NCBI RefSeq assembly: GCF_001618145.1
Contig: NZ_LQNF01000025.1
Coordinates: 1-64,000, forward strand
Reading direction: 5' to 3'
Length of the DNA: 64,000 nt
From: Oceanobacillus damuensis
GTDB lineage: Bacteria; Bacillota; Bacilli; Bacillales; Amphibacillaceae
This document shows positions 1-64,000 of this stretch, one piece after another (position 1 is the stretch's first letter; every line of letters begins with the position of its first letter). The position numbers and the translations under genes were made by a program. Below the pieces are notes generated by a model, which ran no database searches, had not been told where the DNA came from, and saw only the letters and a program-made list of their open reading frames with translations.

Positions 1-91
1 AAATTCTAAGAAAAACAGCGTAAACAAGAGAAAACGTTAGTATATAGAGGGAGTATAAATTTTTTGGCAGCAATTAACTCCTACACATAAA

Positions 92-246
92 CAGCCACGT
101 CCAGCTCCAGCGCCCAGGGACTAGCGAGACTTCCTTCACCTCCGTACGATAAGTCAACATCGACTCTCTCCGTCGTCGTGTTTCCTTTATCTCCTACGCC
201 TCATTCCAGTCCGTACGTCCCTAAACGGGCGCTTGCGCTTTTGTTC
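92..246 (-). repeat. dispersed intergenic repeat, copy A
   Basis: This 155-base GC-richer block reads, on the minus strand, from GAACAAAAGCGC through GACGTACGGACTGGAATGAG to CTGGACGTGGCT. A second copy lies in the opposite orientation at 10561-10715, with the same word order and roughly four bases in five matching by eye. No long open frame is conserved between them, so it is not a gene fragment. It could be a structured small RNA, a non-autonomous element or a REP-like repeat. The function is unknown. Confidence 0.75.
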
Positions 247-1793
247 AAAGATAAGAAAGTATAAAAAATTGGCTCTACCACAGCGTTTGTCGCTGTGGTA
301 TTTTAAATATATGGAGAAAAATATTTTGAAACAAATCTTCTTTGGTAAACATCAACATTGGGATTCATTTAAAAAGAAACATGGGGCTAAAATCCGTCCA
401 GTCGTCATCAAGGAGGTAGAAAAATTTCGTGACTGTGGAGATCTCAAAAAAGGGTTTAAACTCTATGTTTGTGAAGGATGCCATGATGTCCGGCATGTAC
501 CTTTTCGATATAAAGGTCGTTTTTGTACGACCTGTTCAGTTGGAGAAGGTGAAGAATGGAGTCGCATTCTTACAAAAGACGCCCTACAAGTAAATCATCG
601 ACATGTGATTTTTACGATCGATGAAAATTTACGGGAGATATTCCTATGACATCGGGAACTGTTGAAACCACTTATGGATGAGGGAGCAAAGTTAATTACG
701 GAGTATTTTCAAAAGAAAGCAAAGGTGACCCCAGGGATTATAGCGGGTTTACATACATTTGGATCAAGAGTAAATTTCAACCAGCATGTCCATATGTTAG
801 TGACCATGGGTGGGGTAACAAAGAAAGGAGAATGGAAAGCATACGACTTTATACCGTTTCAGATGCTTCGGAAACAATGGCAAGCAGTGGTATTGAATTT
901 CATTCGTAAACACCTATCGAAAAACGAAAAGAAAAGAATTCAACCAAGATTACAAAAGGCATTCTCCAATAATAGGGAAGGCTTCTATGTGTATGCCCCA
1001 AAGCAAAGAGGAAAAGTAAAGGACCAACTTAGCTATATTGCCCGTTATATCCGTCGACCAGCGATTGGAATTAATCGAATCGAGGAATATGATGGGCAAC
1101 ATGTGACGTTTAAATATATCGATAAAGTGGATGGAAAAGAAAAGCATGAAACCGTTACAGCAGAAGAGTTTATCATTCGGTTAATTCGCCATATTCCCGA
1201 TGAGCAATTCAAAACGATTCGTCACTACGGGATGTACTCTAGAAGAAGTAAAAACTTAAGTAGAAAACTATTAGCCACATGGCAACAAGGAACAAAACGC
1301 TGGATATTAAAAGTAAAGAAGACCTTACGCCACCAAACCTGGAGAAAGCGTATTATTATTTCTAGTGGTCAAAAAGATCCCCTGGTGTGCCCACATTTGT
1401 GATAATTACTATGAATATAAGGGAGAAGTGTGCCTTGAGAATGGGAGATTAGAAATAAAAATTGTATTAACGAAAGAAGCAAGGAATTATTTAGAAAGGG
1501 TGATTCATTATCTCGCACAGGCGAACAAACAAAAAAAAAGAAAGAAGAAAAAAGGAACCGATCACTTACGTCTAAAGAAGACACACGTGAATTATCATTG
1601 TTTGATGTGTCGTGAAGAAGAAAAGATACCGTATGAAGTTGGGGAAGAATTTGATTTGATGGATGGTGGTGATCAACTACTCTACCAAGATTTAGCTGTG
1701 AAAAATGTGGAGGAGAGATGTATCCAGAGTATTATAAAGGAATACATGGACAGGAATACAAACTATCGGATGTTCTCTAGTCTCGAAAGGTAG
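233..1793 (+). pseudogene. IS91-family transposase, disrupted
   Basis: The reading frame gives an N-terminal zinc-binding domain of the IS91 type (Cys pairs in CEGCHDVRHVPFRYKGRFC, then a further CxxC), followed by the rolling-circle (HUH/Y1-type) transposase core with GLHTFGSRVNFNQHVHMLVT, and a C-terminal cysteine-rich tail. It is broken twice. An in-frame TGA follows IFL at 647-649, with the same frame continuing at 650. A one-base insertion near 1395-1400 moves the C-terminal part (CPHxCDNYYEYKGEVC) into another frame ending at 1793. The upstream in-frame start at 233 overlaps repeat copy A, so ATG 311 after the hairpin is the likelier original start. Such transposases work by rolling-circle strand transfer. 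This copy should be inactive unless complemented in trans. Confidence 0.85.
276..300 (+). terminator. perfect hairpin just upstream of transposase start
   Basis: TACCACAGCG (276-285) and CGCTGTGGTA (291-300) form a perfect 10-bp stem with a TTTGT loop, followed directly by TTTT. It sits 10 bases before the ATG at 311. It can act as a rho-independent terminator shielding the transposase from read-through, or as a terminal structure of an IS91-type element. Confidence 0.6.
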
Positions 1794-1796
1794 AAA

Positions 1797-1827
1797 AGGA
1801 CCGGGCTGAACTTTGGCCGGTTTTTCT
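1797..1827 (+). terminator. terminator after IS91-type transposase
   Basis: GACCGGGC...GGCCGGTTTTTC forms a GC-rich stem followed by a T run, immediately after the transposase frame ends. Confidence 0.55.
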
Positions 1828-1870
1828 TAGTACGTAGAGGGTTTCCGCTAATACTGTAAACATGGAAAAC

Positions 1871-1904
1871 AAAAAAAGCTTGCAGAAAGTCATCTCTGCA
1901 AGCT
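1871..1904 (-). terminator. terminator of the LtaS-type gene
   Basis: On the minus strand AGCTTGCAGA and TCTGCAAGCT form a 10-bp stem with a 7-base loop, followed by seven T. It lies 36 bases beyond the stop of the minus-strand synthase. Confidence 0.8.
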
Positions 1905-1939
1905 GAATTGCTTTTAAAGGTTGGTATATTCATTTCTTA

Positions 1940-3829
1940 CTATTCATCTTCTGCAAAACGAAGCAAATCGCCGTAAATTAGCGCATCCGAATAACCTAAT
2001 TCTTTTTCGACCTGTTCCTGTATTGGGGCACAACTACTTTCAGTATCAGCCTCATCTATAATTGGTTCTCCAGTTTCCCGATCGTAACATATACCACTGG
2101 TGGCTATATAGTCATCACTGATAAAATCACCATTTCGTAAGGCAATATAGCCCTTCCTGTCATCTGAGAAGATATTATTGCCGAAATTAAAACTATCATT
2201 CTCAGAATCAATGCCTAAAAGGTTCATTAAAGTCGGTTTCATATCAATATGACCGGTAACCTCGGACCTAATTTCTCCTTCCCCATGCCCAGGTATATGC
2301 ACAAATAATGGAACTCGTTCTAATTGCACCTGGTCATACGGTGTAATTTCTTCCTTATCTAAATACATGCTCATTGCGGTGTTATGATTTGCACTGATAC
2401 CAATATGGTCACCCATGATTATAATGATGGAATCCTCATATAATCCTGCTTGTTTTAAATGAACAAAGAAGTCCTCAATTGCCTCATCCATATATCTTAC
2501 TGCTGGAAAGTAGTTATTTAATGTATTTGAATTTGAATGATAAGGTTCGATTGACTGATCTTCCTCATCCAATTCAAAAGGAAAGTGATTCGTCAAGGTG
2601 ATGAATTTAGCATAGAATGGTTCTTCCATTGATTGTAAATACTTTATGGATTGTTCAAAGAAAGGTTTGTCCTTCAATCCCCAGCCAACTGAATTTTCTT
2701 CTGTCACTTGGTAAGATTCTTCACCGTAATTTCCGTTAAAGCCTAAACTACTATACATCTGTTCACGATTCCAAAAGCTCATGTTATTAGCATGCAAAAC
2801 AGAGGACGTATATCCTTCCCTTTCTAATATTTCCGGTAGTGCCTGGTGGTAAGTGTTTCCTCCGTGTGTAAAGAAAACTGCCCCTCGTGATAAAGGATAC
2901 ATGGATGTTTCGACAAGAAACTCAGAATCGGATGTCTTACCTTGTTCCGTCTGATCATAAAAGTTTTCAAAGTAGTACGTGTCCTCATCTTCTGTAAGAC
3001 TATTTAAAAAGGGAGTGACTTCCTGACCATTCATTTCATTGTTTATAACGAAACTTTGAAGTGATTCTGCGTTTATATAAATAACATTCCTACCTTCAGC
3101 TACACCAAACATCTCTTGATTATTATCTGTTTTTATATTTTCTTTGATAAAATTTTCAATTTCGGGTAATTCGTTACCATCTGCAAAAACACGCTGTGTT
3201 TCTGTTTTTGATTGCATGACAATATCATAGATGTGGAAATTAAACAAACCTATATTTTTAACTAAATATTCACGATCAAATCCACGTGTGAATAATTGTG
3301 GTCTTTCCATTTCTGCAAGAAAGAAGTTCCCTGCAAGAAGTGCAAAAGATATAGCCAGTGCGAATACTTTTCCGTTTCTTGGATAATCTACTGTCATCTT
3401 CTCCGGTTTCTTTTTACTTAGATACCAGATGATCACGACATCCATAAAGAGTAATATGTCGGATGGGTTGATTAAGGTTAAAATACTTGATCCTAGATCA
3501 GACATGTTACTTCCTTGGAATAACTGCGGTATCGTTATAAAATCCGTAAAAGATCGGTAGAATACGAGATTTGCAAAAACAATCAATGTTCCAAGCAAAG
3601 CAGTATATCGTAAAAATTTCATCTGTCTGGAATGCTGATTAAACCAGACGCTTAACGCAAAGATCAGAAAAGCAGAGACGAAAGGATTAATGAATAATAT
3701 TAATTCCTGCATCTTATTTTCCAAATCTATATTAAACATAAAGCGATAGACGAGGTAGGTTTTAAAGCCAAATAGCAAAGTTGCTATGATATACAAAGGC
3801 ATGTTGGTATGTTTCAATTTCATGTTCAT
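1940..3829 (-). CDS. LTA synthase family protein (glycerolphosphate transferase)
   Basis: Sulfatase-fold enzyme of the LtaS/YfnI/YqgS type, 629 residues, the usual length. Five N-terminal membrane segments (about residues 11-30, 43-62, 75-92, 122-138, 155-172) precede an extracellular catalytic domain. The motif GKTSDSE places the nucleophilic threonine at residue 299, matching Thr300 of LtaS. A metal-binding Glu (NAES, about 255) and a late MGDHIGIS motif are also present. The family polymerises glycerol phosphate from phosphatidylglycerol onto a lipid anchor outside the membrane. Start ATG at 3829 has a good AGGAGG upstream. A paralogue lies at 21728-23650 on the other strand. Which of synthase, primase or stress-induced paralogue each one is cannot be read from the sequence. 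Confidence 0.88.
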   Translation of the reverse strand: MNMKLKHTNMPLYIIATLLFGFKTYLVYRFMFNIDLENKMQELILFINPFVSAFLIFALSVWFNQHSRQMKFLRYTALLGTLIVFANLVFYRSFTDFITIPQLFQGSNMSDLGSSILTLINPSDILLFMDVVIIWYLSKKKPEKMTVDYPRNGKVFALAISFALLAGNFFLAEMERPQLFTRGFDREYLVKNIGLFNFHIYDIVMQSKTETQRVFADGNELPEIENFIKENIKTDNNQEMFGVAEGRNVIYINAESLQSFVINNEMNGQEVTPFLNSLTEDEDTYYFENFYDQTEQGKTSDSEFLVETSMYPLSRGAVFFTHGGNTYHQALPEILEREGYTSSVLHANNMSFWNREQMYSSLGFNGNYGEESYQVTEENSVGWGLKDKPFFEQSIKYLQSMEEPFYAKFITLTNHFPFELDEEDQSIEPYHSNSNTLNNYFPAVRYMDEAIEDFFVHLKQAGLYEDSIIIIMGDHIGISANHNTAMSMYLDKEEITPYDQVQLERVPLFVHIPGHGEGEIRSEVTGHIDMKPTLMNLLGIDSENDSFNFGNNIFSDDRKGYIALRNGDFISDDYIATSGICYDRETGEPIIDEADTESSCAPIQEQVEKELGYSDALIYGDLLRFAEDE

Positions 3830-3976
3830 TTCCTCCTTAAACTATCTGGATAGTACCAAACCATTACAGTTCATAAATGTTGCTTCTTGATTATGCTTGT
3901 TTTTAAACGGAATGTAAAGTTTACTGTAATTTTAGATACGGGTTGGAAGATGAAAAGGTTTCAATTTGAACTAAGC

Positions 3977-6271
3977 TTAGTAGTTCGCTAAAAGATCAGA
4001 TGGACCGTCATCTTCCAGTTGGAAAGATGACAGACCCTTCCCGATTAAGGTAAGACTGTGCATACCTCTGGTCATCGCTACATAGAGAAGTTTCAGGTCA
4101 ATGTCATGTTGTCCATATACCTCATCAAAGGCAACCAGCTGAACAGCATCAAACTCTAGTCCCTTAGCCAGATAAGATGGGACAATTACAACATTACTTT
4201 TCAGTTCATCATTTTCTTTTAGAAATTGAATATCAATATCTCCCTGTTTTTTTAATCCTTTGTAGACCCACGTGCACTCTTTTTCTGTTTTGCCGATGAC
4301 GGCAATGGAAGCAAACTCACCGGCCTGCAGTTCTCTTATATTCCTTACTAATTTATTTACTGCCTCCTGCTTTGTCTCAATCAAAAATAGGACAGGTTGT
4401 TCGCCATGTCGAACAACCGGCTCTGCAACAGGCTGTTCATTTTTTAGTTTTCCTAATATATGGTTAGCTAAATCCATAATCTCTATCGTTGTTCGATAGC
4501 TTTTTTGAAGTGTTAGATAGTTTGCCTTGGGAAGGGCATGGCGGATGAGAGTATCCCAATTATTAGTACCACGATAGGAGTGTATACCTTGAGACAAATC
4601 ACCCAAAATGGTAAATAAATCTGTTTCGCAAGCCTTTCGCAGTGCTCTTATCTGAAAAAGATTATAGTCCTGTCCTTCATCGATGACAATATTGCCCATT
4701 TTTAGATCATTGGGAATGCCTTCTAAGTAAGTTTGCAGAAAAAGCATGGGTGCCAAATCTTCCATCTCATATGCATGTTGATCAAATAGTTTAGTTGCGT
4801 GTGAGATAATGTGGGTTATTTCTTCGTTTGTCAGGTCATCTTCTGCGTACTTATGAAGCAATTCAAAATTGGTCAGCAACTCTTTGTAATAGTCGATTGC
4901 ATTTTTATTAGGGAATAGTTTCATGTAATTTGTGATAACACGTCTTGTAATGGCTTTTACTTCTTCGGTTTTTTGTTCTTTGCTATCGAGAAGGTTTACC
5001 ATTTTCTTTCTTCTCTCATCTGGATCTTTATAGCGAGCAAGGATAACATCATATTTTTCTTCAAATTTTTCCTCAATCACCTCTAAGATTCTCTTTTTTC
5101 TATCCATAAAATTTGCTTTCAGTAAATTATTAATTTTTTCCTTTCTTTTAACGTATGGTAAGTAGCGATAATCCTTGATGAATAGTCTTTTTAATTTCTT
5201 TCCACTATACAATCGGAATTTGCCGATATAGACATCTTGCTCGGGGACATAGTGATTCCGAATATCTTTCAAATATCGTTTTAAGATCGTTTCAAACAGA
5301 AGAGAACCCTTGAACTCGGAAATCGAGCGAATGCTATCTTTATTACTGGTTAATGGGTCGATCAGTAATTTAAGCTTTTCATTCGAATCAATTACTTTTA
5401 ATTTCTTGCCTAAACATTCACTTACGTAGTCCGTATATGTTGTTTGCTTAATTTTTTCTACACCTAGTTCCGGTAAAGATTCAGAAATGTAGTTGATAAA
5501 CATTTTACTTGGCGCAAGAATCATCATTTGATCGGGTGTGATTTTATCAGCATAGGTATAGATGAAATAAGACAACCGATGAAGGGCGATGGTTGTTTTT
5601 CCACTTCCGGCTACCCCCTGTACAATCATTGGTTTTTGCAAATCGGCACGGATGACTTTATTCTGTTCTTCCTGAATCGTGGCGATAATGTCATTTAAGC
5701 GTTTATCTGCTTTCTCCGACAGGGATTTCTGCAGGAGTTCATCTCGTGTGGTAATGTCTATGTCCCTTATTTCCTCAAGATTCCCTTCTTCGATAACATA
5801 CTGGCGTTTTAGTTCGAGGTCGCCTTTATGTTCACCTTCCACAGAATGATAGGATACTTCTCCCAACCTTCCTTCATAATAAACATTGGCAACTGGAGAT
5901 CTCCAATCGACGATAATTGGTTCCTCATTATCTTTCCGGTAGAGGGATACTTTGCCAATATAGTATTTTTCAACATGATCAGAACCATGACGCCTAAAGT
6001 CGATCCGGCCAAAGTATGGTTTGTCCTTTATGTTAAGCAGGTTTCTTATATCTCCTTGAATCATTTCCAACAGACGGGCGTTCGTAAGGATATTGATATA
6101 GCTTAAGCTGCTGTCAAGATAATCCAGATTAACATATGCATCTTTGATATTATCTTTATAGTTGGCCTGTGCTGAGCCGGCAACTTCCAATATCGATTGG
6201 ATATATTTCTTCGTATAGTCTAATCGACCTTTTTCCACGTGGTATGCTGGATGATTGTGCACTTCGCTCAA
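3977..6271 (-). CDS. helD: RNA polymerase recycling motor ATPase HelD
   Basis: A 764-residue UvrD/Rep-like superfamily 1 protein with the HelD layout: an N-terminal coiled arm, Walker A GVAGSGKTT near residue 220, a long helical insertion, the late helicase motifs VIDEGQDYN and LQKSYRTT, and a C-terminal YVAMTRGMHSLTLIG motif. HelD binds RNA polymerase, inserts arms into its channels and uses ATP to strip it from nucleic acid. The start is TTG at 6269-6271, overlapping by four bases (TTGA) the stop of a small upstream gene, so the two are probably translationally coupled. The length is typical of Bacillus HelD. Confidence 0.9.
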   Translation of the reverse strand: MSEVHNHPAYHVEKGRLDYTKKYIQSILEVAGSAQANYKDNIKDAYVNLDYLDSSLSYINILTNARLLEMIQGDIRNLLNIKDKPYFGRIDFRRHGSDHVEKYYIGKVSLYRKDNEEPIIVDWRSPVANVYYEGRLGEVSYHSVEGEHKGDLELKRQYVIEEGNLEEIRDIDITTRDELLQKSLSEKADKRLNDIIATIQEEQNKVIRADLQKPMIVQGVAGSGKTTIALHRLSYFIYTYADKITPDQMMILAPSKMFINYISESLPELGVEKIKQTTYTDYVSECLGKKLKVIDSNEKLKLLIDPLTSNKDSIRSISEFKGSLLFETILKRYLKDIRNHYVPEQDVYIGKFRLYSGKKLKRLFIKDYRYLPYVKRKEKINNLLKANFMDRKKRILEVIEEKFEEKYDVILARYKDPDERRKKMVNLLDSKEQKTEEVKAITRRVITNYMKLFPNKNAIDYYKELLTNFELLHKYAEDDLTNEEITHIISHATKLFDQHAYEMEDLAPMLFLQTYLEGIPNDLKMGNIVIDEGQDYNLFQIRALRKACETDLFTILGDLSQGIHSYRGTNNWDTLIRHALPKANYLTLQKSYRTTIEIMDLANHILGKLKNEQPVAEPVVRHGEQPVLFLIETKQEAVNKLVRNIRELQAGEFASIAVIGKTEKECTWVYKGLKKQGDIDIQFLKENDELKSNVVIVPSYLAKGLEFDAVQLVAFDEVYGQHDIDLKLLYVAMTRGMHSLTLIGKGLSSFQLEDDGPSDLLANY

Positions 6272-6447
6272 TGGTTCTGCTCCTTTCTCTTTTTCTCCAT
6301 CTCAATTTTCCCTCGTTCTTCCAGGATAATTAGTTGCGGTATATATTTCTTCATCTTGTCGATATTATCTGTTCCTTTTAGTTCCTTCGATAATCGTTTA
6401 TACTTTATCTGATCTTCCTTTGATAAGCCTTCTAGAAATTCTTCCAT
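6268..6447 (-). CDS. small charged protein coupled to helD
   Basis: A 59-residue frame begins MEEFLEGLSKEDQIKYKRLS and is rich in Lys and Glu, with two likely helices. AAGGGG lies 7 bases before the ATG, and the stop TGA overlaps the TTG start of helD in TTGA. The coupling suggests the peptide is co-produced with HelD. I do not recognise a family. Confidence 0.65.
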   Translation of the reverse strand: MEEFLEGLSKEDQIKYKRLSKELKGTDNIDKMKKYIPQLIILEERGKIEMEKKRKEQNH

Positions 6448-6471
6448 GTTAATCCCCTTATAAAAAAGTTT

Positions 6472-6499
6472 TTGACAACTAATTATAATATAATATAAT
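6472..6499 (+). promoter_or_regulatory. sigma-A type promoter upstream of sulP
   Basis: TTGACA (6472-6477), a 16-base spacer and TATAAT (6494-6499), within three overlapping TATAAT repeats. It points to the SulP gene at 6777, leaving a leader of about 270 bases. I could not match that leader to a known riboswitch. Confidence 0.6.
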
Positions 6500-6776
6500 A
6501 TAACAGAGTATATTCTACATTGTATATGATATAATTGTCTCGAATAAGATATATTTAAGGGTAATTTAACGGCTGAGCGGTGATAATTGATGGAAAAACG
6601 GGACTAGAAATGATAGTACCTTGATTGAGCCGATAAGCTACAATGGTGGACAAGGATTCGATATTTTGGATTTTTATAATGTTTAGTAGTAAAATGTAGT
6701 TGATAACCAAAAATTTACAGTTATCCCTCGAACTTCTCTACACATACTATTGGTACTTGTGGAGGGATGGTATAGA

Positions 6777-8228
6777 ATGACTAAGATTACTTATGCACAG
6801 ACATGGTTTGGAAATATAAAAGGGGATATACTACCCGGTCTAGTCGTGGCTCTTGCTTTAATACCCGAAGCGATCGCTTTTTCCATCATTGTTGGGGTTG
6901 ACCCTATGGTCGGTCTATATGCTTCTTTTACTATATGTGTAGTTATTGCATTTGTTGGTGGAAGGCCGGGGATGATTTCAGGTGCCACTGGAGCGATGGC
7001 ATTATTATTTGTTGACTTAGTTGCTGGGTATGGACTTCAATATTTATTGGCTACGACGATATTAACAGGTATAATTCAAGTTATATTCGGTATATTTAAG
7101 TTAGCAAGGTATATGAAGTTTATTCCGCGTTCCGTTATGGTCGGATTTGTAAACGCTTTAGCTATCATGATTTTTCTCCCACAGCTTCAGCATTTTGTTG
7201 GAGAATCCTGGGTAATGTACCTTCTGGTAGCGGTAACTTTGTTAATTATATATCTGTTTCCGTATATCTCTAAAACCATCCCATCTACCTTAATTGCATT
7301 GGTGGTGGTAACATCAATTGCGATTTTTATGAACGTTCAAGTTCGCAGTGTGGGGGATATCGGCTCTATCTCACAGACCTTGCCGATATTCCTGGTTCCG
7401 GAAATCCCAATCAATTTGGAAACGCTGTCAATTATCTTCCCTTATGCCTTGGCCTTAGCTATCGTAGGTTTGCTGGAATCTTTGTTGACGGCTTCTATTG
7501 TGGATGATTCTACCGGAACAGAAAGTGATAAGAATGTTGAAAGCAGGGGACAGGGAATAGCAAATATCATAACTGGATTTTTTGGCGGAATGGCGGGTTG
7601 TGCGATGATCGGGCAATCAGTAATTAATATAAAGTCGGGTGGAAAGGGAAGGGTTTCTTCATTAGTAGCTGGTATATTTCTTATGCTATTAATTGTGATA
7701 CTCGGTAATATTGTAGTTCAAATCCCCATGGCTGCTTTGGCGGGAATTATGATCATGGTTGCAATCAGTACATTTGATTGGAATTCCATTCGAACGATCC
7801 ATTTGGTGCCAAGAAGTGATGCAGTTGTAATGATTGTAACAGTATTATCGGTAGTCCTTACGCATAATTTAGCGATAGGCGTTTTTACGGGAATCATATT
7901 AAGTTCCATCTTCTTTGTTTCTAAAATATCACGCGTCCATGTGGAAAGTGCTGTCGAAGGGAATAAAAGAATATATAAGATTCGAGGAGAACTGTTTTTT
8001 GCATCTGTTACAGAATTGCTCCCTAAATTTAATTACGAAGAAGATGGTATTGAGGAAGTGGAGATAAACTTAAGCCATTCCCACATTTGGGATGATTCTG
8101 CGTTTGTTGCGGTAGAGAAAATTGTAACCAGGTTTAGAGAAAACGGTAAACAGGTAGCAGTAAAAGGTATGAATGAGGCAAGTACTGAATTGGTGGGTAA
8201 GTTACGAAATAAACTGGGATCACATTAA
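6777..8228 (+). CDS. SulP family inorganic anion transporter
   Basis: A 483-residue multi-spanning carrier. The N-terminal half has the SulP signature region ([20 protein letters not shown], then [11 protein letters not shown]). About 10-12 membrane segments follow, then a C-terminal cytosolic STAS domain from about residue 405 ([11 protein letters not shown]...[15 protein letters not shown]). SulP proteins carry sulfate, bicarbonate or other anions, and this copy is shorter than classical members. Start ATG 6777 is preferred because GGAGGG lies ten bases upstream. An in-frame GTG at 6750 lacks a site. A universal stress protein follows 16 bases downstream, so the two are likely co-transcribed, a pairing also seen elsewhere. 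The substrate cannot be decided. Confidence 0.87.
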
Positions 8229-8244
8229 TGAGGGGGGAATCAAC

Positions 8245-8664
8245 GTGTATAAAAATATTTTACTTGCTACAGACGGATCGGAACATTCAAAACGGGCATT
8301 GGAAAATGCAATCCATATAGCTAAATGCACTACTGGATCCAAAGTTGATGTTGTTTATGTGATAGATGCCAGCAAGGCAAAATCAGATGTACTGAATAAT
8401 TGGAATTCCTTCGATGTAAATGATTCGCGAATGAAACAACTCAAAAATGCCGAAAGACTGGCGAAGGAAGCAGGAGTATCTTTCGAAATAAAAATTTTAC
8501 ATGGTGAACCCGGTCCTACCATTGTAGAATATGCAAATGAAAATAAAACAGATGTAGTCATTATTGGAAGTAGAGGACTAAATGGATTACAGGAATTTAT
8601 GCTGGGTAGTGTAAGTCATAAGGTAGCGAAACGGGCAAATTGCCCCGTACTGATTGTGAAATAA
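8245..8664 (+). CDS. universal stress protein (UspA family)
   Basis: A 139-residue single Usp domain starting VYKNILLATDGSEHSKRALE. The C-terminal ATP-binding signature G-x2-G-x9-G-S is complete (GSRGLNGLQEFMLGS), so it is of the ATP-binding type. GTG 8245 is chosen because AGGGGGGA precedes it. A longer frame from 8173 would overlap the SulP gene. Co-transcription with sulP suggests a role in sensing or regulating the transporter, which is inference. Confidence 0.9.
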   Translation: MYKNILLATDGSEHSKRALENAIHIAKCTTGSKVDVVYVIDASKAKSDVLNNWNSFDVNDSRMKQLKNAERLAKEAGVSFEIKILHGEPGPTIVEYANENKTDVVIIGSRGLNGLQEFMLGSVSHKVAKRANCPVLIVK

Positions 8665-8673
8665 ACTTAACAG

Positions 8674-8711
8674 GAAAGCTAACTGGTCTAAAAATCCGGT
8701 TAGCTTTTTTG
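8674..8711 (+). terminator. terminator after usp
   Basis: AAAGCTAACTGG and CCGGTTAGCTTTTTT form a stem with a T run, ten bases after the usp stop. Confidence 0.8.
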
Positions 8712-8871
8712 GTGGGCATTAAACTACATAGAAATAACCCGATTCATCCTTTTATTTCAAAAAAGATCTGATTATATCCAGTTATAATTAGATATAACTA
8801 TTTATGTTTATTAAATTTATGTTATAATCAATCTTGTTTAAGACCAAATTAATAGTTAAGCGGTGGGAATA

Positions 8872-9495
8872 GTGTTAAAAGATACAGGAGAAAGAGTAAT
8901 ACCAGAAAAGATGAAAATTACGAATGGATTATTGCTAGAGCACATTGCGAGGTATCATTTCGCTTCTGAGTATGTTCAGGGTCGCGTTCTTGATTTTGCC
9001 AGTGGTTCTGGTTATGGCAGCCATATTATCGCAAAGTTGTGCAAAAACAGGATACAAGAAGTTATAGGCATCGATAATGAAAAAGAAGCTGTCGATTATG
9101 CCAAATTGACTTATTATCACCCTCTTTCAACTTACCTTAAGGGAGATGTGACTGATCCCGGTTTACCTGAGAAGTTGGGGACATTTGATACCATTCTCAG
9201 TTTTGAGACGATCGAGCACGTAAGAGATGAAGAGCGATTTTTATCCAACATATATAAGATGCTAAAGCCTGGAGGCACCTTAATTCTCTCCACTCCCTTT
9301 GGGAAGGGGAGAGGAAAACCATGTGGTTCTCCATTTCATATTCATCAATTGACAGTTAAGGAATTTAAAAATCTGTTTACTGGGTTTTCCTATACCACAA
9401 CTTCCTTTTTCTTTCAGAAAGGTGTATTAATTGAACCGGCTATTCCTGACACAAATAAACACTATCCACTCGGTATAGCAGTCTGTCGAAAATGA
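8872..9495 (+). CDS. class I SAM-dependent methyltransferase
   Basis: A protein of about 207 residues with a Rossmann methyltransferase fold: motif I VLDFASGSGYGSHI, an acidic residue ending strand 2 (IGIDNE), a post-motif TFDTILSFETIEHV and a later MLKPGGTLILSTPFG. This is the methyltransf_11/25 type. Start GTG 8872 follows GGTGGG; GTG 8863 is an alternative. The stop overlaps the next gene's ATG (ATGA), so the next small zinc protein is coupled. Small molecule, lipid and cell-wall precursor are all possible substrates; nothing here decides. Confidence 0.8.
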   Translation: MLKDTGERVIPEKMKITNGLLLEHIARYHFASEYVQGRVLDFASGSGYGSHIIAKLCKNRIQEVIGIDNEKEAVDYAKLTYYHPLSTYLKGDVTDPGLPEKLGTFDTILSFETIEHVRDEERFLSNIYKMLKPGGTLILSTPFGKGRGKPCGSPFHIHQLTVKEFKNLFTGFSYTTTSFFFQKGVLIEPAIPDTNKHYPLGIAVCRK

Positions 9496-9668
9496 AAGCT
9501 CTATTACATAAAGAAAGGGTTAGGAGATTGAAAATATACACATTGTGTATGAACTGTAATGGAACCGGTAAGGTAGAGAAAAAGTTTTGGATATGGAATT
9601 ACCACAGAAAATGCTCATTATGTAAAGGGGAAGGGAAAAAACAAGGGAAATTAACATGGGGTGATTAA
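9492..9668 (+). CDS. small double CxxCxGxG zinc-binding protein
   Basis: A 58-residue frame with two DnaJ-like zinc knuckles, CMNCNGTGK and CSLCKGEGK, separated by about 20 residues containing WIWNYHRK. Together the four cysteines can bind one Zn as in DnaJ cysteine-rich repeats. The ATG overlaps the methyltransferase stop in ATGA, and the YolD-like gene follows two bases after the stop, so it is the middle gene of a tight three-gene operon. A chaperone-like or RNA/protein-binding role is possible but unproven. Confidence 0.7.
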   Translation: MKALLHKERVRRLKIYTLCMNCNGTGKVEKKFWIWNYHRKCSLCKGEGKKQGKLTWGD

Positions 9669-9670
9669 GA

Positions 9671-9979
9671 GTGACCAAAAAGGAAAAATGGTTTGCGATA
9701 ATGCTGCCGAAAGATGCTAATCGATTTCATCAAAGGCAGAAAAGAGCCGAAAAGATACTAAAAGCAGTGGTAAACAAACAGCGAAGAACTCAAATTGAAG
9801 CGATACTTCAATTTGCGATTTTTAACAATTTAACTGTAGAAATTCAACATTTTAGCTCACCTGACTTTATCACCACAATAGGAACATTGTACAAGATTGA
9901 TTTGGCAGAAGGAACACTGCAATTAGAAGACAGAACAGAAATTGCTCTTAACCATATCCTGGATATTTATGTAGACTAA
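9671..9979 (+). CDS. YolD-like family protein
   Basis: A 102-residue protein starting VTKKEKWFAIMLPKD. The W-x2-IMLPxD motif near the start and the ending IALNHILDIY resemble the YolD-like family, known as partners or neighbours of Y-family DNA polymerases (UvrX/YqjW) and often SOS-linked. No polymerase gene is adjacent here. GTG 9671 follows the preceding gene's stop by two bases. Confidence 0.6.
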   Translation: MTKKEKWFAIMLPKDANRFHQRQKRAEKILKAVVNKQRRTQIEAILQFAIFNNLTVEIQHFSSPDFITTIGTLYKIDLAEGTLQLEDRTEIALNHILDIYVD

Positions 9980-10131
9980 TCGTTTATATAGATTCCCAAT
10001 AATGTGCTACATATGCCATAGCAGTTATTCTTTAAATGGTTTTAATTGTTCAATTATCCGCAATCCGATTACTGTTAGGTTTCATACAATAATTGTTCTT
10101 GATATTGACAAAATGATCGAGGGAGACTTGG

Positions 10132-10347
10132 TTGCATCTAAAAAAATACAATAATTCATATTTTGCCACTAATGAAAGTTATCAATATGCTGCAGTTTGT
10201 ATTGCAATTATCGCAAAGCAATCAATTGAGTTATTGGTTAACTATGAGTCGTCACTTCATTATGTCTCTGAACGGTGGAAACAGTTATTTGCAGAAAGTG
10301 AAGGAAAAGACAAAAAGGTTTATTCCCTGCTTCCGTTGAATTTTTAG
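10132..10347 (+). CDS. hypothetical protein, weakly supported
   Basis: A 71-residue frame starting at TTG 10132 after GGGAGA. It has a hydrophobic stretch ([20 protein letters not shown]) and a basic/acidic tail. It sits in a decaying intergenic region between the YolD-like gene and repeat copy B, next to a frame with an internal stop, so it may itself be a remnant. Confidence 0.3.
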
Positions 10348-10361
10348 TCGATTTGCATTCT

Positions 10362-10547
10362 ATGGTCAATACGTACAGGAAGGTCGAAACCATGGATGAA
10401 GTAAAGAAAAAGACATTTTAAGGTACTGTCCTTACCCATGTAGATGGAGAAGTTCCTAATTTGACTGTTGATTTTGATGGGAGTGGCTCCATGTTGTCAA
10501 CCAGGAGTAAAGGTTTACAAGAAGAATATGTTTACATTACTTGGTAA
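10362..10547 (+). pseudogene. small gene remnant with in-frame stop
   Basis: The frame reads MVNTYRKVETMDEVKKKTF, then TAA at 10419-10421, then continues [20 protein letters not shown] to a stop at 10547. Loss of a single sense codon would explain the two halves. The family is unknown. Confidence 0.4.
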
Positions 10548-10560
10548 ACCGGGATATGAA

Positions 10561-10715
10561 GAACAAAAGCGCACCCGCCCTTGTTGGCGACGTACGGACT
10601 GGAATGAGGCGTAGGAGATAAAGAAACACGGCGACCGTAAGGATCCGAGGTTGACTTTTAGTACGAAGGTGAGGGAAGTCTCACTAGTCGCTGGGTGTTG
10701 GATCTGGACGTGGCT
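10561..10715 (+). repeat. dispersed intergenic repeat, copy B
   Basis: This is the partner of copy A (92-246) in inverted orientation, with the same start GAACAAAAGCGC, the same core GACGTACGGACTGGAATGAG and the same end CTGGACGTGGCT. It differs by scattered substitutions and short indels. It lies between gene remnants and the thioesterase operon. Confidence 0.75.
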
Positions 10716-10840
10716 ATTCCGGTAACTAAGTTATCCACAGCATTTAAATTTTATAGTTTCCTAAGAAACAAGAAACGGGTGTGCTTTTGAAAAAACTAAA
10801 TAAATAAGGTTTTATCTGTAACTATAGGAGGAGTAGATGA

Positions 10841-11275
10841 ATGATTGACAGGCATGTAAGTTATGATATGGAAATGACTGTTAATTGGGGAGATTGTGAT
10901 GCGGCGGGTATTTCGTATTATGCTAAGAATTTTGAATGGTATACGAATAGCTACATGCAACTTCTTGCTCATTACAGATTTCCTTATATGGAAACATTCC
11001 ATAACCATGGGATAAATCTTGTATGTTTGAAGGCCGATAGTACATATAAAAAAATGGTGCGCCCATTAGAAAATATTATTGTTCGTTCCTCTATTACATT
11101 ACTAGCGCGTACAAGGATGGAATTTGCGTATCAAATTATTAAAGAGAACGGGGAAATAGCGGCAGAAGGATATACATCCCATGCTTATGTTAATAATGAA
11201 GGGGTTCCTATGAATCTAGAAAAAAGTTTCCCAACTCTATGGGGAAAATTAAGTAATTTGGGCAAGCAGAGGTGA
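10841..11275 (+). CDS. acyl-CoA thioesterase, 4HBT hotdog fold
   Basis: A 144-residue hotdog thioesterase. The N-terminal motif VNWGDCDAAGISYYAKNFEW matches the 4-hydroxybenzoyl-CoA thioesterase family, with the catalytic Asp in GDCDAAG. GGAGGAG lies seven bases before ATG 10841. The ketosynthase begins eight bases past the stop, so the genes form one operon. It probably releases the acyl chain made or activated by its neighbours. YbgC-like acyl-CoA specificity is inferred only from the fold. Confidence 0.82.
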   Translation: MIDRHVSYDMEMTVNWGDCDAAGISYYAKNFEWYTNSYMQLLAHYRFPYMETFHNHGINLVCLKADSTYKKMVRPLENIIVRSSITLLARTRMEFAYQIIKENGEIAAEGYTSHAYVNNEGVPMNLEKSFPTLWGKLSNLGKQR

Positions 11276-11283
11276 GGGTAAAC

Positions 11284-12522
11284 ATGTATAAAGACCGTAT
11301 TGCAATTACAGGAATGGGGGCAATTACTCCGATTGGTTTGGACGTATCCTCCTATTGGAATAATTTAATTCTTAATAAGATTGGGGTGGGCCATATTCAG
11401 CGTTTTGATCCAAGTGAGTTACCGGTGAAGATCGCAGCCGAAGTGAAAGATTTTTCTCCCGCTGATTTCTTACCGAAAAAGCTTGTTAGAAATACAGATA
11501 TTTTCATGCAGTTTGCTTTAATTGCTACTCAAGAAGCATTGGCTGACAGTAATATCCATGTGCAATCAGATCGAATTGGAATTGTTGTTGGATCAGCCCT
11601 AGGTGGGATTTCCACTGTGACTAGTACACAAGAGCAGATAACGAAGTGTAATAGTTATCGATTAAGTCCACATATTGTCCCAAAGATGTTAGGGAATATT
11701 GCTGCTGCTCAAATAGCGATAATCCATGGGATACAAGGACCAAGTTTGACGGTGAACACAGCATGTTCTGCTGGGGCAGATGCAATAGGTATGGCCTCCA
11801 TGTTAATAAAATCTGGACAGGCAGATGCTGTTGTGGCCGTTGGGGCTGAGTCAATTCTTACTGGATTGATGGCTGCTGGTCTGTCCTCAGCACGGGCTCT
11901 TTCAACAAATAATAAGAGTCCAGAAAGGGCAAGTCGTCCGTTTGATTTAAACCGAGATGGATTTGTTATGGGAGAAGGTGGAGGAGCAGTTGTTCTGGAA
12001 AGATTAGATATTGCTATAGAACGTGAGGCAGATATTAAGGCGGAACTATTAGGTTATGCAAACAATACGGATGCATATCATGTTACATCTCCTGAACCTA
12101 CTGGTCGTGGGGAAATAAGCTGTATGAAAAGAGCTTTACAACAGGCAGAATTAACGCCTTCACAAGTTGATTATATTAATGCACATGGTACAGCAACAAA
12201 GGTTGGGGATCAGGTTGAGACAACTGCACTGAAAGCAGTTTTCGGTGAATCCTTGGCAAAAGAAATTCCTGTTAGCTCAACAAAAGGTGCTACTGGGCAT
12301 TTGATGGGAGCGGGTGGAGTGACAGAATTTATTGCTTGTATTCAAGCCATAAATGAAGGGGTTGCACCTCCAACGTTGAATTATGATAATCAAGATTCAG
12401 AGTGTGACCTCGATTACGTACCAAATCATTCTAGAAGAGTGGACATAAAGATAGCAATGTCTAATTCTTTCGGATTTGGTGGGCAGAACACATCATTAAT
12501 AATTGGAGAATATAAACATTAA
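11284..12522 (+). CDS. beta-ketoacyl-ACP synthase II-type (FabF-like)
   Basis: A 412-residue condensing enzyme with the full C-H-H triad: Cys161 (NTACSAG), His301 (NAHGTAT) and His339 (ATGHLMGAG). The late GFGGQN motif is also present. Length and motifs match FabF, which elongates acyl-ACP with malonyl-ACP. ATG 11284 is chosen over GTG 11272 because GAGGTGAGGG precedes it. Its location between a thioesterase and an acyl-CoA ligase, with no malonyltransferase, reductase or carrier protein, suggests a specialised acyl product and not housekeeping fatty acid synthesis. A decayed second ketosynthase lies just downstream. Confidence 0.9.
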   Translation: MYKDRIAITGMGAITPIGLDVSSYWNNLILNKIGVGHIQRFDPSELPVKIAAEVKDFSPADFLPKKLVRNTDIFMQFALIATQEALADSNIHVQSDRIGIVVGSALGGISTVTSTQEQITKCNSYRLSPHIVPKMLGNIAAAQIAIIHGIQGPSLTVNTACSAGADAIGMASMLIKSGQADAVVAVGAESILTGLMAAGLSSARALSTNNKSPERASRPFDLNRDGFVMGEGGGAVVLERLDIAIEREADIKAELLGYANNTDAYHVTSPEPTGRGEISCMKRALQQAELTPSQVDYINAHGTATKVGDQVETTALKAVFGESLAKEIPVSSTKGATGHLMGAGGVTEFIACIQAINEGVAPPTLNYDNQDSECDLDYVPNHSRRVDIKIAMSNSFGFGGQNTSLIIGEYKH

Positions 12523-12543
12523 GAGTAAGAGAGGGAATGTATT

Positions 12544-14205
12544 ATGGAGCAATTTACGTATGATACAACAATGTTTAGAGAAACGTTTGAACAAGAATTC
12601 ACCTATATTAATGGTTTTTTACGTAATATACACAGATTTGCAGATTGTCCTGCAATGACATGTCCCATTCGTGAAAATACATGGACATATGCCGATTTAA
12701 ACAAAGAAGTCAATCAATTAGCACATGCTCTTATAGAAGATAAGGTTGGAAAAAATGATGTCGTCATGTACCAACTCCTTAATTCGGCAGAATTTGTTTT
12801 TTGTTACTTAGCGCCACAAAAAATTGGAGCGATTAACAGTACTATTAATTTTCGTCTTTCTCCAGGAGAAACAGCATCGATTATTGATGATAGTAAGCCG
12901 AGTGTTTACATATATGATGCAGAAATTAAAGATACTGCAGAACAAGCCATAGCATTGGCAACACATCAACCGCAAAGAATCATTATGGCAGATATAACCG
13001 GTGAAATGGAAGCACCAGAAGGGCATGTCACTTTTTCAGAGTATGTTAACTATCACCCCGAAGAAGATCCGAAAGTAGACGTTCAAAGTCATATTTATGA
13101 TGAGACAACAAGGCTTTATACATCAGGAACGACAGGAAAACCAAAAGGAGTTCCATTAAACAATATTAATGAGATTCTTTCTGCGCATGATGTTGCCATG
13201 CATTTTCCTCTGAGTCCTCAGGATAAGACAATGAATATGACACCATGGTTTCATCGTGGAGGAATACATTCAGGAGGCCCATGTCCAACTTTATATATTG
13301 GAGGAGAAATTGTGATTTTAAGACATTTTCATCCAAAGACATGTTTGGAATATGTAGAAAAGTATGGCATAACCTTCCTAATTGGGGTCCCATCGATTTT
13401 GCAAATGTTACATAAAGTGCAAAAGAGAAAGTCAGTTGACTTTTCTAACTTAAAAGGGATCATAACCATGGGTGCACCTTTGGAAAAAGAAGATTGCATT
13501 CAATTTCAGGAAACATTGACGCCGAATATTTTCAATGGCTATGGTACCTCAGAAGCTTTTTGGAATACTTTCCTACGACCTTATAATTTGCCACAAATGG
13601 CGGGGTCAGCAGGGAAAGCTTGTACGGATGATGATGTGGCAGTTGTAAAAGTATATCCAGATCGCAAGGCGGAACCAGATGACTTAGTAGAGAAAAATGG
13701 AGAAGAAGTTGGGGAGGTCATTGTAAAGGCGCCCGGAAAAACCACTTACACCTATTTGAATAATGAAGAAGAAAGTAAGAAGCGTTTTTACAAGGGATGG
13801 ATTTATATTGGAGACATGGCTGCTTGGGATGAAAATGAGTTTGTCACGATAGTAGGTCGCAAAGATGATATGATCGTTTCATCTGGTGAAAATATTCATC
13901 CAGTCCAAGTGGAAGAGATTTTAAATCAACATCCAAAAGTAGCTGAGTCTGTCGTGGTTGGTGTTCAGGATGCTGTGAGAGGTGAATCTGTTGTGGCATA
14001 TGTAGTTAAAAATGATCCTTCTCTTACCATTCAAGACTTGCACAAGTATTGCACCGATAGTCTGATGCTAGCTGATTATAAAAAGCCTCGTTTTTACAGA
14101 TTTATTGAAGAACTGCCTTATACTGCCACAGGTAAGAAGAAGCATTTTATCATGAAAAGACAAGTAAAAAAGGATAAAGAACTTGGTTTATTAGAAAGAG
14201 GGTAA
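12544..14205 (+). CDS. AMP-dependent acyl-CoA synthetase (ANL superfamily)
   Basis: A 553-residue adenylate-forming ligase. The P-loop-like A3 motif TSGTTGKPKGVPL is near residue 195. The A5 motif NGYGTSEAFWNT, the A7 motif YIGDMAAWDENEF and the hinge GRKDDMIVSSGENIHP follow, and the A10 lysine is in TATGKKKHF. The family activates fatty or aryl acids with ATP and CoA. It is co-oriented, 21 bases after the ketosynthase, and likely supplies or recycles the acyl-CoA substrate of the operon. Confidence 0.88.
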   Translation: MEQFTYDTTMFRETFEQEFTYINGFLRNIHRFADCPAMTCPIRENTWTYADLNKEVNQLAHALIEDKVGKNDVVMYQLLNSAEFVFCYLAPQKIGAINSTINFRLSPGETASIIDDSKPSVYIYDAEIKDTAEQAIALATHQPQRIIMADITGEMEAPEGHVTFSEYVNYHPEEDPKVDVQSHIYDETTRLYTSGTTGKPKGVPLNNINEILSAHDVAMHFPLSPQDKTMNMTPWFHRGGIHSGGPCPTLYIGGEIVILRHFHPKTCLEYVEKYGITFLIGVPSILQMLHKVQKRKSVDFSNLKGIITMGAPLEKEDCIQFQETLTPNIFNGYGTSEAFWNTFLRPYNLPQMAGSAGKACTDDDVAVVKVYPDRKAEPDDLVEKNGEEVGEVIVKAPGKTTYTYLNNEEESKKRFYKGWIYIGDMAAWDENEFVTIVGRKDDMIVSSGENIHPVQVEEILNQHPKVAESVVVGVQDAVRGESVVAYVVKNDPSLTIQDLHKYCTDSLMLADYKKPRFYRFIEELPYTATGKKKHFIMKRQVKKDKELGLLERG

Positions 14206-14249
14206 TTTTTACATATTACAATAGATTATATTTCAGTTAGGAGAAACTA

Positions 14250-14335
14250 TGATGAAACGTAGAGTAGTCCTAACGGGGAGTGGAGGTTGTTTCACCATTA
14301 GGCAATGATGTCGATACATTTTGGACAAGCAAGGA
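14250..14335 (+). pseudogene. ketosynthase II N-terminal fragment
   Basis: After AGGAG the frame begins MMKRRVVLTGSG, then shifts frame and continues VEVVSPLGNDVDTFWTSKD. Together these are the FabF N-terminus (MKRRVVxTGxGVVSPLGNDVDTFW). The match ends abruptly at AAGGATACCT, where opposite-strand FabF sequence begins. It was probably once the fourth gene of the thioesterase operon. Confidence 0.75.
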
Positions 14336-14553
14336 TACCTGATGCCATATTCCCAATCATCATTGGAATTAAAAATGGGGACACGCATTTTGCTCCCTTT
14401 TCCATTACAGTTTGATGATTATCTAATAATGTCTGGAGCCTACCAATACCTGACCAATATAAATTCCCATTCGATCTTTATTCACATTATATTTAAAAGT
14501 GGATCAGAGGAGGGGGTTGAAACATGCTTGAAGTAACTACGACATAAAAAGGT
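14330..14553 (-). pseudogene. ketosynthase II internal fragment, inverted
   Basis: The minus strand reads YVVVTSSM, then NKDRMGIYIG, then after a frameshift LLDNHQTVMEKGAKCVSPF and LIPMMIGNMASGI. These are consecutive FabF segments corresponding to about residues 75-145. It lies head-to-head with the plus-strand N-terminal fragment, which shows that a short inversion plus deletion destroyed a second ketosynthase gene. The C-terminal half, including the active-site cysteine, is absent. Confidence 0.75.
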
Positions 14554-14614
14554 ATTACTTCATTAAAAAGTTAGCTTATTAACAAGACAAAATTTAAATT
14601 GGAGACTATATAAT

Positions 14615-16279
14615 ATGAAAACAAAAAATCATCAAGTAGCCATCTTTGCCCTCGGAGGGATGGGGGAAATCGGAAAAAACATGTACGGTGTACAATTTCA
14701 AGACGAGATTATTATTATTGATGCTGGAATAAAATTTCCCGAAGATGAACTATTGGGAATTGATTATGTTATTCCTGATTATACGTATTTAGTTAAGAAT
14801 GTAGATAAAATTAAAGGGATTTTTATCACTCATGGTCACTTGGATCATATTGGTGGTCTTCCATATTTACTACGTGAAATTAACGTTCCAATATACGGTG
14901 GAAAGTTAGCATTAGGTTTAATTGGTAATGCATTAGAGGAACATGGCTTATTACGTCAAGCAGAGCTAAGAGAAATGAATGAAGATGAGATTGTGAAATT
15001 TCAAAAAACATCGATTTCATTTTTTAGAACGACACACAGTATTCCTGACTCCTATGGTATTGTCGTAAAGACACCAGCTGGAAAAATTGTTCATACCGGT
15101 GATTTTAAGTTTGATTTTACGCCAATTGGAGATCAAGCCAACTTGACAAAAATGGCTGAAATAGGAAAAGAAGGTGTTCTTTGCCTGTTATCAGATAGTA
15201 CAAACAGTGAAGTTCCAGGATTCACAATGTCTGAACGCAAGATTAGCGAAAACATTGACCAGATTTTTCGTTCAGTCGAAGGAAGAATTATTTTTGCAAC
15301 GTTTGCATCTAATATTTATCGACTACAACAAGCAGTAGATGCAGCGGTTAAATACGGTCGGAAAATTGCTGTTTTTGGCAGAAGCATGGATTCAGCGATA
15401 AATTTAGGTTCAGAGTTGGGATATATTAAAGCGCCTAAAGATACGTTTATTAAGCCATCAGAGTTAAATAAAATCCAAAAAAATAAAGTAGCCATTCTAT
15501 GTACTGGTAGTCAAGGGGAACCAATGGCTGCCCTATCTCGAATTGCTTTTGGCAACCATCGCCAAGTTCAAGTTATTCCTGGGGACACAGTAATCATCTC
15601 TGCATCACCAATACCGGGTAATACGTTAAGCGTGAATAAAACGATTAATCAGCTGTATAGAGTAGGGGCAGAAGTTATCCACGGGCCATTAAATGATATT
15701 CATGCGTCAGGTCATGGTGGACAAGAAGAAATGAAGCTTATGCTTCGATTAATAAAACCGAAGTATTTCCTTCCAATCCATGGGGAATATCGTATGTTGA
15801 AACATCATGTTAAACTAGCTCAGGATTGTGGTGTTTTAGAAGAGAACTGCTTTATTATGGATAACGGTGAAGTGTTAGCACTAGATAAAACGGAAGGTGT
15901 TCTAGCCGGGAAAATTCCATCTGGTTCTGTATATATTGATGGAAGTGGCATTGGAGATATTGGAAACATAGTTATAAGAGATCGGCGAATTCTTTCACAA
16001 GAAGGACTTGTGATTGTCGTTGTCACCATAAACATGAAAGAATATAAGGTGACAGCTGGACCTGATATCATTTCTCGTGGATTTGTCTACATGCGTGAGT
16101 CTGGTGATTTAATTAATGAAGCTCAAGGAAAGGTAGCCGATTATCTGACTATCTTAATGGAAAGAAAAACAAAAAAATGGTCTGAAATTAAGCAGGAAAT
16201 TTCAGACCTACTCACACCATTTTTATATGAAAAAACAAAGCGTAGGCCAATCATTCTCCCTATTATTATGGAAATCTAA
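14615..16279 (+). CDS. rnjA: ribonuclease J
   Basis: A 554-residue metallo-beta-lactamase/beta-CASP RNase nearly colinear with Bacillus RNase J1 (555 residues). The zinc motif HGHLDHIGG is near residue 75. [23 protein letters not shown], the beta-CASP block [12 protein letters not shown] and the late HASGHGG and PIHGEYRM follow, and the tail [12 protein letters not shown] is J1-like. It degrades and matures RNA by 5'-3' exonuclease and endonuclease action. A chromosome usually carries rnjA next to ykzG/rpoY, which is not seen here, so this may be an additional RNase J copy. The gene stands alone and ends at a strong terminator. Confidence 0.88.
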
Positions 16280-16285
16280 ACACAT

Positions 16286-16322
16286 AAAAATCCGTCCTAT
16301 TCATTCGTGGACGGATTTTTCA
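16286..16322 (+). terminator. terminator of rnjA
   Basis: AAAAATCCGTCC and GGACGGATTTTT form a stem and T run seven bases after the RNase J stop. Confidence 0.88.
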
Positions 16323-16477
16323 TTAACTAATTAGTTTTAAAAACAAATAAATTATCTGTTGTCAGTTATTTTCTTTATCGAGATTGTTTTACTGCTTATG
16401 GAATTGGTTCCAAATAGCTTTTGAATGGCTATGTTGTTTGGGTATATAGGGATTGCAATGGACTAGACCGGATAAGT

Positions 16478-16675
16478 ATAAATGTGATTTGGCCAAACTA
16501 TTTTGGGTGAGGACATATCAGCAATGACGGTAATAGGCTCAACTCTAGGTCCACTAACTTTCAGAATAGGATATGATACTTCCAAAGCGATACACCAGTA
16601 TTAATTGTCACATTACTATTTCCTGTTATTCAGGTTGTGTTTTCATTAATTGCCAAAAAGTCCCATAAATCTTAA
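16478..16675 (+). pseudogene. MFS transporter C-terminal remnant
   Basis: The pieces INVIWPNYFG, then after frameshifts ISAMTVIGSTLGPL and TFRIGYD, then LIVTLLFPVIQVVFSLIAKK to a TAA at 16673-16675, match the last membrane segments of CynX-type major facilitator proteins (IWANYFGR...IGSxLGPLPFG). At least two frameshifts and the missing N-terminus make it a relic. Confidence 0.6.
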
Positions 16676-16752
16676 TTGGTCAAAACACATAATTAAACAT
16701 AACATTGATTTAGGGGTTTCCAGTTAAATCCTATGGAAAATAATATAAAAGT

Positions 16753-16786
16753 AGAGACCTCACTAACATATGGGGTCTCTAAAAAA
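16753..16786. other. AGAGACC/GGTCTCT hairpin
   Basis: AGAGACC and GGTCTCT form a 7-bp stem with a loop of about 12 bases, adjacent to an A run (T run on the minus strand side upstream). It overlaps the downstream end of the HTH relic and could be a weak terminator. Confidence 0.35.
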
Positions 16787-16950
16787 TATTTAGATTCGCT
16801 CTCCATTTTTTTAGAATCTTCTTTTTTTATTCTTCAGTACCTTCCAATTTTAAATCCAGGAAACTTTCCTTCTTGTACTAATTTATATGTTGTCATCTCA
16901 CTAAGTTGCAAGTATTCTGCTACTTGTAAAACGGTCAAAATTTTCTGCAT
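16785..16950 (-). pseudogene. excisionase-type HTH protein, nonsense-truncated
   Basis: From ATG 16950 the minus strand reads MQKILTVLQVAEYLQLSEMT and then YKLVQEGKFPGFKIGRY, followed by TGA and RIKKEDSKK. This is the MerR/Xis-like helix-turn-helix in which GRYWRIKKED is expected, so TGG has become TGA. The DNA-binding helices are intact, and the short peptide might still be made. Confidence 0.65.
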
Positions 16951-17040
16951 AATATAAAATTCTTCCAAATCGTTAACTTATCCCTATCATACCACAATTG
17001 TTATCCAAGTTTTTAAAAAGCATAAGATAACTATCTCAAT

Positions 17041-17087
17041 TATAAATAACTATGCTTAAATATAAATAACTATGTTCAAATATAAGG
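17041..17087. repeat. 20-bp tandem repeat
   Basis: Two copies of a 20-base unit, TATAAATAACTATGCTTAAA and TATAAATAACTATGTTCAAA, are followed by a partial third (TATAAGG). They lie in the AT-rich stretch before the small winged-helix-like gene and could bind a regulator. Confidence 0.6.
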
Positions 17088-17100
17088 TTATGTAGATTTT

Positions 17101-17208
17101 GTGAAAAGTGGTAGATTAGTAGAGGATAATGAAGAATGGCGTAGTATGTATAACTTTTAAAATATTGGATATAAAGCTAACTGGGCTGGTTTGTACAAAA
17201 AGACATAA
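17101..17208 (+). pseudogene. short frame with in-frame stop
   Basis: The frame runs VKSGRLVEDNEEWRSMYNF, stop, NIGYKANWAGLYKKT. It looks like a small gene with one nonsense change. No family is recognised, and chance cannot be excluded. Confidence 0.25.
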
Positions 17209-17423
17209 TATTATTTGTTAGGAAATTCAATTAAGAAAAAAGTTATTTTTGAGGTCGTTATTTTATATATTGCTTGTGATTAATGTTTTCTCTATAGACG
17301 TAGTAAACTAGGGTGAAATTATTTTATTTAAAAATAAAATAGGAATATTTACATTTTCGCAGCTCTCTTGAATTTGTTAAAATTAGTCTGAACCAAATAT
17401 AAGATAATTAAGGAGACGCTTTA

Positions 17424-17663
17424 ATGGATTATCTAGAAGTTGCGAAAAAAAACAACTTAAATGTTATTGAAATAAGTATACTAGTTTACCTCAATCGTAA
17501 ATTTCCACATGCAGCTTCTGTTGAAGAAATGATCACAAGTGAAAATGCAAATTGGCAGGTAAATAAAGGCATAAGTGGTTTAATTAATAAAGGTTTGATA
17601 AGTAAAGATAATAATAAATATAAAATCGAAAGAGATAAATTATATGATGTTATAATGTATTAA
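17424..17663 (+). CDS. small winged-helix-like protein
   Basis: A 79-residue protein after AAGGAG. Residues 12-60 have the pattern of a winged helix (ISILVYLNRKFPHAASVEEM, then GISGLINKGLISKDNNKYKI), including the recognition-helix and wing layout common in small transcription factors. Seventeen bases after its stop begins a CheY-like fragment, so an operon with a response regulator once existed. A function as a regulator is inferred from shape only. Confidence 0.55.
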   Translation: MDYLEVAKKNNLNVIEISILVYLNRKFPHAASVEEMITSENANWQVNKGISGLINKGLISKDNNKYKIERDKLYDVIMY

Positions 17664-17680
17664 GAAAGGAATGTAGGTCT

Positions 17681-17778
17681 ATTTATAGGATACTTCTAGT
17701 AGATGATTCAACTTTTATGCGTAAATGGATTAATAATATATTGCATGAGTCACATCGATACAATTATGTCTGTAATTG
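17681..17778 (+). pseudogene. response regulator receiver, N-terminal fragment
   Basis: The frame SIYRILLVDDSTFMRKWINN followed by ILHESHRYNYV is a CheY-type beta1-alpha1 with the DD acidic pocket. It stops matching at GTAATTG (17772-17778). The missing remainder lies on the minus strand at 17982-18257, where it starts with the same GTAATTG. Confidence 0.75.
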
Positions 17779-17942
17779 GTAATTTGTGCTGCGGAAAGTG
17801 TCACCGGATTATTAAATTTAATGAACCTGTTATCATTGGAGAACTTTATACTATAGCTCATCAACAGTGTTTTTATCTTTTAAATGAGTTTGAGATGGAT
17901 CGAGGAAAATTTGGGTACATAGCTAATAAATATTTTAAATAG
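17745..17942 (+). CDS. small CxxC zinc protein, N-terminus changed by inversion
   Basis: A 65-residue frame whose body reads LCCGKCHRIIKFNEPVIIGE with a later HQQCF, a probable zinc knuckle. Its first ten or so codons are borrowed from the interrupted response regulator in another frame. If the 17772-18257 inversion is undone, the frame would instead start at TTG (MCCGKC...) behind a GGGGGT site, giving about 54 residues. The present ATG has no clear ribosome site, so expression is doubtful. Confidence 0.5.
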   Translation: MSHIDTIMSVIGNLCCGKCHRIIKFNEPVIIGELYTIAHQQCFYLLNEFEMDRGKFGYIANKYFK

Positions 17943-17981
17943 CCTTCCTTCATTAGATGGCTATTTTTGTGTACTGCATAT

Positions 17982-18257
17982 TCAATTTATAACATTATCT
18001 ACAACGTCAACTAGATTATTAAAGTTAGGCTTAATGATAAAATCTTTGGCACCTATGGATAAACATTCCTGTATAGATGAGGATTTTGCTAGCGAAGAAC
18101 AAATAATAACTTTAACACCTGAAAATAAATGTACAAGGTGTCTTAAAGTTTGTACTCCATCCATATCATCCATGACTAGATCCATAATCACAATATCAGG
18201 TTGAAGTTCATTATATTTTAAAATAGCTTCTTGACCATTTGAAGCTTCTGCAATTAC
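17982..18257 (-). pseudogene. response regulator receiver, C-terminal part, inverted
   Basis: The minus strand reads VIAEASNGQEAILKYNELQP, then DIVIMDLVMDDMDGVQTL with the phospho-acceptor Asp (IMDLVM), the switch residues ICSSL, and the conserved lysine in AKDFIIKPN. It is a complete CheY receiver from beta2 onward but has no start. It joins to the plus-strand fragment through the shared heptamer GTAATTG with a one-base frame slip. A single-domain receiver of this type may be CheY or sporulation-linked. Confidence 0.8.
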
Positions 18258-18339
18258 TTACCCCCCATAGATTAGCTATTCTACAGTATCATTGATACCG
18301 GCTTACTTAGAGTCTGGTAATATCCAAAAAAATCGTAGT

Positions 18340-18499
18340 TTACTGATATTCTAACAAACAGTTTAATAATGAATCTAGTTCCTGACTGCAGGTTATTGTC
18401 TCATCTGGGCTTAACCCACTTTTTTTTGCTATTTTTTCTTTTCTTGACTATTAATAACATAATGGCTTCTCTATTTGTATCACCTGGTGTTCTCAACAT
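18340..18499 (-). pseudogene. Spo0E-like aspartyl phosphatase remnant
   Basis: The minus strand frame AKKSGLSPDETITCSQELDS followed by LLNCLLEYQ carries the Spo0E signature SQELD. Upstream of it is a TAG in frame, while an ATG at 18499 starts a different frame (MLRTPGDTNREAIMLLIVKK). A frameshift in the run of A residues has therefore split the gene. Spo0E proteins dephosphorylate Spo0A-P. Confidence 0.7.
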
Positions 18500-18620
18500 C
18501 TTCGCCCCTTTGCTTTCACCTTATATATAAATCACACCTAAGATCTATCGAAAAATGTATTTGGCAAGTAAAAAATGTATGAAATGGCATTTAAAATTGT
18601 ATGCCCCTTGCCAGCCCCGA

Positions 18621-19340
18621 TTATCCATGTAATAAAGATTCTTTGTAACGAAAACTGTCTCCTGTAAAAAGCAGTAAATGAGAATGGTGAATCAATCGAT
18701 CAATGACTGCTTCGGTTAATATCGGATCTCCAAAGACGTGATTCCATTGACCAAACTGTAGATTAGTTGTTATAACTATACTTTTATTCTCATAACACAT
18801 TGAAATAACCTGAAATAACAGCTCTGCGCCTTCTTTATGAAGTGGAATATATCCCAATTCGTCTAATACCAATAGATCGAGTTTTTCAATTTGTTTCATT
18901 AGCTTAGCTAACGATCCTTGCTGGTTCGCTTCAATCAATTTATTCACTAAAGATGCCACGGTATGAAACTTAACACGGCTGCCAAACCTATGTATGGCAT
19001 TTAAGCTGATTAACGTCGCTAAATACGTTTTACCAGTACCAACTCCACCATACAGAATAAGATTCTCATTCTCGGTAATAAAATCTCCGTTAAGGACTGT
19101 CGTTCTGTTGATTCCTTGAGGAATCTGAATGTGCTCCCATTGATAGGCTTGATTACCTGTTTTTGGTAACTGCGCTTGATTAAGTAATAAATTTACTTTT
19201 CGCTCTTCACGATTCTGTATCTCCTTCTCAAATAACTTGAGAAGGTATTCTTGGTTATTGTCTGCTTCAATCTCATGATAGTTTTCTCTTATCCAACTTA
19301 ATTTTAAGCGTTTGGCATATGCTTCTATCTGTTCATTCAC
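18621..19340 (-). CDS. istB: IS21-type ATP-binding helper protein
   Basis: A 239-residue AAA+ ATPase. Walker A GGVGTGKTYLATL is near residue 98, Walker B LLVLDELGYIP near 155, sensor I VITTNLQF near 187. IstB-like proteins form a clamp on DNA and deliver IstA to the target. The start overlaps the istA stop, as is usual in this family. Confidence 0.92.
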   Translation of the reverse strand: MNEQIEAYAKRLKLSWIRENYHEIEADNNQEYLLKLFEKEIQNREERKVNLLLNQAQLPKTGNQAYQWEHIQIPQGINRTTVLNGDFITENENLILYGGVGTGKTYLATLISLNAIHRFGSRVKFHTVASLVNKLIEANQQGSLAKLMKQIEKLDLLVLDELGYIPLHKEGAELLFQVISMCYENKSIVITTNLQFGQWNHVFGDPILTEAVIDRLIHHSHLLLFTGDSFRYKESLLHG

Positions 19341-20874
19341 CTAATGTTCCCTCCTTCTGAAAGAAGGAATCATAATGAGATAGTCCTCTAGTTATCTCCG
19401 GTACCTTAGGTATTGACAAATTTGGTTTAATTGTTGTGTGAGGTGTATTTTGATTAAGCAATGTATAAAAGCAATGTTTAATTTGATCAACACTAGGGTG
19501 CCCATGAGTAGAAGCTGTTTGTAAAGCTTCATTTAATAATGAAAAGTCATCATTCTTTAGGAGCTCTCCTAATAAACGCAAAGCACTTTTTTGTTCTTCC
19601 TCGGTACAATCAATCAAATAGTCAGACCATATGGCTGGAAATTGGTCATATAAGCTTGAATATTTCACGGCTCTCGGACGTTTTGACAATAGATCTAAGT
19701 ATGGCTGCCAAATCATGGATTTTCTTCTAATACCATATAATCGTGAATGCTTTACTATCACTTCGTTATTGTCATTTAAGATAAGTACTGTGTTGTATGT
19801 AATACAAACGCTTACCTTCTGTTTTGCGAATCTTGGAGAAGTAGAGTACTGCTTTTTATCTATTGTCACCATCCCATATTTGTCCGCTTTTACATCTTGA
19901 TAACGGGCACATTCAAACTCTTTTTCTGGAAGTACTAGCCAATTATCTTTATCTTCTTCATAGAGTTTAGCTTGAATAATATCTTTTTCATAATGGGGAC
20001 GATTACGGTCTTCCTCAGCCAATTCCCACAATGTCAAATTAAATTGATTCAAGCCTAAAATTGTGTTCTCAGGTAATAAGAAGTTGTTCCTCACATATTT
20101 AACCATTGCTTCTACATGACCTTTTTCATTGCCTTTACCTGGATTACAGAATTCATACTCAAAACCATAGTGTAAAACAAATCTATCAAATGTGTCGGTT
20201 AAATCCCGTTCTCCTTTTGCACGTATCTTCTTAACAGCTGGTGATAAATTATCAAACCGAATTGTTTTAGGAACACCACCCATATGCTGAAACATTCGCT
20301 GTAAGCCTTCTAGTAAACACTCTGTATTTTCCGAAGGAAACACTTGAAAGTAAAAGCTATTACTGTAAGGGAAGGACATGACCAAATAAGGGAGGTCAAT
20401 TACTTCTGACTGATATTTAAATGGCGCGGTCCCAAAGTCAACTTGGGCGGTACCGGGGAATGATTCAAGCGGTAACGCCGCATCCACCGTAGTTTCTTTT
20501 AATTCTTGTTTACGACGAGATACATAATCACGAACGGTACGGTAAGAACCTGTGAAACTATGAAACTTCTCCAACTGTTGAAACATTCTTTTTGCCGTTC
20601 TATGATATTTTCTTTTCTTTTTAAGATCCTCCTTAATCCACTTATCTAAAATTGGTTTAACGGGATCCATTACCGGTGATTTTCGTTTTTGTTTTTCTTT
20701 TCTTTTAAATTCATCTTGATTGGCATATTTATTAACCGTACGTGGGTCAACACCCATCTTTCTGCCAACGTTGGCATAAGTTTCTCCTTTTTGGTTTACC
20801 TCATGTCTGATATAATCAATCTGAGCCACTGCTAACATCTCCTCATATCCTCCTGTCGAACGTTGTTGGTCCAA
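19333..20874 (-). CDS. istA: IS21-type transposase
   Basis: A 513-residue DDE transposase. The N-terminal HTH (YANVGRKMGVDPRTVNKYAN) is followed by an integrase core with AQVDFGTAPF (first Asp), RFDNLSPAV (second Asp) and PGKGNEKGHVEAMVKYVR (catalytic Glu). A C-terminal beta-barrel follows. The length and order are those of complete IS21 IstA proteins. Confidence 0.93.
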   Translation of the reverse strand: MDQQRSTGGYEEMLAVAQIDYIRHEVNQKGETYANVGRKMGVDPRTVNKYANQDEFKRKEKQKRKSPVMDPVKPILDKWIKEDLKKKRKYHRTAKRMFQQLEKFHSFTGSYRTVRDYVSRRKQELKETTVDAALPLESFPGTAQVDFGTAPFKYQSEVIDLPYLVMSFPYSNSFYFQVFPSENTECLLEGLQRMFQHMGGVPKTIRFDNLSPAVKKIRAKGERDLTDTFDRFVLHYGFEYEFCNPGKGNEKGHVEAMVKYVRNNFLLPENTILGLNQFNLTLWELAEEDRNRPHYEKDIIQAKLYEEDKDNWLVLPEKEFECARYQDVKADKYGMVTIDKKQYSTSPRFAKQKVSVCITYNTVLILNDNNEVIVKHSRLYGIRRKSMIWQPYLDLLSKRPRAVKYSSLYDQFPAIWSDYLIDCTEEEQKSALRLLGELLKNDDFSLLNEALQTASTHGHPSVDQIKHCFYTLLNQNTPHTTIKPNLSIPKVPEITRGLSHYDSFFQKEGTLGE

Positions 20875-20916
20875 CGAGGAGTTTAAAGTTATTTGGAGGA
20901 GTTGGCAAGTGGTTTT

Positions 20917-20957
20917 TTTAATTTATGTACGGCCCTACGGGCCGTACATAAATTAAA
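20917..20957. repeat. 19-bp perfect palindrome upstream of istA
   Basis: TTTAATTTATGTACGGCCC (20917-20935) and its exact complement GGGCCGTACATAAATTAAA (20939-20957) flank a TAC loop. It lies between the IS21 end and istA, 43 bases from the istA start. It can form a very stable hairpin and act as a bidirectional block to transcription entering the transposase gene, or as a binding site. Confidence 0.85.
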
Positions 20958-21061
20958 TGCCAATGCCAATGCCTACATTATTAGTTTGCCATAAACATCG
21001 AAAAAAGCATTCATATAGATATTTTTACCTAAATATATTACATCTGAGGTGAAGATTGTAA

Positions 21062-21178
21062 ATGGAAGCTGTAGAAGAGTTAAATAGGTGTCTCGATGAT
21101 TTGGAAGAAAAATATAATGTCCTTGAACGTGAAATTGAAAAAATGCTGGATCAATTTAAACAGATTCTTTCTTCTTAA
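21062..21178 (+). CDS. 38-residue coiled-coil peptide
   Basis: The frame MEAVEELNRCLDDLEEKYNV continues to IEKMLDQFKQILSS after GAGGTGA. It is a single amphipathic helix. It resembles the 41-residue peptide at 39510 (ELxRCL near the start, spaced Glu residues, a final FK/CK-x-LL). The function is unknown. Confidence 0.5.
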   Translation: MEAVEELNRCLDDLEEKYNVLEREIEKMLDQFKQILSS

Positions 21179-21279
21179 TTAGACTAGGGGATAACCGGCG
21201 GAGATCTCTCATAATGATTGCATATCTATAACTTATGAACTGTAATTAAATCCAATAAACCTAAACTGGAGATATAATC

Positions 21280-21420
21280 ATGATTTCACCCGACGAAATG
21301 GTTATCTTTGTTAAAGAGTTAGAGCTGTTACATAGTGAATACAGTAAATGTATCGATGAAAATATAAGAGAGAAAATTTATGATGATATTCTATTTTTTA
21401 GTGAAATAATAAAAATTTAG
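21280..21420 (+). CDS. 46-residue Spo0E-like small protein
   Basis: The frame MISPDEMVIFVKELELLHSE continues to YDDILFFSEIIKI after GGAG. The S-P-D-E...ELE...EY spacing is reminiscent of Spo0E-like peptides, but the SQELD signature is not intact. A strong hairpin follows the stop. The assignment is tentative. Confidence 0.4.
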   Translation: MISPDEMVIFVKELELLHSEYSKCIDENIREKIYDDILFFSEIIKI

Positions 21421-21453
21421 TCCTATCAAAAAATCAAAAGAAATCCCTCAAAA

Positions 21454-21482
21454 ATAGCTGGGTGAGTAACACCCAGCTATGT
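21454..21482 (+). terminator. hairpin after the 46-residue gene
   Basis: ATAGCTGGGTG and CACCCAGCTAT form an 11-bp stem with an AGTAA loop. The tail is poor in T, so termination may be partial. Confidence 0.6.
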
Positions 21483-21727
21483 CTTGCAGTAATTATTAGG
21501 TTCTAATCCGTTGAGCCAATCTGGAATCATTACCTGACGTCCCATTATTGTTGTTTACCGCAAAGTCTGATTACTGCTTGTCCCTATTACACTTATTCTC
21601 AATTAACATAAATGAAGAAGTTACCACTTGTAATATATAGGATATTATTATAAATTATTATAGTAATTTGTAACAAATTATAATGGTTTATAATAAATAT
21701 AGTAGATTCTTAACAAAGGTTGGTGTC

Positions 21728-23650
21728 TTGATTAATATGATAAAAAATTCATTTTATATCTTTTACTTTATTGCTGTTCTATTCATGTGGATAAAAACAT
21801 ATCTTACTCAATTAACACAGTTTGAATTAGGTGTAGCCAATTCATTACAGAACTTTTTATTATTTCTTAATCCATTAGGATCTGCCCTTCTTTTCTTAGG
21901 GATAGCATTTCTATTCAAAGGGAAAATGAAATACAAAGTTCTTTTTATTACTTACTTCTTATGTTCTTTTCTACTTTATGCAAATGTTCTGTTTTATAGG
22001 TTCTTTAACGACTTTATTACATTGCCAACATTAACTCAAACTCAAAACTTTGGAAATGTCAGTGGAAGTATTATTTCATTATTAAAGCCATATGATCTTC
22101 TAATGTTTTTAGATTTTATAATTCTTATCATGTTGGTACTATTTAGAGTCGTGAAAGTTGACTTGCGTAAATTTAGCTATAAACAATTAGGAATTGTTTT
22201 CTTATTAGGATTATCAATATCTGGAGCAAATTTGGCACTTGCACAAGTAGATAGACCACAGTTATTAACTCGAGGGTTCGACAGAAATTATATTGTTAAA
22301 TATTTAGGGATCTATAATTACACAATATACGATGCTGTGCAAAATACAAAAGCATCGACGAAAAGGGTTTTTGCTGATAGCGATGATATTACAGAAGTCA
22401 GAAACTATACCAATGCAAAATATGCCGAACCAAATCCAAAATATTTTGGTGTTGGTGAAGGAATGAATATTATTTATGTCCATATGGAGTCTATCCAAAA
22501 CTTTCTTATAGATTACGAACTTCACGGTGAAGAAGTAACGCCTTTTCTAAATTCATTAACAAGAGATGAAAATACTTTATATTTCAAAAATTTCTTCCAC
22601 CAAACCGCTCAAGGAAAAACGGCAGATGCTGAATATATGGTCGCAAATTCACTATATGGTTTACCACAGGGTTCGGCTTTTACTACGAAAGGTTTAAACA
22701 CATATCATGCTGCACCAGCTATTTTGTCTGATGTTGGTTATACATCGGCCGTGTTGCATGGGAATACAGGAAGTTTTTGGAATAGGGATGAAATCTATAA
22801 ATCATTGGGGTACGATAAGTTTTATGATTCAAGTTATTACGAAATGGATCCTGATAATCTAGCAGATTATGGATTAATGGATAAACCATTCTTTAAAGAA
22901 TCAATGGGTTATCTAAAAGATTTACCACAACCTTTTTATGCGAATTTTATTACGGTAACGCATCATTATCCATTCACCATGGATCAGGAAGAAGCAACGA
23001 TTGAACCTCATACTACTGGAAACAAAACTGTAGATAATTATTTTCAAACAGCCCGATATGCAGATGAAGCCTTAGAACAATTTTTCTTGGATTTAAAGGA
23101 AAACGACTTATTTGATAACTCTATTATTATTATGTACGGTGACCACTATGGAATATCCAATAACCACAATAATGCAATGGAAGAAGTGATTGGTCAAGAG
23201 GTCACTCCATTTGTAAGTACACAATTACAGAGGACCCCTTTATTTATTCGAGTACCAGGAATGGAAGGAAGTATTATGGAACAATATGTTGGTCAAATTG
23301 ACCTTCTTCCAACACTCTTGCACATTTTGGGAATTGATACAAAGGACTATATTCATTTTGGGACTGATATGCTATCTGAACAGCATGATGAACTCGTACC
23401 TTTCCGTAATGGTGATTATGTGAGTCCAGAATATACAGGGATTGATAATACATTTTATGATTCAAAAACAGGAGAGGAACTTATAAACGAAGAACAAATT
23501 GAAAAAGCAAAAAAGTATCGTCAGCTTGCAGAAGAAGAATTGTTACTTTCTGATAAAGTTGTAAATGGCGATCTACTACGGTTTTATACTCCTGAAAACT
23601 TTACACCTGTCGATCGTACTAAATACAACTATTTAAAAACAACAGAATAA
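21728..23650 (+). CDS. LTA synthase family protein, second paralogue
   Basis: About 640 residues with the same architecture as the gene at 1940-3829: five N-terminal membrane helices, then a sulfatase domain with GKTADAE (Thr298 nucleophile), VHMES metal ligand and MYGDHYGIS. The segment RPQLLTRGFDRNYIVKYLG is almost shared with the paralogue. TTG 21728 follows AAAGGTTGG at good spacing. ATG 21737 is also possible; the far upstream ATG 21683 has no site. A hydrophilic C-terminal tail extends past residue 600. Paralogues of LtaS divide synthase, primase and stress roles in Bacillus. The assignment within the family is open. Confidence 0.88.
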   Translation: MINMIKNSFYIFYFIAVLFMWIKTYLTQLTQFELGVANSLQNFLLFLNPLGSALLFLGIAFLFKGKMKYKVLFITYFLCSFLLYANVLFYRFFNDFITLPTLTQTQNFGNVSGSIISLLKPYDLLMFLDFIILIMLVLFRVVKVDLRKFSYKQLGIVFLLGLSISGANLALAQVDRPQLLTRGFDRNYIVKYLGIYNYTIYDAVQNTKASTKRVFADSDDITEVRNYTNAKYAEPNPKYFGVGEGMNIIYVHMESIQNFLIDYELHGEEVTPFLNSLTRDENTLYFKNFFHQTAQGKTADAEYMVANSLYGLPQGSAFTTKGLNTYHAAPAILSDVGYTSAVLHGNTGSFWNRDEIYKSLGYDKFYDSSYYEMDPDNLADYGLMDKPFFKESMGYLKDLPQPFYANFITVTHHYPFTMDQEEATIEPHTTGNKTVDNYFQTARYADEALEQFFLDLKENDLFDNSIIIMYGDHYGISNNHNNAMEEVIGQEVTPFVSTQLQRTPLFIRVPGMEGSIMEQYVGQIDLLPTLLHILGIDTKDYIHFGTDMLSEQHDELVPFRNGDYVSPEYTGIDNTFYDSKTGEELINEEQIEKAKKYRQLAEEELLLSDKVVNGDLLRFYTPENFTPVDRTKYNYLKTTE

Positions 23651-23773
23651 GATATATAACAAAACAACGTTTAAAGTTATATGGGAATTTATAAAAAAGT
23701 TGGTTCTTGTACATTAGGGGTACTGCCACAAAACGCAGATATTATACGCTAAGACATTTTTTTGAAATAAATA

Positions 23774-23815
23774 AAAATCCTGATTTTTCTACGCTAAGCA
23801 GAAGAATCAGGGTTT
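23774..23815. terminator. bidirectional terminator after the second ltaS-type gene
   Basis: AAAAATCCTGATT and AATCAGGGTTT form a stem with A and T runs on both sides. It serves the synthase gene on plus and the vestigial toxin locus on minus. Confidence 0.65.
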
Positions 23816-24000
23816 AATATTTTCTTGGGTATGCTTTCGGTTTCATAATTTCCAAATAATGTCTTGGGAAATATCCCGGAAGGAAACATGTGCCTTAACC
23901 CCTCATGTGAGCCAGTCTATTGTTAACCTTATCATAACATATCCGAGCATTCGTTCCTATAAAATAGTTGACATTTTTAGATTATTTGGTTAATATCAAT
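23816..24000 (-). pseudogene. vestigial type I toxin locus
   Basis: The minus strand at 23870-24000 carries the same leader as the intact toxin locus at 52140-52270. Shared words are TAGGAACGAATGCTCGGATATG, split here as TAGGAACGAATGCTC and GGATATGTTATGAT, then the TAGACTGGC block and TTCCTTCC. The TATGAT -10 is kept. Downstream only a tiny frame ending MKPKAYPRKY remains where the toxin should be, before the terminator. Confidence 0.5.
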
Positions 24001-24331
24001 ATATAGTTAATTTATTGGGATGCCACTTTTAGTGGAAGTCGTCATATCTTCATTTTTTAGAAGGAGATTCGGCATAAAGGTTTTGTATTGACAGGTCGTT
24101 TACTCTCGTATACCGGAAGCTTTTTTTTGTTCGTAAACGGTAATGTTGAATAGGTGTTTTTTGGCACAAAATTGTTACACAGTATGTGTAATGTAATAAA
24201 AGTTGATTAAATTTAAATGTATAGCCATGGCTATGCTTTTTTTAATGGTTAATAAAAAAGCCGATTGATTCCTGTAAAGGGAATTGATCGGTTTTTTTTA
24301 TTTTATAAAAAACTTTAAAAGGAGGATTTCC
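24001..24331. other. intergenic, hairpins only
   Basis: No gene is seen. The stretch holds TTGACA (about 24096), a CGTTTAC/GTAAACG inverted repeat (about 24105-24146), a TAGCCATGGCTA palindrome followed by a T run (about 24222-24246), and the terminator listed separately. It marks the border between the LtaS gene and the accessory module. Confidence 0.5.
24256..24300 (+). terminator. strong terminator before the accessory module
   Basis: AAAGCCGATTGATTCC and GGGAATTGATCGGTTTTTTTT form a long stem with a T run. It ends about 30 bases before the first gene of the module, and so insulates it or attenuates its leader. Confidence 0.8.
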
Positions 24332-24559
24332 ATGTTAAAGGAGCAAAAGAAGATGTTCATCGCGTATGCTGATGAACAGCGAAAGAATCAGTTTCTGGTC
24401 CGTAAAGGCAGAAGGTATTTTCTTCTGAATAACAGAAAGGAAATGCGGAAATTGAGCCCCAAAGAAGCCTATCAGATTTTCCTGATGATAACGGCCAAGC
24501 AACTAAAATTCAGAGGGATTGGTTCATTTCAAACGATGAAGAAAGGCGGGATTCAATAA
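24332..24559 (+). CDS. accessory-module hypothetical protein (75 aa)
   Basis: A basic 75-residue protein starting MLKEQKKMFIAYADEQRKNQ after AAAGGAGG. It is rich in Lys and Arg, which would suit nucleic acid binding. Its stop overlaps the next ATG by one base (TAATG), so both are co-translated. No family is recognised. Confidence 0.65.
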   Translation: MLKEQKKMFIAYADEQRKNQFLVRKGRRYFLLNNRKEMRKLSPKEAYQIFLMITAKQLKFRGIGSFQTMKKGGIQ

Positions 24560-24933
24560 TGAGCTTAGCAACTCAAGTCCGTACAGAGGCAATCGAAAGT
24601 TTTGATGATGCCATTCAACTGGCCAATGAAATTAATCGGTTGGAAGCTGCATTAAAGCAAATGAAAGAGGAATTGAAAAATTTCGTGAGAGACCATGGAG
24701 AAGTTGATACTGGGGAAGAAACGTGGAACTTTTATGAATCAGTTTCCTGGAGATTCAGTGATATGGAATTAAAAGAGGTGGCTAGAGAGATGGCATTAGA
24801 TGGAATTGATCCTTGGAGCATGTTGAACATTTCTAAAACTAATATCAATAAACTGGGCTGGGAAGAACAAAGACTATCCAAGCTTGGTACAAAAAAAGTG
24901 ACGCAAAGGTTTACGTCACGTAAAAAAAGATAA
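24559..24933 (+). CDS. accessory-module hypothetical protein (124 aa)
   Basis: It has an N-terminal coiled coil (AIQLANEINRLEAALKQMKE) followed by a domain with ETWNFYESVSWRFSDMELKE and a basic C-terminus. It is phage/plasmid-like, similar in shape to small proteins near single-strand annealing or replication genes, but I cannot name a family. It is translationally coupled to the preceding gene. Confidence 0.65.
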   Translation: MSLATQVRTEAIESFDDAIQLANEINRLEAALKQMKEELKNFVRDHGEVDTGEETWNFYESVSWRFSDMELKEVAREMALDGIDPWSMLNISKTNINKLGWEEQRLSKLGTKKVTQRFTSRKKR

Positions 24934-24993
24934 ATAAAACTTAAGTTAATGTTAGTTTACTAAAAATAAAGCCTTCCATCAAGGCAGAATAAT

Positions 24994-25022
24994 CAGATGG
25001 CATGCAAGTCGGGTGCCATCTG
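24994..25022. promoter_or_regulatory. 9-bp hairpin upstream of radC
   Basis: CAGATGGCA and TGCCATCTG flank an 11-base loop, 31 bases before the RadC start. No T run follows, so it is more likely an operator or mRNA structure than a terminator. Confidence 0.5.
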
Positions 25023-25052
25023 GTACTCGTCTTGTGTGGAAAGGAGATATAA

Positions 25053-25703
25053 ATGCGTACCATTGAAAAAGCTAGGGAAGCTATTTCGACATATGATTCC
25101 ATAGGAGACCATGGATTGGTAAGTAACCTGGATATTTTATCAGTTATCTTGGGCCCGTTTGCCAATACAGAGACGGTTCAGCATTTAAGTCAATATCAGT
25201 TGCGTGATCTGTCTGATATGACGGTAGAAGAAATGAAGATAGAAGGGTTAACGCATAATCAGGCTTTAGCTTTACATGCAAGCCTGTTGCTTGGAAAAAG
25301 GTGTCGTGTCCTATTCAGGGAGGAAAAAGGTACGATACGTTCGCCAGAAGATGCAGCAGAATGTGTCATGGAAGAATTACGATACCTGAAACAAGAGCAT
25401 TTTGTTGCAATGTATTTGGATACAAAAAATCAAATCATTCATAAAAAGACTGTATTCATCGGAAGTCTGAATTCAGCGATTGTCACTCCGAGGGAGATTT
25501 TTCGGGAAGCCGTCAAACGTGCTACAGCATCGGTGATCCTATTTCATAATCATCCGAGTGGTTTGCCTGAACCATCAAATGAAGACATTCATGTAACACA
25601 TCGCTTGGTGGAATCGGGAAAAATGCTTGGAATTGAGGTACTTGATCATATCATCATCGGAGATGGAAACTTTGTCAGTTTAAAGGAAAAAGGATGTCTG
25701 TGA
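25053..25703 (+). CDS. RadC-family JAB domain protein
   Basis: A 216-residue protein with an N-terminal helix-hairpin-helix-like region and a C-terminal JAB/MPN metalloprotease fold. The zinc motif is HNHPSGLPEPSNEDI (H-x-H...S-x2-D) with an upstream Glu in REIFREA. AAAGGAG precedes ATG 25053. RadC-like proteins are frequent on plasmids, ICEs and phages next to recombination genes. Their role in repair is disputed. The copy is close to normal length. Confidence 0.88.
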   Translation: MRTIEKAREAISTYDSIGDHGLVSNLDILSVILGPFANTETVQHLSQYQLRDLSDMTVEEMKIEGLTHNQALALHASLLLGKRCRVLFREEKGTIRSPEDAAECVMEELRYLKQEHFVAMYLDTKNQIIHKKTVFIGSLNSAIVTPREIFREAVKRATASVILFHNHPSGLPEPSNEDIHVTHRLVESGKMLGIEVLDHIIIGDGNFVSLKEKGCL

Positions 25704-25977
25704 TGGTAGGTGCCAACCCGAGTATGTACTGTTTATCGAAGAGTATCAGGACCATCAGGCGATCTGGATTCGATTACATGCCAAACAGGAGACGGTGGAA
25801 TGCAAGGGTCCGAGGCATGCATCTGATGCAGAACGCTTTATTGATGGGTTAATCGAAAAATATAAGTTAAATGGAAAAGCCTCTATCGTCAATAACTGTT
25901 TTGATGAGGGGGGAAAACTGGAGATGACCTTAACGGAAACAGTAGAGGGTTATTTGAAATTGGGAAACAAACTATAG
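25703..25977 (+). pseudogene. hypothetical protein, probable frameshift
   Basis: ATG 25703 overlaps the RadC stop, but its frame soon diverges. The conserved-looking frame is EYVLFIEEYQDHQAIWIRLH continuing through ETVECKGPRHASDAERFIDG to a stop at 25977. It has no good start until GTG 25795. One lost or gained base near 25715-25725 would join ATG 25703 to it. Either a sequencing slip, a frameshifted gene of about 90 residues, or a 60-residue product from GTG 25795 is possible. Confidence 0.5.
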
Positions 25978-26056
25978 ATCGTTCAAAGCGCATTCTTAAA
26001 AAGCTGTCATGAATAGCCTTTGGGAATGCTTTTTTATTTAAAAAGGAGTGGTAACG

Positions 26057-26236
26057 ATGGATGAAAAAGTAACATGCGAGTTATGTGATGGTAACGTTCG
26101 ATTGGATGATGCGCTATTCGATGAACAGGCAGAACTCTATTTTTGTGATCTGGGCTGTTTTGAGGAATGGGCGGATGAGAATTTCGATGAGATTGTTAAG
26201 CAATATCGTCAATTACATCTCTACCATGCAGGCTAA
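26057..26236 (+). CDS. small treble-clef-like zinc protein
   Basis: A 59-residue acidic protein with CELCDGNVRLDD and FCDLGCFEEW, four cysteines spaced to bind one zinc. AAAAGGAGTGG lies six bases before ATG 26057, which is chosen over GTG 26048. It lies in the accessory module between RadC and an unknown gene, and the function is unknown. Confidence 0.65.
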   Translation: MDEKVTCELCDGNVRLDDALFDEQAELYFCDLGCFEEWADENFDEIVKQYRQLHLYHAG

Positions 26237-26260
26237 TAAAAGGGAAGGAAGCGAAAAGAA

Positions 26261-26548
26261 ATGATGAAAGGATTTCAACTGTGTGTCACTCCAGGCGTCG
26301 AATCATATCTTCAAAGTAATGTCTTAAATTCAGATAATTTGATGATTTTAGTTCAGAAATCAATTAAACATGGGGATGCAAGCTACTTCTTTGCGTTTAA
26401 GAAGAATCGTCATACGACACTGGTTACGGATGGTGATAATCAGATTCTTGATGAATTATGGATGGTGGTTCCTGAACAAATATGGATTATTGCCGAGGAA
26501 TATGAGACGGAAAGAATCTATATTGTCATTTTGCCAAGAGAGTATTAA
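26261..26548 (+). CDS. accessory-module hypothetical protein (95 aa)
   Basis: A 95-residue protein starting MMKGFQLCVTPGVESYLQSN, mixed alpha/beta, ending YETERIYIVILPREY. AAGGAAG precedes it. It ends at a terminator. No family is recognised. Confidence 0.6.
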   Translation: MMKGFQLCVTPGVESYLQSNVLNSDNLMILVQKSIKHGDASYFFAFKKNRHTTLVTDGDNQILDELWMVVPEQIWIIAEEYETERIYIVILPREY

Positions 26549-26554
26549 TTAAAA

Positions 26555-26587
26555 GAAGGCAGGAATATTTAAGTTCCTGTCTTTTTC
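26555..26587 (+). terminator. terminator inside the accessory module
   Basis: AAGGCAGGAA and TTCCTGTCTTTTT form a stem with a T run seven bases past the preceding stop. Confidence 0.8.
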
Positions 26588-26616
26588 ATCTAAAAAAATG
26601 GAAAGGGTGGATACTC

Positions 26617-27513
26617 GTGATAGAGCTGAAAAAGATGACAGCGATCAAAAATGACGAGAATGAGGAGATGGACCTTTTAGGTTATCTAACCTGGTATAGC
26701 GTGGGAAAACAATTGGTAGAAGCGAAAGAGTTGGAAATAAAACTGAAAGATGCAGGACTCGACTCAGCGTGGATGCCAAAGCCGATTCGGTCTGCCGATG
26801 CATTCAGACGTGCAACGAAGGAAATCGAGCAGCGGAAAGCAACTTCCAATCCAAGTGTATTTGAAAATATTCTTATTCGTGAAGTGTATTCAGATAAAGA
26901 GCTGATTCAACGGAATATGGTTATCGAAACCGTCGATCAGCATGGGAAAAGATTATCTTATGATTCAAAGGCAGGAATCATCACACTGGATAAGAAAAAT
27001 AATCGGTTGACCTTTACTGTGGAGAATTCCATGGCACAGGAGCTTTCACAGGAAGTTGAAAGAAAGTTCGTTATTTATAGAAGTCATTATGCAGCCCAAC
27101 AGGTTCGGGTCATGGTAAATAGTATAATGCAATCCCTTGCCCCGACACCTGTACGGAAAAACGGGGGAATATATTTTGTCCCGGATTCAAAGAGCATGGA
27201 ATTGGCAAAACTGGTTCAGTTTATTTCCTCACTAGATAACAGTGAAGGGTATAAGATCCCTGTCATTGACAGTATGGACAACCGTCATATGGTCAATAAA
27301 AAACTGCTTGATCATCTGAAATCGGTTTTGGCAGAATGCAGAAACAGCAATCGGCTTTCAAAAGGTCAAATTAAAGTGTTGATTGATGAAGCGAATGGGA
27401 TGATTAAAAATCACCGTAACTATAAATCTATTGTCACAGACGAATCAGCCAGGATGGAAAAAACGATAGCAACGATCCGTAGTGAAATTTCCAGAATGGT
27501 TACGGAAATATAG
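26617..27513 (+). CDS. accessory-module protein upstream of MoxR ATPase (298 aa)
   Basis: A 298-residue soluble protein. It opens MIELKKMTAIKNDENEEMDL, has an internal motif WMPKPIRSADAFRRATKEIE, a central all-beta region and a C-terminal helical coil (LIDEANGMIKNHRNYKSIVT). AAAGGGTGG precedes the GTG. It may belong to an uncharacterised family (DUF6744-like) found next to MoxR/VWA pairs; that name is a memory-based guess. Its position, two genes before the ATPase, suggests a substrate or adaptor of that pair. Confidence 0.55.
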   Translation: MIELKKMTAIKNDENEEMDLLGYLTWYSVGKQLVEAKELEIKLKDAGLDSAWMPKPIRSADAFRRATKEIEQRKATSNPSVFENILIREVYSDKELIQRNMVIETVDQHGKRLSYDSKAGIITLDKKNNRLTFTVENSMAQELSQEVERKFVIYRSHYAAQQVRVMVNSIMQSLAPTPVRKNGGIYFVPDSKSMELAKLVQFISSLDNSEGYKIPVIDSMDNRHMVNKKLLDHLKSVLAECRNSNRLSKGQIKVLIDEANGMIKNHRNYKSIVTDESARMEKTIATIRSEISRMVTEI

Positions 27514-27518
27514 AGAGG

Positions 27519-27728
27519 ATGAAAAACGTGAATCAATTTCATTTGACGAAAATGGGACAGGACTTTTTCGGTTACCATATTCCGGAAATGACTAAGCGAT
27601 TAAAAGGGATTGAAAAGGAAATAAGACAAGCAAACTTTTTAAAAGAAAGAGAATTGCGAATGAAAGAAAAGGAAATACAGATGAAGCAACATGAACTCGC
27701 CATCTTAAAAGAACAGTTATTCAAATAA
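27519..27728 (+). CDS. small coiled-coil protein
   Basis: A 69-residue protein. After a short head (MGQDFFGYHIPEMTKRL) nearly all of it is a charged heptad coil (KERELRMKEKEIQMKQHELA). It is co-directional and tightly spaced between the 298-residue gene and the ATPase. Confidence 0.6.
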   Translation: MKNVNQFHLTKMGQDFFGYHIPEMTKRLKGIEKEIRQANFLKERELRMKEKEIQMKQHELAILKEQLFK

Positions 27729-27755
27729 AATGTGGAAGGGAAAAGGAGGCTACCC

Positions 27756-28892
27756 ATGTCGAACAATTTAATGAAGATAAGGGAAATTAAAGATGCGCTG
27801 AACGGGAAGTATCTGGAGCGTGAACAGCAGGTGGAAGGAATGCTGATTGCCTTGTTGTCCAGGCAGCATATTCTATTGGTCGGTCCGCCGGGTACAGCCA
27901 AGAGCGCCTTGTCGATGGAGTTATCAACCATCATTGAGAATTCAACCTATTTCCAATGGTTGCTGACAAAGTACACGACACCGGATGAAGTATTCGGAGG
28001 AATAATGTTAAAAGACATCGAGGAAGGAATTCACAAACACAATACGGAAAAGAAATTGGCCGAAGCCCATCTCGTATTCTTAGATGAAATATTCAAAGGG
28101 AGTTCCGAGATTCTAAATGCGTTGTTAAAGGCGATTAATGAACGCACGTTTGAAAATGGTACCGAAGAAATGGATATGCCCCTGATGACACTTGTGGGAG
28201 CAAGTAATGAGTATCCCGATGAGGAAGATGGATTGGATGCCTTGTTCGACCGATTTCTGCTGCGATTTGAAGTGGATTACATCAAGGACCGTCGTAATCT
28301 CCTTAAAGTGATGAAAGGAACTGGGCAAGAGCAAGAAATGCCTACGATCTCGCTGGAAGAATTGGAAAACCTCCAATTCCTGCGTGAAATGGTTGCCATT
28401 CCCGATGAGGTCTATGAGAAAGTGGCAGACATCTGGGAGGAATTACGCGATGAAGGAATCTTTCCCTCGGATCGAAGGATACAGCGCTGCTATTCGGTCT
28501 TGCAGGCCAAGGCACTGATGGAGCAACGGCAAATCGTCGAAGTGAAAGACATTTTATTTTTGCAGCATGCCCTGTGGCAAAATATCGATCAAAAAGGACA
28601 GGTTACCGAAATCATCCGTAAGCATGCACAAGATGTTGTTTCCCGTTTGCTTGAATCCGTAACCGAAGAATCAGCAGACATCATGAAACAGCTGCAAGAG
28701 AGTGAAAACACAAATTATGTATTGGAAGCAACCCAAAAAATAAAGTCGCTTGCCAAAGAGTTAAATAATGTGAAGGAGAAGCATCCTGCTCGCATACAGG
28801 ATATTGAGAAAGTAAGTGAAAAACTCAGAGAGAATCTGGAGACGTTAACAAATTCGGTTTTGGAACCGATTGAAGAGCCAATGCCAAATTAA
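27756..28892 (+). CDS. MoxR-family AAA+ ATPase (RavA-like)
   Basis: About 378 residues. Walker A is GPPGTAKSAL near residue 45, Walker B LVFLDEIFKG near 108, sensor 1 LVGASNEYPD near 150 and the arginine finger region LFDRFLLRFE near 165. These are the hallmarks of the MoxR/RavA clade. A coiled C-terminal extension follows residue 290. ATG 27756 follows AAAAGGAGG. MoxR ATPases act as chaperones with VWA-domain partners, and the VWA gene is next but one element downstream, after a hairpin. Confidence 0.87.
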   Translation: MSNNLMKIREIKDALNGKYLEREQQVEGMLIALLSRQHILLVGPPGTAKSALSMELSTIIENSTYFQWLLTKYTTPDEVFGGIMLKDIEEGIHKHNTEKKLAEAHLVFLDEIFKGSSEILNALLKAINERTFENGTEEMDMPLMTLVGASNEYPDEEDGLDALFDRFLLRFEVDYIKDRRNLLKVMKGTGQEQEMPTISLEELENLQFLREMVAIPDEVYEKVADIWEELRDEGIFPSDRRIQRCYSVLQAKALMEQRQIVEVKDILFLQHALWQNIDQKGQVTEIIRKHAQDVVSRLLESVTEESADIMKQLQESENTNYVLEATQKIKSLAKELNNVKEKHPARIQDIEKVSEKLRENLETLTNSVLEPIEEPMPN

Positions 28893-28900
28893 TCACATAA

Positions 28901-28946
28901 TAAGAAGTGTTGAAGGGTTTCCTCCTTTAGCACTTCTTTATTTTTT
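28901..28946 (+). terminator. attenuator between ATPase and VWA genes
   Basis: AAGAAGTG and CACTTCTT with an internal GGGTTTCCTCC loop, followed by TATTTTTT. It lies in the 69-base gap before the VWA gene, so only part of the transcripts would continue. Confidence 0.65.
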
Positions 28947-28961
28947 GGAGGAGTGTTGAAC

Positions 28962-30407
28962 ATGTATACGATTAAGACAGATACGAATCAGTCCGTCCTG
29001 AATACGGATAAATATGACCAGAGGGGATTTAAAAAGCTGTATGCCATGTCCAAGGGATTGCAAAATCTAAACGAATTTGAACAGCCTTTTCCAACGTACG
29101 AATCACTCTTAAGTGATATATGGGCAGGCTTGTATAAAGTGAATCCGAAATTAAAGGAGCTGGAGATAGTGAGCGATTACCTGTATCCAAATCATTCACT
29201 GATGCAACGAATGATGGATGATGAGAACTTCCACCATTTTAGGGAGTACACCCGTCTGGATGACTTGTCTTCAGCAATCGGAACAGTTCAGTTGGGAAAG
29301 AAAACAAAGGAATGGCTACAGGAAGAACAGCACAATAATAATGAATTGAACAAAACATTAAAGGATATCGAGCGGATGCAGCGGCAGTTGAAACAACAGG
29401 AACAGGATAATGGAGTTGGTAATGGGAATGAAAGTCTGCAAGCAGATTTACAGAAGTTATTGGCCAATCTGCATGAACAAATAGACAAGGCATTACGTGA
29501 TAATCATATAGGATTCGGAAAAGCAATGAAACAAGCGATGCAGGACACACAGGATACAAGGGAGTCTGTAAAATCACTGATGGGCGGAACCAAAGCAGGC
29601 AGTGGAGAAGCGGAGCTAAAAAAGGTACCCCTCCGTGATCAATTGAAGTTAGCGGACAAAATGGAAGAACAAAAGAAAATGAAAGAAATTGCTGATTGGG
29701 CTGGAAGATTCAAGCAAATTGCCCGCAAGAAGCAAAAGAACAAACATAACAAGGCAACAACGAGAAGTGGCATTACATTAGGAAATAACCTGGAAAGGGT
29801 CTTGCCATCGGAACTGGCTATGTACAAGAATGAGGCAACAAAAATGGATTTTCTACGCCTTTTTTCAAAACAGAAAACACGTCAATATGATGCAAAGGGG
29901 AAAGATACGTTGGGAAAAGGTCCATTCATTCTTTGCCTGGATCAATCCGGCAGCATGAATAACTTGGATTCGCAATCCAAAGGCTTTGCATTAGCTCTGA
30001 TGAGTATCGCTAAAAGGCAAAAACGAGATTTTGCCTTGATACCATTTTCTTCAAAGGCATATAAATATCTTTATAAAAAAGGAAAGATTGAGGCAAAAGA
30101 TATGGTCGATCTATGTGAAAGATTTATTGGGGGAGGAACGAATTTTGAAGCTCCTTTAGGAAAAGCGTTGGAAGTTATAAATGAAAGTAGTTTTAAAAAA
30201 GCTGATATTGTATTTGTGACTGATGGAGAGGCTAGTGTAACAGAGTCATTTATAAATGATTTTCAGAAGCAAAAACAAAGGAAGGAATTTAACGTGTTGT
30301 CGCTAATAATTGGATACCGAAGTGATACCGTCAACCTTTTTTCCAAAAAAATTATCCAAATAAATAATTTCCACGATGAAGGAACTTTCACCGCTTTTGA
30401 AATATAA
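28962..30407 (+). CDS. VWA-domain protein (ViaA-like)
   Basis: About 481 residues. An N-terminal helical half contains a long glutamine-rich coil (ERMQRQLKQQEQDNGVGNGN). A C-terminal von Willebrand A domain follows, with a complete MIDAS: DQSGSMN near residue 325, GGGTNFEAP for the threonine and VTDGEAS for the late Asp. GGAGGAG precedes ATG 28962. With the upstream MoxR-type ATPase it forms a RavA/ViaA-like chaperone pair, whose general role is metal- or cofactor-dependent remodelling of protein complexes. Confidence 0.85.
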   Translation: MYTIKTDTNQSVLNTDKYDQRGFKKLYAMSKGLQNLNEFEQPFPTYESLLSDIWAGLYKVNPKLKELEIVSDYLYPNHSLMQRMMDDENFHHFREYTRLDDLSSAIGTVQLGKKTKEWLQEEQHNNNELNKTLKDIERMQRQLKQQEQDNGVGNGNESLQADLQKLLANLHEQIDKALRDNHIGFGKAMKQAMQDTQDTRESVKSLMGGTKAGSGEAELKKVPLRDQLKLADKMEEQKKMKEIADWAGRFKQIARKKQKNKHNKATTRSGITLGNNLERVLPSELAMYKNEATKMDFLRLFSKQKTRQYDAKGKDTLGKGPFILCLDQSGSMNNLDSQSKGFALALMSIAKRQKRDFALIPFSSKAYKYLYKKGKIEAKDMVDLCERFIGGGTNFEAPLGKALEVINESSFKKADIVFVTDGEASVTESFINDFQKQKQRKEFNVLSLIIGYRSDTVNLFSKKIIQINNFHDEGTFTAFEI

Positions 30408-30415
30408 TTGCCAGA

Positions 30416-30447
30416 ACAGGCTCCTGTATGCTGGAGCCTGTTTTCTA
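30416..30447 (+). terminator. terminator of the accessory module
   Basis: AACAGGCTCC and GGAGCCTGTTTTC form a 10-bp stem with a TGTATGCT loop and a short T run. Confidence 0.85.
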
Positions 30448-30568
30448 TTATATACATAAAATTAATGTATGGGAGTGTAAAATAATAGCGAAGTGAAGCC
30501 GTACGCTCTCTCGCTTATACAGTTTAATTTGCACTCCTTCTTTTTGCCTTTAATATTACTTTTTAAGA

Positions 30569-32956
30569 CTAAATCATCAGATTTTCTGAATTGGAATTGA
30601 TCTCTTGAGTCCAATCTTCGATTTGTTTAATTTTTAATGATACATCTTCTGTTTTCTCTTTTTTTAGATGAAACTTTAAATGTACTATATCTAAATAGTA
30701 AAGAAACATTAAAATATCTTTTGCTGTACGTTTTTTTTCCTCTATTGAAAAATGTTCTTTAAATGAACTTGTAAGTAATTGTCTAGATCGTTCTTTTAAA
30801 TGACTTTCAGTATTCAAGATTAATCTATACATACTATTTTTAAAATAAAAATGTACTTCGGATGGAAGCTTTGATAAAATATCAGGATGTCTAGTTAATT
30901 CTTCAACACTGCATTTATAGTTGAAGGTAGCAAATGCTTCTAAGATTCTCCTTAGATTATTTCCGATATTTAAGTCATTAGTAGAACTATCTATTATAAA
31001 ATCAAATGCACTCTGAATTAAGGTTGAATATTCATCAAAATTTTCTTGTTTTACTACATCTAGTTCTTGGCTATCTAAATAAAATAATTTTAGTCCTTTA
31101 TTTTTATCAGTAATATTTAAATCACTATATACTTTGGCCATATTGTATAGAACATCTAAATCATGACTGAAAATAACTGATTTGCTTTTTTCATTACCAT
31201 AATGTAATTCATTAAGAATATATCTTAAAAACGAATATACGCCAACTTTATTTTCAAAATCAAAACTTGATAATGGATCATCTAGAATTAAAAGACATTC
31301 ATTCTTAAATAAATCTTCCATACTTTTATTTTGGAACAAGGTAGAGAAGAAATAACACAATGAAATTATATTTTTTTCGCCAATTGATAGAGAACTTGGT
31401 TTAACAGGCTTTCCTCTACTCATTACTTTATAGGAGTCCTTAGATGGTTCTAAGTATAATCTGTTTTCATCATAAAAAATATAACGTAAGTAATTGTTTA
31501 TTAATTCAAGGGCAATTTCTACATTTTCTAAACTTGCTTGCTTTTTATCGATTTTCCCCTGTATATTATTAATCTCTTTATTTCCGCTTATTTTATCCGC
31601 TTTAGCTTCCAAGAAAAGCTTATTCTTTTCTTTATATAAGTTTAGTAACTCTTTACACTCTAGATATGCCAATTTTTTATTGATATCTTTTAGCTCGTCG
31701 GCTATGGTTTTTTTTATGGTGATTTGTTTATTAAATTTTTTTACTTCTAAATTTACTGTTTTAATACATTCATTGATAATGTTGACTAAATGATTAATGT
31801 CAAAATCTATTCTTATTGGAGAATAAGGATTATTTTTTTTATTATTTTGTTCAGACTCTAATCGTTTTATAAATTCATTGTAAGATTCGATGTGAGTTTT
31901 AAGATTGTTGATTATCTTGTCATCAACAATTGTTTCGATCGATGAAACATCTATTTTATAATATTTGACTTCTATCTGGTTTAAGGTGTTTTTTAAATTA
32001 TTCGCAGCCTCTGTATTTAGGATTTTTCCGATGGTTTCAAGAACCATTGATTTATGATCGATATCGACATTTTGAAAACATATCGGGCATGTATTGTCTG
32101 AATTGTTTAAGAATATGTTAGCATCAGTAGTTTTTTTATTGTCTAATGATTTATAGACCTCAAGGATTTTTTGTTCTTTTTCACTTAGGTGTGGTTGTTG
32201 TAATTCTGATTTTAAAAGGTTAACTAACTTTTCAATATTAATATCTAATAATAAAGGTTCAACGTCTTTGATTGGAGTAGCCGATTTTAATTTTAGATAT
32301 TTACTATAAGTATTCTCAAATACAGTAAAAAGATTTTCATAAGAATCATTAATACTCTCAAAATTCATTAGCTCTCCGAATAGATTAGTATCAACTCTAC
32401 CCAATGTTTTTAAATCATTTATATTTTGGTGTCTAACGGACCAAAGTTGTCTGAGTTTATTTTTAATTTGTTCCTTAATATTAAAATGCGAATCTATGTT
32501 ATTAGGGTTGGACATTTTCTCTACCTTTTCGATGGTAGTATTATACTTTTCTTCTGACTTTTTTAGATCTTCTTCTAATGCCTCTAAATCTTTTTTAATA
32601 TCTAATTGTTCGCCAAACATAACTATAGTTCCAAGACCACTATCATTAAATGAAACAGTGTCATGAGTAAACTCTTCATTATGTACATAGCATGGTATAC
32701 TAATTTTCGATGTGTCAATTAGCTCTATACCCTGAGAGGGATGGGCTTTTAGTTTATAAAACTCTATTGACGAAAACTCCTTTTCTTTAGTAGGTTCAGA
32801 ATTGAATACTTCTTGAAAAGCACGTGAAATAGAAGATTTACCACTCCCATTTTTTCCATAAATAACTGTAGCAACTTGCTTATGATTATGGAAAAGTTTA
32901 AATTCTTTTTGTGAATTAAAATAACCGCCTGAAATTTTGATTGTTGAAATACTCAT
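30569..32956 (-). CDS. RloC/PrrC-like anticodon-nuclease-type ATPase
   Basis: A 795-residue ABC/SMC-like ATPase. Walker A YGKNGSGKSS is at 33-42. Two long coils flank a CPIC zinc hook (Cys290, Cys293). The ABC signature and Walker B follow late (LSIGEKNIISL, then CLLILDDPLSSFD). The C-terminal domain has R-x3-E (Arg669, Glu673 in RRILEAF) and a downstream His719 in TESH. In PrrC/RloC, Arg, Glu and His of a HEPN nuclease cleave tRNA anticodon loops when phage DNA damage or RM inhibition is sensed. Family membership is inferred from layout (AAA_13 type) and the zinc hook. A DNA-linked HEPN toxin of another kind is possible. It is divergent from the RM genes 0.5 kb away. Confidence 0.72.
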   Translation of the reverse strand: MSISTIKISGGYFNSQKEFKLFHNHKQVATVIYGKNGSGKSSISRAFQEVFNSEPTKEKEFSSIEFYKLKAHPSQGIELIDTSKISIPCYVHNEEFTHDTVSFNDSGLGTIVMFGEQLDIKKDLEALEEDLKKSEEKYNTTIEKVEKMSNPNNIDSHFNIKEQIKNKLRQLWSVRHQNINDLKTLGRVDTNLFGELMNFESINDSYENLFTVFENTYSKYLKLKSATPIKDVEPLLLDINIEKLVNLLKSELQQPHLSEKEQKILEVYKSLDNKKTTDANIFLNNSDNTCPICFQNVDIDHKSMVLETIGKILNTEAANNLKNTLNQIEVKYYKIDVSSIETIVDDKIINNLKTHIESYNEFIKRLESEQNNKKNNPYSPIRIDFDINHLVNIINECIKTVNLEVKKFNKQITIKKTIADELKDINKKLAYLECKELLNLYKEKNKLFLEAKADKISGNKEINNIQGKIDKKQASLENVEIALELINNYLRYIFYDENRLYLEPSKDSYKVMSRGKPVKPSSLSIGEKNIISLCYFFSTLFQNKSMEDLFKNECLLILDDPLSSFDFENKVGVYSFLRYILNELHYGNEKSKSVIFSHDLDVLYNMAKVYSDLNITDKNKGLKLFYLDSQELDVVKQENFDEYSTLIQSAFDFIIDSSTNDLNIGNNLRRILEAFATFNYKCSVEELTRHPDILSKLPSEVHFYFKNSMYRLILNTESHLKERSRQLLTSSFKEHFSIEEKKRTAKDILMFLYYLDIVHLKFHLKKEKTEDVSLKIKQIEDWTQEINSNSENLMI

Positions 32957-33466
32957 TTGCTTCCCTCCAAATTACTTAGATATTTACCTCTAAGTAAAGT
33001 TTATAGTTACAATTAACTATACCACTATTGGATAAATAATCTATTATTTGTTTTAGTTTTGTGGAAAATTATAGAAAATAAGAAGGTTAATTCATTTTAA
33101 ACAATGTGATTAAATCAGCTTCTTACCAAAAAAATATAACGAATTACAATCTACTTAATATCGACTATTGCTATAATAAACATATGAAAAAAGGTCAACT
33201 AGTAAAATAAAGTACCCTATTGAGAGACCTTAAAAAAGTTCCGCCCTTAGGGTACTTTTATGTACCTTAAATTACAGATAGATTTTTACAAATTTCAAAG
33301 GAAAAAATCACATCACGAAGTAATCAATTAATTGATAAACTGAAAAATTAAAGTTATAAATATTTGTTCTCCTAGAGTACACGCTGTTCAAACAAATAGA
33401 AATGTAGTAATATCAATATATAAAGTTGTTCAAACAGACTTGTTCATTGAATGGGAAGTGAGAGTG
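32957..33466. promoter_or_regulatory. divergent intergenic region of the defence island
   Basis: 510 AT-rich bases separate the minus-strand ATPase from the plus-strand recombinase. They hold an 11-bp hairpin (33209-33258) and two exact TGTTCAAACA words (33385-33394 and 33427-33436). No open frame of interest is seen. Promoters for both directions are expected but not assigned. Confidence 0.5.
33209..33258 (+). terminator. AAAGTACCCTA/TAGGGTACTTT hairpin
   Basis: An 11-bp perfect stem with a 28-base loop, followed by TTATGT. It may be a terminator of a short RNA starting upstream, or a recombinase site arm. The T tract is short. Confidence 0.45.
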
Positions 33467-34072
33467 GTGATTTTTGGATATGCAAGGGTTAGTACGAAAG
33501 ATCAAAATTTAGATCGCCAGATAAAGGAATTGGAAAAATTTGGGTGTGATAGAATACTTCGAGAAAAACAATCTGGTAAAAACTTTGAAAGACCTGTTTA
33601 TAAAGAAATGCGTTCTAAGATGCGATTTGGAGATGTTTTAGTTGTACATGATTTAAGTCGATTTGGTCGTAACAAACAGGAGATAAAGGAAGAATGGGAA
33701 GAACTTGTTAAAGAAGAAATTGATATTGTCGTTTTAAACATGCCAATTCTTGATACAAGAAAATACAAAGAATTAGAAGGTGTTGGACAATTAGTTTCTG
33801 ATTTAGTGCTTACGTTGCTATCATGGATGGTGGATGAAGAAAGAGAGCGTATTAGGGCTGCTCAAAGAGAAGGAATAGAAATTGCAAAGCAAGAAGGTAA
33901 GTTCCGCGGTGGCAAGAAAAAATATCATGCTGGGGCTACTGGTAAAGATAAAGTGATTTATGATAAGGTAATACAGTTATTAAAAGAGAAAAATAGTGTT
34001 ATTGATATACATCGTGAAGTAGGAATATCCAGAAATACCATTTATTCAATAAAAAAGCAATTAAATAGTTAA
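33467..34072 (+). CDS. serine recombinase (resolvase/invertase type)
   Basis: About 201 residues, starting VIFGYARVSTKDQNLDRQ with the nucleophilic Ser9. The catalytic block VVHDLSRFGRNKQEI and the long E-helix LVLTLLSWMVDEERERI follow, then a C-terminal HTH (VIDIHREVGISRNTIYSIKK). The length fits small resolvases/invertases. GTG 33467 is preferred, with GGGAAGTGAG upstream. It lies 60 bases before the RM gene. It may resolve plasmid or transposon dimers, or move the neighbouring RM cassette. Confidence 0.88.
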   Translation: MIFGYARVSTKDQNLDRQIKELEKFGCDRILREKQSGKNFERPVYKEMRSKMRFGDVLVVHDLSRFGRNKQEIKEEWEELVKEEIDIVVLNMPILDTRKYKELEGVGQLVSDLVLTLLSWMVDEERERIRAAQREGIEIAKQEGKFRGGKKKYHAGATGKDKVIYDKVIQLLKEKNSVIDIHREVGISRNTIYSIKKQLNS

Positions 34073-34132
34073 TAGGATTTAATTTTAAACGTATTAGATT
34101 CAACAATATAAGTAAATAGAAAGGTGACCAAA

Positions 34133-37100
34133 ATGGAAACAACACCATATAAAAGTTTTCTAGAACTTATTCAAGAGATTGATACAGTAGAACGTGAACA
34201 AAGAGATCGAGGTACACTTTTTGAATTGTTAATTTCCGCTTATTTAACACATGAACCAATGTATACACGTTTATTTGATGCAGTATGGCCTTTGAATGAA
34301 GTGCCGATAGAATATAATATTCCAAAACATGACACAGGTGTTGATTTAGTTGCCAGAAAACGAGATACAGGGGATTTAGTAGCTGTTCAATGTAAATTTT
34401 ATTCAAAAGATACTATTATCCAAAAAAAACATATTGATTCATTTTTAAATGAAATTGGAAAAAATTATTATACAGAAGGTTTAATTGTTACAACAACTGA
34501 TAAATGGAGTAAGAATGCAGATGACGCTTTGAATAATCGTAATAAGGCAATCATGCGGATTTCTTTATCCGATTTAGCTGACAGTCGTATTGATTGGTCT
34601 CAATATTCATTCCATAGACCTAAAGAGGTTTTTCTACAAGATAGGAAAACACCAAGACCTCATCAAAAACCAGCGATTGAAGCTGTTATAGATGGATTCA
34701 AAAATGCTAATCGGGGAAAACTCATTATGGCTCCAGGTACGGGGAAGACATTTACTTCACTGGCGATTGCGGAAAAAATGGCATCAGAAAAAGAAGGTAC
34801 TTTTAAGGTGTTGTATTTAGTACCAAGTATCCAACTACTATCACAAACCCTCCGAGCGTGGAACGCAGACACTCAATATAATATTGATTCAATCGCAGTA
34901 TGTTCCGATCGAAAAGTAACTAAAGAAAGAATTGGCACAGAAATTGAAGATATTGCAACTACAGATATAGGATTCCCAGCCACAACAAATGCCCTGAAAT
35001 TGCTAGAGTATCAAGAAACCATTGAATCAAAAAGTATTACAACGGAATTTATTGCTGTTTTTTCTACATATCAATCCATTGATGTCATTATAGATGCTCA
35101 AAGGGATGGCTTTTATGATTTTGATTTAATTATTTGTGATGAAGCACACCGTACAACAGGTACGACAGAGTTAAATCAAGAGGCATCAGCGTTTACCAAA
35201 GTACATAGTAATAGTAATGTTCAAGCAACTAAACGACTTTACCAAACAGCAACTCCACGTGTTTACGGTGAAGATGCTAAGAAAAAAGCTGAAGAAAATT
35301 CTATCATTATTGCAGACATGAATGATCCTGATACATATGGAGAAGAGTTTTATCGCCTTGGATTTGGTGATGCTATCCGTAAAGGTATTCTAACCGATTA
35401 TAAAGTAATGGTTTTAGCTGTTGAAAAAGATGTCATTGCTAGACGGTTTCAGGATATGTTAGCTAATACCGAATCTGGTTTAGCATTTGATGATATCACC
35501 AAGATTGTGGGATGTTGGAATGGACTAGTTAAACGGGATGGAAATAGCAATAAAACGCTAGGTGAACCGATGAAAAGAGCAATTGCGTTTACAGGAACGA
35601 TAAAAGACTCCAAGAAGATCACTGAAATGTTTTCAACTGTAGTAGACGAATATTTATATAAGAGCGGTGACGTTTCTGAGCCTTTTTCTATTGAAATTCA
35701 ACATGCAGATGGATCAATGAACGCTGTCGAGAAAAACGAAAAAATCAATTGGCTAAAAAGCAAAGTACCAAAAAACACCTGTCGGGTATTATCTAATGCT
35801 CGCTTTCTGACAGAAGGTGTAGATGTACCAGACCTTGATGCAGTTATGTTTCTAAAACCAAGAAAATCTAAAATAGATATTGCACAAGCTGTTGGACGGG
35901 TTATGCGTAAGTCGGAAGGAAAGGATTATGGCTATATCATTCTACCAATTGGGGTACCAGCAGGGGCTGAAGCACATTCTATATTAGATAATAACGAAAA
36001 TTATGCAGTAGTTTGGGAAATATTAAACGCTCTTCGTTCCATTGATGAACGCTTTGATGCCACAATTAATAAGCTTGAATTAAATAAGAAAAAGCCAGAT
36101 CAATTACAGATTATAGCTGTAGGAGATGCTCCAGAAGAAGGTTTAGAGCAAACGAGTGGACATGAGCAATTAACTGGAGAATCAGTATTGTTTGAGGAAG
36201 ATTTATCAGACTTAGAGCGAGCCATTTATGGGAAAATTGTTCAAAAAGTTGGTAATGTACGCTATTGGGAACAATGGTCGGAAGATGTTGCAGAGATTGC
36301 TCAAAAGCATATATTGCGAATTAATGTTATGTTGGAAGATAAAAAAAGTGATGCCTATAACGAATTTAAAAAGTTTGTAAAAAGTCTTCATCATAACATT
36401 AATGATTCTATTACGGAACAACAAGCAATTGAAATGTTGTCACAACACTTGATTACAAAGCCTATATTTGAGGCGTTATTTGACTCGTATAGCTTTGTGA
36501 ATAATAACCCCGTATCACAATCAATGGAATCCATTTTAGACATATTAGATAAACAAGGGCTTATGAAAGAACAAGAACAGTTAGAAGGTTTTTATGAAAG
36601 TGTTCGTATTCGGGCAGAGGGTATTGACAACTTGGAAGCTAAGCAAAAAATTATAATACAGCTTTACGACAAGTTCTTTAAAGTTGGCTTCAAGGAGACG
36701 ACCGATCGTTTAGGTATTGTTTTCACACCACTAGAAGTGGTGGATTTCATTATTCGCTCAGTTGACGTTGTTCTAAGTAAACATTTTTCTAAATCTATCG
36801 GGGATAGGAACATTCATATACTAGACCCATTCACAGGTACGGGTACTTTTATTACTAGAATCCTAAATTACTTAAAGAGAGAACTAGACCAAGGGAATAT
36901 AGAAATGGAAGACCTAGTTCGAAAATATACTCAAGAATTACATGCTAATGAAATCGTATTGCTCAGTTATTATATAGCTGCAATTAATATAGAAGAAACT
37001 TTTCATAGTATAGTAGAAGACGACTACAAACCATTTGAAGGAATAGTTCTTACGGATACTTTTGAGAGTACTGAACATAACGAATACTTCGATGGAATTC

Positions 37101-38827
37101 TTTTAAACGAGAATAACACTAGGTTGCAAAAGCAGAAAAACGAGAAGATATTTGCAATCGTCGGAAATCCTCCCTATTCTGTAGGGCAAAAAAATGCAAA
37201 TGATAACCGAGGGAACATAAACTATCCTTATTTAAATAAACAAATTGAAAAAACTTACGGAAAACATACAAAATCAAAGTTGAAAAAGGCGCTATACGAT
37301 TCTTATATTCTTGCTCTAAGGTGGGCTTCTGACCGTATTGCCGACAAAGGGGTAATCTCTTTTGTAACTAATGCTTCATTTATTGACAGTAATTCCACAG
37401 CAGGGGTAAGAAAAGCATTAAATGAAGAATTTAATTACGTGTATATATTCAATTTACGAGGGGACCAACGTACTCAAGGTGAGCAATCTAGAAAAGAAGG
37501 AGGTAAAATATTTGGCTCAGGCAGTAGAACGCCAATAGCGATTACTGTTTTAGTAAAAGATGGTTCTGAAATTCATAAAATCTATTATAACGATATAGGA
37601 GATTACTTAAGTAGAGAGGATAAGCTCAGCATATTATCAGAAAAGAAATCCATTGATGGGCTGGAATGGCAAGAAATCATCCCAGATGAAAATCACGACT
37701 GGATAAATCAAAGGGATACTAAATATAATAACTATCCCTCTATTGAAGAATTTTTCAATCACAAGGCCATAGGGATAAGTACAAATAGAGACGCTTGGGT
37801 TTATGGTTTTTCCAAAGATAAAGTAGAAAATAATGCTCTACAAATGGTAGGAAATTATAATCATGAATTAACTCGTTTATCCAACATAAAGGATTCTACT
37901 GAAAGACAGGATAAAAGAAATATGGATCCAAGCTATATTAAGTGGACAGTAAATCTGACTAAAAAATTTAAGAAAAACGAAAAGATTCAGTTGGATAAAA
38001 GTGATCTTACCCAAAGTATGTATCGTCCTTTCGTCAAGAAATGGTTGTTCTACAATAAAGATATTATAGAAAGACCAGGTCAATATAAAAATAAAATGGG
38101 TAATGACAATAAGGTAATTTATATTACAGGAAGTGGTGCAAGTAGAGACTTTTCTGCTTTAGTGGTAAATAAAGTTCCTAATCTACACTTGCAAGATTCC
38201 GGTCAAGGATTCCTGAAAAATATTTATAGAGAGGATAATCTTTTAGGAAGTTACGATAGCAATATTGCATTAAGTTCTTTTCTAGGTTTAGATTTAACAA
38301 CCGATGAATTGTTTAGCTATATCTACGCTGTCTTAAATTCTCCGGAGTACAAAGAGAAATATAGTAATGATTTAAACAAAGTACTCCCAAGAATTCCACT
38401 TTTGAAAAATAAAAATAAGTTTATAGAAGTTGGTCAGAAACTCATAGACTTGCACTTAAATTATGAAACGGAAGAGCCTTATGAAAATGTAACAATTAAA
38501 ATGAATCCTAATCCCTCATTTAAAGTTAAAAAGATGAAACATCCTAAAAAAGGAATGCTGGATACCATTATATTTAATAGTGATATTACTATTAAGGATA
38601 TACCAGAAAAAGCCTATGAATACGTAGTAAACGGTCGTCCTGCAATTGAATGGATTATTGATCAATATCAAGTTAAAACTGATAAGAACTCAGGTATCGT
38701 TGATGATCCGAATGACTATTCAGAAGATGAAAAGTATATCTTTAACTTGCTACTTCGTATAATCAATGTATCTGTTCAAACAGTTGATTTGGTAAACAGT
38801 TTGCCGGAGTTAAAAATTGAGGAATAA
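34133..38827 (+). CDS. Type ISP single-chain restriction-modification enzyme
   Basis: A 1564-residue fusion, close to LlaGI/LlaBIII in length. In order: an Mrr-like nuclease (Asp71, then QCK with Gln86 and Lys88); an SF2 helicase/translocase (Walker A APGTGKT at 200-206, DEAH in IICDEAHRTTG, QTATPR, GRVMRKSEGK); a coupler; a gamma-class N6-adenine methyltransferase (DPFTGTGTF near 899, NPPY at 1012); and a C-terminal target recognition domain. Such enzymes methylate one strand of an asymmetric site and translocate to collide head-to-head before cutting. AAAGGTGA precedes ATG 34133. The gene appears intact. The target sequence cannot be read. Confidence 0.9.
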   Translation: METTPYKSFLELIQEIDTVEREQRDRGTLFELLISAYLTHEPMYTRLFDAVWPLNEVPIEYNIPKHDTGVDLVARKRDTGDLVAVQCKFYSKDTIIQKKHIDSFLNEIGKNYYTEGLIVTTTDKWSKNADDALNNRNKAIMRISLSDLADSRIDWSQYSFHRPKEVFLQDRKTPRPHQKPAIEAVIDGFKNANRGKLIMAPGTGKTFTSLAIAEKMASEKEGTFKVLYLVPSIQLLSQTLRAWNADTQYNIDSIAVCSDRKVTKERIGTEIEDIATTDIGFPATTNALKLLEYQETIESKSITTEFIAVFSTYQSIDVIIDAQRDGFYDFDLIICDEAHRTTGTTELNQEASAFTKVHSNSNVQATKRLYQTATPRVYGEDAKKKAEENSIIIADMNDPDTYGEEFYRLGFGDAIRKGILTDYKVMVLAVEKDVIARRFQDMLANTESGLAFDDITKIVGCWNGLVKRDGNSNKTLGEPMKRAIAFTGTIKDSKKITEMFSTVVDEYLYKSGDVSEPFSIEIQHADGSMNAVEKNEKINWLKSKVPKNTCRVLSNARFLTEGVDVPDLDAVMFLKPRKSKIDIAQAVGRVMRKSEGKDYGYIILPIGVPAGAEAHSILDNNENYAVVWEILNALRSIDERFDATINKLELNKKKPDQLQIIAVGDAPEEGLEQTSGHEQLTGESVLFEEDLSDLERAIYGKIVQKVGNVRYWEQWSEDVAEIAQKHILRINVMLEDKKSDAYNEFKKFVKSLHHNINDSITEQQAIEMLSQHLITKPIFEALFDSYSFVNNNPVSQSMESILDILDKQGLMKEQEQLEGFYESVRIRAEGIDNLEAKQKIIIQLYDKFFKVGFKETTDRLGIVFTPLEVVDFIIRSVDVVLSKHFSKSIGDRNIHILDPFTGTGTFITRILNYLKRELDQGNIEMEDLVRKYTQELHANEIVLLSYYIAAINIEETFHSIVEDDYKPFEGIVLTDTFESTEHNEYFDGILLNENNTRLQKQKNEKIFAIVGNPPYSVGQKNANDNRGNINYPYLNKQIEKTYGKHTKSKLKKALYDSYILALRWASDRIADKGVISFVTNASFIDSNSTAGVRKALNEEFNYVYIFNLRGDQRTQGEQSRKEGGKIFGSGSRTPIAITVLVKDGSEIHKIYYNDIGDYLSREDKLSILSEKKSIDGLEWQEIIPDENHDWINQRDTKYNNYPSIEEFFNHKAIGISTNRDAWVYGFSKDKVENNALQMVGNYNHELTRLSNIKDSTERQDKRNMDPSYIKWTVNLTKKFKKNEKIQLDKSDLTQSMYRPFVKKWLFYNKDIIERPGQYKNKMGNDNKVIYITGSGASRDFSALVVNKVPNLHLQDSGQGFLKNIYREDNLLGSYDSNIALSSFLGLDLTTDELFSYIYAVLNSPEYKEKYSNDLNKVLPRIPLLKNKNKFIEVGQKLIDLHLNYETEEPYENVTIKMNPNPSFKVKKMKHPKKGMLDTIIFNSDITIKDIPEKAYEYVVNGRPAIEWIIDQYQVKTDKNSGIVDDPNDYSEDEKYIFNLLLRIINVSVQTVDLVNSLPELKIEE

Positions 38828-38861
38828 TTGCCAAAGAAAGGAACAACAATTAATTATGTTG

Positions 38862-38897
38862 AAAAACAGCCCAAATTAAAGGGCTGTTTTATTTTTA
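38862..38897 (+). terminator. terminator of the RM gene
   Basis: AACAGCCC and GGGCTGTTTTATTTTT form a stem with an eight-base loop and a T-rich tail. Confidence 0.85.
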
Positions 38898-39509
38898 TGT
38901 CAGGGTGTATGAAAAATGATTAACTATAGGTCATATGATATTATAAAAAAGAATGTGGTGGTATTGGCAGACCCCAGATTTTAGTGTGGAAAGCTTTAAT
39001 CTACGATAAGGCCAAAGGAAAAAAGCCCTCACGTTTGCGGGGACTTTCATTTCAATCTAATTCATAGAATATAAGTACATCATACCAATGGGAGCTATCA
39101 ATGGGGTTAAATAAATAACGTTAACATCTTAAATAAAAATAAAATGATCTAAAACTAGGCGTGATTGCAACTAAATTAACCCCAAAAATAACAGTAAAAA
39201 TGAAAATACTAAAAAGATAGCTTTTAAGTAAATAAGTCCGGTCAAATACTGAAAATAAAGTCTTGATAAAATTCACTGTAAATGTATGCCTAGCTAATTT
39301 ATTTTTCCCTCATAGTTAATTATTCTACATTACCTCCAAAAGCCCTGCGTCTTTTTTACTTTTTTTATTATTATTTCACTGAACTATATAGAAAACGGCT
39401 ATAAAATAAGAAGGATAAGCGTGCTAATCCTGTATTTATTTAATTAAACAATAACAGGACTTTCTTCCTGTGAAAATTTACTAATCTGTGTATAATGAAT
39501 TTTTGAGGT
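38898..39509. other. AT-rich intergenic stretch
   Basis: About 610 bases without a convincing gene. It contains AAAAAAGCCCTCACGTTTGC GGGGACTTTC, a weak hairpin near 39020-39050, and ACAGGACTTTCTTCCTGTG at about 39452-39470. The latter shares AGGACTTTCTTC with the leader at 46250-46280. A likely promoter TATAAT lies at about 39491-39496 before the small gene. Confidence 0.45.
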
Positions 39510-39635
39510 GTGAAAGAAATACTACAAGAATTAGACAGATGTCTAAATTACACAGAAGCTCAATTAGCTGATATTGAAAATAGTATTGCTTGTTCAAGGG
39601 GCGATTGTAAAGAGTTACTTGGTAAGGTTAATTAG
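39510..39635 (+). CDS. 41-residue helical peptide
   Basis: GTG 39510 overlaps a GAGG site; the frame VKEILQELDRCLNYTEAQLA continues through ENSIACSRGDCKELLGKVN. It is helical with three cysteines and is similar in pattern to the 38-residue peptide at 21062. It lies just upstream of the unknown membrane/soluble pair, so it could be part of the same unit. Confidence 0.45.
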   Translation: MKEILQELDRCLNYTEAQLADIENSIACSRGDCKELLGKVN

Positions 39636-39743
39636 TACATATTAAAAAATTTTTCTACTTTAGATGTCTTAAATTTATTTACATAAATTATTTCTTTGCT
39701 TATTATTAAATAAAAAGAGATTAAATTTAAGGAGGAGACATGT

Positions 39744-40523
39744 ATGCAGAGAATTTTATACAATAGAAAATTCTGGTTACCCGTTATAGTTCTCTTAATA
39801 AGCTTAATCTCAATATTTTTATACAGGAATATAGGAACGATAGCATCCAATTGGTTTGATACTTTAAAAATAACAATAGGGGTTATAGGTTTAGTTACAA
39901 CTCTTTTTAATTACTGGAAAAAATTTAATTTGTTTGTTACTAAGATTTGGATTATATTAACTAACTCAACCGCTATTTGGAATGTTTCTTCTAACTTTGA
40001 AGGTGAATTCGATAAAGAAAATTTCAAAAGAGCTATTAATGAAATTAGAAAAGGGAATCAAGTTAGTGATTATTTTGAAGTTAGTGAGACTATGGTAAAA
40101 CTTACAGTTAATGGGCTTAACTATAATTTTGAATACGTTGATATTGAAAATGACGAAGGCACTGGAGTTATCGGTAAAGTATATTGTAATATTGTTGATT
40201 TTAATAGTTCCTATGATTATTCAATAAAAGCATTTGGAGAAAACATAATCCCGTATTTTAGTATAATAGAGAAAAATCTTCGACCCGATGTAACAACTTT
40301 TAATTTCAAGATAAAATTTAGGGGTAAAAACCCTTTTATTAGATTAATCACAAAAAACGTAGATTTAAAAACAATTAGTTCGTTATGGTATTCTATACAA
40401 GAGACAACAACAGCTGGCAAAAGAAATATCAAGATTACTGATAAATCTATAGAGTGTACCACATCAAATATAACTGATTTTCAAAATTCTAGTATAAATT
40501 TCATATCATTGGTAGGTGAGTAA
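39744..40523 (+). CDS. unknown two-helix membrane protein, gene 1 of a pair
   Basis: A 259-residue protein behind AAGGAGGAG. Two N-terminal membrane segments (about residues 10-26 and 40-57) precede a cytosolic or extracellular beta-rich domain of about 190 residues (NFEYVDIENDEGTGVIGKVY, later FNFKIKFRGKNPFIRL). No known motif is seen. The second gene starts three bases after the stop. Its position next to the Type ISP enzyme and the RloC-like protein makes a defence role plausible: a membrane effector or anchor with a soluble partner. This is inference only. Confidence 0.6.
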   Translation: MQRILYNRKFWLPVIVLLISLISIFLYRNIGTIASNWFDTLKITIGVIGLVTTLFNYWKKFNLFVTKIWIILTNSTAIWNVSSNFEGEFDKENFKRAINEIRKGNQVSDYFEVSETMVKLTVNGLNYNFEYVDIENDEGTGVIGKVYCNIVDFNSSYDYSIKAFGENIIPYFSIIEKNLRPDVTTFNFKIKFRGKNPFIRLITKNVDLKTISSLWYSIQETTTAGKRNIKITDKSIECTTSNITDFQNSSINFISLVGE

Positions 40524-40526
40524 TTT

Positions 40527-41216
40527 TTGAAGTCATATCACTTTTTGGATGTTCAAAACTTCAGTGTGTTTGAAGGAGAATCTGAGGGATGTATAAAAAC
40601 AACTGAGCAACAACTCGCTATGGACGGTGTTGATGCACAACCCAAAAGTTCAATAAAACTAATTAAAAGGGACTACTATAAAGGATTTGATAAGTATATC
40701 ATTCACCATGAAAAGGTAAAAAGAAAATACGGAAGAGCATATGGTGAAGAGTTGTTTTTTAATAAGTTTGTAGAGAGTTCTAGTATGAATGTTTATTATA
40801 ATAAGCATTTTAGTTTAATGCTAATTGAGGGAAACAAATCATCCGTGAATGATTTTAAGAAAAAGTTTGAAAAACACTATCCTGAAGAATTTAGTTTATC
40901 CCGTTCAAATGTTGATTTCCCTTATCTTATCCAACATACGCAAAATGTTTGGGGAGGATGGTTGAACGGGTTTAACGATGGAAGTCTCAGAAGTGTTGCC
41001 CTTTATGGAGATAGAGTTAATCTGAGTGAGGATTACAATAGATATGAAGCTGCAGGTAAACTAAGCTCATTAAATTGCTCAATTGCTTTTGAAAAAGCAA
41101 GTTATGATTTTATGATAACCGCGAACAAAACAGTCGTTATAATGCAGAACAGAACTCCTGAAGAGGATTTGGATTTATTATTATTCATAAGACCTATGTT
41201 ATATAAAGATATTTAA
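40527..41216 (+). CDS. unknown soluble partner protein, gene 2 of a pair
   Basis: A 229-residue soluble protein starting at TTG 40527, with GGTGAG of the preceding gene's end as ribosome site. It begins LKSYHFLDVQNFSVFEGESE and contains HTQNVWGGWLNGFNDGSLRS and a late IMQNRTPEEDLDLLLFIRPM. It is alpha/beta without an obvious active site. The near-zero gap with the membrane gene and the shared terminator indicate a two-gene operon. I do not recognise the family. Confidence 0.6.
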   Translation: MKSYHFLDVQNFSVFEGESEGCIKTTEQQLAMDGVDAQPKSSIKLIKRDYYKGFDKYIIHHEKVKRKYGRAYGEELFFNKFVESSSMNVYYNKHFSLMLIEGNKSSVNDFKKKFEKHYPEEFSLSRSNVDFPYLIQHTQNVWGGWLNGFNDGSLRSVALYGDRVNLSEDYNRYEAAGKLSSLNCSIAFEKASYDFMITANKTVVIMQNRTPEEDLDLLLFIRPMLYKDI

Positions 41217-41240
41217 AGCCCTTCATTTGAGGGCTATTTC
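41215..41240 (+). terminator. terminator of the unknown pair
   Basis: AAAGCCCTTCATTTGAGGGCTATTTC: a 6-bp GC-rich stem directly overlapping the stop region. Confidence 0.7.
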
Positions 41241-41249
41241 AATTTATTA

Positions 41250-41430
41250 AAAAACTTCCCCAGACAACTCCGCACAAATCTGATCACAATCTTCTTGACT
41301 CGGAACACCATCAGAAGTTCTCTTATTAATCTCACTCATTCCAGCATTTGTAAACTTACCATATTAATCGTCCTTTAAGCGCCGCATTTCCTTAACAGTT
41401 AAAAACAAACCAAATGACCTTTTATTATTT
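41250..41430 (-). pseudogene. decayed paralogue of the 47683-47901 gene
   Basis: The minus strand frame reads NNKRSFGLFLTVKEMRRLKD, then D and an in-frame TAA, then YGKFTNAGMSEINKRTSDG and VPSQEDCDQICAELSGEVF. It matches the intact 72-residue protein at 47683-47901 (FTNAGMSE, GVPxxxxCDxICAELSxEV). The TAA replaces a tyrosine codon, and no start is evident. Confidence 0.65.
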
Positions 41431-41507
41431 TTTACATAATGAATCCCCTCGCTCAAACGGGTGCATTTTTATGGTTTAATTATCATAGGTGAAAAGAAGG
41501 GTTTTCA

Positions 41508-41539
41508 CTCCTCCTGTCGAATAAAGTAGGCAGGAGGAG
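41508..41539 (+). promoter_or_regulatory. hairpin sequestering the ribosome site
   Basis: CTCCTCCTG (41508-41516) pairs perfectly with CAGGAGGAG (41531-41539), the ribosome binding site of the gene at 41548. The loop contains GTCGAATA, also seen upstream of 42566 and 46323. Pairing would hide the site, as in translational attenuation. Confidence 0.6.
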
Positions 41540-41547
41540 GTGATTAA

Positions 41548-41769
41548 ATGCAGTTGAAACTAAAAGAATCCTCAGAGATTCCTCATGAAGGTTACGGGGC
41601 AGGCAGTGGTCAGATTATCAAGAAAGAATATGTCTGTCCTTGCGGAAATGGTACTGTCTATTATGAAAAAGATGATATACCCGGTTTTAGGGAAAGCGAT
41701 ATCTATTGCGATTGCGAAGATTGTAACAGTAAATATAATTTCGCAAGAGGTACTGCTAGTTTAAAATAA
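41548..41769 (+). CDS. small zinc-ribbon-like protein
   Basis: A 73-residue protein with CPCGNGTVYYEKDD and CDCEDCNSKY, four to five cysteines forming a probable zinc ribbon. A Gly-rich head (EGYGAGSGQIIKKEY) precedes it. It shares a leader motif with the next genes. A nucleic acid or protein-binding adaptor is possible. Confidence 0.6.
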   Translation: MQLKLKESSEIPHEGYGAGSGQIIKKEYVCPCGNGTVYYEKDDIPGFRESDIYCDCEDCNSKYNFARGTASLK

Positions 41770-41820
41770 AATCCCACCCTGCCACTAGATATAGTAAATA
41801 AAGGACAGGAGGGGATAAGA

Positions 41821-42477
41821 ATGACTATTTTAGCTTCAGTTTTTGTTCCAGATGGAATAGTTATGGCCGCCGATAGTAGAGTAACTTTAACCACAACTTA
41901 CCCTAATGGAAGGGAGTGTAAAACTGTTGAGCGGGACAATGAATATAAGATATCGCTACTTCGAAAAGGAACTGTAGGGATAAGTTATCACGGGAAAACA
42001 CATATAGATAAAAAGCCAGTACCAGGATTATTAAAAGAGTTTGATGACAAGTATATTAATGAAAATGACACTTTGGAAGAAATCAGTAAAAAACTGCACG
42101 AATACATGTCACTTCATCCAGGAAGTGAAGTTTGTTTTATTGCTTGTGGATATGATAAAGGTGACCCTATTGCTTATACTATTTGTGAGGATGCTTATGT
42201 ACTAAATTTTAGCAACAGAAAACCATACCATGCCATTTGGCGAGGGGATATAGAACAGGTTGATAAACGATATTCTAATATCGATATTAATTCAAACCCT
42301 ATTCCACTGGAAAGTGCTATTGAATTTGCGGAATTAATTATCAAAACTGCAATAGATTACGAGGTTATCAAAGGGCATAATCCGTGTGGAGGACCTATTG
42401 ATGTATTGGTATTAACAAAAGGTTATACGAAATTTTACAAACATAAGAATATTAGTCTTATTGAATCAGAATGCTAA
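41821..42477 (+). CDS. proteasome-like Ntn-hydrolase fold protein
   Basis: A 218-residue protein starting MTILASVFVPDGIVMAADSR, the N-terminal pattern of proteasome beta/HslV subunits (TxxA...DGVVxAADSR). A threonine directly follows Met1 and could become the nucleophile after Met removal. A later GGPIDVLVLTKG resembles the C-terminal part of such folds. GGAGGGG lies six bases before the ATG. Neither an ATPase partner (HslU, Mpa) nor a second subunit is adjacent. Bacterial proteasome relatives (Anbu, BPH) exist, but this sequence is a distinct, short form. Alone in a mobile region, it may be a phage- or defence-linked peptidase. Confidence 0.65.
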   Translation: MTILASVFVPDGIVMAADSRVTLTTTYPNGRECKTVERDNEYKISLLRKGTVGISYHGKTHIDKKPVPGLLKEFDDKYINENDTLEEISKKLHEYMSLHPGSEVCFIACGYDKGDPIAYTICEDAYVLNFSNRKPYHAIWRGDIEQVDKRYSNIDINSNPIPLESAIEFAELIIKTAIDYEVIKGHNPCGGPIDVLVLTKGYTKFYKHKNISLIESEC

Positions 42478-42565
42478 TGAGGTTCTTTTTACGGGGAAAT
42501 AATCTTAATTAAAAGAAGGATTACCACTCTCATTTTGTCGAATAGACTAGGCAGGAGGAGATAAT

Positions 42566-42766
42566 GTGAGTTTATATTTGATAAGATATTCAAATGATAA
42601 ATTTGTAGTGAAAGCTGACAGTAGCATAGATGCAATAAAATTATGGATTGATGAGAAAAATAGAGAAGAGAAAGAAGTTTATCAATCCAAAAGAAAATTT
42701 AATCCTAATGATTTTTCCATTGAAAGACTTGGAACTTATCATGGAATTATGGAAGCACCCGAATAG
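42566..42766 (+). CDS. hypothetical 66-residue protein
   Basis: It starts at GTG 42566 behind GGAGGAG and reads VSLYLIRYSNDKFVVKADSS, ending RLGTYHGIMEAPE. It has a compact alpha/beta pattern like small antirestriction or DUF proteins; no family recognised. The leader shares AAGAAGGxTTxxCACT and GTCGAATA with that of 41548. Confidence 0.5.
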   Translation: MSLYLIRYSNDKFVVKADSSIDAIKLWIDEKNREEKEVYQSKRKFNPNDFSIERLGTYHGIMEAPE

Positions 42767-42785
42767 TAAAGGGTGCTTTTTCTAT
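42753..42785 (+). terminator. terminator after the 66-residue gene
   Basis: AGCACCC and GGGTGCTTTTTCT form a stem with a ten-base loop and T run, overlapping the stop region. Confidence 0.8.
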
Positions 42786-42840
42786 TGGGAAGGATTTTAA
42801 TTATATCTATCGAATTTAAACCAATAATGGAGGTGAATGT

Positions 42841-43065
42841 ATGAATCAGAATAGAACGGATTCAAAATTAACTATAGATCCCAATAGTCATTTATCGAAA
42901 AATATTAAAGCTAAGGAAGCAGCCGAAATGATGGGAGTATCACAACGATTCATCAGAATAGGCATACGGCAAAAAGTATTTAATTTTGGCTGTGCTGTTA
43001 AAATGTCATCTATATGGACTTACCATATTTCGAGAAAGAAATTGAATGGGTATCTTGGAGAATAG
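42841..43065 (+). CDS. excisionase-like HTH protein
   Basis: A 74-residue protein. From residue 20 it reads NIKAKEAAEMMGVSQRFIRI and then QKVFNFGCAVKMSSIWTYHI, the winged-HTH of phage/ICE excisionases and small regulators that read KEAAxxMGVS...GxAVK. Such proteins direct excision or control early promoters. No integrase gene is in the window, so its partner may be elsewhere or lost. Confidence 0.7.
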   Translation: MNQNRTDSKLTIDPNSHLSKNIKAKEAAEMMGVSQRFIRIGIRQKVFNFGCAVKMSSIWTYHISRKKLNGYLGE

Positions 43066-43475
43066 AATCGGTTTTATTCAATCAGCAACCTAGGTTGAAA
43101 TTTATGCGGCAGTTGATGGAAGTACTGATAAATAGCGGAATAAAGCTACAATTTCAATCCACTGAAAAACCATCGAGAAGTTTTAAAAATGGGGTTTCTA
43201 TGTATGGATAAAATATGTAAATGTTGATTTATAAAGGTCTTTATCGTGTGTTTTGTTGCATTTTTATGGTGGTTAGATGTGGGGAATGATGTAATCATCC
43301 GCTCAAAAACCCATGATGCGATATGCAACAAGTGAGAGAAGATGGTTTCAAAAAATTTCAGCTATATACGAACATTCTATTTTTAAAAATATTCAACGAT
43401 TGGTCAAGAAATGCATTGTATTAGAAGATTTTAATTAAATAAAAAAGTCTTTAACCATTGATGGATTAGGTTTTC

Positions 43476-43540
43476 TAGTAATTGCTGGTAAGAGGACTTG
43501 AACCCTAGACCTCTTCATTACGAGTGAAGTATTCACACCA
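43476..43540 (-). tRNA. tRNA-Thr(CGU) 3' fragment, possible attachment site
   Basis: The minus strand carries an anticodon arm CTTCA-CTCGTAA-TGAAG (anticodon CGT), an AGGTC variable region, a degraded T arm with TTCAAGT, and the acceptor end TACCAGCA. The D arm and 5' acceptor are missing. Mobile elements that integrate in tRNA genes leave exactly such 3' halves at one border. The T stem is imperfect, so it is a remnant. Confidence 0.45.
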
Positions 43541-43930
43541 TGACGATAGTGAATACCTGATTTTAAATATGGACTACTATATTTGATTCATATCGTGAAT
43601 TCTATTGCATTAATAACATTAATCTTATTAAGTATTATAGTATCGAACACGTTGTACAGTGAAAGAATATGATTTTTCGTTTCTTTGCAGAAGGAGATTG
43701 ATTTACTTTTACACATAACACATGAAAATTATTGTTATATCAATGTTTCAAGCGCTATGTAGACCCCAACCACCGATGTTCAACCGCCAGATACGAGAAA
43801 TTAGATTAATTAAAAAGCAGCAACAAAGATAAGCAAATAAATACTCCAATTCTTATAATGAATTGAGCAAAAATCTAAAAAACAAGAAATCAAATAGGTT
43901 TCCTGTATATAGCCTGCCAGCGTATTTTTT

Positions 43931-43960
43931 TGAATACGTTTTTGAATACCCCTTGAATAC
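43931..43960. repeat. GAATAC iteron-like repeats
   Basis: Three TGAATAC words start at 43931, 43943 and 43954, spaced 12 and 11 bases, within a T/C-rich block. Helical-turn spacing suggests side-by-side binding of one protein (replication initiator, integrase arm sites, or repressor). Confidence 0.5.
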
Positions 43961-44184
43961 CCTTTACGAAAAATCCGTTAAAATCCCATGAAATACAAAT
44001 AGGGAAATACGTTGATTTAAAGCGGTTTATGACCTCCCATATAATATAGAAGAAACTCGTCTATGAAAGAACGTAATAAATACGGTCTTTTCAGCAATTC
44101 TTTCTACTAGATTTAAGAAGTGTGAAAAAATAGCCAGCCAACTGTAAGCTTTATTTATGAGTAACAAAGGAGTAACGCAATATC

Positions 44185-44346
44185 GTGAAAAGGAATTATT
44201 CACTGCTAAAAATATTACAAGACGTATCCTGCGAAAATGATGTAAGTCGCACGTTAATCAACTTATGTTATCTTTCGTTAAACATGTTACAAATAGAAGG
44301 ACTTATGGCAAAAATGTTGGGTCCGCCAGATTTATTGTTCAGATGA
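44185..44346 (+). CDS. 53-residue small protein
   Basis: GTG 44185 follows AAAGGAG at a long spacing; the frame [20 protein letters not shown] continues to [14 protein letters not shown]. Its stop overlaps the ATG of the truncated endolysin (ATGA). It is not recognised, and may be the surviving end of a longer element gene. Confidence 0.4.
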
Positions 44347-44843
44347 GAGATAATATTGTTATGGACCGTACAGGTAAGGCTTTGGCTGATGCTATTGCTT
44401 CTCATTTTGGCCTGAAAAAGAAAAGTGGCGGTGCTGCTGGAACTTACACTGTCAAATCCGGTGACACTTTATGGAGTATTGCACAGGATCATAACATGAC
44501 AGTTGATGAACTAAAAGCGTTGAACGGGTTAACTGACAATACTATTTATCCGAGACAAGTATTAAAAGTGAGTGGATCTGGTTCTTCAGGTAATCTATAT
44601 GTTCAGGTTATTGTTTCAAGCTTGTTGGTGTATGATGTACCAGATTGGAATGCAAGACATTCAACAGTCAGTTCAGGAGAATTATTTACGATTGCAGAAA
44701 TATTAACCGTTGACGGATCGACGATGTACAAGCTTAAGTCAGGATTGTATATCACTGGTAATCCTAGTTATGTTCGAGTTTTTGAACAGTTGAGGGGTTA
44801 TTTTATTTCTCACAAATTGACTTTAGCGAGATATTTAAATTAA
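44343..44843 (+). pseudogene. truncated N-acetylmuramoyl-L-alanine amidase with LysM
   Basis: From ATG 44343 the frame reads [20 protein letters not shown], the last helix of an amidase_3 catalytic domain. A linker, a complete LysM domain ([20 protein letters not shown] to [10 protein letters not shown]) and an SH3-like tail ([20 protein letters not shown]) follow. The catalytic zinc residues of the amidase are gone, so this is a cell-wall-binding remnant of a phage-type endolysin. An upstream continuation in the same frame from 44265 does not match amidases. Confidence 0.7.
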
Positions 44844-44844
44844 A

Positions 44845-44898
44845 ACCCCTTCCTAAGAAGGGGTACTGAAGGGTGGCTCTAAAGCAGCCACCTTATTA
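44845..44898 (+). terminator. double hairpin after the endolysin remnant
   Basis: CCCCTTCCTAAGAAGGGG is followed by a second stem, GGTGGCT...AGCCACC, seven bases later, with TTATTAT after it. Confidence 0.7.
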
Positions 44899-44998
44899 TG
44901 TGTATTAAAAATTAAATTATGTATCTTTTTAATATAGTAATTTAAAGCCCTCAGCTGCGGAAACAGTTAGGTGCTTTTTTTTATTCGGCCTTGAAATC

Positions 44999-45205
44999 TT
45001 AATTTATTGAGTAGGATAAAATATCTTCTTCTTCATTCCAATCAACAAAAACTTGAACAGATTCTCCTTTGATGTTCGTTACCACAAAGCTAGGGTCGCA
45101 ATGTTCTCCTGCATTATCTGCTTGCTCGTTAAATATTTCGGAAACATCTTCTTCTAGGAATTCGTTTATAATTTCAATTGCTCTGCTACGGGGTAAATTT
45201 TTCAT
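44999..45205 (-). CDS. hypothetical acidic 68-residue protein
   Basis: It starts MKNLPRSRAIEIINEFLEED with a gene-proximal AGGAG and ends FVDWNEEEDILSYSIN. The last half is beta-rich. It lies antiparallel to a small membrane gene. It could be an immunity-type protein. No family is recognised. Confidence 0.55.
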   Translation of the reverse strand: MKNLPRSRAIEIINEFLEEDVSEIFNEQADNAGEHCDPSFVVTNIKGESVQVFVDWNEEEDILSYSIN

Positions 45206-45329
45206 TGGTTTTCTCCTGTTTTTTGTTTATAGGATATCCAAGATATACGTTTTAACTCGCGAATTTAATAATGCAGCTATGGAAACAATTGTGGGTTTAT
45301 TTTTTAAATTTATGCAAGGAGATGAATTC

Positions 45330-45458
45330 ATGCTGAAAATCACAAATGATTTTATTAATTTGACACAGGGGCAACTATTAATAAAATATTGGTGGTTATG
45401 GTTGATAATAATTGTCTTTACTTGTTTTTATATGTTTAGAAAAAAATTAATTCCTTAG
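45330..45458 (+). CDS. 42-residue single-span membrane peptide
   Basis: ATG 45330 has AAGGAG eight bases upstream. The frame MLKITNDFINLTQGQLLIKY ends WWLWLIIIVFTCFYMFRKKL and two more residues. One aromatic-rich membrane helix with a basic tail is visible. Longer starts upstream lack a ribosome site. It overlaps the end of the opposite-strand gene at 45447, and may be a toxin or holin-like peptide. Confidence 0.45.
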   Translation: MLKITNDFINLTQGQLLIKYWWLWLIIIVFTCFYMFRKKLIP

Positions 45459-46088
45459 ACAAAAACCAATGAATTTTTGGCCAAAGCTATTTAAACTTAT
45501 GGCTTGATTTAATGCATTATCTGATCCATTTCCAATGGTCATACTTTGCTGAGATGCATTAATAAATCCGTAGTTTTTAATTCTTCCAACTGCACCAACG
45601 ATAACGGGCTGTTCGACACCGGGCTTGTTTATTGATCCAACTAAAGTCATATCGGGATGAATAGATTTTAAGTAATTTAATAATTCTACTTCTAGCAAAG
45701 TCATATCCGCTAAGGTGTCAATGAAATACCTACGTTCATCAAAGTTATTCTTATTAGTTGATTCAGAAAGAGTATGCTTTAGGAAATTTTTGAAGTAAGA
45801 TCTCTTCTTTTCAAGAACCTCTTGCTCTATCTTCTCGTTTAACCTTTCAATAATTGCAATTAAAGCGTCCTCATCGTGTGATTTAATTGACTTAAATCTA
45901 TAATCAATTTCTTGCATTTGACGGGAGAACTCTTCGTAAAAGCTTTCTATCCGTTTAAACCTTTTCTCATTTTTTGTACCAAAATAGGCAGTAGCCAATG
46001 GTCCTCCTACAGTAGGTATAAGCTGCAATCCAGACTCCACGATAATATCAAATTTTTTTCTCCCGCTTAATTTTTCATCATTCGACAT
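45447..46088 (-). CDS. glycine-rich/coiled-coil protein, possible Abi type
   Basis: A 213-residue protein from ATG 46088 behind GGGAGGG (a further upstream start has no site). After a short basic head the segment GLQLIPTVGGPLATAYFG is glycine-rich and hydrophobic. A charged coiled coil (EDALIAIIERLNEKIEQEVL) and a C-terminal domain with PVIVGAVGRIKNYGFIN follow. The arrangement resembles abortive-infection/DUF4393-type proteins, which is a tentative comparison. It lies divergent from the SDH-type protease gene. Confidence 0.5.
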   Translation of the reverse strand: MSNDEKLSGRKKFDIIVESGLQLIPTVGGPLATAYFGTKNEKRFKRIESFYEEFSRQMQEIDYRFKSIKSHDEDALIAIIERLNEKIEQEVLEKKRSYFKNFLKHTLSESTNKNNFDERRYFIDTLADMTLLEVELLNYLKSIHPDMTLVGSINKPGVEQPVIVGAVGRIKNYGFINASQQSMTIGNGSDNALNQAISLNSFGQKFIGFCLRN

Positions 46089-46322
46089 AAAATTTCCCTC
46101 CCTTAATATATAATTAGACAAACGCATAGTAATTCCTCCTATTTTATTAAATTAATTTAAGCAACAAAAAAGACCGCTATACACGATCCTTCCTGCTGAA
46201 ACAGTTGGGGTTTTTTATTGAAATTGAATTTTAATATAAAAAAATATTTATTATATAAAGGACTTTCTTCACAGGTGTCGAATACTATATTTTAGAAGAT
46301 AAATAAGGAGGGGGAGAAAAAG

Positions 46323-47480
46323 ATGGGAATATATTGGGAATACATAGACAAAAATATGAACTTTGATGAAATAACCGCTGAAAGAAAGAGATTATTAAAA
46401 AAAATCTCCTCATTAAGAAACAACCGTGATGTAATTGTTTACGCTGCTGATTATAGTAAAAATCAGGCGCCAATCTCATTAACTTATGACGACTTAATTC
46501 CATTTTATGACCAACTGTCAAATTTACATGGTGATAGTGTTGACCTTATTTTAGAAACACCTGGTGGTTCGGGAGAAGTAGCCGAAGACATTGTGAAGAC
46601 ATTAAGGAACAAATATAAAAACATAGCAGTGATTATTCCTGGTTGGGCAAAAAGCGCTGGAACAATTATAGCTATGGCTTGCGATGATATTTTAATGGAC
46701 AGCACTTCAGCATTAGGACCAATCGACGCACAATTATCATGGCAGGGTAAGACTTTTTCAGCCGACGCTTTAATTAAGGGTTTTGAAAAAATTAAAGATG
46801 AAGTTGAACAGAAAAATCATCTTAATCAAGCATATATTCCAATTCTTCAGGGAATATCACCGGGAGAATTGGAAAGCGCACAGAATTCCTTGGATTTTGC
46901 GAAAGACCTCGTTAAACAATGGTTGATATCGTATAAATTTAAGGATTGGAATGTTCACTCTGGTTCTGGCATAGAAGTAACTAAGGAGAAAAAAAGCCAA
47001 AGAGCTGAGGAAATAGCAACAGAATTATGTAACCATGAAAAATGGAAAACCCATGGAAGATCTTTACGTATAAAAGATTTAGAAGAAATGAAATTGAAAA
47101 TTACTAATTATGAAGATATTCCTGAACTTGACGAGGCAATCAAAAGATACAGGGCGCTATTAAGCAAGAGTTTTGATAGTAATATCTTCAAAATCATTGA
47201 AACAGGTGATTCTCAAATATATAGACATTTAAATGGTCAAAATAACACCCCTCAAAAACCACAGGAAAGAGATATATTTTTTGTTGATGTTAAATGTACG
47301 AAATGCCACTATGTAAATAAAATCCAGATCAATGTGGCAAAACCCAAACCCATTCAAAAAGGGTATAAAAGCATTTCAGAGGATGGAACTGTAATCTGTT
47401 ATGGTTGCTCTGAACAAGTAAATTTGACACAATTATTAAAACAAATTGAAGCAAAGGCAAAGAAACCTGTGGTAATATAA
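46323..47480 (+). CDS. SDH-type Clp-fold serine protease with zinc ribbon
   Basis: A 385-residue protein. Residues 60-180 have the Clp/crotonase fold of the serine dehydrogenase proteinase family: ETPGGSGEVAEDIVKTLR, then AKSAGTIIAMACDDI with the candidate nucleophilic serine, and LGPIDAQL. A helical middle follows, and a C-terminal zinc ribbon has CTKCHYVNK and CYGCSEQ. Most family members are membrane-linked archaeal or phage-associated proteases; this one has no membrane segment. GGAGGGGG precedes ATG. It is followed closely by a 59-residue gene. Confidence 0.78.
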   Translation: MGIYWEYIDKNMNFDEITAERKRLLKKISSLRNNRDVIVYAADYSKNQAPISLTYDDLIPFYDQLSNLHGDSVDLILETPGGSGEVAEDIVKTLRNKYKNIAVIIPGWAKSAGTIIAMACDDILMDSTSALGPIDAQLSWQGKTFSADALIKGFEKIKDEVEQKNHLNQAYIPILQGISPGELESAQNSLDFAKDLVKQWLISYKFKDWNVHSGSGIEVTKEKKSQRAEEIATELCNHEKWKTHGRSLRIKDLEEMKLKITNYEDIPELDEAIKRYRALLSKSFDSNIFKIIETGDSQIYRHLNGQNNTPQKPQERDIFFVDVKCTKCHYVNKIQINVAKPKPIQKGYKSISEDGTVICYGCSEQVNLTQLLKQIEAKAKKPVVI

Positions 47481-47497
47481 TTAAAGGAGGAATTTAA

Positions 47498-47677
47498 ATG
47501 AATACTGACAGATTTAAAATCGTTTTTTCAGAACTCGAAAAGAATTTGGAAAAGGATGAGTATAGTTTTGAGTTAGAACCTATTATTGAATACTCTGATG
47601 AAATTTACGAGCTTCAAAGGCTCTCCGAGGAATTACAACAACCACAATATCAAGTAGTGAGTTCTACCAGGTATTAA
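47498..47677 (+). CDS. acidic 59-residue protein after the SDH-type protease
   Basis: ATG 47498 has AAAGGAGG six bases upstream. The frame MNTDRFKIVFSELEKNLEKD continues to IYELQRLSEELQQPQYQVV. It is acidic and helical, and too short for a fold assignment. The 17-base gap makes it an operon partner, perhaps a substrate, inhibitor or adaptor of the protease. Confidence 0.55.
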   Translation: MNTDRFKIVFSELEKNLEKDEYSFELEPIIEYSDEIYELQRLSEELQQPQYQVVSSTRY

Positions 47678-47702
47678 AAGCCTCAATTCCGAGGCTTTTT
47701 TA
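47674..47702. terminator. bidirectional terminator
   Basis: AAAAGCCTC and GAGGCTTTTTT around AATTCC, between converging genes. Confidence 0.8.
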
Positions 47703-47901
47703 TTTTGTACGAATGAACCTCCTCAGACAACTCCGCACAAATCCGATCACACTCATCCTTACACGGCACACCGCTATACCTACTTACCTGCACCTCGCTC
47801 ATCCCAGCGTTCGTAAACCAAGCATAATAATCAGCTTCTAATCGCTCCATGTAATTAACAGATCCAAACCCAACCAAATGACCATCAATAATTTTTTCCA
47901 T
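47683..47901 (-). CDS. hypothetical 72-residue protein
   Basis: ATG 47901 has GGAGGG seven bases upstream. The frame MEKIIDGHLVGFGSVNYMER leads to FTNAGMSE and GVPCKDECDRICAELSEEV. It is the intact relative of the relic at 41250-41430. The family occurs as several copies per genome in this kind of element, but the function is unknown. Confidence 0.6.
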   Translation of the reverse strand: MEKIIDGHLVGFGSVNYMERLEADYYAWFTNAGMSEVQVSRYSGVPCKDECDRICAELSEEVHSYKIKKPRN

Positions 47902-47999
47902 TAGAAATTCCCTCCTACAACTACTATCGTTGTAATCAGGGGGTGAAAACCTAAAAAATGAGGTCATATGAAAGCAACGGAATAGCTAAGATTTGACTG

Positions 48000-48054
48000 C
48001 ACCCACGAAACACCCACGAAACACCCACGAAACACCCACGAAACACCCACGAAA
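48000..48054. repeat. five 11-bp tandem repeats
   Basis: CACCCACGAAA occurs five times without interruption. A related block, GCACCCACCAAACCCCCG, is near 48274-48291. Period 11 and strand bias suggest an iteron array or recombinase/regulator sites. The repeats are too short and lack spacers, so it is not CRISPR. Confidence 0.85.
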
Positions 48055-48640
48055 TTTTGAAATAGAAGAAAAACGATTGAAAAACGGATTTGTCAAATGT
48101 TGATATAAAGATAAAATTGATATGTTTTTAAATTGCAAAACAGTATGGTACAGAATCCGTACTACTGTACATCCGTGGGAACGTGAGCAGTATTTGACGA
48201 ATTATTAAGCTTGGTGTAATGGGATTTTTATCGTGGGTGCACTATTGATTTTGGGAATATTAATAGGCCGCACCCACCAAACCCCCGCAAAATATGAAAA
48301 ACAATAAATTATCTTATTTTAAAATATCGTTCAGGTATGATTCATACTGAGCGGTATTTTAAATTCATTTTATATGAAATATGTCAGTAAATCGCAGTAA
48401 TTTGATAGCTCCCGTAACCTAAACGGTTTATATATACATATTGGCTCGCCCCCGCCTCTAACAACAAGACAATATGTGTATGACGTAGTGAACGAATAGG
48501 TAACGTTTTAATGCCAGATCGAATACACAGACACTTCTCATTATACAATATAACAATGAGCTCGTTTATACGGGGGTCATTCTTCAGCTAATGGGACCGC
48601 GGTAAATAGGTTAGTCGGATTTTTCATATGCGAAAGTTGA
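48055..48640. other. non-coding stretch after the iteron array
   Basis: No credible gene is seen in these 585 bases. A GGTGCAC/GCACCC pair lies at about 48236-48280, and the GC content varies sharply. It could be the origin or border of an integrated element. Confidence 0.35.
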
Positions 48641-48649
48641 GTTGATTAT

Positions 48650-48828
48650 CTTAAATCCAATTTTTTTGACATTATTATTTTTTCTATTATTTTTGATGCA
48701 TCATTTTTTTCAAGATACTTATCAAAAGCCTCTAACCGTTCTTTAAAATCCGATAAATCGTTCAGCCACCTAGCCAATACCACGGCTGCTTTTTTAATAT
48801 AATATGAATGATATATTTATTTTTTGAC
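48650..48828 (-). pseudogene. helical gene fragment
   Basis: The minus strand frame KKAAVVLARWLNDLSDFKER continues through LEAFDKYLEKNDASKIIEKI to a stop near 48650. The frame opens just after a TAA with no start codon, so only the C-terminal part of a small helical protein remains. Confidence 0.35.
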
Positions 48829-48842
48829 TTTACTCCATATTA

Positions 48843-48869
48843 AAAGACAGCATGAAGCTGCCTTTTAAT
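48843..48869 (-). terminator. terminator of the coat-like gene
   Basis: On the minus strand AAAGGCAGCTTCATGCTGTC TTTTAA forms a 7-bp stem with a TTCA loop and a T run. Confidence 0.7.
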
Positions 48870-48908
48870 CAATTTTATAGTACCTATCACCAGTCTCCTC
48901 CGCCATTT

Positions 48909-49295
48909 TCAATACCAAGGGTAATAAGGGTAATAATATGGGTAAGGGAATAATATCCTAAATAAATGGAATGGAAAACGTTGGCGACGGAAACGACGAA
49001 ACCTTCTTCTTCGAGGACGACCATAATCGTCATAATCATCAAAATCGTAGCCAAATTGTCTAACTACCTCTTCTTCATTAACCTGCCTTACTTGTTCTGC
49101 ATCAACCTCTTCAGGAACTAACATGGTTACGCCATCATCGTCCATACTTTCGATAATACCATCAAATTGTGATCCATCACCCATTTGTGCTACAACATGG
49201 TAGTTCATATATCGGCGACAGATTGCTTTTACATCGTGACCCATAGGTTGATAAGTTCCTTGAAATTGATGATGCATTGGATTGTTGTTATCCAT
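48909..49295 (-). CDS. spore coat-like/surface protein with Arg and Tyr-Pro tail
   Basis: A 128-residue protein. A KOW/SH3-like core (MNYHVVAQMGDGSQFDGIIE, then MDDDGVTMLVP) is followed by an acidic DFDDYDDYG stretch. Next comes an Arg-rich run (RRRRFRRFRRQRF) and a Tyr/Pro tail (FPYPYYYPYYPWY). This composition is typical of small Bacillus spore coat or outer-layer proteins. The start follows AGGAGAGATG. Confidence 0.6.
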   Translation of the reverse strand: MDNNNPMHHQFQGTYQPMGHDVKAICRRYMNYHVVAQMGDGSQFDGIIESMDDDGVTMLVPEEVDAEQVRQVNEEEVVRQFGYDFDDYDDYGRPRRRRFRRFRRQRFPFHLFRILFPYPYYYPYYPWY

Positions 49296-49615
49296 TAGAA
49301 CATCTCTCCTCTCTTTACATCCTAAGGATATTCACCTAGCTTGGGCAATGATTGGGCTATGGTGTTACGTTCTTGAAAAAAGTATGCCAGTCAATACAGT
49401 TACACTAATTTGGATACTTAATCCTATCTATAAAGATGAGAGTTTTTTTAAATAGAAGATGATTTCTTTTATCCGTATTATTACTACAGAGTTAACAACT
49501 GGTCGCATGTTTTTAATTTGTTACAACAAAGCTTGTAAGTCGAAGAAATGGTATGTGCTGTGAGTAGTTAGCTTTTCCATATACCAGAAACCCAAGATTT
49601 AGAAGGAAACATTAC
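49296..49615. other. intergenic, nothing assigned
   Basis: 320 AT-rich bases. I see no gene, repeat or clear terminator. It likely contains the promoter of the minus-strand coat-like gene. Confidence 0.4.
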
Positions 49616-49766
49616 AATGCATAATCATCTAGTACCTGCTTCATATCATCGAGTAACCGCAGTAGGTTCAGCACAAAAATTAAAGAATGGTGAAGAGCAG
49701 CAAACCATTATAGAAACAATGGTAGCCTGTATAATAAATGCTGAAACCCAAGATATAAATGTGTGA
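49616..49766 (+). other. short open frame, doubtful
   Basis: The frame MHNHLVPASYHRVTAVGSAQ continues to AETQDINV and is open upstream to about 49580 (IPETQDLEGNIT). It has no ribosome site. The repeated ETQD words are curious. It could be a gene fragment or chance. Confidence 0.25.
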
Positions 49767-49913
49767 AACCGTTTATTATTGTAATTATCATATGGTCCAA
49801 TTGACCTTGATATTTTTTTTATTAATCTTATAATCCGTATCAAGATTATTTATCAGTAATCCACTATCTGGTTCATTCAGTTTAATTACACCTAGTTATT
49901 ATTTTTTCGACTA

Positions 49914-50087
49914 CTATTGGCTGACCTTTCCAGGTTTCCACAAATTTATGGAATAGACCAAAAGAATAAAAACAAACAATATTGCTACTCCCGTAAAATC
50001 AAAGTCTATAAATAGTTTGATAGAGATTGCAAGGAAAAAAAGGGTGAGATGAGCCAGATTTTGGCCAATTACTCTTTTAATATTCAA
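49914..50087 (-). CDS. small two-helix membrane protein
   Basis: From TTG 50087 the minus strand reads LNIKRVIGQNLAHLTLFFLA, then ISIKLFIDFDFTGVAI and FVFILLVYSINLWKPGKV: two hydrophobic helices in 57 residues. A GAGGGTA/TACCCTC hairpin lies just upstream, and no strong ribosome site is seen. It may be intact or a relic. Confidence 0.4.
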   Translation of the reverse strand: MNIKRVIGQNLAHLTLFFLAISIKLFIDFDFTGVAILFVFILLVYSINLWKPGKVSQ

Positions 50088-50136
50088 GAGGGTAGAATAC
50101 CCTCGCGAATATCATCCTTTTATTCTGGATTTCCGA

Positions 50137-50298
50137 TTACCTTTTACTTGGATTATACTCATCATAAGAAAACCTTGTCATAGTAGTCGATTCACCTTTT
50201 TTAATATCGGACTTCGTTGCCTTCTTTCCAAAAGAATCTTCTGGATCCATACCTGGTGCAACAGCAGTATCTTCTGCTTGTAATTTCTTTTTATCCAT
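50137..50298 (-). CDS. small hydrophilic protein (53 aa)
   Basis: From ATG 50298, behind GGAGAG, the frame reads MDKKKLQAEDTAVAPGMDPE and then SFGKKATKSDIKKGESTTMT. It is unstructured and lysine-rich, similar in feel to small sporulation-associated proteins. No family is certain. Confidence 0.55.
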   Translation of the reverse strand: MDKKKLQAEDTAVAPGMDPEDSFGKKATKSDIKKGESTTMTRFSYDEYNPSKR

Positions 50299-50694
50299 AT
50301 CGTCATCTCTCCATTCCTGCTAAATATGAAGTAATATCCCTTGTATTCAATCTGTTAGTTAAGGTACACAAGACTAAAATAGTCGTAAGTTTAATCCTTA
50401 AAATACCCAATTTTATTATCTTTAATCACGCAAAAGGGAGTTGGCAAAAACAGTTTTTTACTCTATTCCTGTAAATTAGAGCAAAAACAATAGGTATTTT
50501 TAATTAAGTTAAGAATCAAAGTAGGGAATCAGGTCAAAAGTAACCAATAGTGAAGATGGTGTGGATTCAGGGTAAAAGGAATAGTTTGGATTTACCAGGG
50601 TTTGAAGGAAAATAATAAATAATATGCAGTATATTTTCGCCAAAAAATCAAAAACTTGAATGGACCAGGAAATCCAACTTAGGAGGGGTTAGAG
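50299..50694. other. intergenic before the DUF1657 gene
   Basis: About 395 AT-rich bases containing no supported gene. The DUF1657 ribosome site AGGAGGGG is at its end. Confidence 0.4.
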
Positions 50695-50898
50695 TTGACA
50701 GTTATAACACAGGTTAAGCAAACAATTGCTGGATTAAAGAGCGCCCAGGCAAGTTTTGAAACTTTTGCACTTGAAACGGATAATAAACAGGCTCAACAGT
50801 TGTTTCAAAATGCTGCACAGCAAACACAAGCAATCTTACAGAATGTAGAGCCAAGAGTCCAGCAAATGGAGCAAGAGGAACCGCAATATAAACAGTAA
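50695..50898 (+). CDS. DUF1657 family protein
   Basis: A 67-residue protein from TTG 50695 behind AGGAGGGG. It starts LTVITQVKQTIAGLKSAQAS and ends RVQQMEQEEPQYKQ, matching the DUF1657 pattern (TQVKQTxAxLKSAQASxExFAL...EPRVQQxEQEEPQYK). The family is found in spore-formers, often near spoVA/YetF-type genes, and is probably a forespore protein. The molecular role is unknown. Confidence 0.82.
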   Translation: MTVITQVKQTIAGLKSAQASFETFALETDNKQAQQLFQNAAQQTQAILQNVEPRVQQMEQEEPQYKQ

Positions 50899-50904
50899 GA
50901 CACG

Positions 50905-50936
50905 GAGGCTGGGATAAAACCAGCCTCTTATTAAAA
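50905..50936 (+). terminator. terminator of the DUF1657 gene
   Basis: GGAGGCTGG and CCAGCCTC form a stem with a GATAAAA loop and a TTATT tail. Confidence 0.75.
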
Positions 50937-51203
50937 TCATCATATCTTTCTGTGCGTGACTTGTATTCCACATGTCTTTTTGGGTAAGTTTCAAATGTTT
51001 GTTTGTATTTGTTATGAGGTTTAAAAAGGACCCATATTGGGCCACTCTAACAAAAAATAAATAATACCAGATTCGGCTACCAAACAAAAGCATCAACAAT
51101 TATAATGTGTTCTTTAAACTACCTTTATCTTTTCAGGTTAACTTGGAATTTTAATCCTAAAATAGGAGAATTTATATAAGATGTTTTTACGTTGGAGGTT
51201 AAA

Positions 51204-51440
51204 TTGTTAAAAAGAAAAATCAATATCCAACAGATACTTTATGTAAAGGTGGGACATCCATTGGAAATAAATAATATTGCAGGTATCGGTGATAAAATTT
51301 CTTTTAAGTCCGGGGTAAAAGGCGTTGTCGAAAAAATCTATGAGAATTCAGTAATCGTATCGGTTACTGAAAATACTACCGATTTAGAGTTTGAAGGGGA
51401 CAAGACAGTCGTCGGACATAAAAATTATGAGATTATCTGA
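51204..51440 (+). CDS. YkvS-like DUF2187 protein
   Basis: About 78 residues from TTG 51204 behind GGAGG. The core IGDKISFKSGVKGVVEKIYE, then NSVIVSVTEN and TVVGHKNYEII, is the YkvS/DUF2187 SH3-like barrel, whose hallmark is xVxHKNYxI at the end. The function is unknown. It is common in Bacillaceae. Confidence 0.78.
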   Translation: MLKRKINIQQILYVKVGHPLEINNIAGIGDKISFKSGVKGVVEKIYENSVIVSVTENTTDLEFEGDKTVVGHKNYEII

Positions 51441-51450
51441 TAGGTTATAG

Positions 51451-51492
51451 CATGAAAAGGCGCCTTCCCAATACTGGAGAGCGCCTTTCATG
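51451..51492. terminator. bidirectional terminator
   Basis: CATGAAAAGGCGC and GCGCCTTTCATG form a 12-bp stem between two converging frames. Confidence 0.75.
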
Positions 51493-51515
51493 TAAAACTT
51501 AAAATGAACTAAAAG

Positions 51516-51701
51516 TCATTTTTGTTTGTTGTTATCCATGTTTCGACTATTATCTTCAAGGAATTCTTCTGCAAATTCCACATTGTCAACTCGTTGGTCA
51601 TTCTCATTGTTACGGTTGTTTCGGTTATCCCGATTATTACGCCTATGAACATACCATTCGAGGGCCCAAGTCAACAAAATGCATACACTATCTTTCAACA
51701 A
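51516..51701 (-). CDS. asparagine-rich small protein, doubtful
   Basis: The minus strand frame contains HRRNNRDNRNNRNNENDQRV, then EFAEEFLEDNSRNMDNNKQK. The only starts are TTG codons without a good ribosome site. Composition is like small spore or matrix proteins. It may have lost its true start. Confidence 0.35.
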   Translation of the reverse strand: MLKDSVCILLTWALEWYVHRRNNRDNRNNRNNENDQRVDNVEFAEEFLEDNSRNMDNNKQK

Positions 51702-51992
51702 ATACTGATAATATCTGTACAGAATTGCAGAAGTTTTTTATCTATCATATATTGAAAATGAATCTAAATGATTGTACAGACATATTTAGGACCGCTAAGA
51801 CAAGTTTACATTATTCCTCAGGAAAGCTTATTATCTGATCATATTATTAGATGCCAGGGTAATAGGTGTGTAACGTAATTACTTGTGGTATAATAACTAT
51901 ACAACTCCATACAATATTAAAACCGCCCCATGCTGGTAACATGGAACGGCTACAATAGACCAACCCCATCAAGAGGGGTGGGCACAATTGGT
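51702..51992. other. presumed antisense RNA region of the toxin locus
   Basis: About 290 bases without a gene. The part 51925-51980 holds ACCGCCCCATGCTGGTAACA, with a CCATG...CATGG stem, and CAACCCCATCAAGAGGGGTG. These short stems upstream of a bidirectional terminator are typical of the antitoxin RNA of type I holin-like toxin loci. The promoter TATAAT near 51890 supports an RNA on plus. This is inference. Confidence 0.4.
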
Positions 51993-51993
51993 A

Positions 51994-52042
51994 AAAATAA
52001 CCCCTTAAGGCTCGGCTAAAGCACATGAGGGGTTATTTTTTA
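51994..52042. terminator. bidirectional terminator of the type I toxin locus
   Basis: AAAAATAACCCCT and AGGGGTTATTTTTT with a 20-base loop. It overlaps the 3' end of the toxin frame, as expected when toxin mRNA and antisense RNA share a terminator. Confidence 0.8.
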
Positions 52043-52116
52043 TATTTGTCGGACATGATGAATGCAATCAACATGCCGAAGGAAATCATAATCGTCAATA
52101 CCTCACTCATATCCAA
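52033..52116 (-). CDS. holin-like type I toxin
   Basis: A 27-residue peptide from TTG 52116 (or 25 from ATG 52110), behind GGAGGAGGTG: MSEVLTIMISFGMLIAFIMS then DKYKK. One membrane helix with a lysine tail matches the putative holin-like toxin family (TxpA/BsrG-like). The strong ribosome site, the overlapping terminator and the convergent presumed antisense RNA complete a type I toxin-antitoxin layout. A longer in-frame start at 52221 is not needed. Confidence 0.75.
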   Translation of the reverse strand: MDMSEVLTIMISFGMLIAFIMSDKYKK

Positions 52117-52139
52117 AGGCGGCACCTCCTCCCATGGAA

Positions 52140-52270
52140 ATGTCCTGGAAGGAAATTGGTGCACCCAGCCCCTCGTTTGAAGCCAGTCTACTGTTAATTC
52201 AATCATAACATATCCGAGCATTCGTTCCTATAATTCGTTGGCGGATTTAGATTATTTGGTTAGGTATTAA
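52140..52270 (-). promoter_or_regulatory. toxin mRNA leader and promoter
   Basis: The segment holds TATGAT (minus strand, near 52207-52212) and the block TAGGAACGAATGCTC, GGATATGTTATGAT and TAGACTGGC, shared with 23870-24000. Conservation of the leader in both copies suggests regulation by RNA structure. Confidence 0.5.
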
Positions 52271-52345
52271 ATGTTCGGTAAACTCCTATTTTAAACACAG
52301 CGACATTTTACTTCATCACATGAGGAAAGTGATACTTCATCCTTT

Positions 52346-53776
52346 TTAAGCCGGCCATACAAATAGATGGACCAAAGTAACCATGATGGCACACGTGATG
52401 AATAACAAAATGACTAATGGGAGCATAAATCTTGCCCATTTAAGCCAAGAGATTCCTGCAATTGCTATTCCAGCCATTAAACCGCCATTTGTCGGATAAA
52501 AGGCGTTTGTGAATCCATCCCCAAACTGGAATGCGAGAACAGCAGTTTGTCTGCTTACCCCCACTAAATCTGCTATCGGCGTCATGATTGGCATGGATAA
52601 CGCAGCTTGTCCGCTTCCGGAGTTGACAGGCAGATTTAATAAGAATTGACCTAGAAACATACCAAAGGCTGCAAAGCTGGAAGGAAATTGACCAGCTAAA
52701 TTCGTTAGGCCATATACGATAGTGTCGATTAAATTACTGTTTTGCAGAATTACAACAATAGTATAAGCAAACCCAACAGCTAATGCACCTTCCATTAAGT
52801 TCTTACATCCATCTGTAAAGGAGGAAGCCACTTGATTCACGTTCATCCTCGAAATCATCCCAACGACAACTCCCATTAGGAGGAACAACCCAGTAATTTC
52901 TTTGAAGTACCATCCATAGTTAATAATGCCAATCGGTAAGGATATAAATGTTGCTGCGAGGCAGATTAATATCAAAATATGTTTTCCTGTTAGACGAGTT
53001 TCGATAACCTCTTTGTTTTCTTTTACCTTTTTATTGTGATCCTCATCATATACTAGGCTCTTTTCTGGGTTCTTTTGAATTTTTCTTGCATAGAGTGTTA
53101 TATACGTGCCACTAACGATGAGGAGTATAAGCCAGCAAATGATTCGTACTCCCATCCCTGAAAACAGTGGTAATTCAGCAATTCCATGGGCAACACCAAC
53201 ATTGTATGGATTTAAAAAGCCACCTGCGTATCCTATAGCTACACCAACCATCGGGACTGCAACGGCAATAATGGAATCGAAGCCTGCTCTTAATAGAAGT
53301 GGCAACAGGATAATAATATAGACCATCGCTTCTGATCCCAAACCAAAACTGGCTCCAGCTAAAGAAAAAATAGCAAAAAGAACAGGGATTAGGTAAACTT
53401 CTTTACCGTGCATTTTTTTGATGACTTGATGGAGGGCACTTTCAATCGCTCCTGTCTTCCCTAAAATACCAAATACACCACCAGTAATAAGCAGCAAAAA
53501 TATGATACCGGAAGCTTGGGACATGCCATCATAAAGGGAATTGAAGAATTCTAAAAACCCTGTTGGATTTCCTTCAGTTTGCTGATAGGTTCCGTTGACT
53601 AAAATCTCTCTACCTTCATCATTTGTCGTTCGTTCATATTCCCCGGCTGGAACAAAGTAAGTGGTCACAGCGGTTATAATCATCATGCAAAATAAAATGA
53701 CAAGGATGTTTGGCGGTTCTTTTCGCTTGTTCTTTGTCTTTGTTGTGTTTACATTGTTTTGTTCATTAACTTTCAT
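52346..53776 (-). CDS. YfcC family carrier (C4-dicarboxylate/basic amino acid type)
   Basis: A 476-residue protein with about 12 membrane helices. Hallmarks are YFVPAGEYERTTNDEGRE in the first loop, FLLLITGGVFGILGKTGAIE, GSEAMVYIIILLPLLL, and late NLPVNSGSGQAALSMPIM and GFTNAFYPTNGGLMAG. These fit the YfcC/ArcD-like ion-coupled family. AAAGGAG precedes the start. It lies 200 bases after an M20 peptidase in the same direction, so it may take up the peptide or amino acid that the peptidase processes. Confidence 0.85.
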   Translation of the reverse strand: MKVNEQNNVNTTKTKNKRKEPPNILVILFCMMIITAVTTYFVPAGEYERTTNDEGREILVNGTYQQTEGNPTGFLEFFNSLYDGMSQASGIIFLLLITGGVFGILGKTGAIESALHQVIKKMHGKEVYLIPVLFAIFSLAGASFGLGSEAMVYIIILLPLLLRAGFDSIIAVAVPMVGVAIGYAGGFLNPYNVGVAHGIAELPLFSGMGVRIICWLILLIVSGTYITLYARKIQKNPEKSLVYDEDHNKKVKENKEVIETRLTGKHILILICLAATFISLPIGIINYGWYFKEITGLFLLMGVVVGMISRMNVNQVASSFTDGCKNLMEGALAVGFAYTIVVILQNSNLIDTIVYGLTNLAGQFPSSFAAFGMFLGQFLLNLPVNSGSGQAALSMPIMTPIADLVGVSRQTAVLAFQFGDGFTNAFYPTNGGLMAGIAIAGISWLKWARFMLPLVILLFITCAIMVTLVHLFVWPA

Positions 53777-53980
53777 GTAGCTAGATCTCCTTTTATTTTT
53801 GCTGAGAATACCCTTCCATAGACTTCAAATAATAATGCCTATACGGAAAATGAGTGTTATCTTGATAACGTACCATCCTCCACCTGTTTTCCTTATTCAA
53901 CTGTAAGGCGGAATGCCAAAAACTGTTGGATTTTTTCAGTTTTTGAATCAACATAACTAAACTTCCTTATGCAAATCGAT

Positions 53981-55342
53981 TTATAGATTTTTTGCATACT
54001 CACCGAGTTGGTGAACCACATGGCAAGTACATTGTATCCCATCAAAGAAATAATCCATTTTGATGTTTTCATTTGGGGAATGATTTCGTTGATCGAAATT
54101 CGCATAAGGCACAATAATGGATGGAGTGTTTAAAATGTTTGTCCATACATAAACAGGAAGTGAACTCCCTAGACTAGGCTGTAAAAGGGGTTCTTTTTGA
54201 TAAGCCCCGAAAACTGCATTCGTTACCACTTCCACAATATCCAGATCTGCAGGAGTCCTTGACGGTTCCATGGACACTAAATGCTTCACTTCAATACCTG
54301 GATCATGTTTTTCGACGTGTCTGCAGATTTTGTTGTAAATATCTGCAGGGTCTTGGTCCACGACAAGACGAACATCCAATTTCACGGCTGCAGTAGAAGG
54401 GATGATTGTTTTAACGCCTTCTCCTGAATAACCGCTATAGATTCCTGCTATATTAAAGGTTGGTTCCATCGTTAGCTTGTGATAATAGTTTTCCCCATCC
54501 ATTTCCAGCCCTGGGTAGCCGATTTTCTCTCCAATATCATCCGCATCAAAAGGCAATGTTTGAAGTAGCTCCTGTTCTTTCGGTGAAGGCTTGCGGATAT
54601 GATCATAAAATCCTTCTATTAACACGTTTCCATCCTTATCACGCATTGTCTGCAGTAAGTCGATTAATCTCCAAGCTGGATTTGGCACGATATTTCCTGT
54701 ATTTCCGGAGTGATTATCCCATTTTGCTTCCGTCGCTTTTAGTTCTAACTGGAGAGATCCTCTTGCTCCTAATAAAATAAGGGGAGAATCGCTATTGTGT
54801 GAAGACCCGTCAGCTGTATAAACAAGATCTGCTTTCAATAGTTCTTTATTCTCTTTCACAAAGGAGGCTAAATGAGGGCTTCCATTTTCCTCTTCTCCTT
54901 CAAATAGAAACTTTATGTTAATGGGCAAGTCTTCAAATAGATCGATATATGTCTTAATCCCAAGAAGCGTGGCCATTAGCTGTCCCTTGTTGTCTCCTGC
55001 CCCTCGAGCGTAAATTCTCCCATCACGAATGGTAGGTTCAAATGGTGGAGAAAGCCATTCGTCCAGTGGATCTGGCGGCTGTACGTCATAATGTCCATAA
55101 AAAAGCAATGTGAAGGCATTTTCATCCTTCAGCATTTCACCGTAAACTACAGGATGCCCATCCGTTTTCATAATTTTGGTGTTAATCCCGATTTCTTCCA
55201 TTATATTTTTAAGAAGTTCGGCACAATCCGTAATCCCGTCGTTTTGTGTGCTAATACTTTTTTGGCGTAATAGAATAAATAATTGTTCCAGGTATTCTTC
55301 TTTTTTGTCTAATAGGACAGATTGAATCTCTTTTAAAGGCAT
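53981..55342 (-). CDS. M20 family dipeptidase
   Basis: A 453-residue di-zinc peptidase: FYGHYDVQPPDPLDEWLSPP (zinc His, catalytic Asp), GRIYARGAGDNKGQ (bridging Asp), EGEEENGSPHL (catalytic Glu, zinc Glu), and late FDQRNHSPNENI (zinc His). Motifs and length match the M20 CNDP/DapE-like dipeptidase group. ATG 55342 is chosen; an upstream TTG at 55375 has no site. It is probably cytosolic and may act on imported dipeptides or N-acyl amino acids. Confidence 0.87.
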   Translation of the reverse strand: MPLKEIQSVLLDKKEEYLEQLFILLRQKSISTQNDGITDCAELLKNIMEEIGINTKIMKTDGHPVVYGEMLKDENAFTLLFYGHYDVQPPDPLDEWLSPPFEPTIRDGRIYARGAGDNKGQLMATLLGIKTYIDLFEDLPINIKFLFEGEEENGSPHLASFVKENKELLKADLVYTADGSSHNSDSPLILLGARGSLQLELKATEAKWDNHSGNTGNIVPNPAWRLIDLLQTMRDKDGNVLIEGFYDHIRKPSPKEQELLQTLPFDADDIGEKIGYPGLEMDGENYYHKLTMEPTFNIAGIYSGYSGEGVKTIIPSTAAVKLDVRLVVDQDPADIYNKICRHVEKHDPGIEVKHLVSMEPSRTPADLDIVEVVTNAVFGAYQKEPLLQPSLGSSLPVYVWTNILNTPSIIVPYANFDQRNHSPNENIKMDYFFDGIQCTCHVVHQLGEYAKNL

Positions 55343-55639
55343 AGAAATCCCTACTTTCTTTAAATAACGAAACAAAATAAAAAGTAATAAAGGTGATATT
55401 TCTTATTTATAAAATAGAGAACTCTATAAGTATATTAGTTATCACTTTAAAGTAGTAAAGAACTAAATTAGTACAGTAACTAGAATTATATATTAATAGA
55501 AATCGTAAAACAAGAAGTTTTTGGAGGTAATTATTGAAGCTAGGGAATAGTCTATTATTACAATTTGACCAGTGGGATAGGTTTACCGGTCTAATCACCA
55601 TAATGCTGATTCGGAAACAAATGGTTTGGTTTTTGAAAG

Positions 55640-56090
55640 AGACTGTACAACAGATTCCTTAGCAGAGAATCGTTTTACACATTAATTAAAGAATTGAATG
55701 ATCGTGGTATAGAAACAGTAATGATGACTGGAGACAATAGCCGAGTAGCAACTTATGTAGGTGAAAAATTCGGGCTTTCAAAAGTAATTGCAGAAGTTTT
55801 ACCACATGAAAAGTCGAATAATGTGAAGGATTTAAAACGAGGTGGCAAAAAAGATACCGTGATTGGTAACGGAATTAATGATGCACCTGCCTTTGCTGAG
55901 GCAGATTTAGGTATTGCAATCGGTGCTGGTACAGAGGTTGCAATTGAAACTGCTGATGTCGTACTAGTAAATAGTAATCCAGTAGATATCTTAACTATTA
56001 TTAAGCTGTCTAAAGCAAGTCGTAGAAAATGATTCAAAACTTAGGATGGGCAGCGGGCAACTTATTCAACACGGCATAATTCATCTTATT
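55640..56090 (+). pseudogene. copper-type P1B-ATPase fragment
   Basis: From TLIKELNDRGIETVMMTGDN through VIAEVLPHEKSNNVKDLKRG and IGNGINDAPAFAEADLGIAI to KASRRK (stop 56032) this is the phosphorylation/hinge (GDGxNDAPA) region of CopA/CopB ATPases. The GD in GDGIND has become GNGIND. Beyond the stop, another frame gives MIQNLGWAAGNLFNTA, the expected next helix. Upstream parts, including the DKTGT site, are absent. It is a relic. Confidence 0.85.
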
Positions 56091-56264
56091 TATAGAACCC
56101 ACTGAACTCCATAAGTACGGATTTTTAAACTATTAAAATACTTTCTTGAAAAGCTAGTGAATTTGTATTATTGTAAAGTAATAAAAAGTATTTGAAAAAA
56201 CGAATTCTTTTTAATAACATTATATTTATATAGTAAGTATATTTGAAAGAGAGAAGGTGAATCC

Positions 56265-58220
56265 TTGAGTGCTGTTCAGACAACAGAAGTAGATGTAAAC
56301 AACGAGAAACAAGGAGCAGTTAGAAAGTACGTTGGCAAAACAGCATTTTTTATATCAGTATTAGGCATTATTTGGTCTATATTCCAATTATATGCAGCTG
56401 GAACTGGAGCACTTGATGCGATTCGCCTGCGAGCCTGGCATATTATCTTTTTACTGATGATGGCCTTTTTACTATATCCGGCTCGGAAAAAGAAAAAGGA
56501 AGTTATTAAATATCCTAAAATCTTTGATATAATATGCATTATTTTATCGTTGGTATCTTTTGGCTATTTTCTAATGAATTATAATGATATTGCATTAAGA
56601 GGCGGTTTCTTATTAAACCAGGATTACATATTTGGTGCGATTGGGATAATAATGGTATTTGAAGCAGCGAGAAGAGTAGTTGGAAATTTAGCAGTTCTTG
56701 CCTTCATTTTCCTTCTTTATAACTTCTTTGGTTACTTGGTACCTGGTATTTTCGGTCATGGTGGCTTTAGCATAAATCGGGTCATTGATCATATGTTTTG
56801 GGGAAGTCAGGGGATTTTCGGTATAGCTATTGGTGTTTCAGCTACGTTTGTCTTTCTTTTCATTTTATTCGGGGCATTTCTTAGAATAAGTGGATTTAGC
56901 CAATTTATTAATGATCTTGCTTTAACGATTGCGGGTCGCTCGCCTGGAGGTCCTGCAAAGGTTGCTGTTCTAGCCAGCAGTATGATGGGAATGATTAATG
57001 GTAGTGCCCTTGCAAATGTCGCTACCACTGGCACGATAACCATTCCTATGATGAAGAAAAACGGTTATAAGGCAAGGTTTGCAGCCGCAGTAGAAGCTGT
57101 TGCATCTACTGGTGGACAATTTGCTCCACCTATCATGGGAGCTGCTGGTTTTGTTATGGCTGAGTATCTGGGTGTTTCTTATACAATTGTCATGGTAGCA
57201 GCAATCGTACCAGCTTTTCTGTACTATTTAACACTTATTTTAGTTGTACACTTTGAAGCAAAAAGATTGGGACTGAAGGGGATTTCAAAAGAAAATATAC
57301 CGAATATTGTTAATGTCCTTAAAAAGCAAGGACATCTTTCTATTCCACTCATTGTATTAATGGGGCTATTATTTATGGGGTATACACCACTATTCGCGGC
57401 AGTATTTTCTATTCTTGCCTGTGTTGCAGCAAGCTGGATACGTCCTGATACGAGAATGGGTCTTAAAATGATTCTTAGAGCATTGGAAGATGGAGCAAAA
57501 GGTGCTGTTGGTGTAGCGGCGGCCTGTGCAATCATTGGAATTATTATTGGAACTGTTTCATTGACAGGACTTGGACTATCTTTTGGTTATAGTATTATGG
57601 AATACACGAATGAAAGTATTTTCATTGCAGCATTTCTAGTCATGATCATGAGTATTATTCTAGGGATGGGAGTTCCTGGAGTGGCTGCTTATGTTATTGT
57701 TGCAACCGTAGCAGCACCAGTACTTGTTGAACTGGGGGTCCAGCCGTTAGCTGCGCATATGTTTGTATTGATTTATGCTTGCCTGTCCAATGTTACGCCA
57801 CCTGTTGCACTTGCCTCATTTGTTGCAGCGGGTATCGCTAATACGGATCAAACGAAAGTATCTTTAACAGCGGTGAAACTGGCTTTAACCGGATTCATTT
57901 TACCATTCTTTTTCATATTTGAACCAGCATTATTGATCAATATGGAAGCACCTTCGGAAAGTATTATTCCTGTAATTACTGCTTCTATTGGAGTAATCGC
58001 ATTTGCTTCCGGTTTGCAGGGCTGGCTGATTACTTTGGCAACTCCTATTGAGAGAATATTACTTGTAATAGCTGGGGTTTGCATGATTGCACCAGGTCTT
58101 GCGCTTGCCCTTGTGGGAATGGGAATAATCCTTATTTGTATTGTTTGGCAATTAGCAAAGAAAAAGAAAATTCAAAGGGAACAGGATAATTTCCCTGAAA
58201 CGATTAAAATCACAAAATAA
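56265..58220 (+). CDS. TRAP transporter fused permease (TAXI type)
   Basis: A 651-residue protein from TTG 56265 behind GAGAAGGTG. It fuses the small (four-helix DctQ-like, residues 20-140) and large (DctM-like) membrane subunits. The large part has GSALANVATTGTITIPMMKK, TGGQFAPPIMGAAGFVMAEY and GMGVPGVAAYVIVA, the TRAP 4TM-12TM fused signature. Together with the next gene, a TAXI binding protein, it imports organic acids using a Na+ gradient. Confidence 0.9.
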   Translation: MSAVQTTEVDVNNEKQGAVRKYVGKTAFFISVLGIIWSIFQLYAAGTGALDAIRLRAWHIIFLLMMAFLLYPARKKKKEVIKYPKIFDIICIILSLVSFGYFLMNYNDIALRGGFLLNQDYIFGAIGIIMVFEAARRVVGNLAVLAFIFLLYNFFGYLVPGIFGHGGFSINRVIDHMFWGSQGIFGIAIGVSATFVFLFILFGAFLRISGFSQFINDLALTIAGRSPGGPAKVAVLASSMMGMINGSALANVATTGTITIPMMKKNGYKARFAAAVEAVASTGGQFAPPIMGAAGFVMAEYLGVSYTIVMVAAIVPAFLYYLTLILVVHFEAKRLGLKGISKENIPNIVNVLKKQGHLSIPLIVLMGLLFMGYTPLFAAVFSILACVAASWIRPDTRMGLKMILRALEDGAKGAVGVAAACAIIGIIIGTVSLTGLGLSFGYSIMEYTNESIFIAAFLVMIMSIILGMGVPGVAAYVIVATVAAPVLVELGVQPLAAHMFVLIYACLSNVTPPVALASFVAAGIANTDQTKVSLTAVKLALTGFILPFFFIFEPALLINMEAPSESIIPVITASIGVIAFASGLQGWLITLATPIERILLVIAGVCMIAPGLALALVGMGIILICIVWQLAKKKKIQREQDNFPETIKITK

Positions 58221-58255
58221 TAAAGTTATCGTGGTAGGAAAGGAAGACAAATAGT

Positions 58256-59266
58256 ATGAAAACATCATTTAAAAAGCTGTGGAAAATTGGAATATTAATC
58301 GGGTTAGCACTAATCGTATCCGCGTGTGGTAGTAATAACGCAGACGGGGGAGATGATGAAACATCCTCGGGAAATACAGAATTGAACTTTCCAACAGCAA
58401 GTACAACTGGAACCATTTACCCATTAGGAGCGGCGATGGCGAATATTTGGAATAATGAAGTGGATGGAATTCGTGTCAATGCTCAAGGTTCGAATGGAGG
58501 CGTAGAGAATCTGAATCTATTAAAAGAAGGGGAGGGTCAGATTACGTTTGCTACTGCTGGTATTGTCTGGGAAGCATATAATGGTGAGCGTGGATTTAAA
58601 GACCGTGCATATGAGGATGTTCGTGTCATGGCTGGTCTTTATTATAATCCCAATCAATTTGTTATTCGAGAGGATTCCGGAGTAGAATCTGTTGCAGATT
58701 TAGAAGGACGCAGATTTGCCCCAGGTGCTATAGGAAGTACACCGGAAGTAGAGTCTAGCATTATTTTACCTGCTTATGGAATCGGCTATCCGGATGGCAT
58801 TAAAGAAAACTTTATTGGATTTACAGAAGCAATCGATTTAATGAGAAATAATCAAATCGATGGAGCTTTAATTCAGGCTGGAGTTCCTACCGCTGCAGTT
58901 ACAGAAATGACTGCTACAGCTGGTGGAAAGCTTATTGGCATTGAAGATGAGGTGCGTGAATCATTAATAGATGAGTATCCTTGGTATTCGGATGTAACCA
59001 TTCCAGCAGGTACATATGATAATCAGGATGAAGATGTAAATACGTTGGGTATAAAAATGCTATTGTTAGTCGATGCATCGTTGGATGATGATCAAGTCTA
59101 TGAAATGACGAAAGTATTCTGGGATAATCTTGAACAATTAGAAGAGACACATCCTATTGTAGAACAAATTGATATAAATGAAGCTACATTAGATCTTTCC
59201 GGTATTCCGCTTCATGAAGGTGCAAAACGCTATTATGAGGAAGTAGATGTATTGGTGGAAGAATAA
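58256..59266 (+). CDS. TAXI-type TRAP solute-binding lipoprotein
   Basis: A 336-residue protein. A lipoprotein signal (MKTSFKKLWKIGILIGLALI, lipobox VSAC at Cys 23) is followed by a periplasmic-type fold with FPTASTTGTIYPLGAAMANI, a TAXI hallmark. VQAGVPTAAVTEM-like IQAGVPTAAVTEM and an FWDNLEQL helix follow near the end. AAGGAAG precedes the ATG. It is co-transcribed with the fused permease 35 bases upstream. A separate DctP-type protein serves the downstream carrier. Confidence 0.9.
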   Translation: MKTSFKKLWKIGILIGLALIVSACGSNNADGGDDETSSGNTELNFPTASTTGTIYPLGAAMANIWNNEVDGIRVNAQGSNGGVENLNLLKEGEGQITFATAGIVWEAYNGERGFKDRAYEDVRVMAGLYYNPNQFVIREDSGVESVADLEGRRFAPGAIGSTPEVESSIILPAYGIGYPDGIKENFIGFTEAIDLMRNNQIDGALIQAGVPTAAVTEMTATAGGKLIGIEDEVRESLIDEYPWYSDVTIPAGTYDNQDEDVNTLGIKMLLLVDASLDDDQVYEMTKVFWDNLEQLEETHPIVEQIDINEATLDLSGIPLHEGAKRYYEEVDVLVEE

Positions 59267-59286
59267 AACATATATTTGTTTCTCTG

Positions 59287-59325
59287 AAAATTGGCGACCT
59301 ACATTTAGTAATCGCCAATTTTTAA
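59287..59325 (+). terminator. terminator of the TAXI-TRAP operon
   Basis: AAATTGGCGA and TCGCCAATTTTTAA form a stem and T run, 20 bases after the stop. Confidence 0.85.
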
Positions 59326-59421
59326 TACGAATAAACTTTTTTCAGCCAAAAAAAGGAGTTATTACGTCGAAGCACCACCATGAACAGAAAACAAACAATA
59401 GATAATGGAAATCATTATACG

Positions 59422-59469
59422 AAAAATGGTTCTGATCATCAAAAACTGATGATTGGAACCATTTTTTAG
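59422..59469. terminator. second strong hairpin
   Basis: AAAATGGTTCTGATCATC and TGATGATTGGAACCATTTTTT form a long stem with a small loop. It lies 100 bases after the first terminator, with no gene between. Confidence 0.7.
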
Positions 59470-59782
59470 TTATTTTTGGCTAGTTATGTCCCGGCCTCTT
59501 CTTTCCTGTACTTTCTATCACTGAAAAAAGCATTTTCTTTTTGAATCTTGTTTTTAATTTTTTTCCCTTAATTTTTGTGAAAATGAATCATATAGTCATC
59601 GTTAAATCGTCAATGACATACGAGACTTGGAGATCCTATGCAGCTCATGAACACCTACTGATAATTTTTCAAATCCAGCTGTCAGTTGTTTAGACAGGCT
59701 AAATAAAAAATCTAAAATAACTGTAACAATAATAGCAATGTAAATATTCACTTTATAAAAAAATCCCTATATTGAAAACATA

Positions 59783-59811
59783 TTGACAAAATAAAAGTAA
59801 GCGATTACAAT
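59783..59811 (+). promoter_or_regulatory. sigma-A promoter of the catabolic cluster
   Basis: TTGACA (59783-59788), an exact 17-base spacer and TACAAT (59806-59811), about 80 bases before the GntR gene. Confidence 0.75.
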
Positions 59812-59824
59812 GTATTTAATATTC

Positions 59825-59844
59825 GTTAACTGTTAAGTGTTAAC
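59825..59844. promoter_or_regulatory. GTTAAC operator candidate
   Basis: GTTAAC at 59825-59830 and again at 59839-59844, each self-complementary, lie just downstream of the -10 element. Spaced 14 bases apart, they could bind the GntR/FCD dimer for autorepression. Confidence 0.5.
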
Positions 59845-59891
59845 AAATGAGAATATTATGTTAATTATTTTAAAAGGAGCCTGTGTTATTA

Positions 59892-60557
59892 ATGAATATA
59901 AAAAAAAATCATGTAAGTGAGCAGGTTCTTACTTATTTACGAAAAAAGATAATGTTGAATGAATTAAAGGAGGGTGACCACTTAAAAGAATCTGAACTAT
60001 CAAAGCGATTGAATGTTAGCAGGGGACCTATACGCGAGGCTATAGCAAAGTTAGAAGCCGAGAGATTAGTTGAAACGCCTTCAAATGGTAGAACAGTAGT
60101 TGGGAAATTTGATGTTAGGGCGATTAAAAATCTTTATGATAGTCGTATTTTATTAGAGAAGCATGCATTAACACAGATTGATTCAGAATCTTTAACTAAA
60201 CATATTGATACATTAAATTTGTACATCAAGCAAATGCAGGATTCTCATAGCAATGGGATAAGAGACGTGGAATCAGATATGGCTTTCCATGGTTTACTTG
60301 TAAAAATGACAAATAATCAAACGCTTATTCAGTTATGGAATTCGTTAAATGGTTTGATTGAAACATTAATTGAAGTTACATCAGCGTATATTTCAATACA
60401 TCAGCAAGAGATTATTGAAGAACATCAGGTTGTTGTTGATGCTTTGAAAAAACAGGAAGTAGAAAAAGCGCAAGAGCTGCTAGCCATACATCTGGAGAAC
60501 GCCTCGGATTATTACTGTCAAGCTATTAAGGAATTAAATTTAAAAGGAGTGAAGTAA
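59892..60557 (+). CDS. GntR family regulator (FadR/FCD subfamily)
   Basis: A 221-residue protein. An N-terminal winged HTH ([20 protein letters not shown], then [18 protein letters not shown]) is followed by a helical FCD ligand domain with the metal-binding Asp/His pattern ([16 protein letters not shown], later [10 protein letters not shown]). ATG 59892 or GTG 59883 are possible; AAGGAG at 59874 suits neither ideally. It sits two bases before the acetaldehyde dehydrogenase gene and likely controls the catabolic operon in response to its substrate. Confidence 0.85.
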
Positions 60558-60558
60558 A

Positions 60559-61461
60559 ATGGTAACCGAGAAAGTAAAGTGTGCGATTATTGGATCAGGA
60601 AATATTGGTACAGACTTAATGTATAAGTTATTAAGAAGTGAAAAACTGGAACCAACCGTGATGATTGGAATTGACTCAAATTCAAAAGGGTTGGCATTGG
60701 CTAAAGACTATGGATTAGTTCCTATATATACAGGGATTGATGGATTTGTAGAGCAAGCGGATTTAGCTGACATTGTGTTTGAAGCTACTTCTGCTAAGGC
60801 GCATACATATAACGCACCTATTCTTAAAAGACTAGGGAAGAAGGCAATTGATTTGACTCCAGCGGCTGTTGGACCGTTTATGGTGCCATCTGTAAGTTTA
60901 GATACTCATAATATTGAAGAATTGGATAACGTTAATATGGTTACATGTGGAGGACAAGCAACTGTTCCTATGGTCAAGGCAATTTCGGATGTAGTCGAAG
61001 TAGAATATGCGGAAATTGTTGCATCTATTTCAAGTAAGAGTGCCGGACCAGGCACTCGTCAAAACATTGATGAATTTACGGAAACTACTGCAAGGGCATT
61101 AAAAGAAGTTGGTGGAGCAAAAGAAGGAAAAGCAATTATTGTTTTAAATCCTGCTGAACCTCCTATATTAATGAGAAATACAATTTACGTAAAAATATCG
61201 GAATACTCTGATGAGATACATCAAAATATCTTACAAAGATTATATGACATGCTCGAAATTGTACAAAGCTATGTGAAAGGATACAGCTTTAAAGCAGATC
61301 CAGTTATAAAAGATAATATTGTAACTGTTGCGGTCGAAGTAGAAGGAAACGGAGACTTCCTTCCGAAGTACTCAGGTAACTTAGATATTATTACATCTGC
61401 TGCGGTAAAGACAGCTGAAGTTATGACAGAATTGATGGTATCGAAAGGAGTATCACAATGA
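60559..61461 (+). CDS. mhpF: acetaldehyde dehydrogenase (acetylating)
   Basis: A 300-residue enzyme of the DmpF/MhpF type. NAD-binding motif GSGNIGTDL near residue 12, catalytic Cys130 ([12 protein letters not shown]), and [20 protein letters not shown] with the substrate-binding arginine. It turns acetaldehyde, NAD and CoA into acetyl-CoA. It overlaps the aldolase gene by four bases (ATGA), fitting the known channelling complex of these two proteins. Confidence 0.93.
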
Positions 61462-62492
61462 CACAATCAAACAAAATAGTTTTTAATGATGTAACATTAC
61501 GTGATGGAATGCATGCCATTTCCCATCAATATTCAGTAGAGCAGATTGCCCAACTAACAAAACTACTTGATGATGCAGGTGTTGATATTATTGAAGCCAC
61601 ACATGGAGATGGATTAGGTGGTAGCTCCATTCAATATGGTTTCTCTAAAGAAACAGAAAAGGACATTATTACCACCGCGGTGAAAAATACAAAAAACGCA
61701 AAAATTGGAGTACTTTTAGTTCCTGGAATAGGTACAATCGAACACTTAAATAATGCAAGAGAGTGGGGTGCATCAGTGGTCCGTGTAGCCACACATTGCA
61801 CGGAAGCAGATGTATCCGAACAACATATTAGAGCAGGAATAGATTTAGGAATGGATACGGTTGGATTTTTGATGATGTCACATCGTACAAAGCCTGAATT
61901 ATTACTGGAAGAAGCTAAAAAAATGGAATCTTATGGAGCAGGAACTATTTATGTAGTGGATTCTGCTGGTGCATTAACAATGGATGATGTAAGAAGTAGA
62001 GTATCTTTATTTAAAGAAAACTTACATACAAAAGTTGGATTTCATGCACATAATAATCTCTCTCTTGGTGTAGCCAATTCAATTGTTGCAATAGAAGAAG
62101 GGGCAGATAGAATAGACGCTAGTTTAGCCGGAATGGGTGCTGGAGCTGGGAATGCCTCTCTAGAACAGCTTGCTGCAGTAATGAATAAATTAGATATTCC
62201 ACATGCAGTAGATTTATATAAAGTGATGGATGCAGCTGAAAATGTGATGAAACCAATGATGAAAAGACCAGTTCAAATTGATCGACTAAGTCTGACACTT
62301 GGATATACAGGCGTCTACTCTAGCTTTCTTCTATTTGCAGAAAGAGCTGGAAAAGAATATGGTGTTGATCCACGTGACATCTTAACAAAGATTTCTGAGA
62401 TGGGTGCAGTTGGTGGACAAGAAGATTGGATTATCGGAGTAGCACAGGATTTGGCTAAAGAAAAAATAACAAGAGCTAAGGAGGAAGTTTAA
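61458..62492 (+). CDS. mhpE: 4-hydroxy-2-oxovalerate aldolase
   Basis: A 344-residue DmpG/MhpE-type class II aldolase. [17 protein letters not shown] holds the metal Asp and catalytic Arg. [14 protein letters not shown] holds the H-x-H metal ligands near residue 195. [15 protein letters not shown] follows. It splits 4-hydroxy-2-oxovalerate to pyruvate and acetaldehyde and is coupled to the dehydrogenase. Confidence 0.93.
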
Positions 62493-62495
62493 AAT

Positions 62496-63521
62496 ATGAA
62501 AAAAATACTCTTTTTAATCATGGTAGTAGGTATGTCAATTATAATTGCAGCTTGTTCAAGTGAAACTTCAGGAGATAATGGCGCTGAAGCAAGTGATGGT
62601 GAAACATTTGTGATTAAAGCAGGTCACGCAGCGTCACAAGATAACTTTCAACACGCTTCGTTTGAAAAGTTCAAAGAGTTAGTTGAGGAAAATAGTGATG
62701 GTCGTATAGAGGTTGAAATCTATCCTAACAGCCAGCTTGGTGGAGAGAGAGAAATGATAGAGGCAATTCAATTAGGTAACCTAACAATGGCAGCGCCTTC
62801 AAGTGCGCCATTAGCATCATTTTCAAATGAGATGCTTTTATGGGATCTACCATATTTATTTCCAAATGCAGAAACAGCTCATCGTGTCTTAGATGGAGAA
62901 GTCGGGCAAAAAGTATTAGATTCATTAGAGGAAAATGGCTTAAAAGGTTTGGTATATTGGGAGAATGGATTCCGTCACTTTACAAATAATATAAGACCCG
63001 TCTCATCTACTGATGATTTGGGTGGTATTAAAATGCGTACATTGGAAAATCCATTACAGGTTGAAGCATGGAATGCAGCGGGTGTAAACGCAACACCAAT
63101 AGCATTTAATGAGCTTTATTCTGCATTACAGCAAGGTACAGTCGATGCACAAGAAACACCATTAGCATTAATGTATAACATGAAATATTATGAAGTACAA
63201 GATTACTTGACATTAACTGAGCATATGTATTCTCCATGGCCAGTAATTATTAGTCCAACTTTTTATGATAGTTTACCAGAGGATTTACAACAAGTCGTAT
63301 TCGATGCAGCAGTAGAATCACGTGAGTATAACCGTCAATTATCTGCAAATGATGAAGCGGCGGCACTTCAGTTATTAGTAGATGAAGGAATGGAAGTCGT
63401 TGAATTGACTGAAGAAGAAAAAGCTGGTTTCAAATCGAAAATGGAAGTCGTTTATGAAGAAATTGCTGATAAAGCAGGTCAAGAGCTATTTGATGATTTA
63501 ATGGGTGAATTAAATCAGTAA
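62496..63521 (+). CDS. DctP-type TRAP solute-binding lipoprotein
   Basis: A 341-residue lipoprotein (signal MKKILFLIMVVGMSIIIAAC with the Cys at position 20). The mature domain has IKAGHAASQDNFQHASFEKF, YPNSQLGGEREMIEAIQLGN and GLKGLVYWENGFRHFTNNIR, then SSTDDLGGIKMRTLENPLQV with the carboxylate-binding arginine, and VDAQETPLALMY. It binds an organic acid for the carrier that starts downstream. It follows the aldolase by three bases. Confidence 0.92.
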   Translation: MKKILFLIMVVGMSIIIAACSSETSGDNGAEASDGETFVIKAGHAASQDNFQHASFEKFKELVEENSDGRIEVEIYPNSQLGGEREMIEAIQLGNLTMAAPSSAPLASFSNEMLLWDLPYLFPNAETAHRVLDGEVGQKVLDSLEENGLKGLVYWENGFRHFTNNIRPVSSTDDLGGIKMRTLENPLQVEAWNAAGVNATPIAFNELYSALQQGTVDAQETPLALMYNMKYYEVQDYLTLTEHMYSPWPVIISPTFYDSLPEDLQQVVFDAAVESREYNRQLSANDEAAALQLLVDEGMEVVELTEEEKAGFKSKMEVVYEEIADKAGQELFDDLMGELNQ

Positions 63522-63527
63522 TCTAAG

Positions 63528-63561
63528 GATAACTAGGTAGTAAACGACTGCCTAGTTATCT
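63528..63561 (+). terminator. attenuating hairpin between dctP and dctQ
   Basis: GATAACTAGGTAG and CTGCCTAGTTATC form a 12 of 13 bp stem with a TAAACGA loop. Lacking a long T run, it probably lowers permease expression relative to the binding protein or protects the upstream mRNA. Confidence 0.65.
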
Positions 63562-63591
63562 TCATACATAGGATGGATGGTGAAAATCTAT

Positions 63592-64000
63592 ATGAGATAC
63601 CTTAAGTCAATTCTAAATCATTTTGAAAAAGTGTTGATAACACTAAGTATGATTATCATGGTTGTATTAATTTTCATACAGGTATTTACAAGGTATGTAA
63701 TGGGTGATGCGATGACTGGAATGGAGGAGGCGGCAAGGTATTTATTTATTTGGTTAATCTTTTTATCAATTGGGATTGGATTTTCAGATAAAGCCCATAT
63801 AAGTATTGATATTATAATAGATAGGCTCCCAATAGCAGCACAAAAAGCATTAAGACAATTTGTATATATAGTGCTGTTTGGAATTTTTATTTACTTTACA
63901 TACCAGGGATATTTATTAGTGGAAAATATGATGGGCTTTGGTCAAAATTCAGCTACACTCCAGATCCCGATGTGGCTTGTATATTTATCATTGCCTGTAG
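63592..64000 (+). CDS. TRAP small permease subunit DctQ, cut by window end
   Basis: It starts MRYLKSILNHFEKVLITLSM behind GGTG; an in-frame ATG lies at 63577. It has four-helix DctQ layout with the conserved TRYVMGDAMTGMEEAARYLF (family pattern R...W.EE..R). IGIGFSDKAHISIDIIIDRL and IPMWLVYLSLPV follow, which the window cuts. The DctM gene is expected next. Confidence 0.88.
   Translation, partial: MRYLKSILNHFEKVLITLSMIIMVVLIFIQVFTRYVMGDAMTGMEEAARYLFIWLIFLSIGIGFSDKAHISIDIIIDRLPIAAQKALRQFVYIVLFGIFIYFTYQGYLLVENMMGFGQNSATLQIPMWLVYLSLPV

Follow-up and report, generated by a model that had tools for sequence, protein, structure and literature searches.

The RexA protein of bacteriophage lambda is believed to recognise intermediates of phage replication or protein-DNA complexes and then to open RexB, upon which membrane potential and ATP are lost (PMC12894663). 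A related pair, RexABpp (PP_5643-5644), has been described from a cryptic prophage of Pseudomonas putida, with a soluble member that is RexA-like by HHpred and by fold and a membrane member that is presented as the effector without recognised homologue; overproduction of RexA in P. putida was reported to suppress growth in a RexB-dependent manner and, in a small subpopulation of the cells, to damage the membrane (PMC12894663). According to the same paper of January 2026, only five RexAB-like systems have been described, and a DefenseFinder survey reports RexAB in Proteobacteria only, with the reservation that models or database may limit detection (PMC9090908). Among the open-licence papers listed by literature searches, judged by their titles and the starts of their abstracts, none deals with a pair of the Rex type from Bacillus-like bacteria or from the phylum to which they belong.

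Here we analysed a gene pair, A and B, in a 64,000-nucleotide stretch of Oceanobacillus damuensis DNA (contig NZ_LQNF01000025.1, positions 1 to 64,000, forward strand; called the window below). We consider the pair to be, on balance, probably a Rex-type phage exclusion (abortive infection) module that resides in prophages and in defence islands of bacteria that are Bacillus-like or related to these. Given that a predicted clamp fold, a conserved membrane partner and a location in lysogeny modules or among defence genes occur together as they do in Rex, we propose B as the sensor of phage DNA complexes and as the trigger of A. A preliminary description had put the pair forward as a candidate new antiphage system; the defence reading is supported by the genomic context and by the predicted fold of B, although the latter would make the pair a branch of the Rex type rather than a wholly new kind.

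The gene pair itself is real, with A and B on the same strand, separated by 3 bases and positioned downstream of a type ISP restriction gene (34124-38827) (Table 1). The TTG start of B agrees with the family alignment of 17 rows, in five of which (L010, L016, L017, L027 and L028) the upstream part of the frame was trimmed by hand, and the close relative on viral contig L041 has an ATG at the equivalent position. The hairpin behind the restriction gene suggests that the A-B pair is probably a unit of its own. A terminator belonging to the pair was claimed previously and a hairpin is indeed present behind B, but its T tail is weak and terminator-like sites in the region (5, against 2.9 with a standard deviation of 1.7 in shuffles) show no clear excess; promoter-like sites (41 against 36.1, standard deviation 6.4) show no excess either. 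The 41-residue peptide that had been placed in front of the pair corresponds to an existing frame (39510-39635) with no convincing match in the fetched loci (best E 1.5), and for want of relatives it was left out of the parts of the system.

Table 1. Positions of the A-B pair, its predicted domains and the adjacent hairpins in the window.
Feature	Coordinates	Strand	Basis or remark
Terminator-like hairpin 3' of the type ISP restriction gene	38863..38890	+	better than the one after B
Gene A, membrane protein, 259 aa	39744..40523	+	ORF, ATG start, AAGGAGGA upstream
Two membrane helices of A, residues 8-35 and 37-57	39765..39914	+	model and hydropathy
Soluble alpha/beta domain of A, residues 76-251	39969..40496	+	
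Gene B, soluble protein, 229 aa	40527..41216	+	ORF, TTG start
B residues 72-204, colinear by profile with E. coli RdgC 107-251	40740..41138	+	hhalign
Terminator-like hairpin 3' of B, 7 pairs, poor T tail	41217..41235	+	

The pair was described earlier as free of recognisable motifs, and this is correct for both proteins in Pfam and PADLOC and for B in NCBIfam. However, B has a match in phrog_18260, a family of phage proteins whose function is unknown (E 1.6e-6 for the window protein; 8 of the 17 B members scanned), and it possesses a recognisable predicted fold. A Pfam FimH match of B (E 0.0075, below the cut-off) was rejected, being absent from every other member, and a PDB sequence search with the A and B profiles returned nothing below E 0.07. 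The pair is followed in the window by a gene (41821-42477) for a small proteasome-like (Ntn hydrolase-like) protein, for which the Pfam Proteasome match reaches only E 0.049; by eye, a similar-looking proteasome-like protein lies near the pair of L036 (15043-15726).

Eighteen A-B pairs were found, 15 of them in genomes and 3 on viral contigs (L010, L040 and L041). B matches occurred in 4 of 159 genomes of the family, 5 of 397 of the order, 6 of 398 of the class and 5 of 398 of the phylum, in samples that overlap and that each count the window's own genome except where stated; further pairs came from one scan of genome contigs and from scans of viral contigs. Searches of the 159 family genomes with A and with B matched the same 4 genomes, with the genes adjacent. 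Overall, A lay alongside in 18 of 20 B matches, one of them with an insertion between the two genes; in L027 (6684-9551), A and B are parted by 1,413 bases that by eye resemble an IS3-type insertion. The two B matches without A are a remnant (G274/L018), beside which a remnant of A was not found either, and G1039/L035, which was dropped as doubtful because the match covers 51 residues (E 5e-4) within a 1086-residue frame. The reverse search with A in 398 class genomes yielded 7 genomes, all with B. Six of these were pairs already known, and the seventh (G294/L066) carries a diverged and apparently interrupted B (E 8.4e-10) right behind A, in surroundings of phage-like replication and packaging genes recognised by eye. 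Both G274/L018 and G294/L066 were kept outside the 18 pairs, duplicates were merged (L039 is the L010 contig, and L009 is the same place as L003 of G058), and the L041 contig ends within B, leaving 215 of about 229 residues. In tblastn searches, A of the window matched nothing in plasmids or phages, B of L010, L029 and L002 had no match in phages, and B of L016 and of the window had none in plasmids; nor did B of L036, L002 or L037 bring up a relative among viral contigs.

Protein distances of A and B over the 18 pairs were strongly correlated (Mantel r 0.90, a value reached in 0 of 5000 permutations). Compared with its closest relative on L041 (9212-10645), the window pair is 73% identical in B and 42% in A, with dN 0.51 and dS 1.24 for A and with dN 0.20 and a saturated dS for B. 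That dN is below dS indicates that both proteins are constrained, with A changing faster, and together with the relatives in many genomes it indicates that A and B are more than chance open frames. A diverging faster than B is the opposite of what might be expected if the sensor alone met the phage.

The two genes are convergent in 12 of the 18 pairs, often with overlapping ends, and follow each other as A then B in the other 6. Such convergent, often overlapping genes would allow A and B to be expressed separately, and this raises the possibility of reversed roles, with B as the antiphage effector and A as an anchor that keeps B inactive until infection. It would follow the precedent of mycobacteriophage Butters, in which gp30 alone is reported to block two phages and gp31 to relieve the block (PMC7542560; summarised in PMC12894663), and the faster divergence of A is in keeping with it. 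However, four of the five Rex-type systems described so far are considered to have the membrane partner as effector (PMC12894663), and two helices with a large soluble domain look more like an effector than a mere anchor. We therefore regard reversed roles as unlikely, and retain the Rex-type assignment with B as sensor and A as effector.

ImmA/IrrE peptidase genes are found beside many prophage repressors. We looked in the 15 genomes, within a radius of 5 kb from the pair, for this peptidase (PF06114) and for phage-type recombinases (PF00589 and PF00239). A recombinase lay within this distance in 7 of 15 genomes, where the number of hits per genome would lead one to expect 0.66 (P 1.2e-6), as did a peptidase in 7 of 15 (0.11 expected, P 3.2e-12), and one or the other in 8 of 15, the expectations treating the 15 genomes as independent and their sizes as rounded values. 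On the viral contigs, the pair is located between peptidase and integrase in L010 and L040 and directly behind an amidase gene in L041; being drawn from a viral collection, these three are no test of context. Near prophage-borne pairs there are also defence genes, namely AbiV in L036 and, in L027, a TIR and AlbA gene of the CAP12/Pycsar type at 2.4 kb from the pair.

In 6 of the 7 genomes without recombinase or peptidase within 5 kb, the pair has neighbours of the restriction, Tn7-like, reverse transcriptase or OLD-like kinds. These are the window pair, behind its type ISP restriction gene and 5.8 kb from a serine recombinase; the G141 pair, adjoining Tn7-like TnsD and genes with TniB/AAA and Mu-transposase domains; the G375 pair, with a reverse transcriptase at half a kilobase; the G259 pair, with type I restriction genes at 1.6 kb; the G090 pair, with hsdM at 4.6 kb and an integrase at 6.7 kb; and the G058 pair, with an OLD-like TOPRIM ATPase at 2.1 kb. 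The G739 pair sits amid transposase-like frames recognised by eye only. Most pairs are accordingly found in prophage-like modules or near defence genes, and not mainly outside defence contexts.

The window pair itself is not in a prophage lysogeny or lysis module and sits in a defence island that has an isolated LysM fragment close by. This fragment, about 3 kb downstream of the pair (44265-44843), is a LysM and DUF5776 protein by Pfam that resembles the end part of a phage endolysin, and it gives a hint of prophage remains in the island. The same island holds a gene for a ClpP-like SDH-type serine protease (46323-47480; Pfam E 5e-18) and, on the minus strand, a weak Abi_alpha match (45447-46127; E 7.7e-4, below the cut-off). 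Near the restriction gene, a 795-residue AAA_13 ATPase (30569-32956, minus strand; Pfam E 6e-46) could be another defence gene.

The frequent vicinity of recombinase and ImmA/IrrE genes could also mean that the pair tunes the lysis-lysogeny switch of prophages, with exclusion as a side effect or absent altogether, since lambda RexA is reported to bias the switch without RexB (PMC11077077). The 7 genomic pairs without a recombinase or peptidase within 5 kb, the window pair among them, speak against this role, and 6 of them have the above defence or Tn7-like genes as neighbours and no evident prophage switch. We judge switch tuning to be quite unlikely as the function of the pair.

Small membrane proteins of prophage lysogeny modules often block phage DNA entry, and lambda has an annotated SieB gene close to rex. 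On this model, A would exclude superinfecting related phages by blocking injection of their DNA, with B as an accessory. Several pairs nevertheless lie outside recognisable prophages, and a conserved partner with a predicted DNA-clamp fold points to sensing within the cell, leaving exclusion at entry very unlikely compared with the Rex-type module that we favour.

The model of B (pLDDT 90.3, pTM 0.86) has the RdgC fold, which is common to lambda RexA, according to Foldseek and VIA-align. Structural homologues with a housekeeping role would have spoken against defence, and the structural relatives of B include, besides RdgC, the phage exclusion protein lambda RexA. At the profile level, B aligned colinearly, though weakly, with E. 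coli RdgC, with an hhalign score of 32.3 (P 7.6e-4), which none of 150 column shuffles reached. The two halves of the B alignment scored 17.7 and 30.5, indicating that the RdgC sequence signal is carried mainly by part of the B family. RexA proteins scored 14.9-17.4 against RdgC, in a comparison with unequal profile depth. Scores of B against RexA proteins were at noise level (lambdoid 13.8, actinophage 11.8, Butters 13.3), and lambdoid and actinophage RexA themselves scored only 14.6 against each other. At E 0.1, neither Pfam RexA nor the RdgC family model PF04381 matched any of the 17 B members. In the window's own genome PF04381 had no match at E 1, and the control genomes gave one match above the cut-off, with E. 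coli heading the list. Of the 18 B members, 14 carry a negative net charge; RdgC likewise is negative in 7 of 7, so that this property argues neither for nor against DNA binding. We propose B as a putative DNA-clamp sensor on the basis of its modelled fold.

Since RdgC is a recombination protein, an RdgC-like fold by itself is no proof of defence. The pair could be mobile cargo that serves recombination or DNA maintenance of its element and has no defence role, in line with the likeness of B to a recombination-associated protein that phages also encode (E. coli RdgC matches 430 of 50,697 phage records). However, RdgC of E. coli and phages is about 300 aa long (303) against 229 aa for B. If B strands 81-92 and 97-101 correspond to RdgC beta 4 and 5, the model would leave no room for the two-helix tip domain of RdgC. 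To our knowledge, RdgC has no membrane partner, and the conserved one found here matches no known RdgC role. As B fails to match the RdgC family model and is accompanied by a membrane protein, we conclude that it is not RdgC. We regard the cargo explanation as highly improbable.

Protein A was modelled by AlphaFold with a pLDDT of 82.5, with two helices near the N terminus followed by a domain of approximate boundaries. It had been described as a two-helix membrane protein with a beta-rich domain; the model has both helices, and its domain is mixed alpha/beta and not purely beta. By hydropathy, a strong first segment is present in 18 of 18 members (233-274 aa), and a second rises above the threshold in 5 of 18, the window protein not among them; hydrophobic segments are confined to the first 63 residues. 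Judging from the positive residues flanking the helices, the N terminus and the C-terminal domain are probably cytoplasmic. The soluble domain is like KA1 and S-adenosylmethionine decarboxylase domains at fold level only, and RdgC is absent among the 50 structural matches listed for A. PADLOC matches of single A members to SduA, Csm5 and PDC-S05 (E 5e-4 to 0.03) were taken as chance. The SduA and PDC-S05 matches span 37 and about 52 residues in different A members, and the rescan covered ten A members, the member behind Csm5 being outside the ten. We propose A as the membrane effector, an analogue and no homologue of RexB.

Nucleotide-signal systems include two-helix membrane effectors with a ligand domain, and the two helices and extra domain of A recall them. 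In a system of the CBASS/Panoptes kind, A would be such an effector and B the synthase. The predicted fold of B, however, is RdgC-like, B matches no polymerase or nucleotidyltransferase except for the Cas10b match of one member (E 0.012), and no clear cyclic-nucleotide synthase was found in B or in the part of the neighbours scanned. The domain of A is alpha/beta and no barrel. A Cap15/OptE-like two-helix nucleotide receptor was likewise rejected for A, which has no such Pfam or PADLOC match. Nucleotide signalling is thus barely credible here.

Computation gives the conservation of the pair, its mobility and context, the predicted fold of B and the membrane anchoring of A. Taking DNA binding, dimerisation, triggering, membrane damage and phage exclusion by analogy from the Rex systems of lambda, Sbash, CarolAnn and P. 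putida, we envisage the following Rex-type pathway. B would dimerise as a clamp on DNA, where it would notice the DNA or the replication-recombination complexes of an invading phage. Alerted by the phage, B would then switch on A, whose two-helix hairpin would anchor in the membrane with the soluble domain available for contact with B. Activated A would finally open or damage the membrane, halting growth before phage is made.

We see an even chance that the pair represents a separate Rex-type lineage, in which an RdgC-related clamp was joined to a two-helix effector that has a soluble domain and is unrelated to the known partners, in an event separate from those in lambda and the actinophages. 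If so, Rex would be a general design of an RdgC-fold clamp plus any membrane effector rather than one family, and B, whose sequence is closer to RdgC than that of the RexA proteins, would mark a path from recombination protein to infection sensor. By eye, the strand order of the soluble domain of A looks similar to that of B in the models, while hhalign of the two profiles (11.6 and 10.3) gave no signal of homology. Iml3 and Chl4 are RdgC-fold proteins that pair. A still bolder suggestion is that the soluble domain of A may pair with B as Iml3 does with Chl4, bringing the membrane effector into direct contact with the DNA clamp. If Rex-type pairs occur across Bacillus-like bacteria and their phylum, one of the oldest known abortive infection systems would gain new hosts, and its membrane effector would prove to be exchangeable. 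It would also bring a tractable host, B. subtilis, to the 70-year-old question of what RexA senses, and B, being smaller and nearer to RdgC, may be an easier protein for studying the change from clamp to infection sensor.

Like lambda RexA-RexB, A-B is a two-gene pair, borne by prophages, of one soluble and one membrane protein, and RexA and B would share the RdgC/RexA fold according to the model. The rex genes belong to the lysogeny module, in parallel with the recombinase or ImmA/IrrE neighbours that A-B has in 8 of 15 genomes. By contrast, RexA has 279 aa against 229 aa of B, RexB has 144 residues and four helices whereas A has two helices and a soluble domain of about 175 residues, and lambda has rexA then rexB on one strand while the genes here run A then B or converge. 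Counted in the same manner, hydrophobic segments number four in 3 of 3 lambdoid RexB proteins and 3, 4 and 3 in the actinophage partners, those of CarolAnn and Sbash being predicted to have four helices in the papers on these phages (PMC6426606, PMC6426596).

The actinophage pairs of Sbash (gp30/gp31), CarolAnn (gp44/gp43), Sejanus (46/45) and Butters (gp30/gp31) also combine a soluble protein with a membrane partner. Those of CarolAnn and Sejanus lie between repressor and integrase and those of Sbash and Butters a few genes behind lysin and holin, the same kinds of place as some A-B pairs occupy. In Sejanus (L052, 2513-4064), the order of an HTH protein, the protein annotated as RexA-family, its hypothetical partner, an IrrE-like protein and an integrase is strikingly like the prophage layout seen here. 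However, the soluble proteins of the four pairs are 356-403 aa long and have no profile similarity to B, and by hhalign the A profile has none to RexB or to the membrane partners of three actinophage pairs (148-178 aa; Butters gp31 was outside this comparison). RexABpp, compared by description only, resembles A-B as a soluble/membrane pair of a cryptic prophage whose membrane member has no recognised homologue, yet that protein has four predicted helices against two in A, and B showed no RexA sequence signal in our comparisons. Because the membrane partner is no four-helix RexB and the gene order is different, we do not file A-B as RexAB. Taken together, A-B would function like Rex, and it is best labelled a Rex-type module whose membrane effector is a different one.
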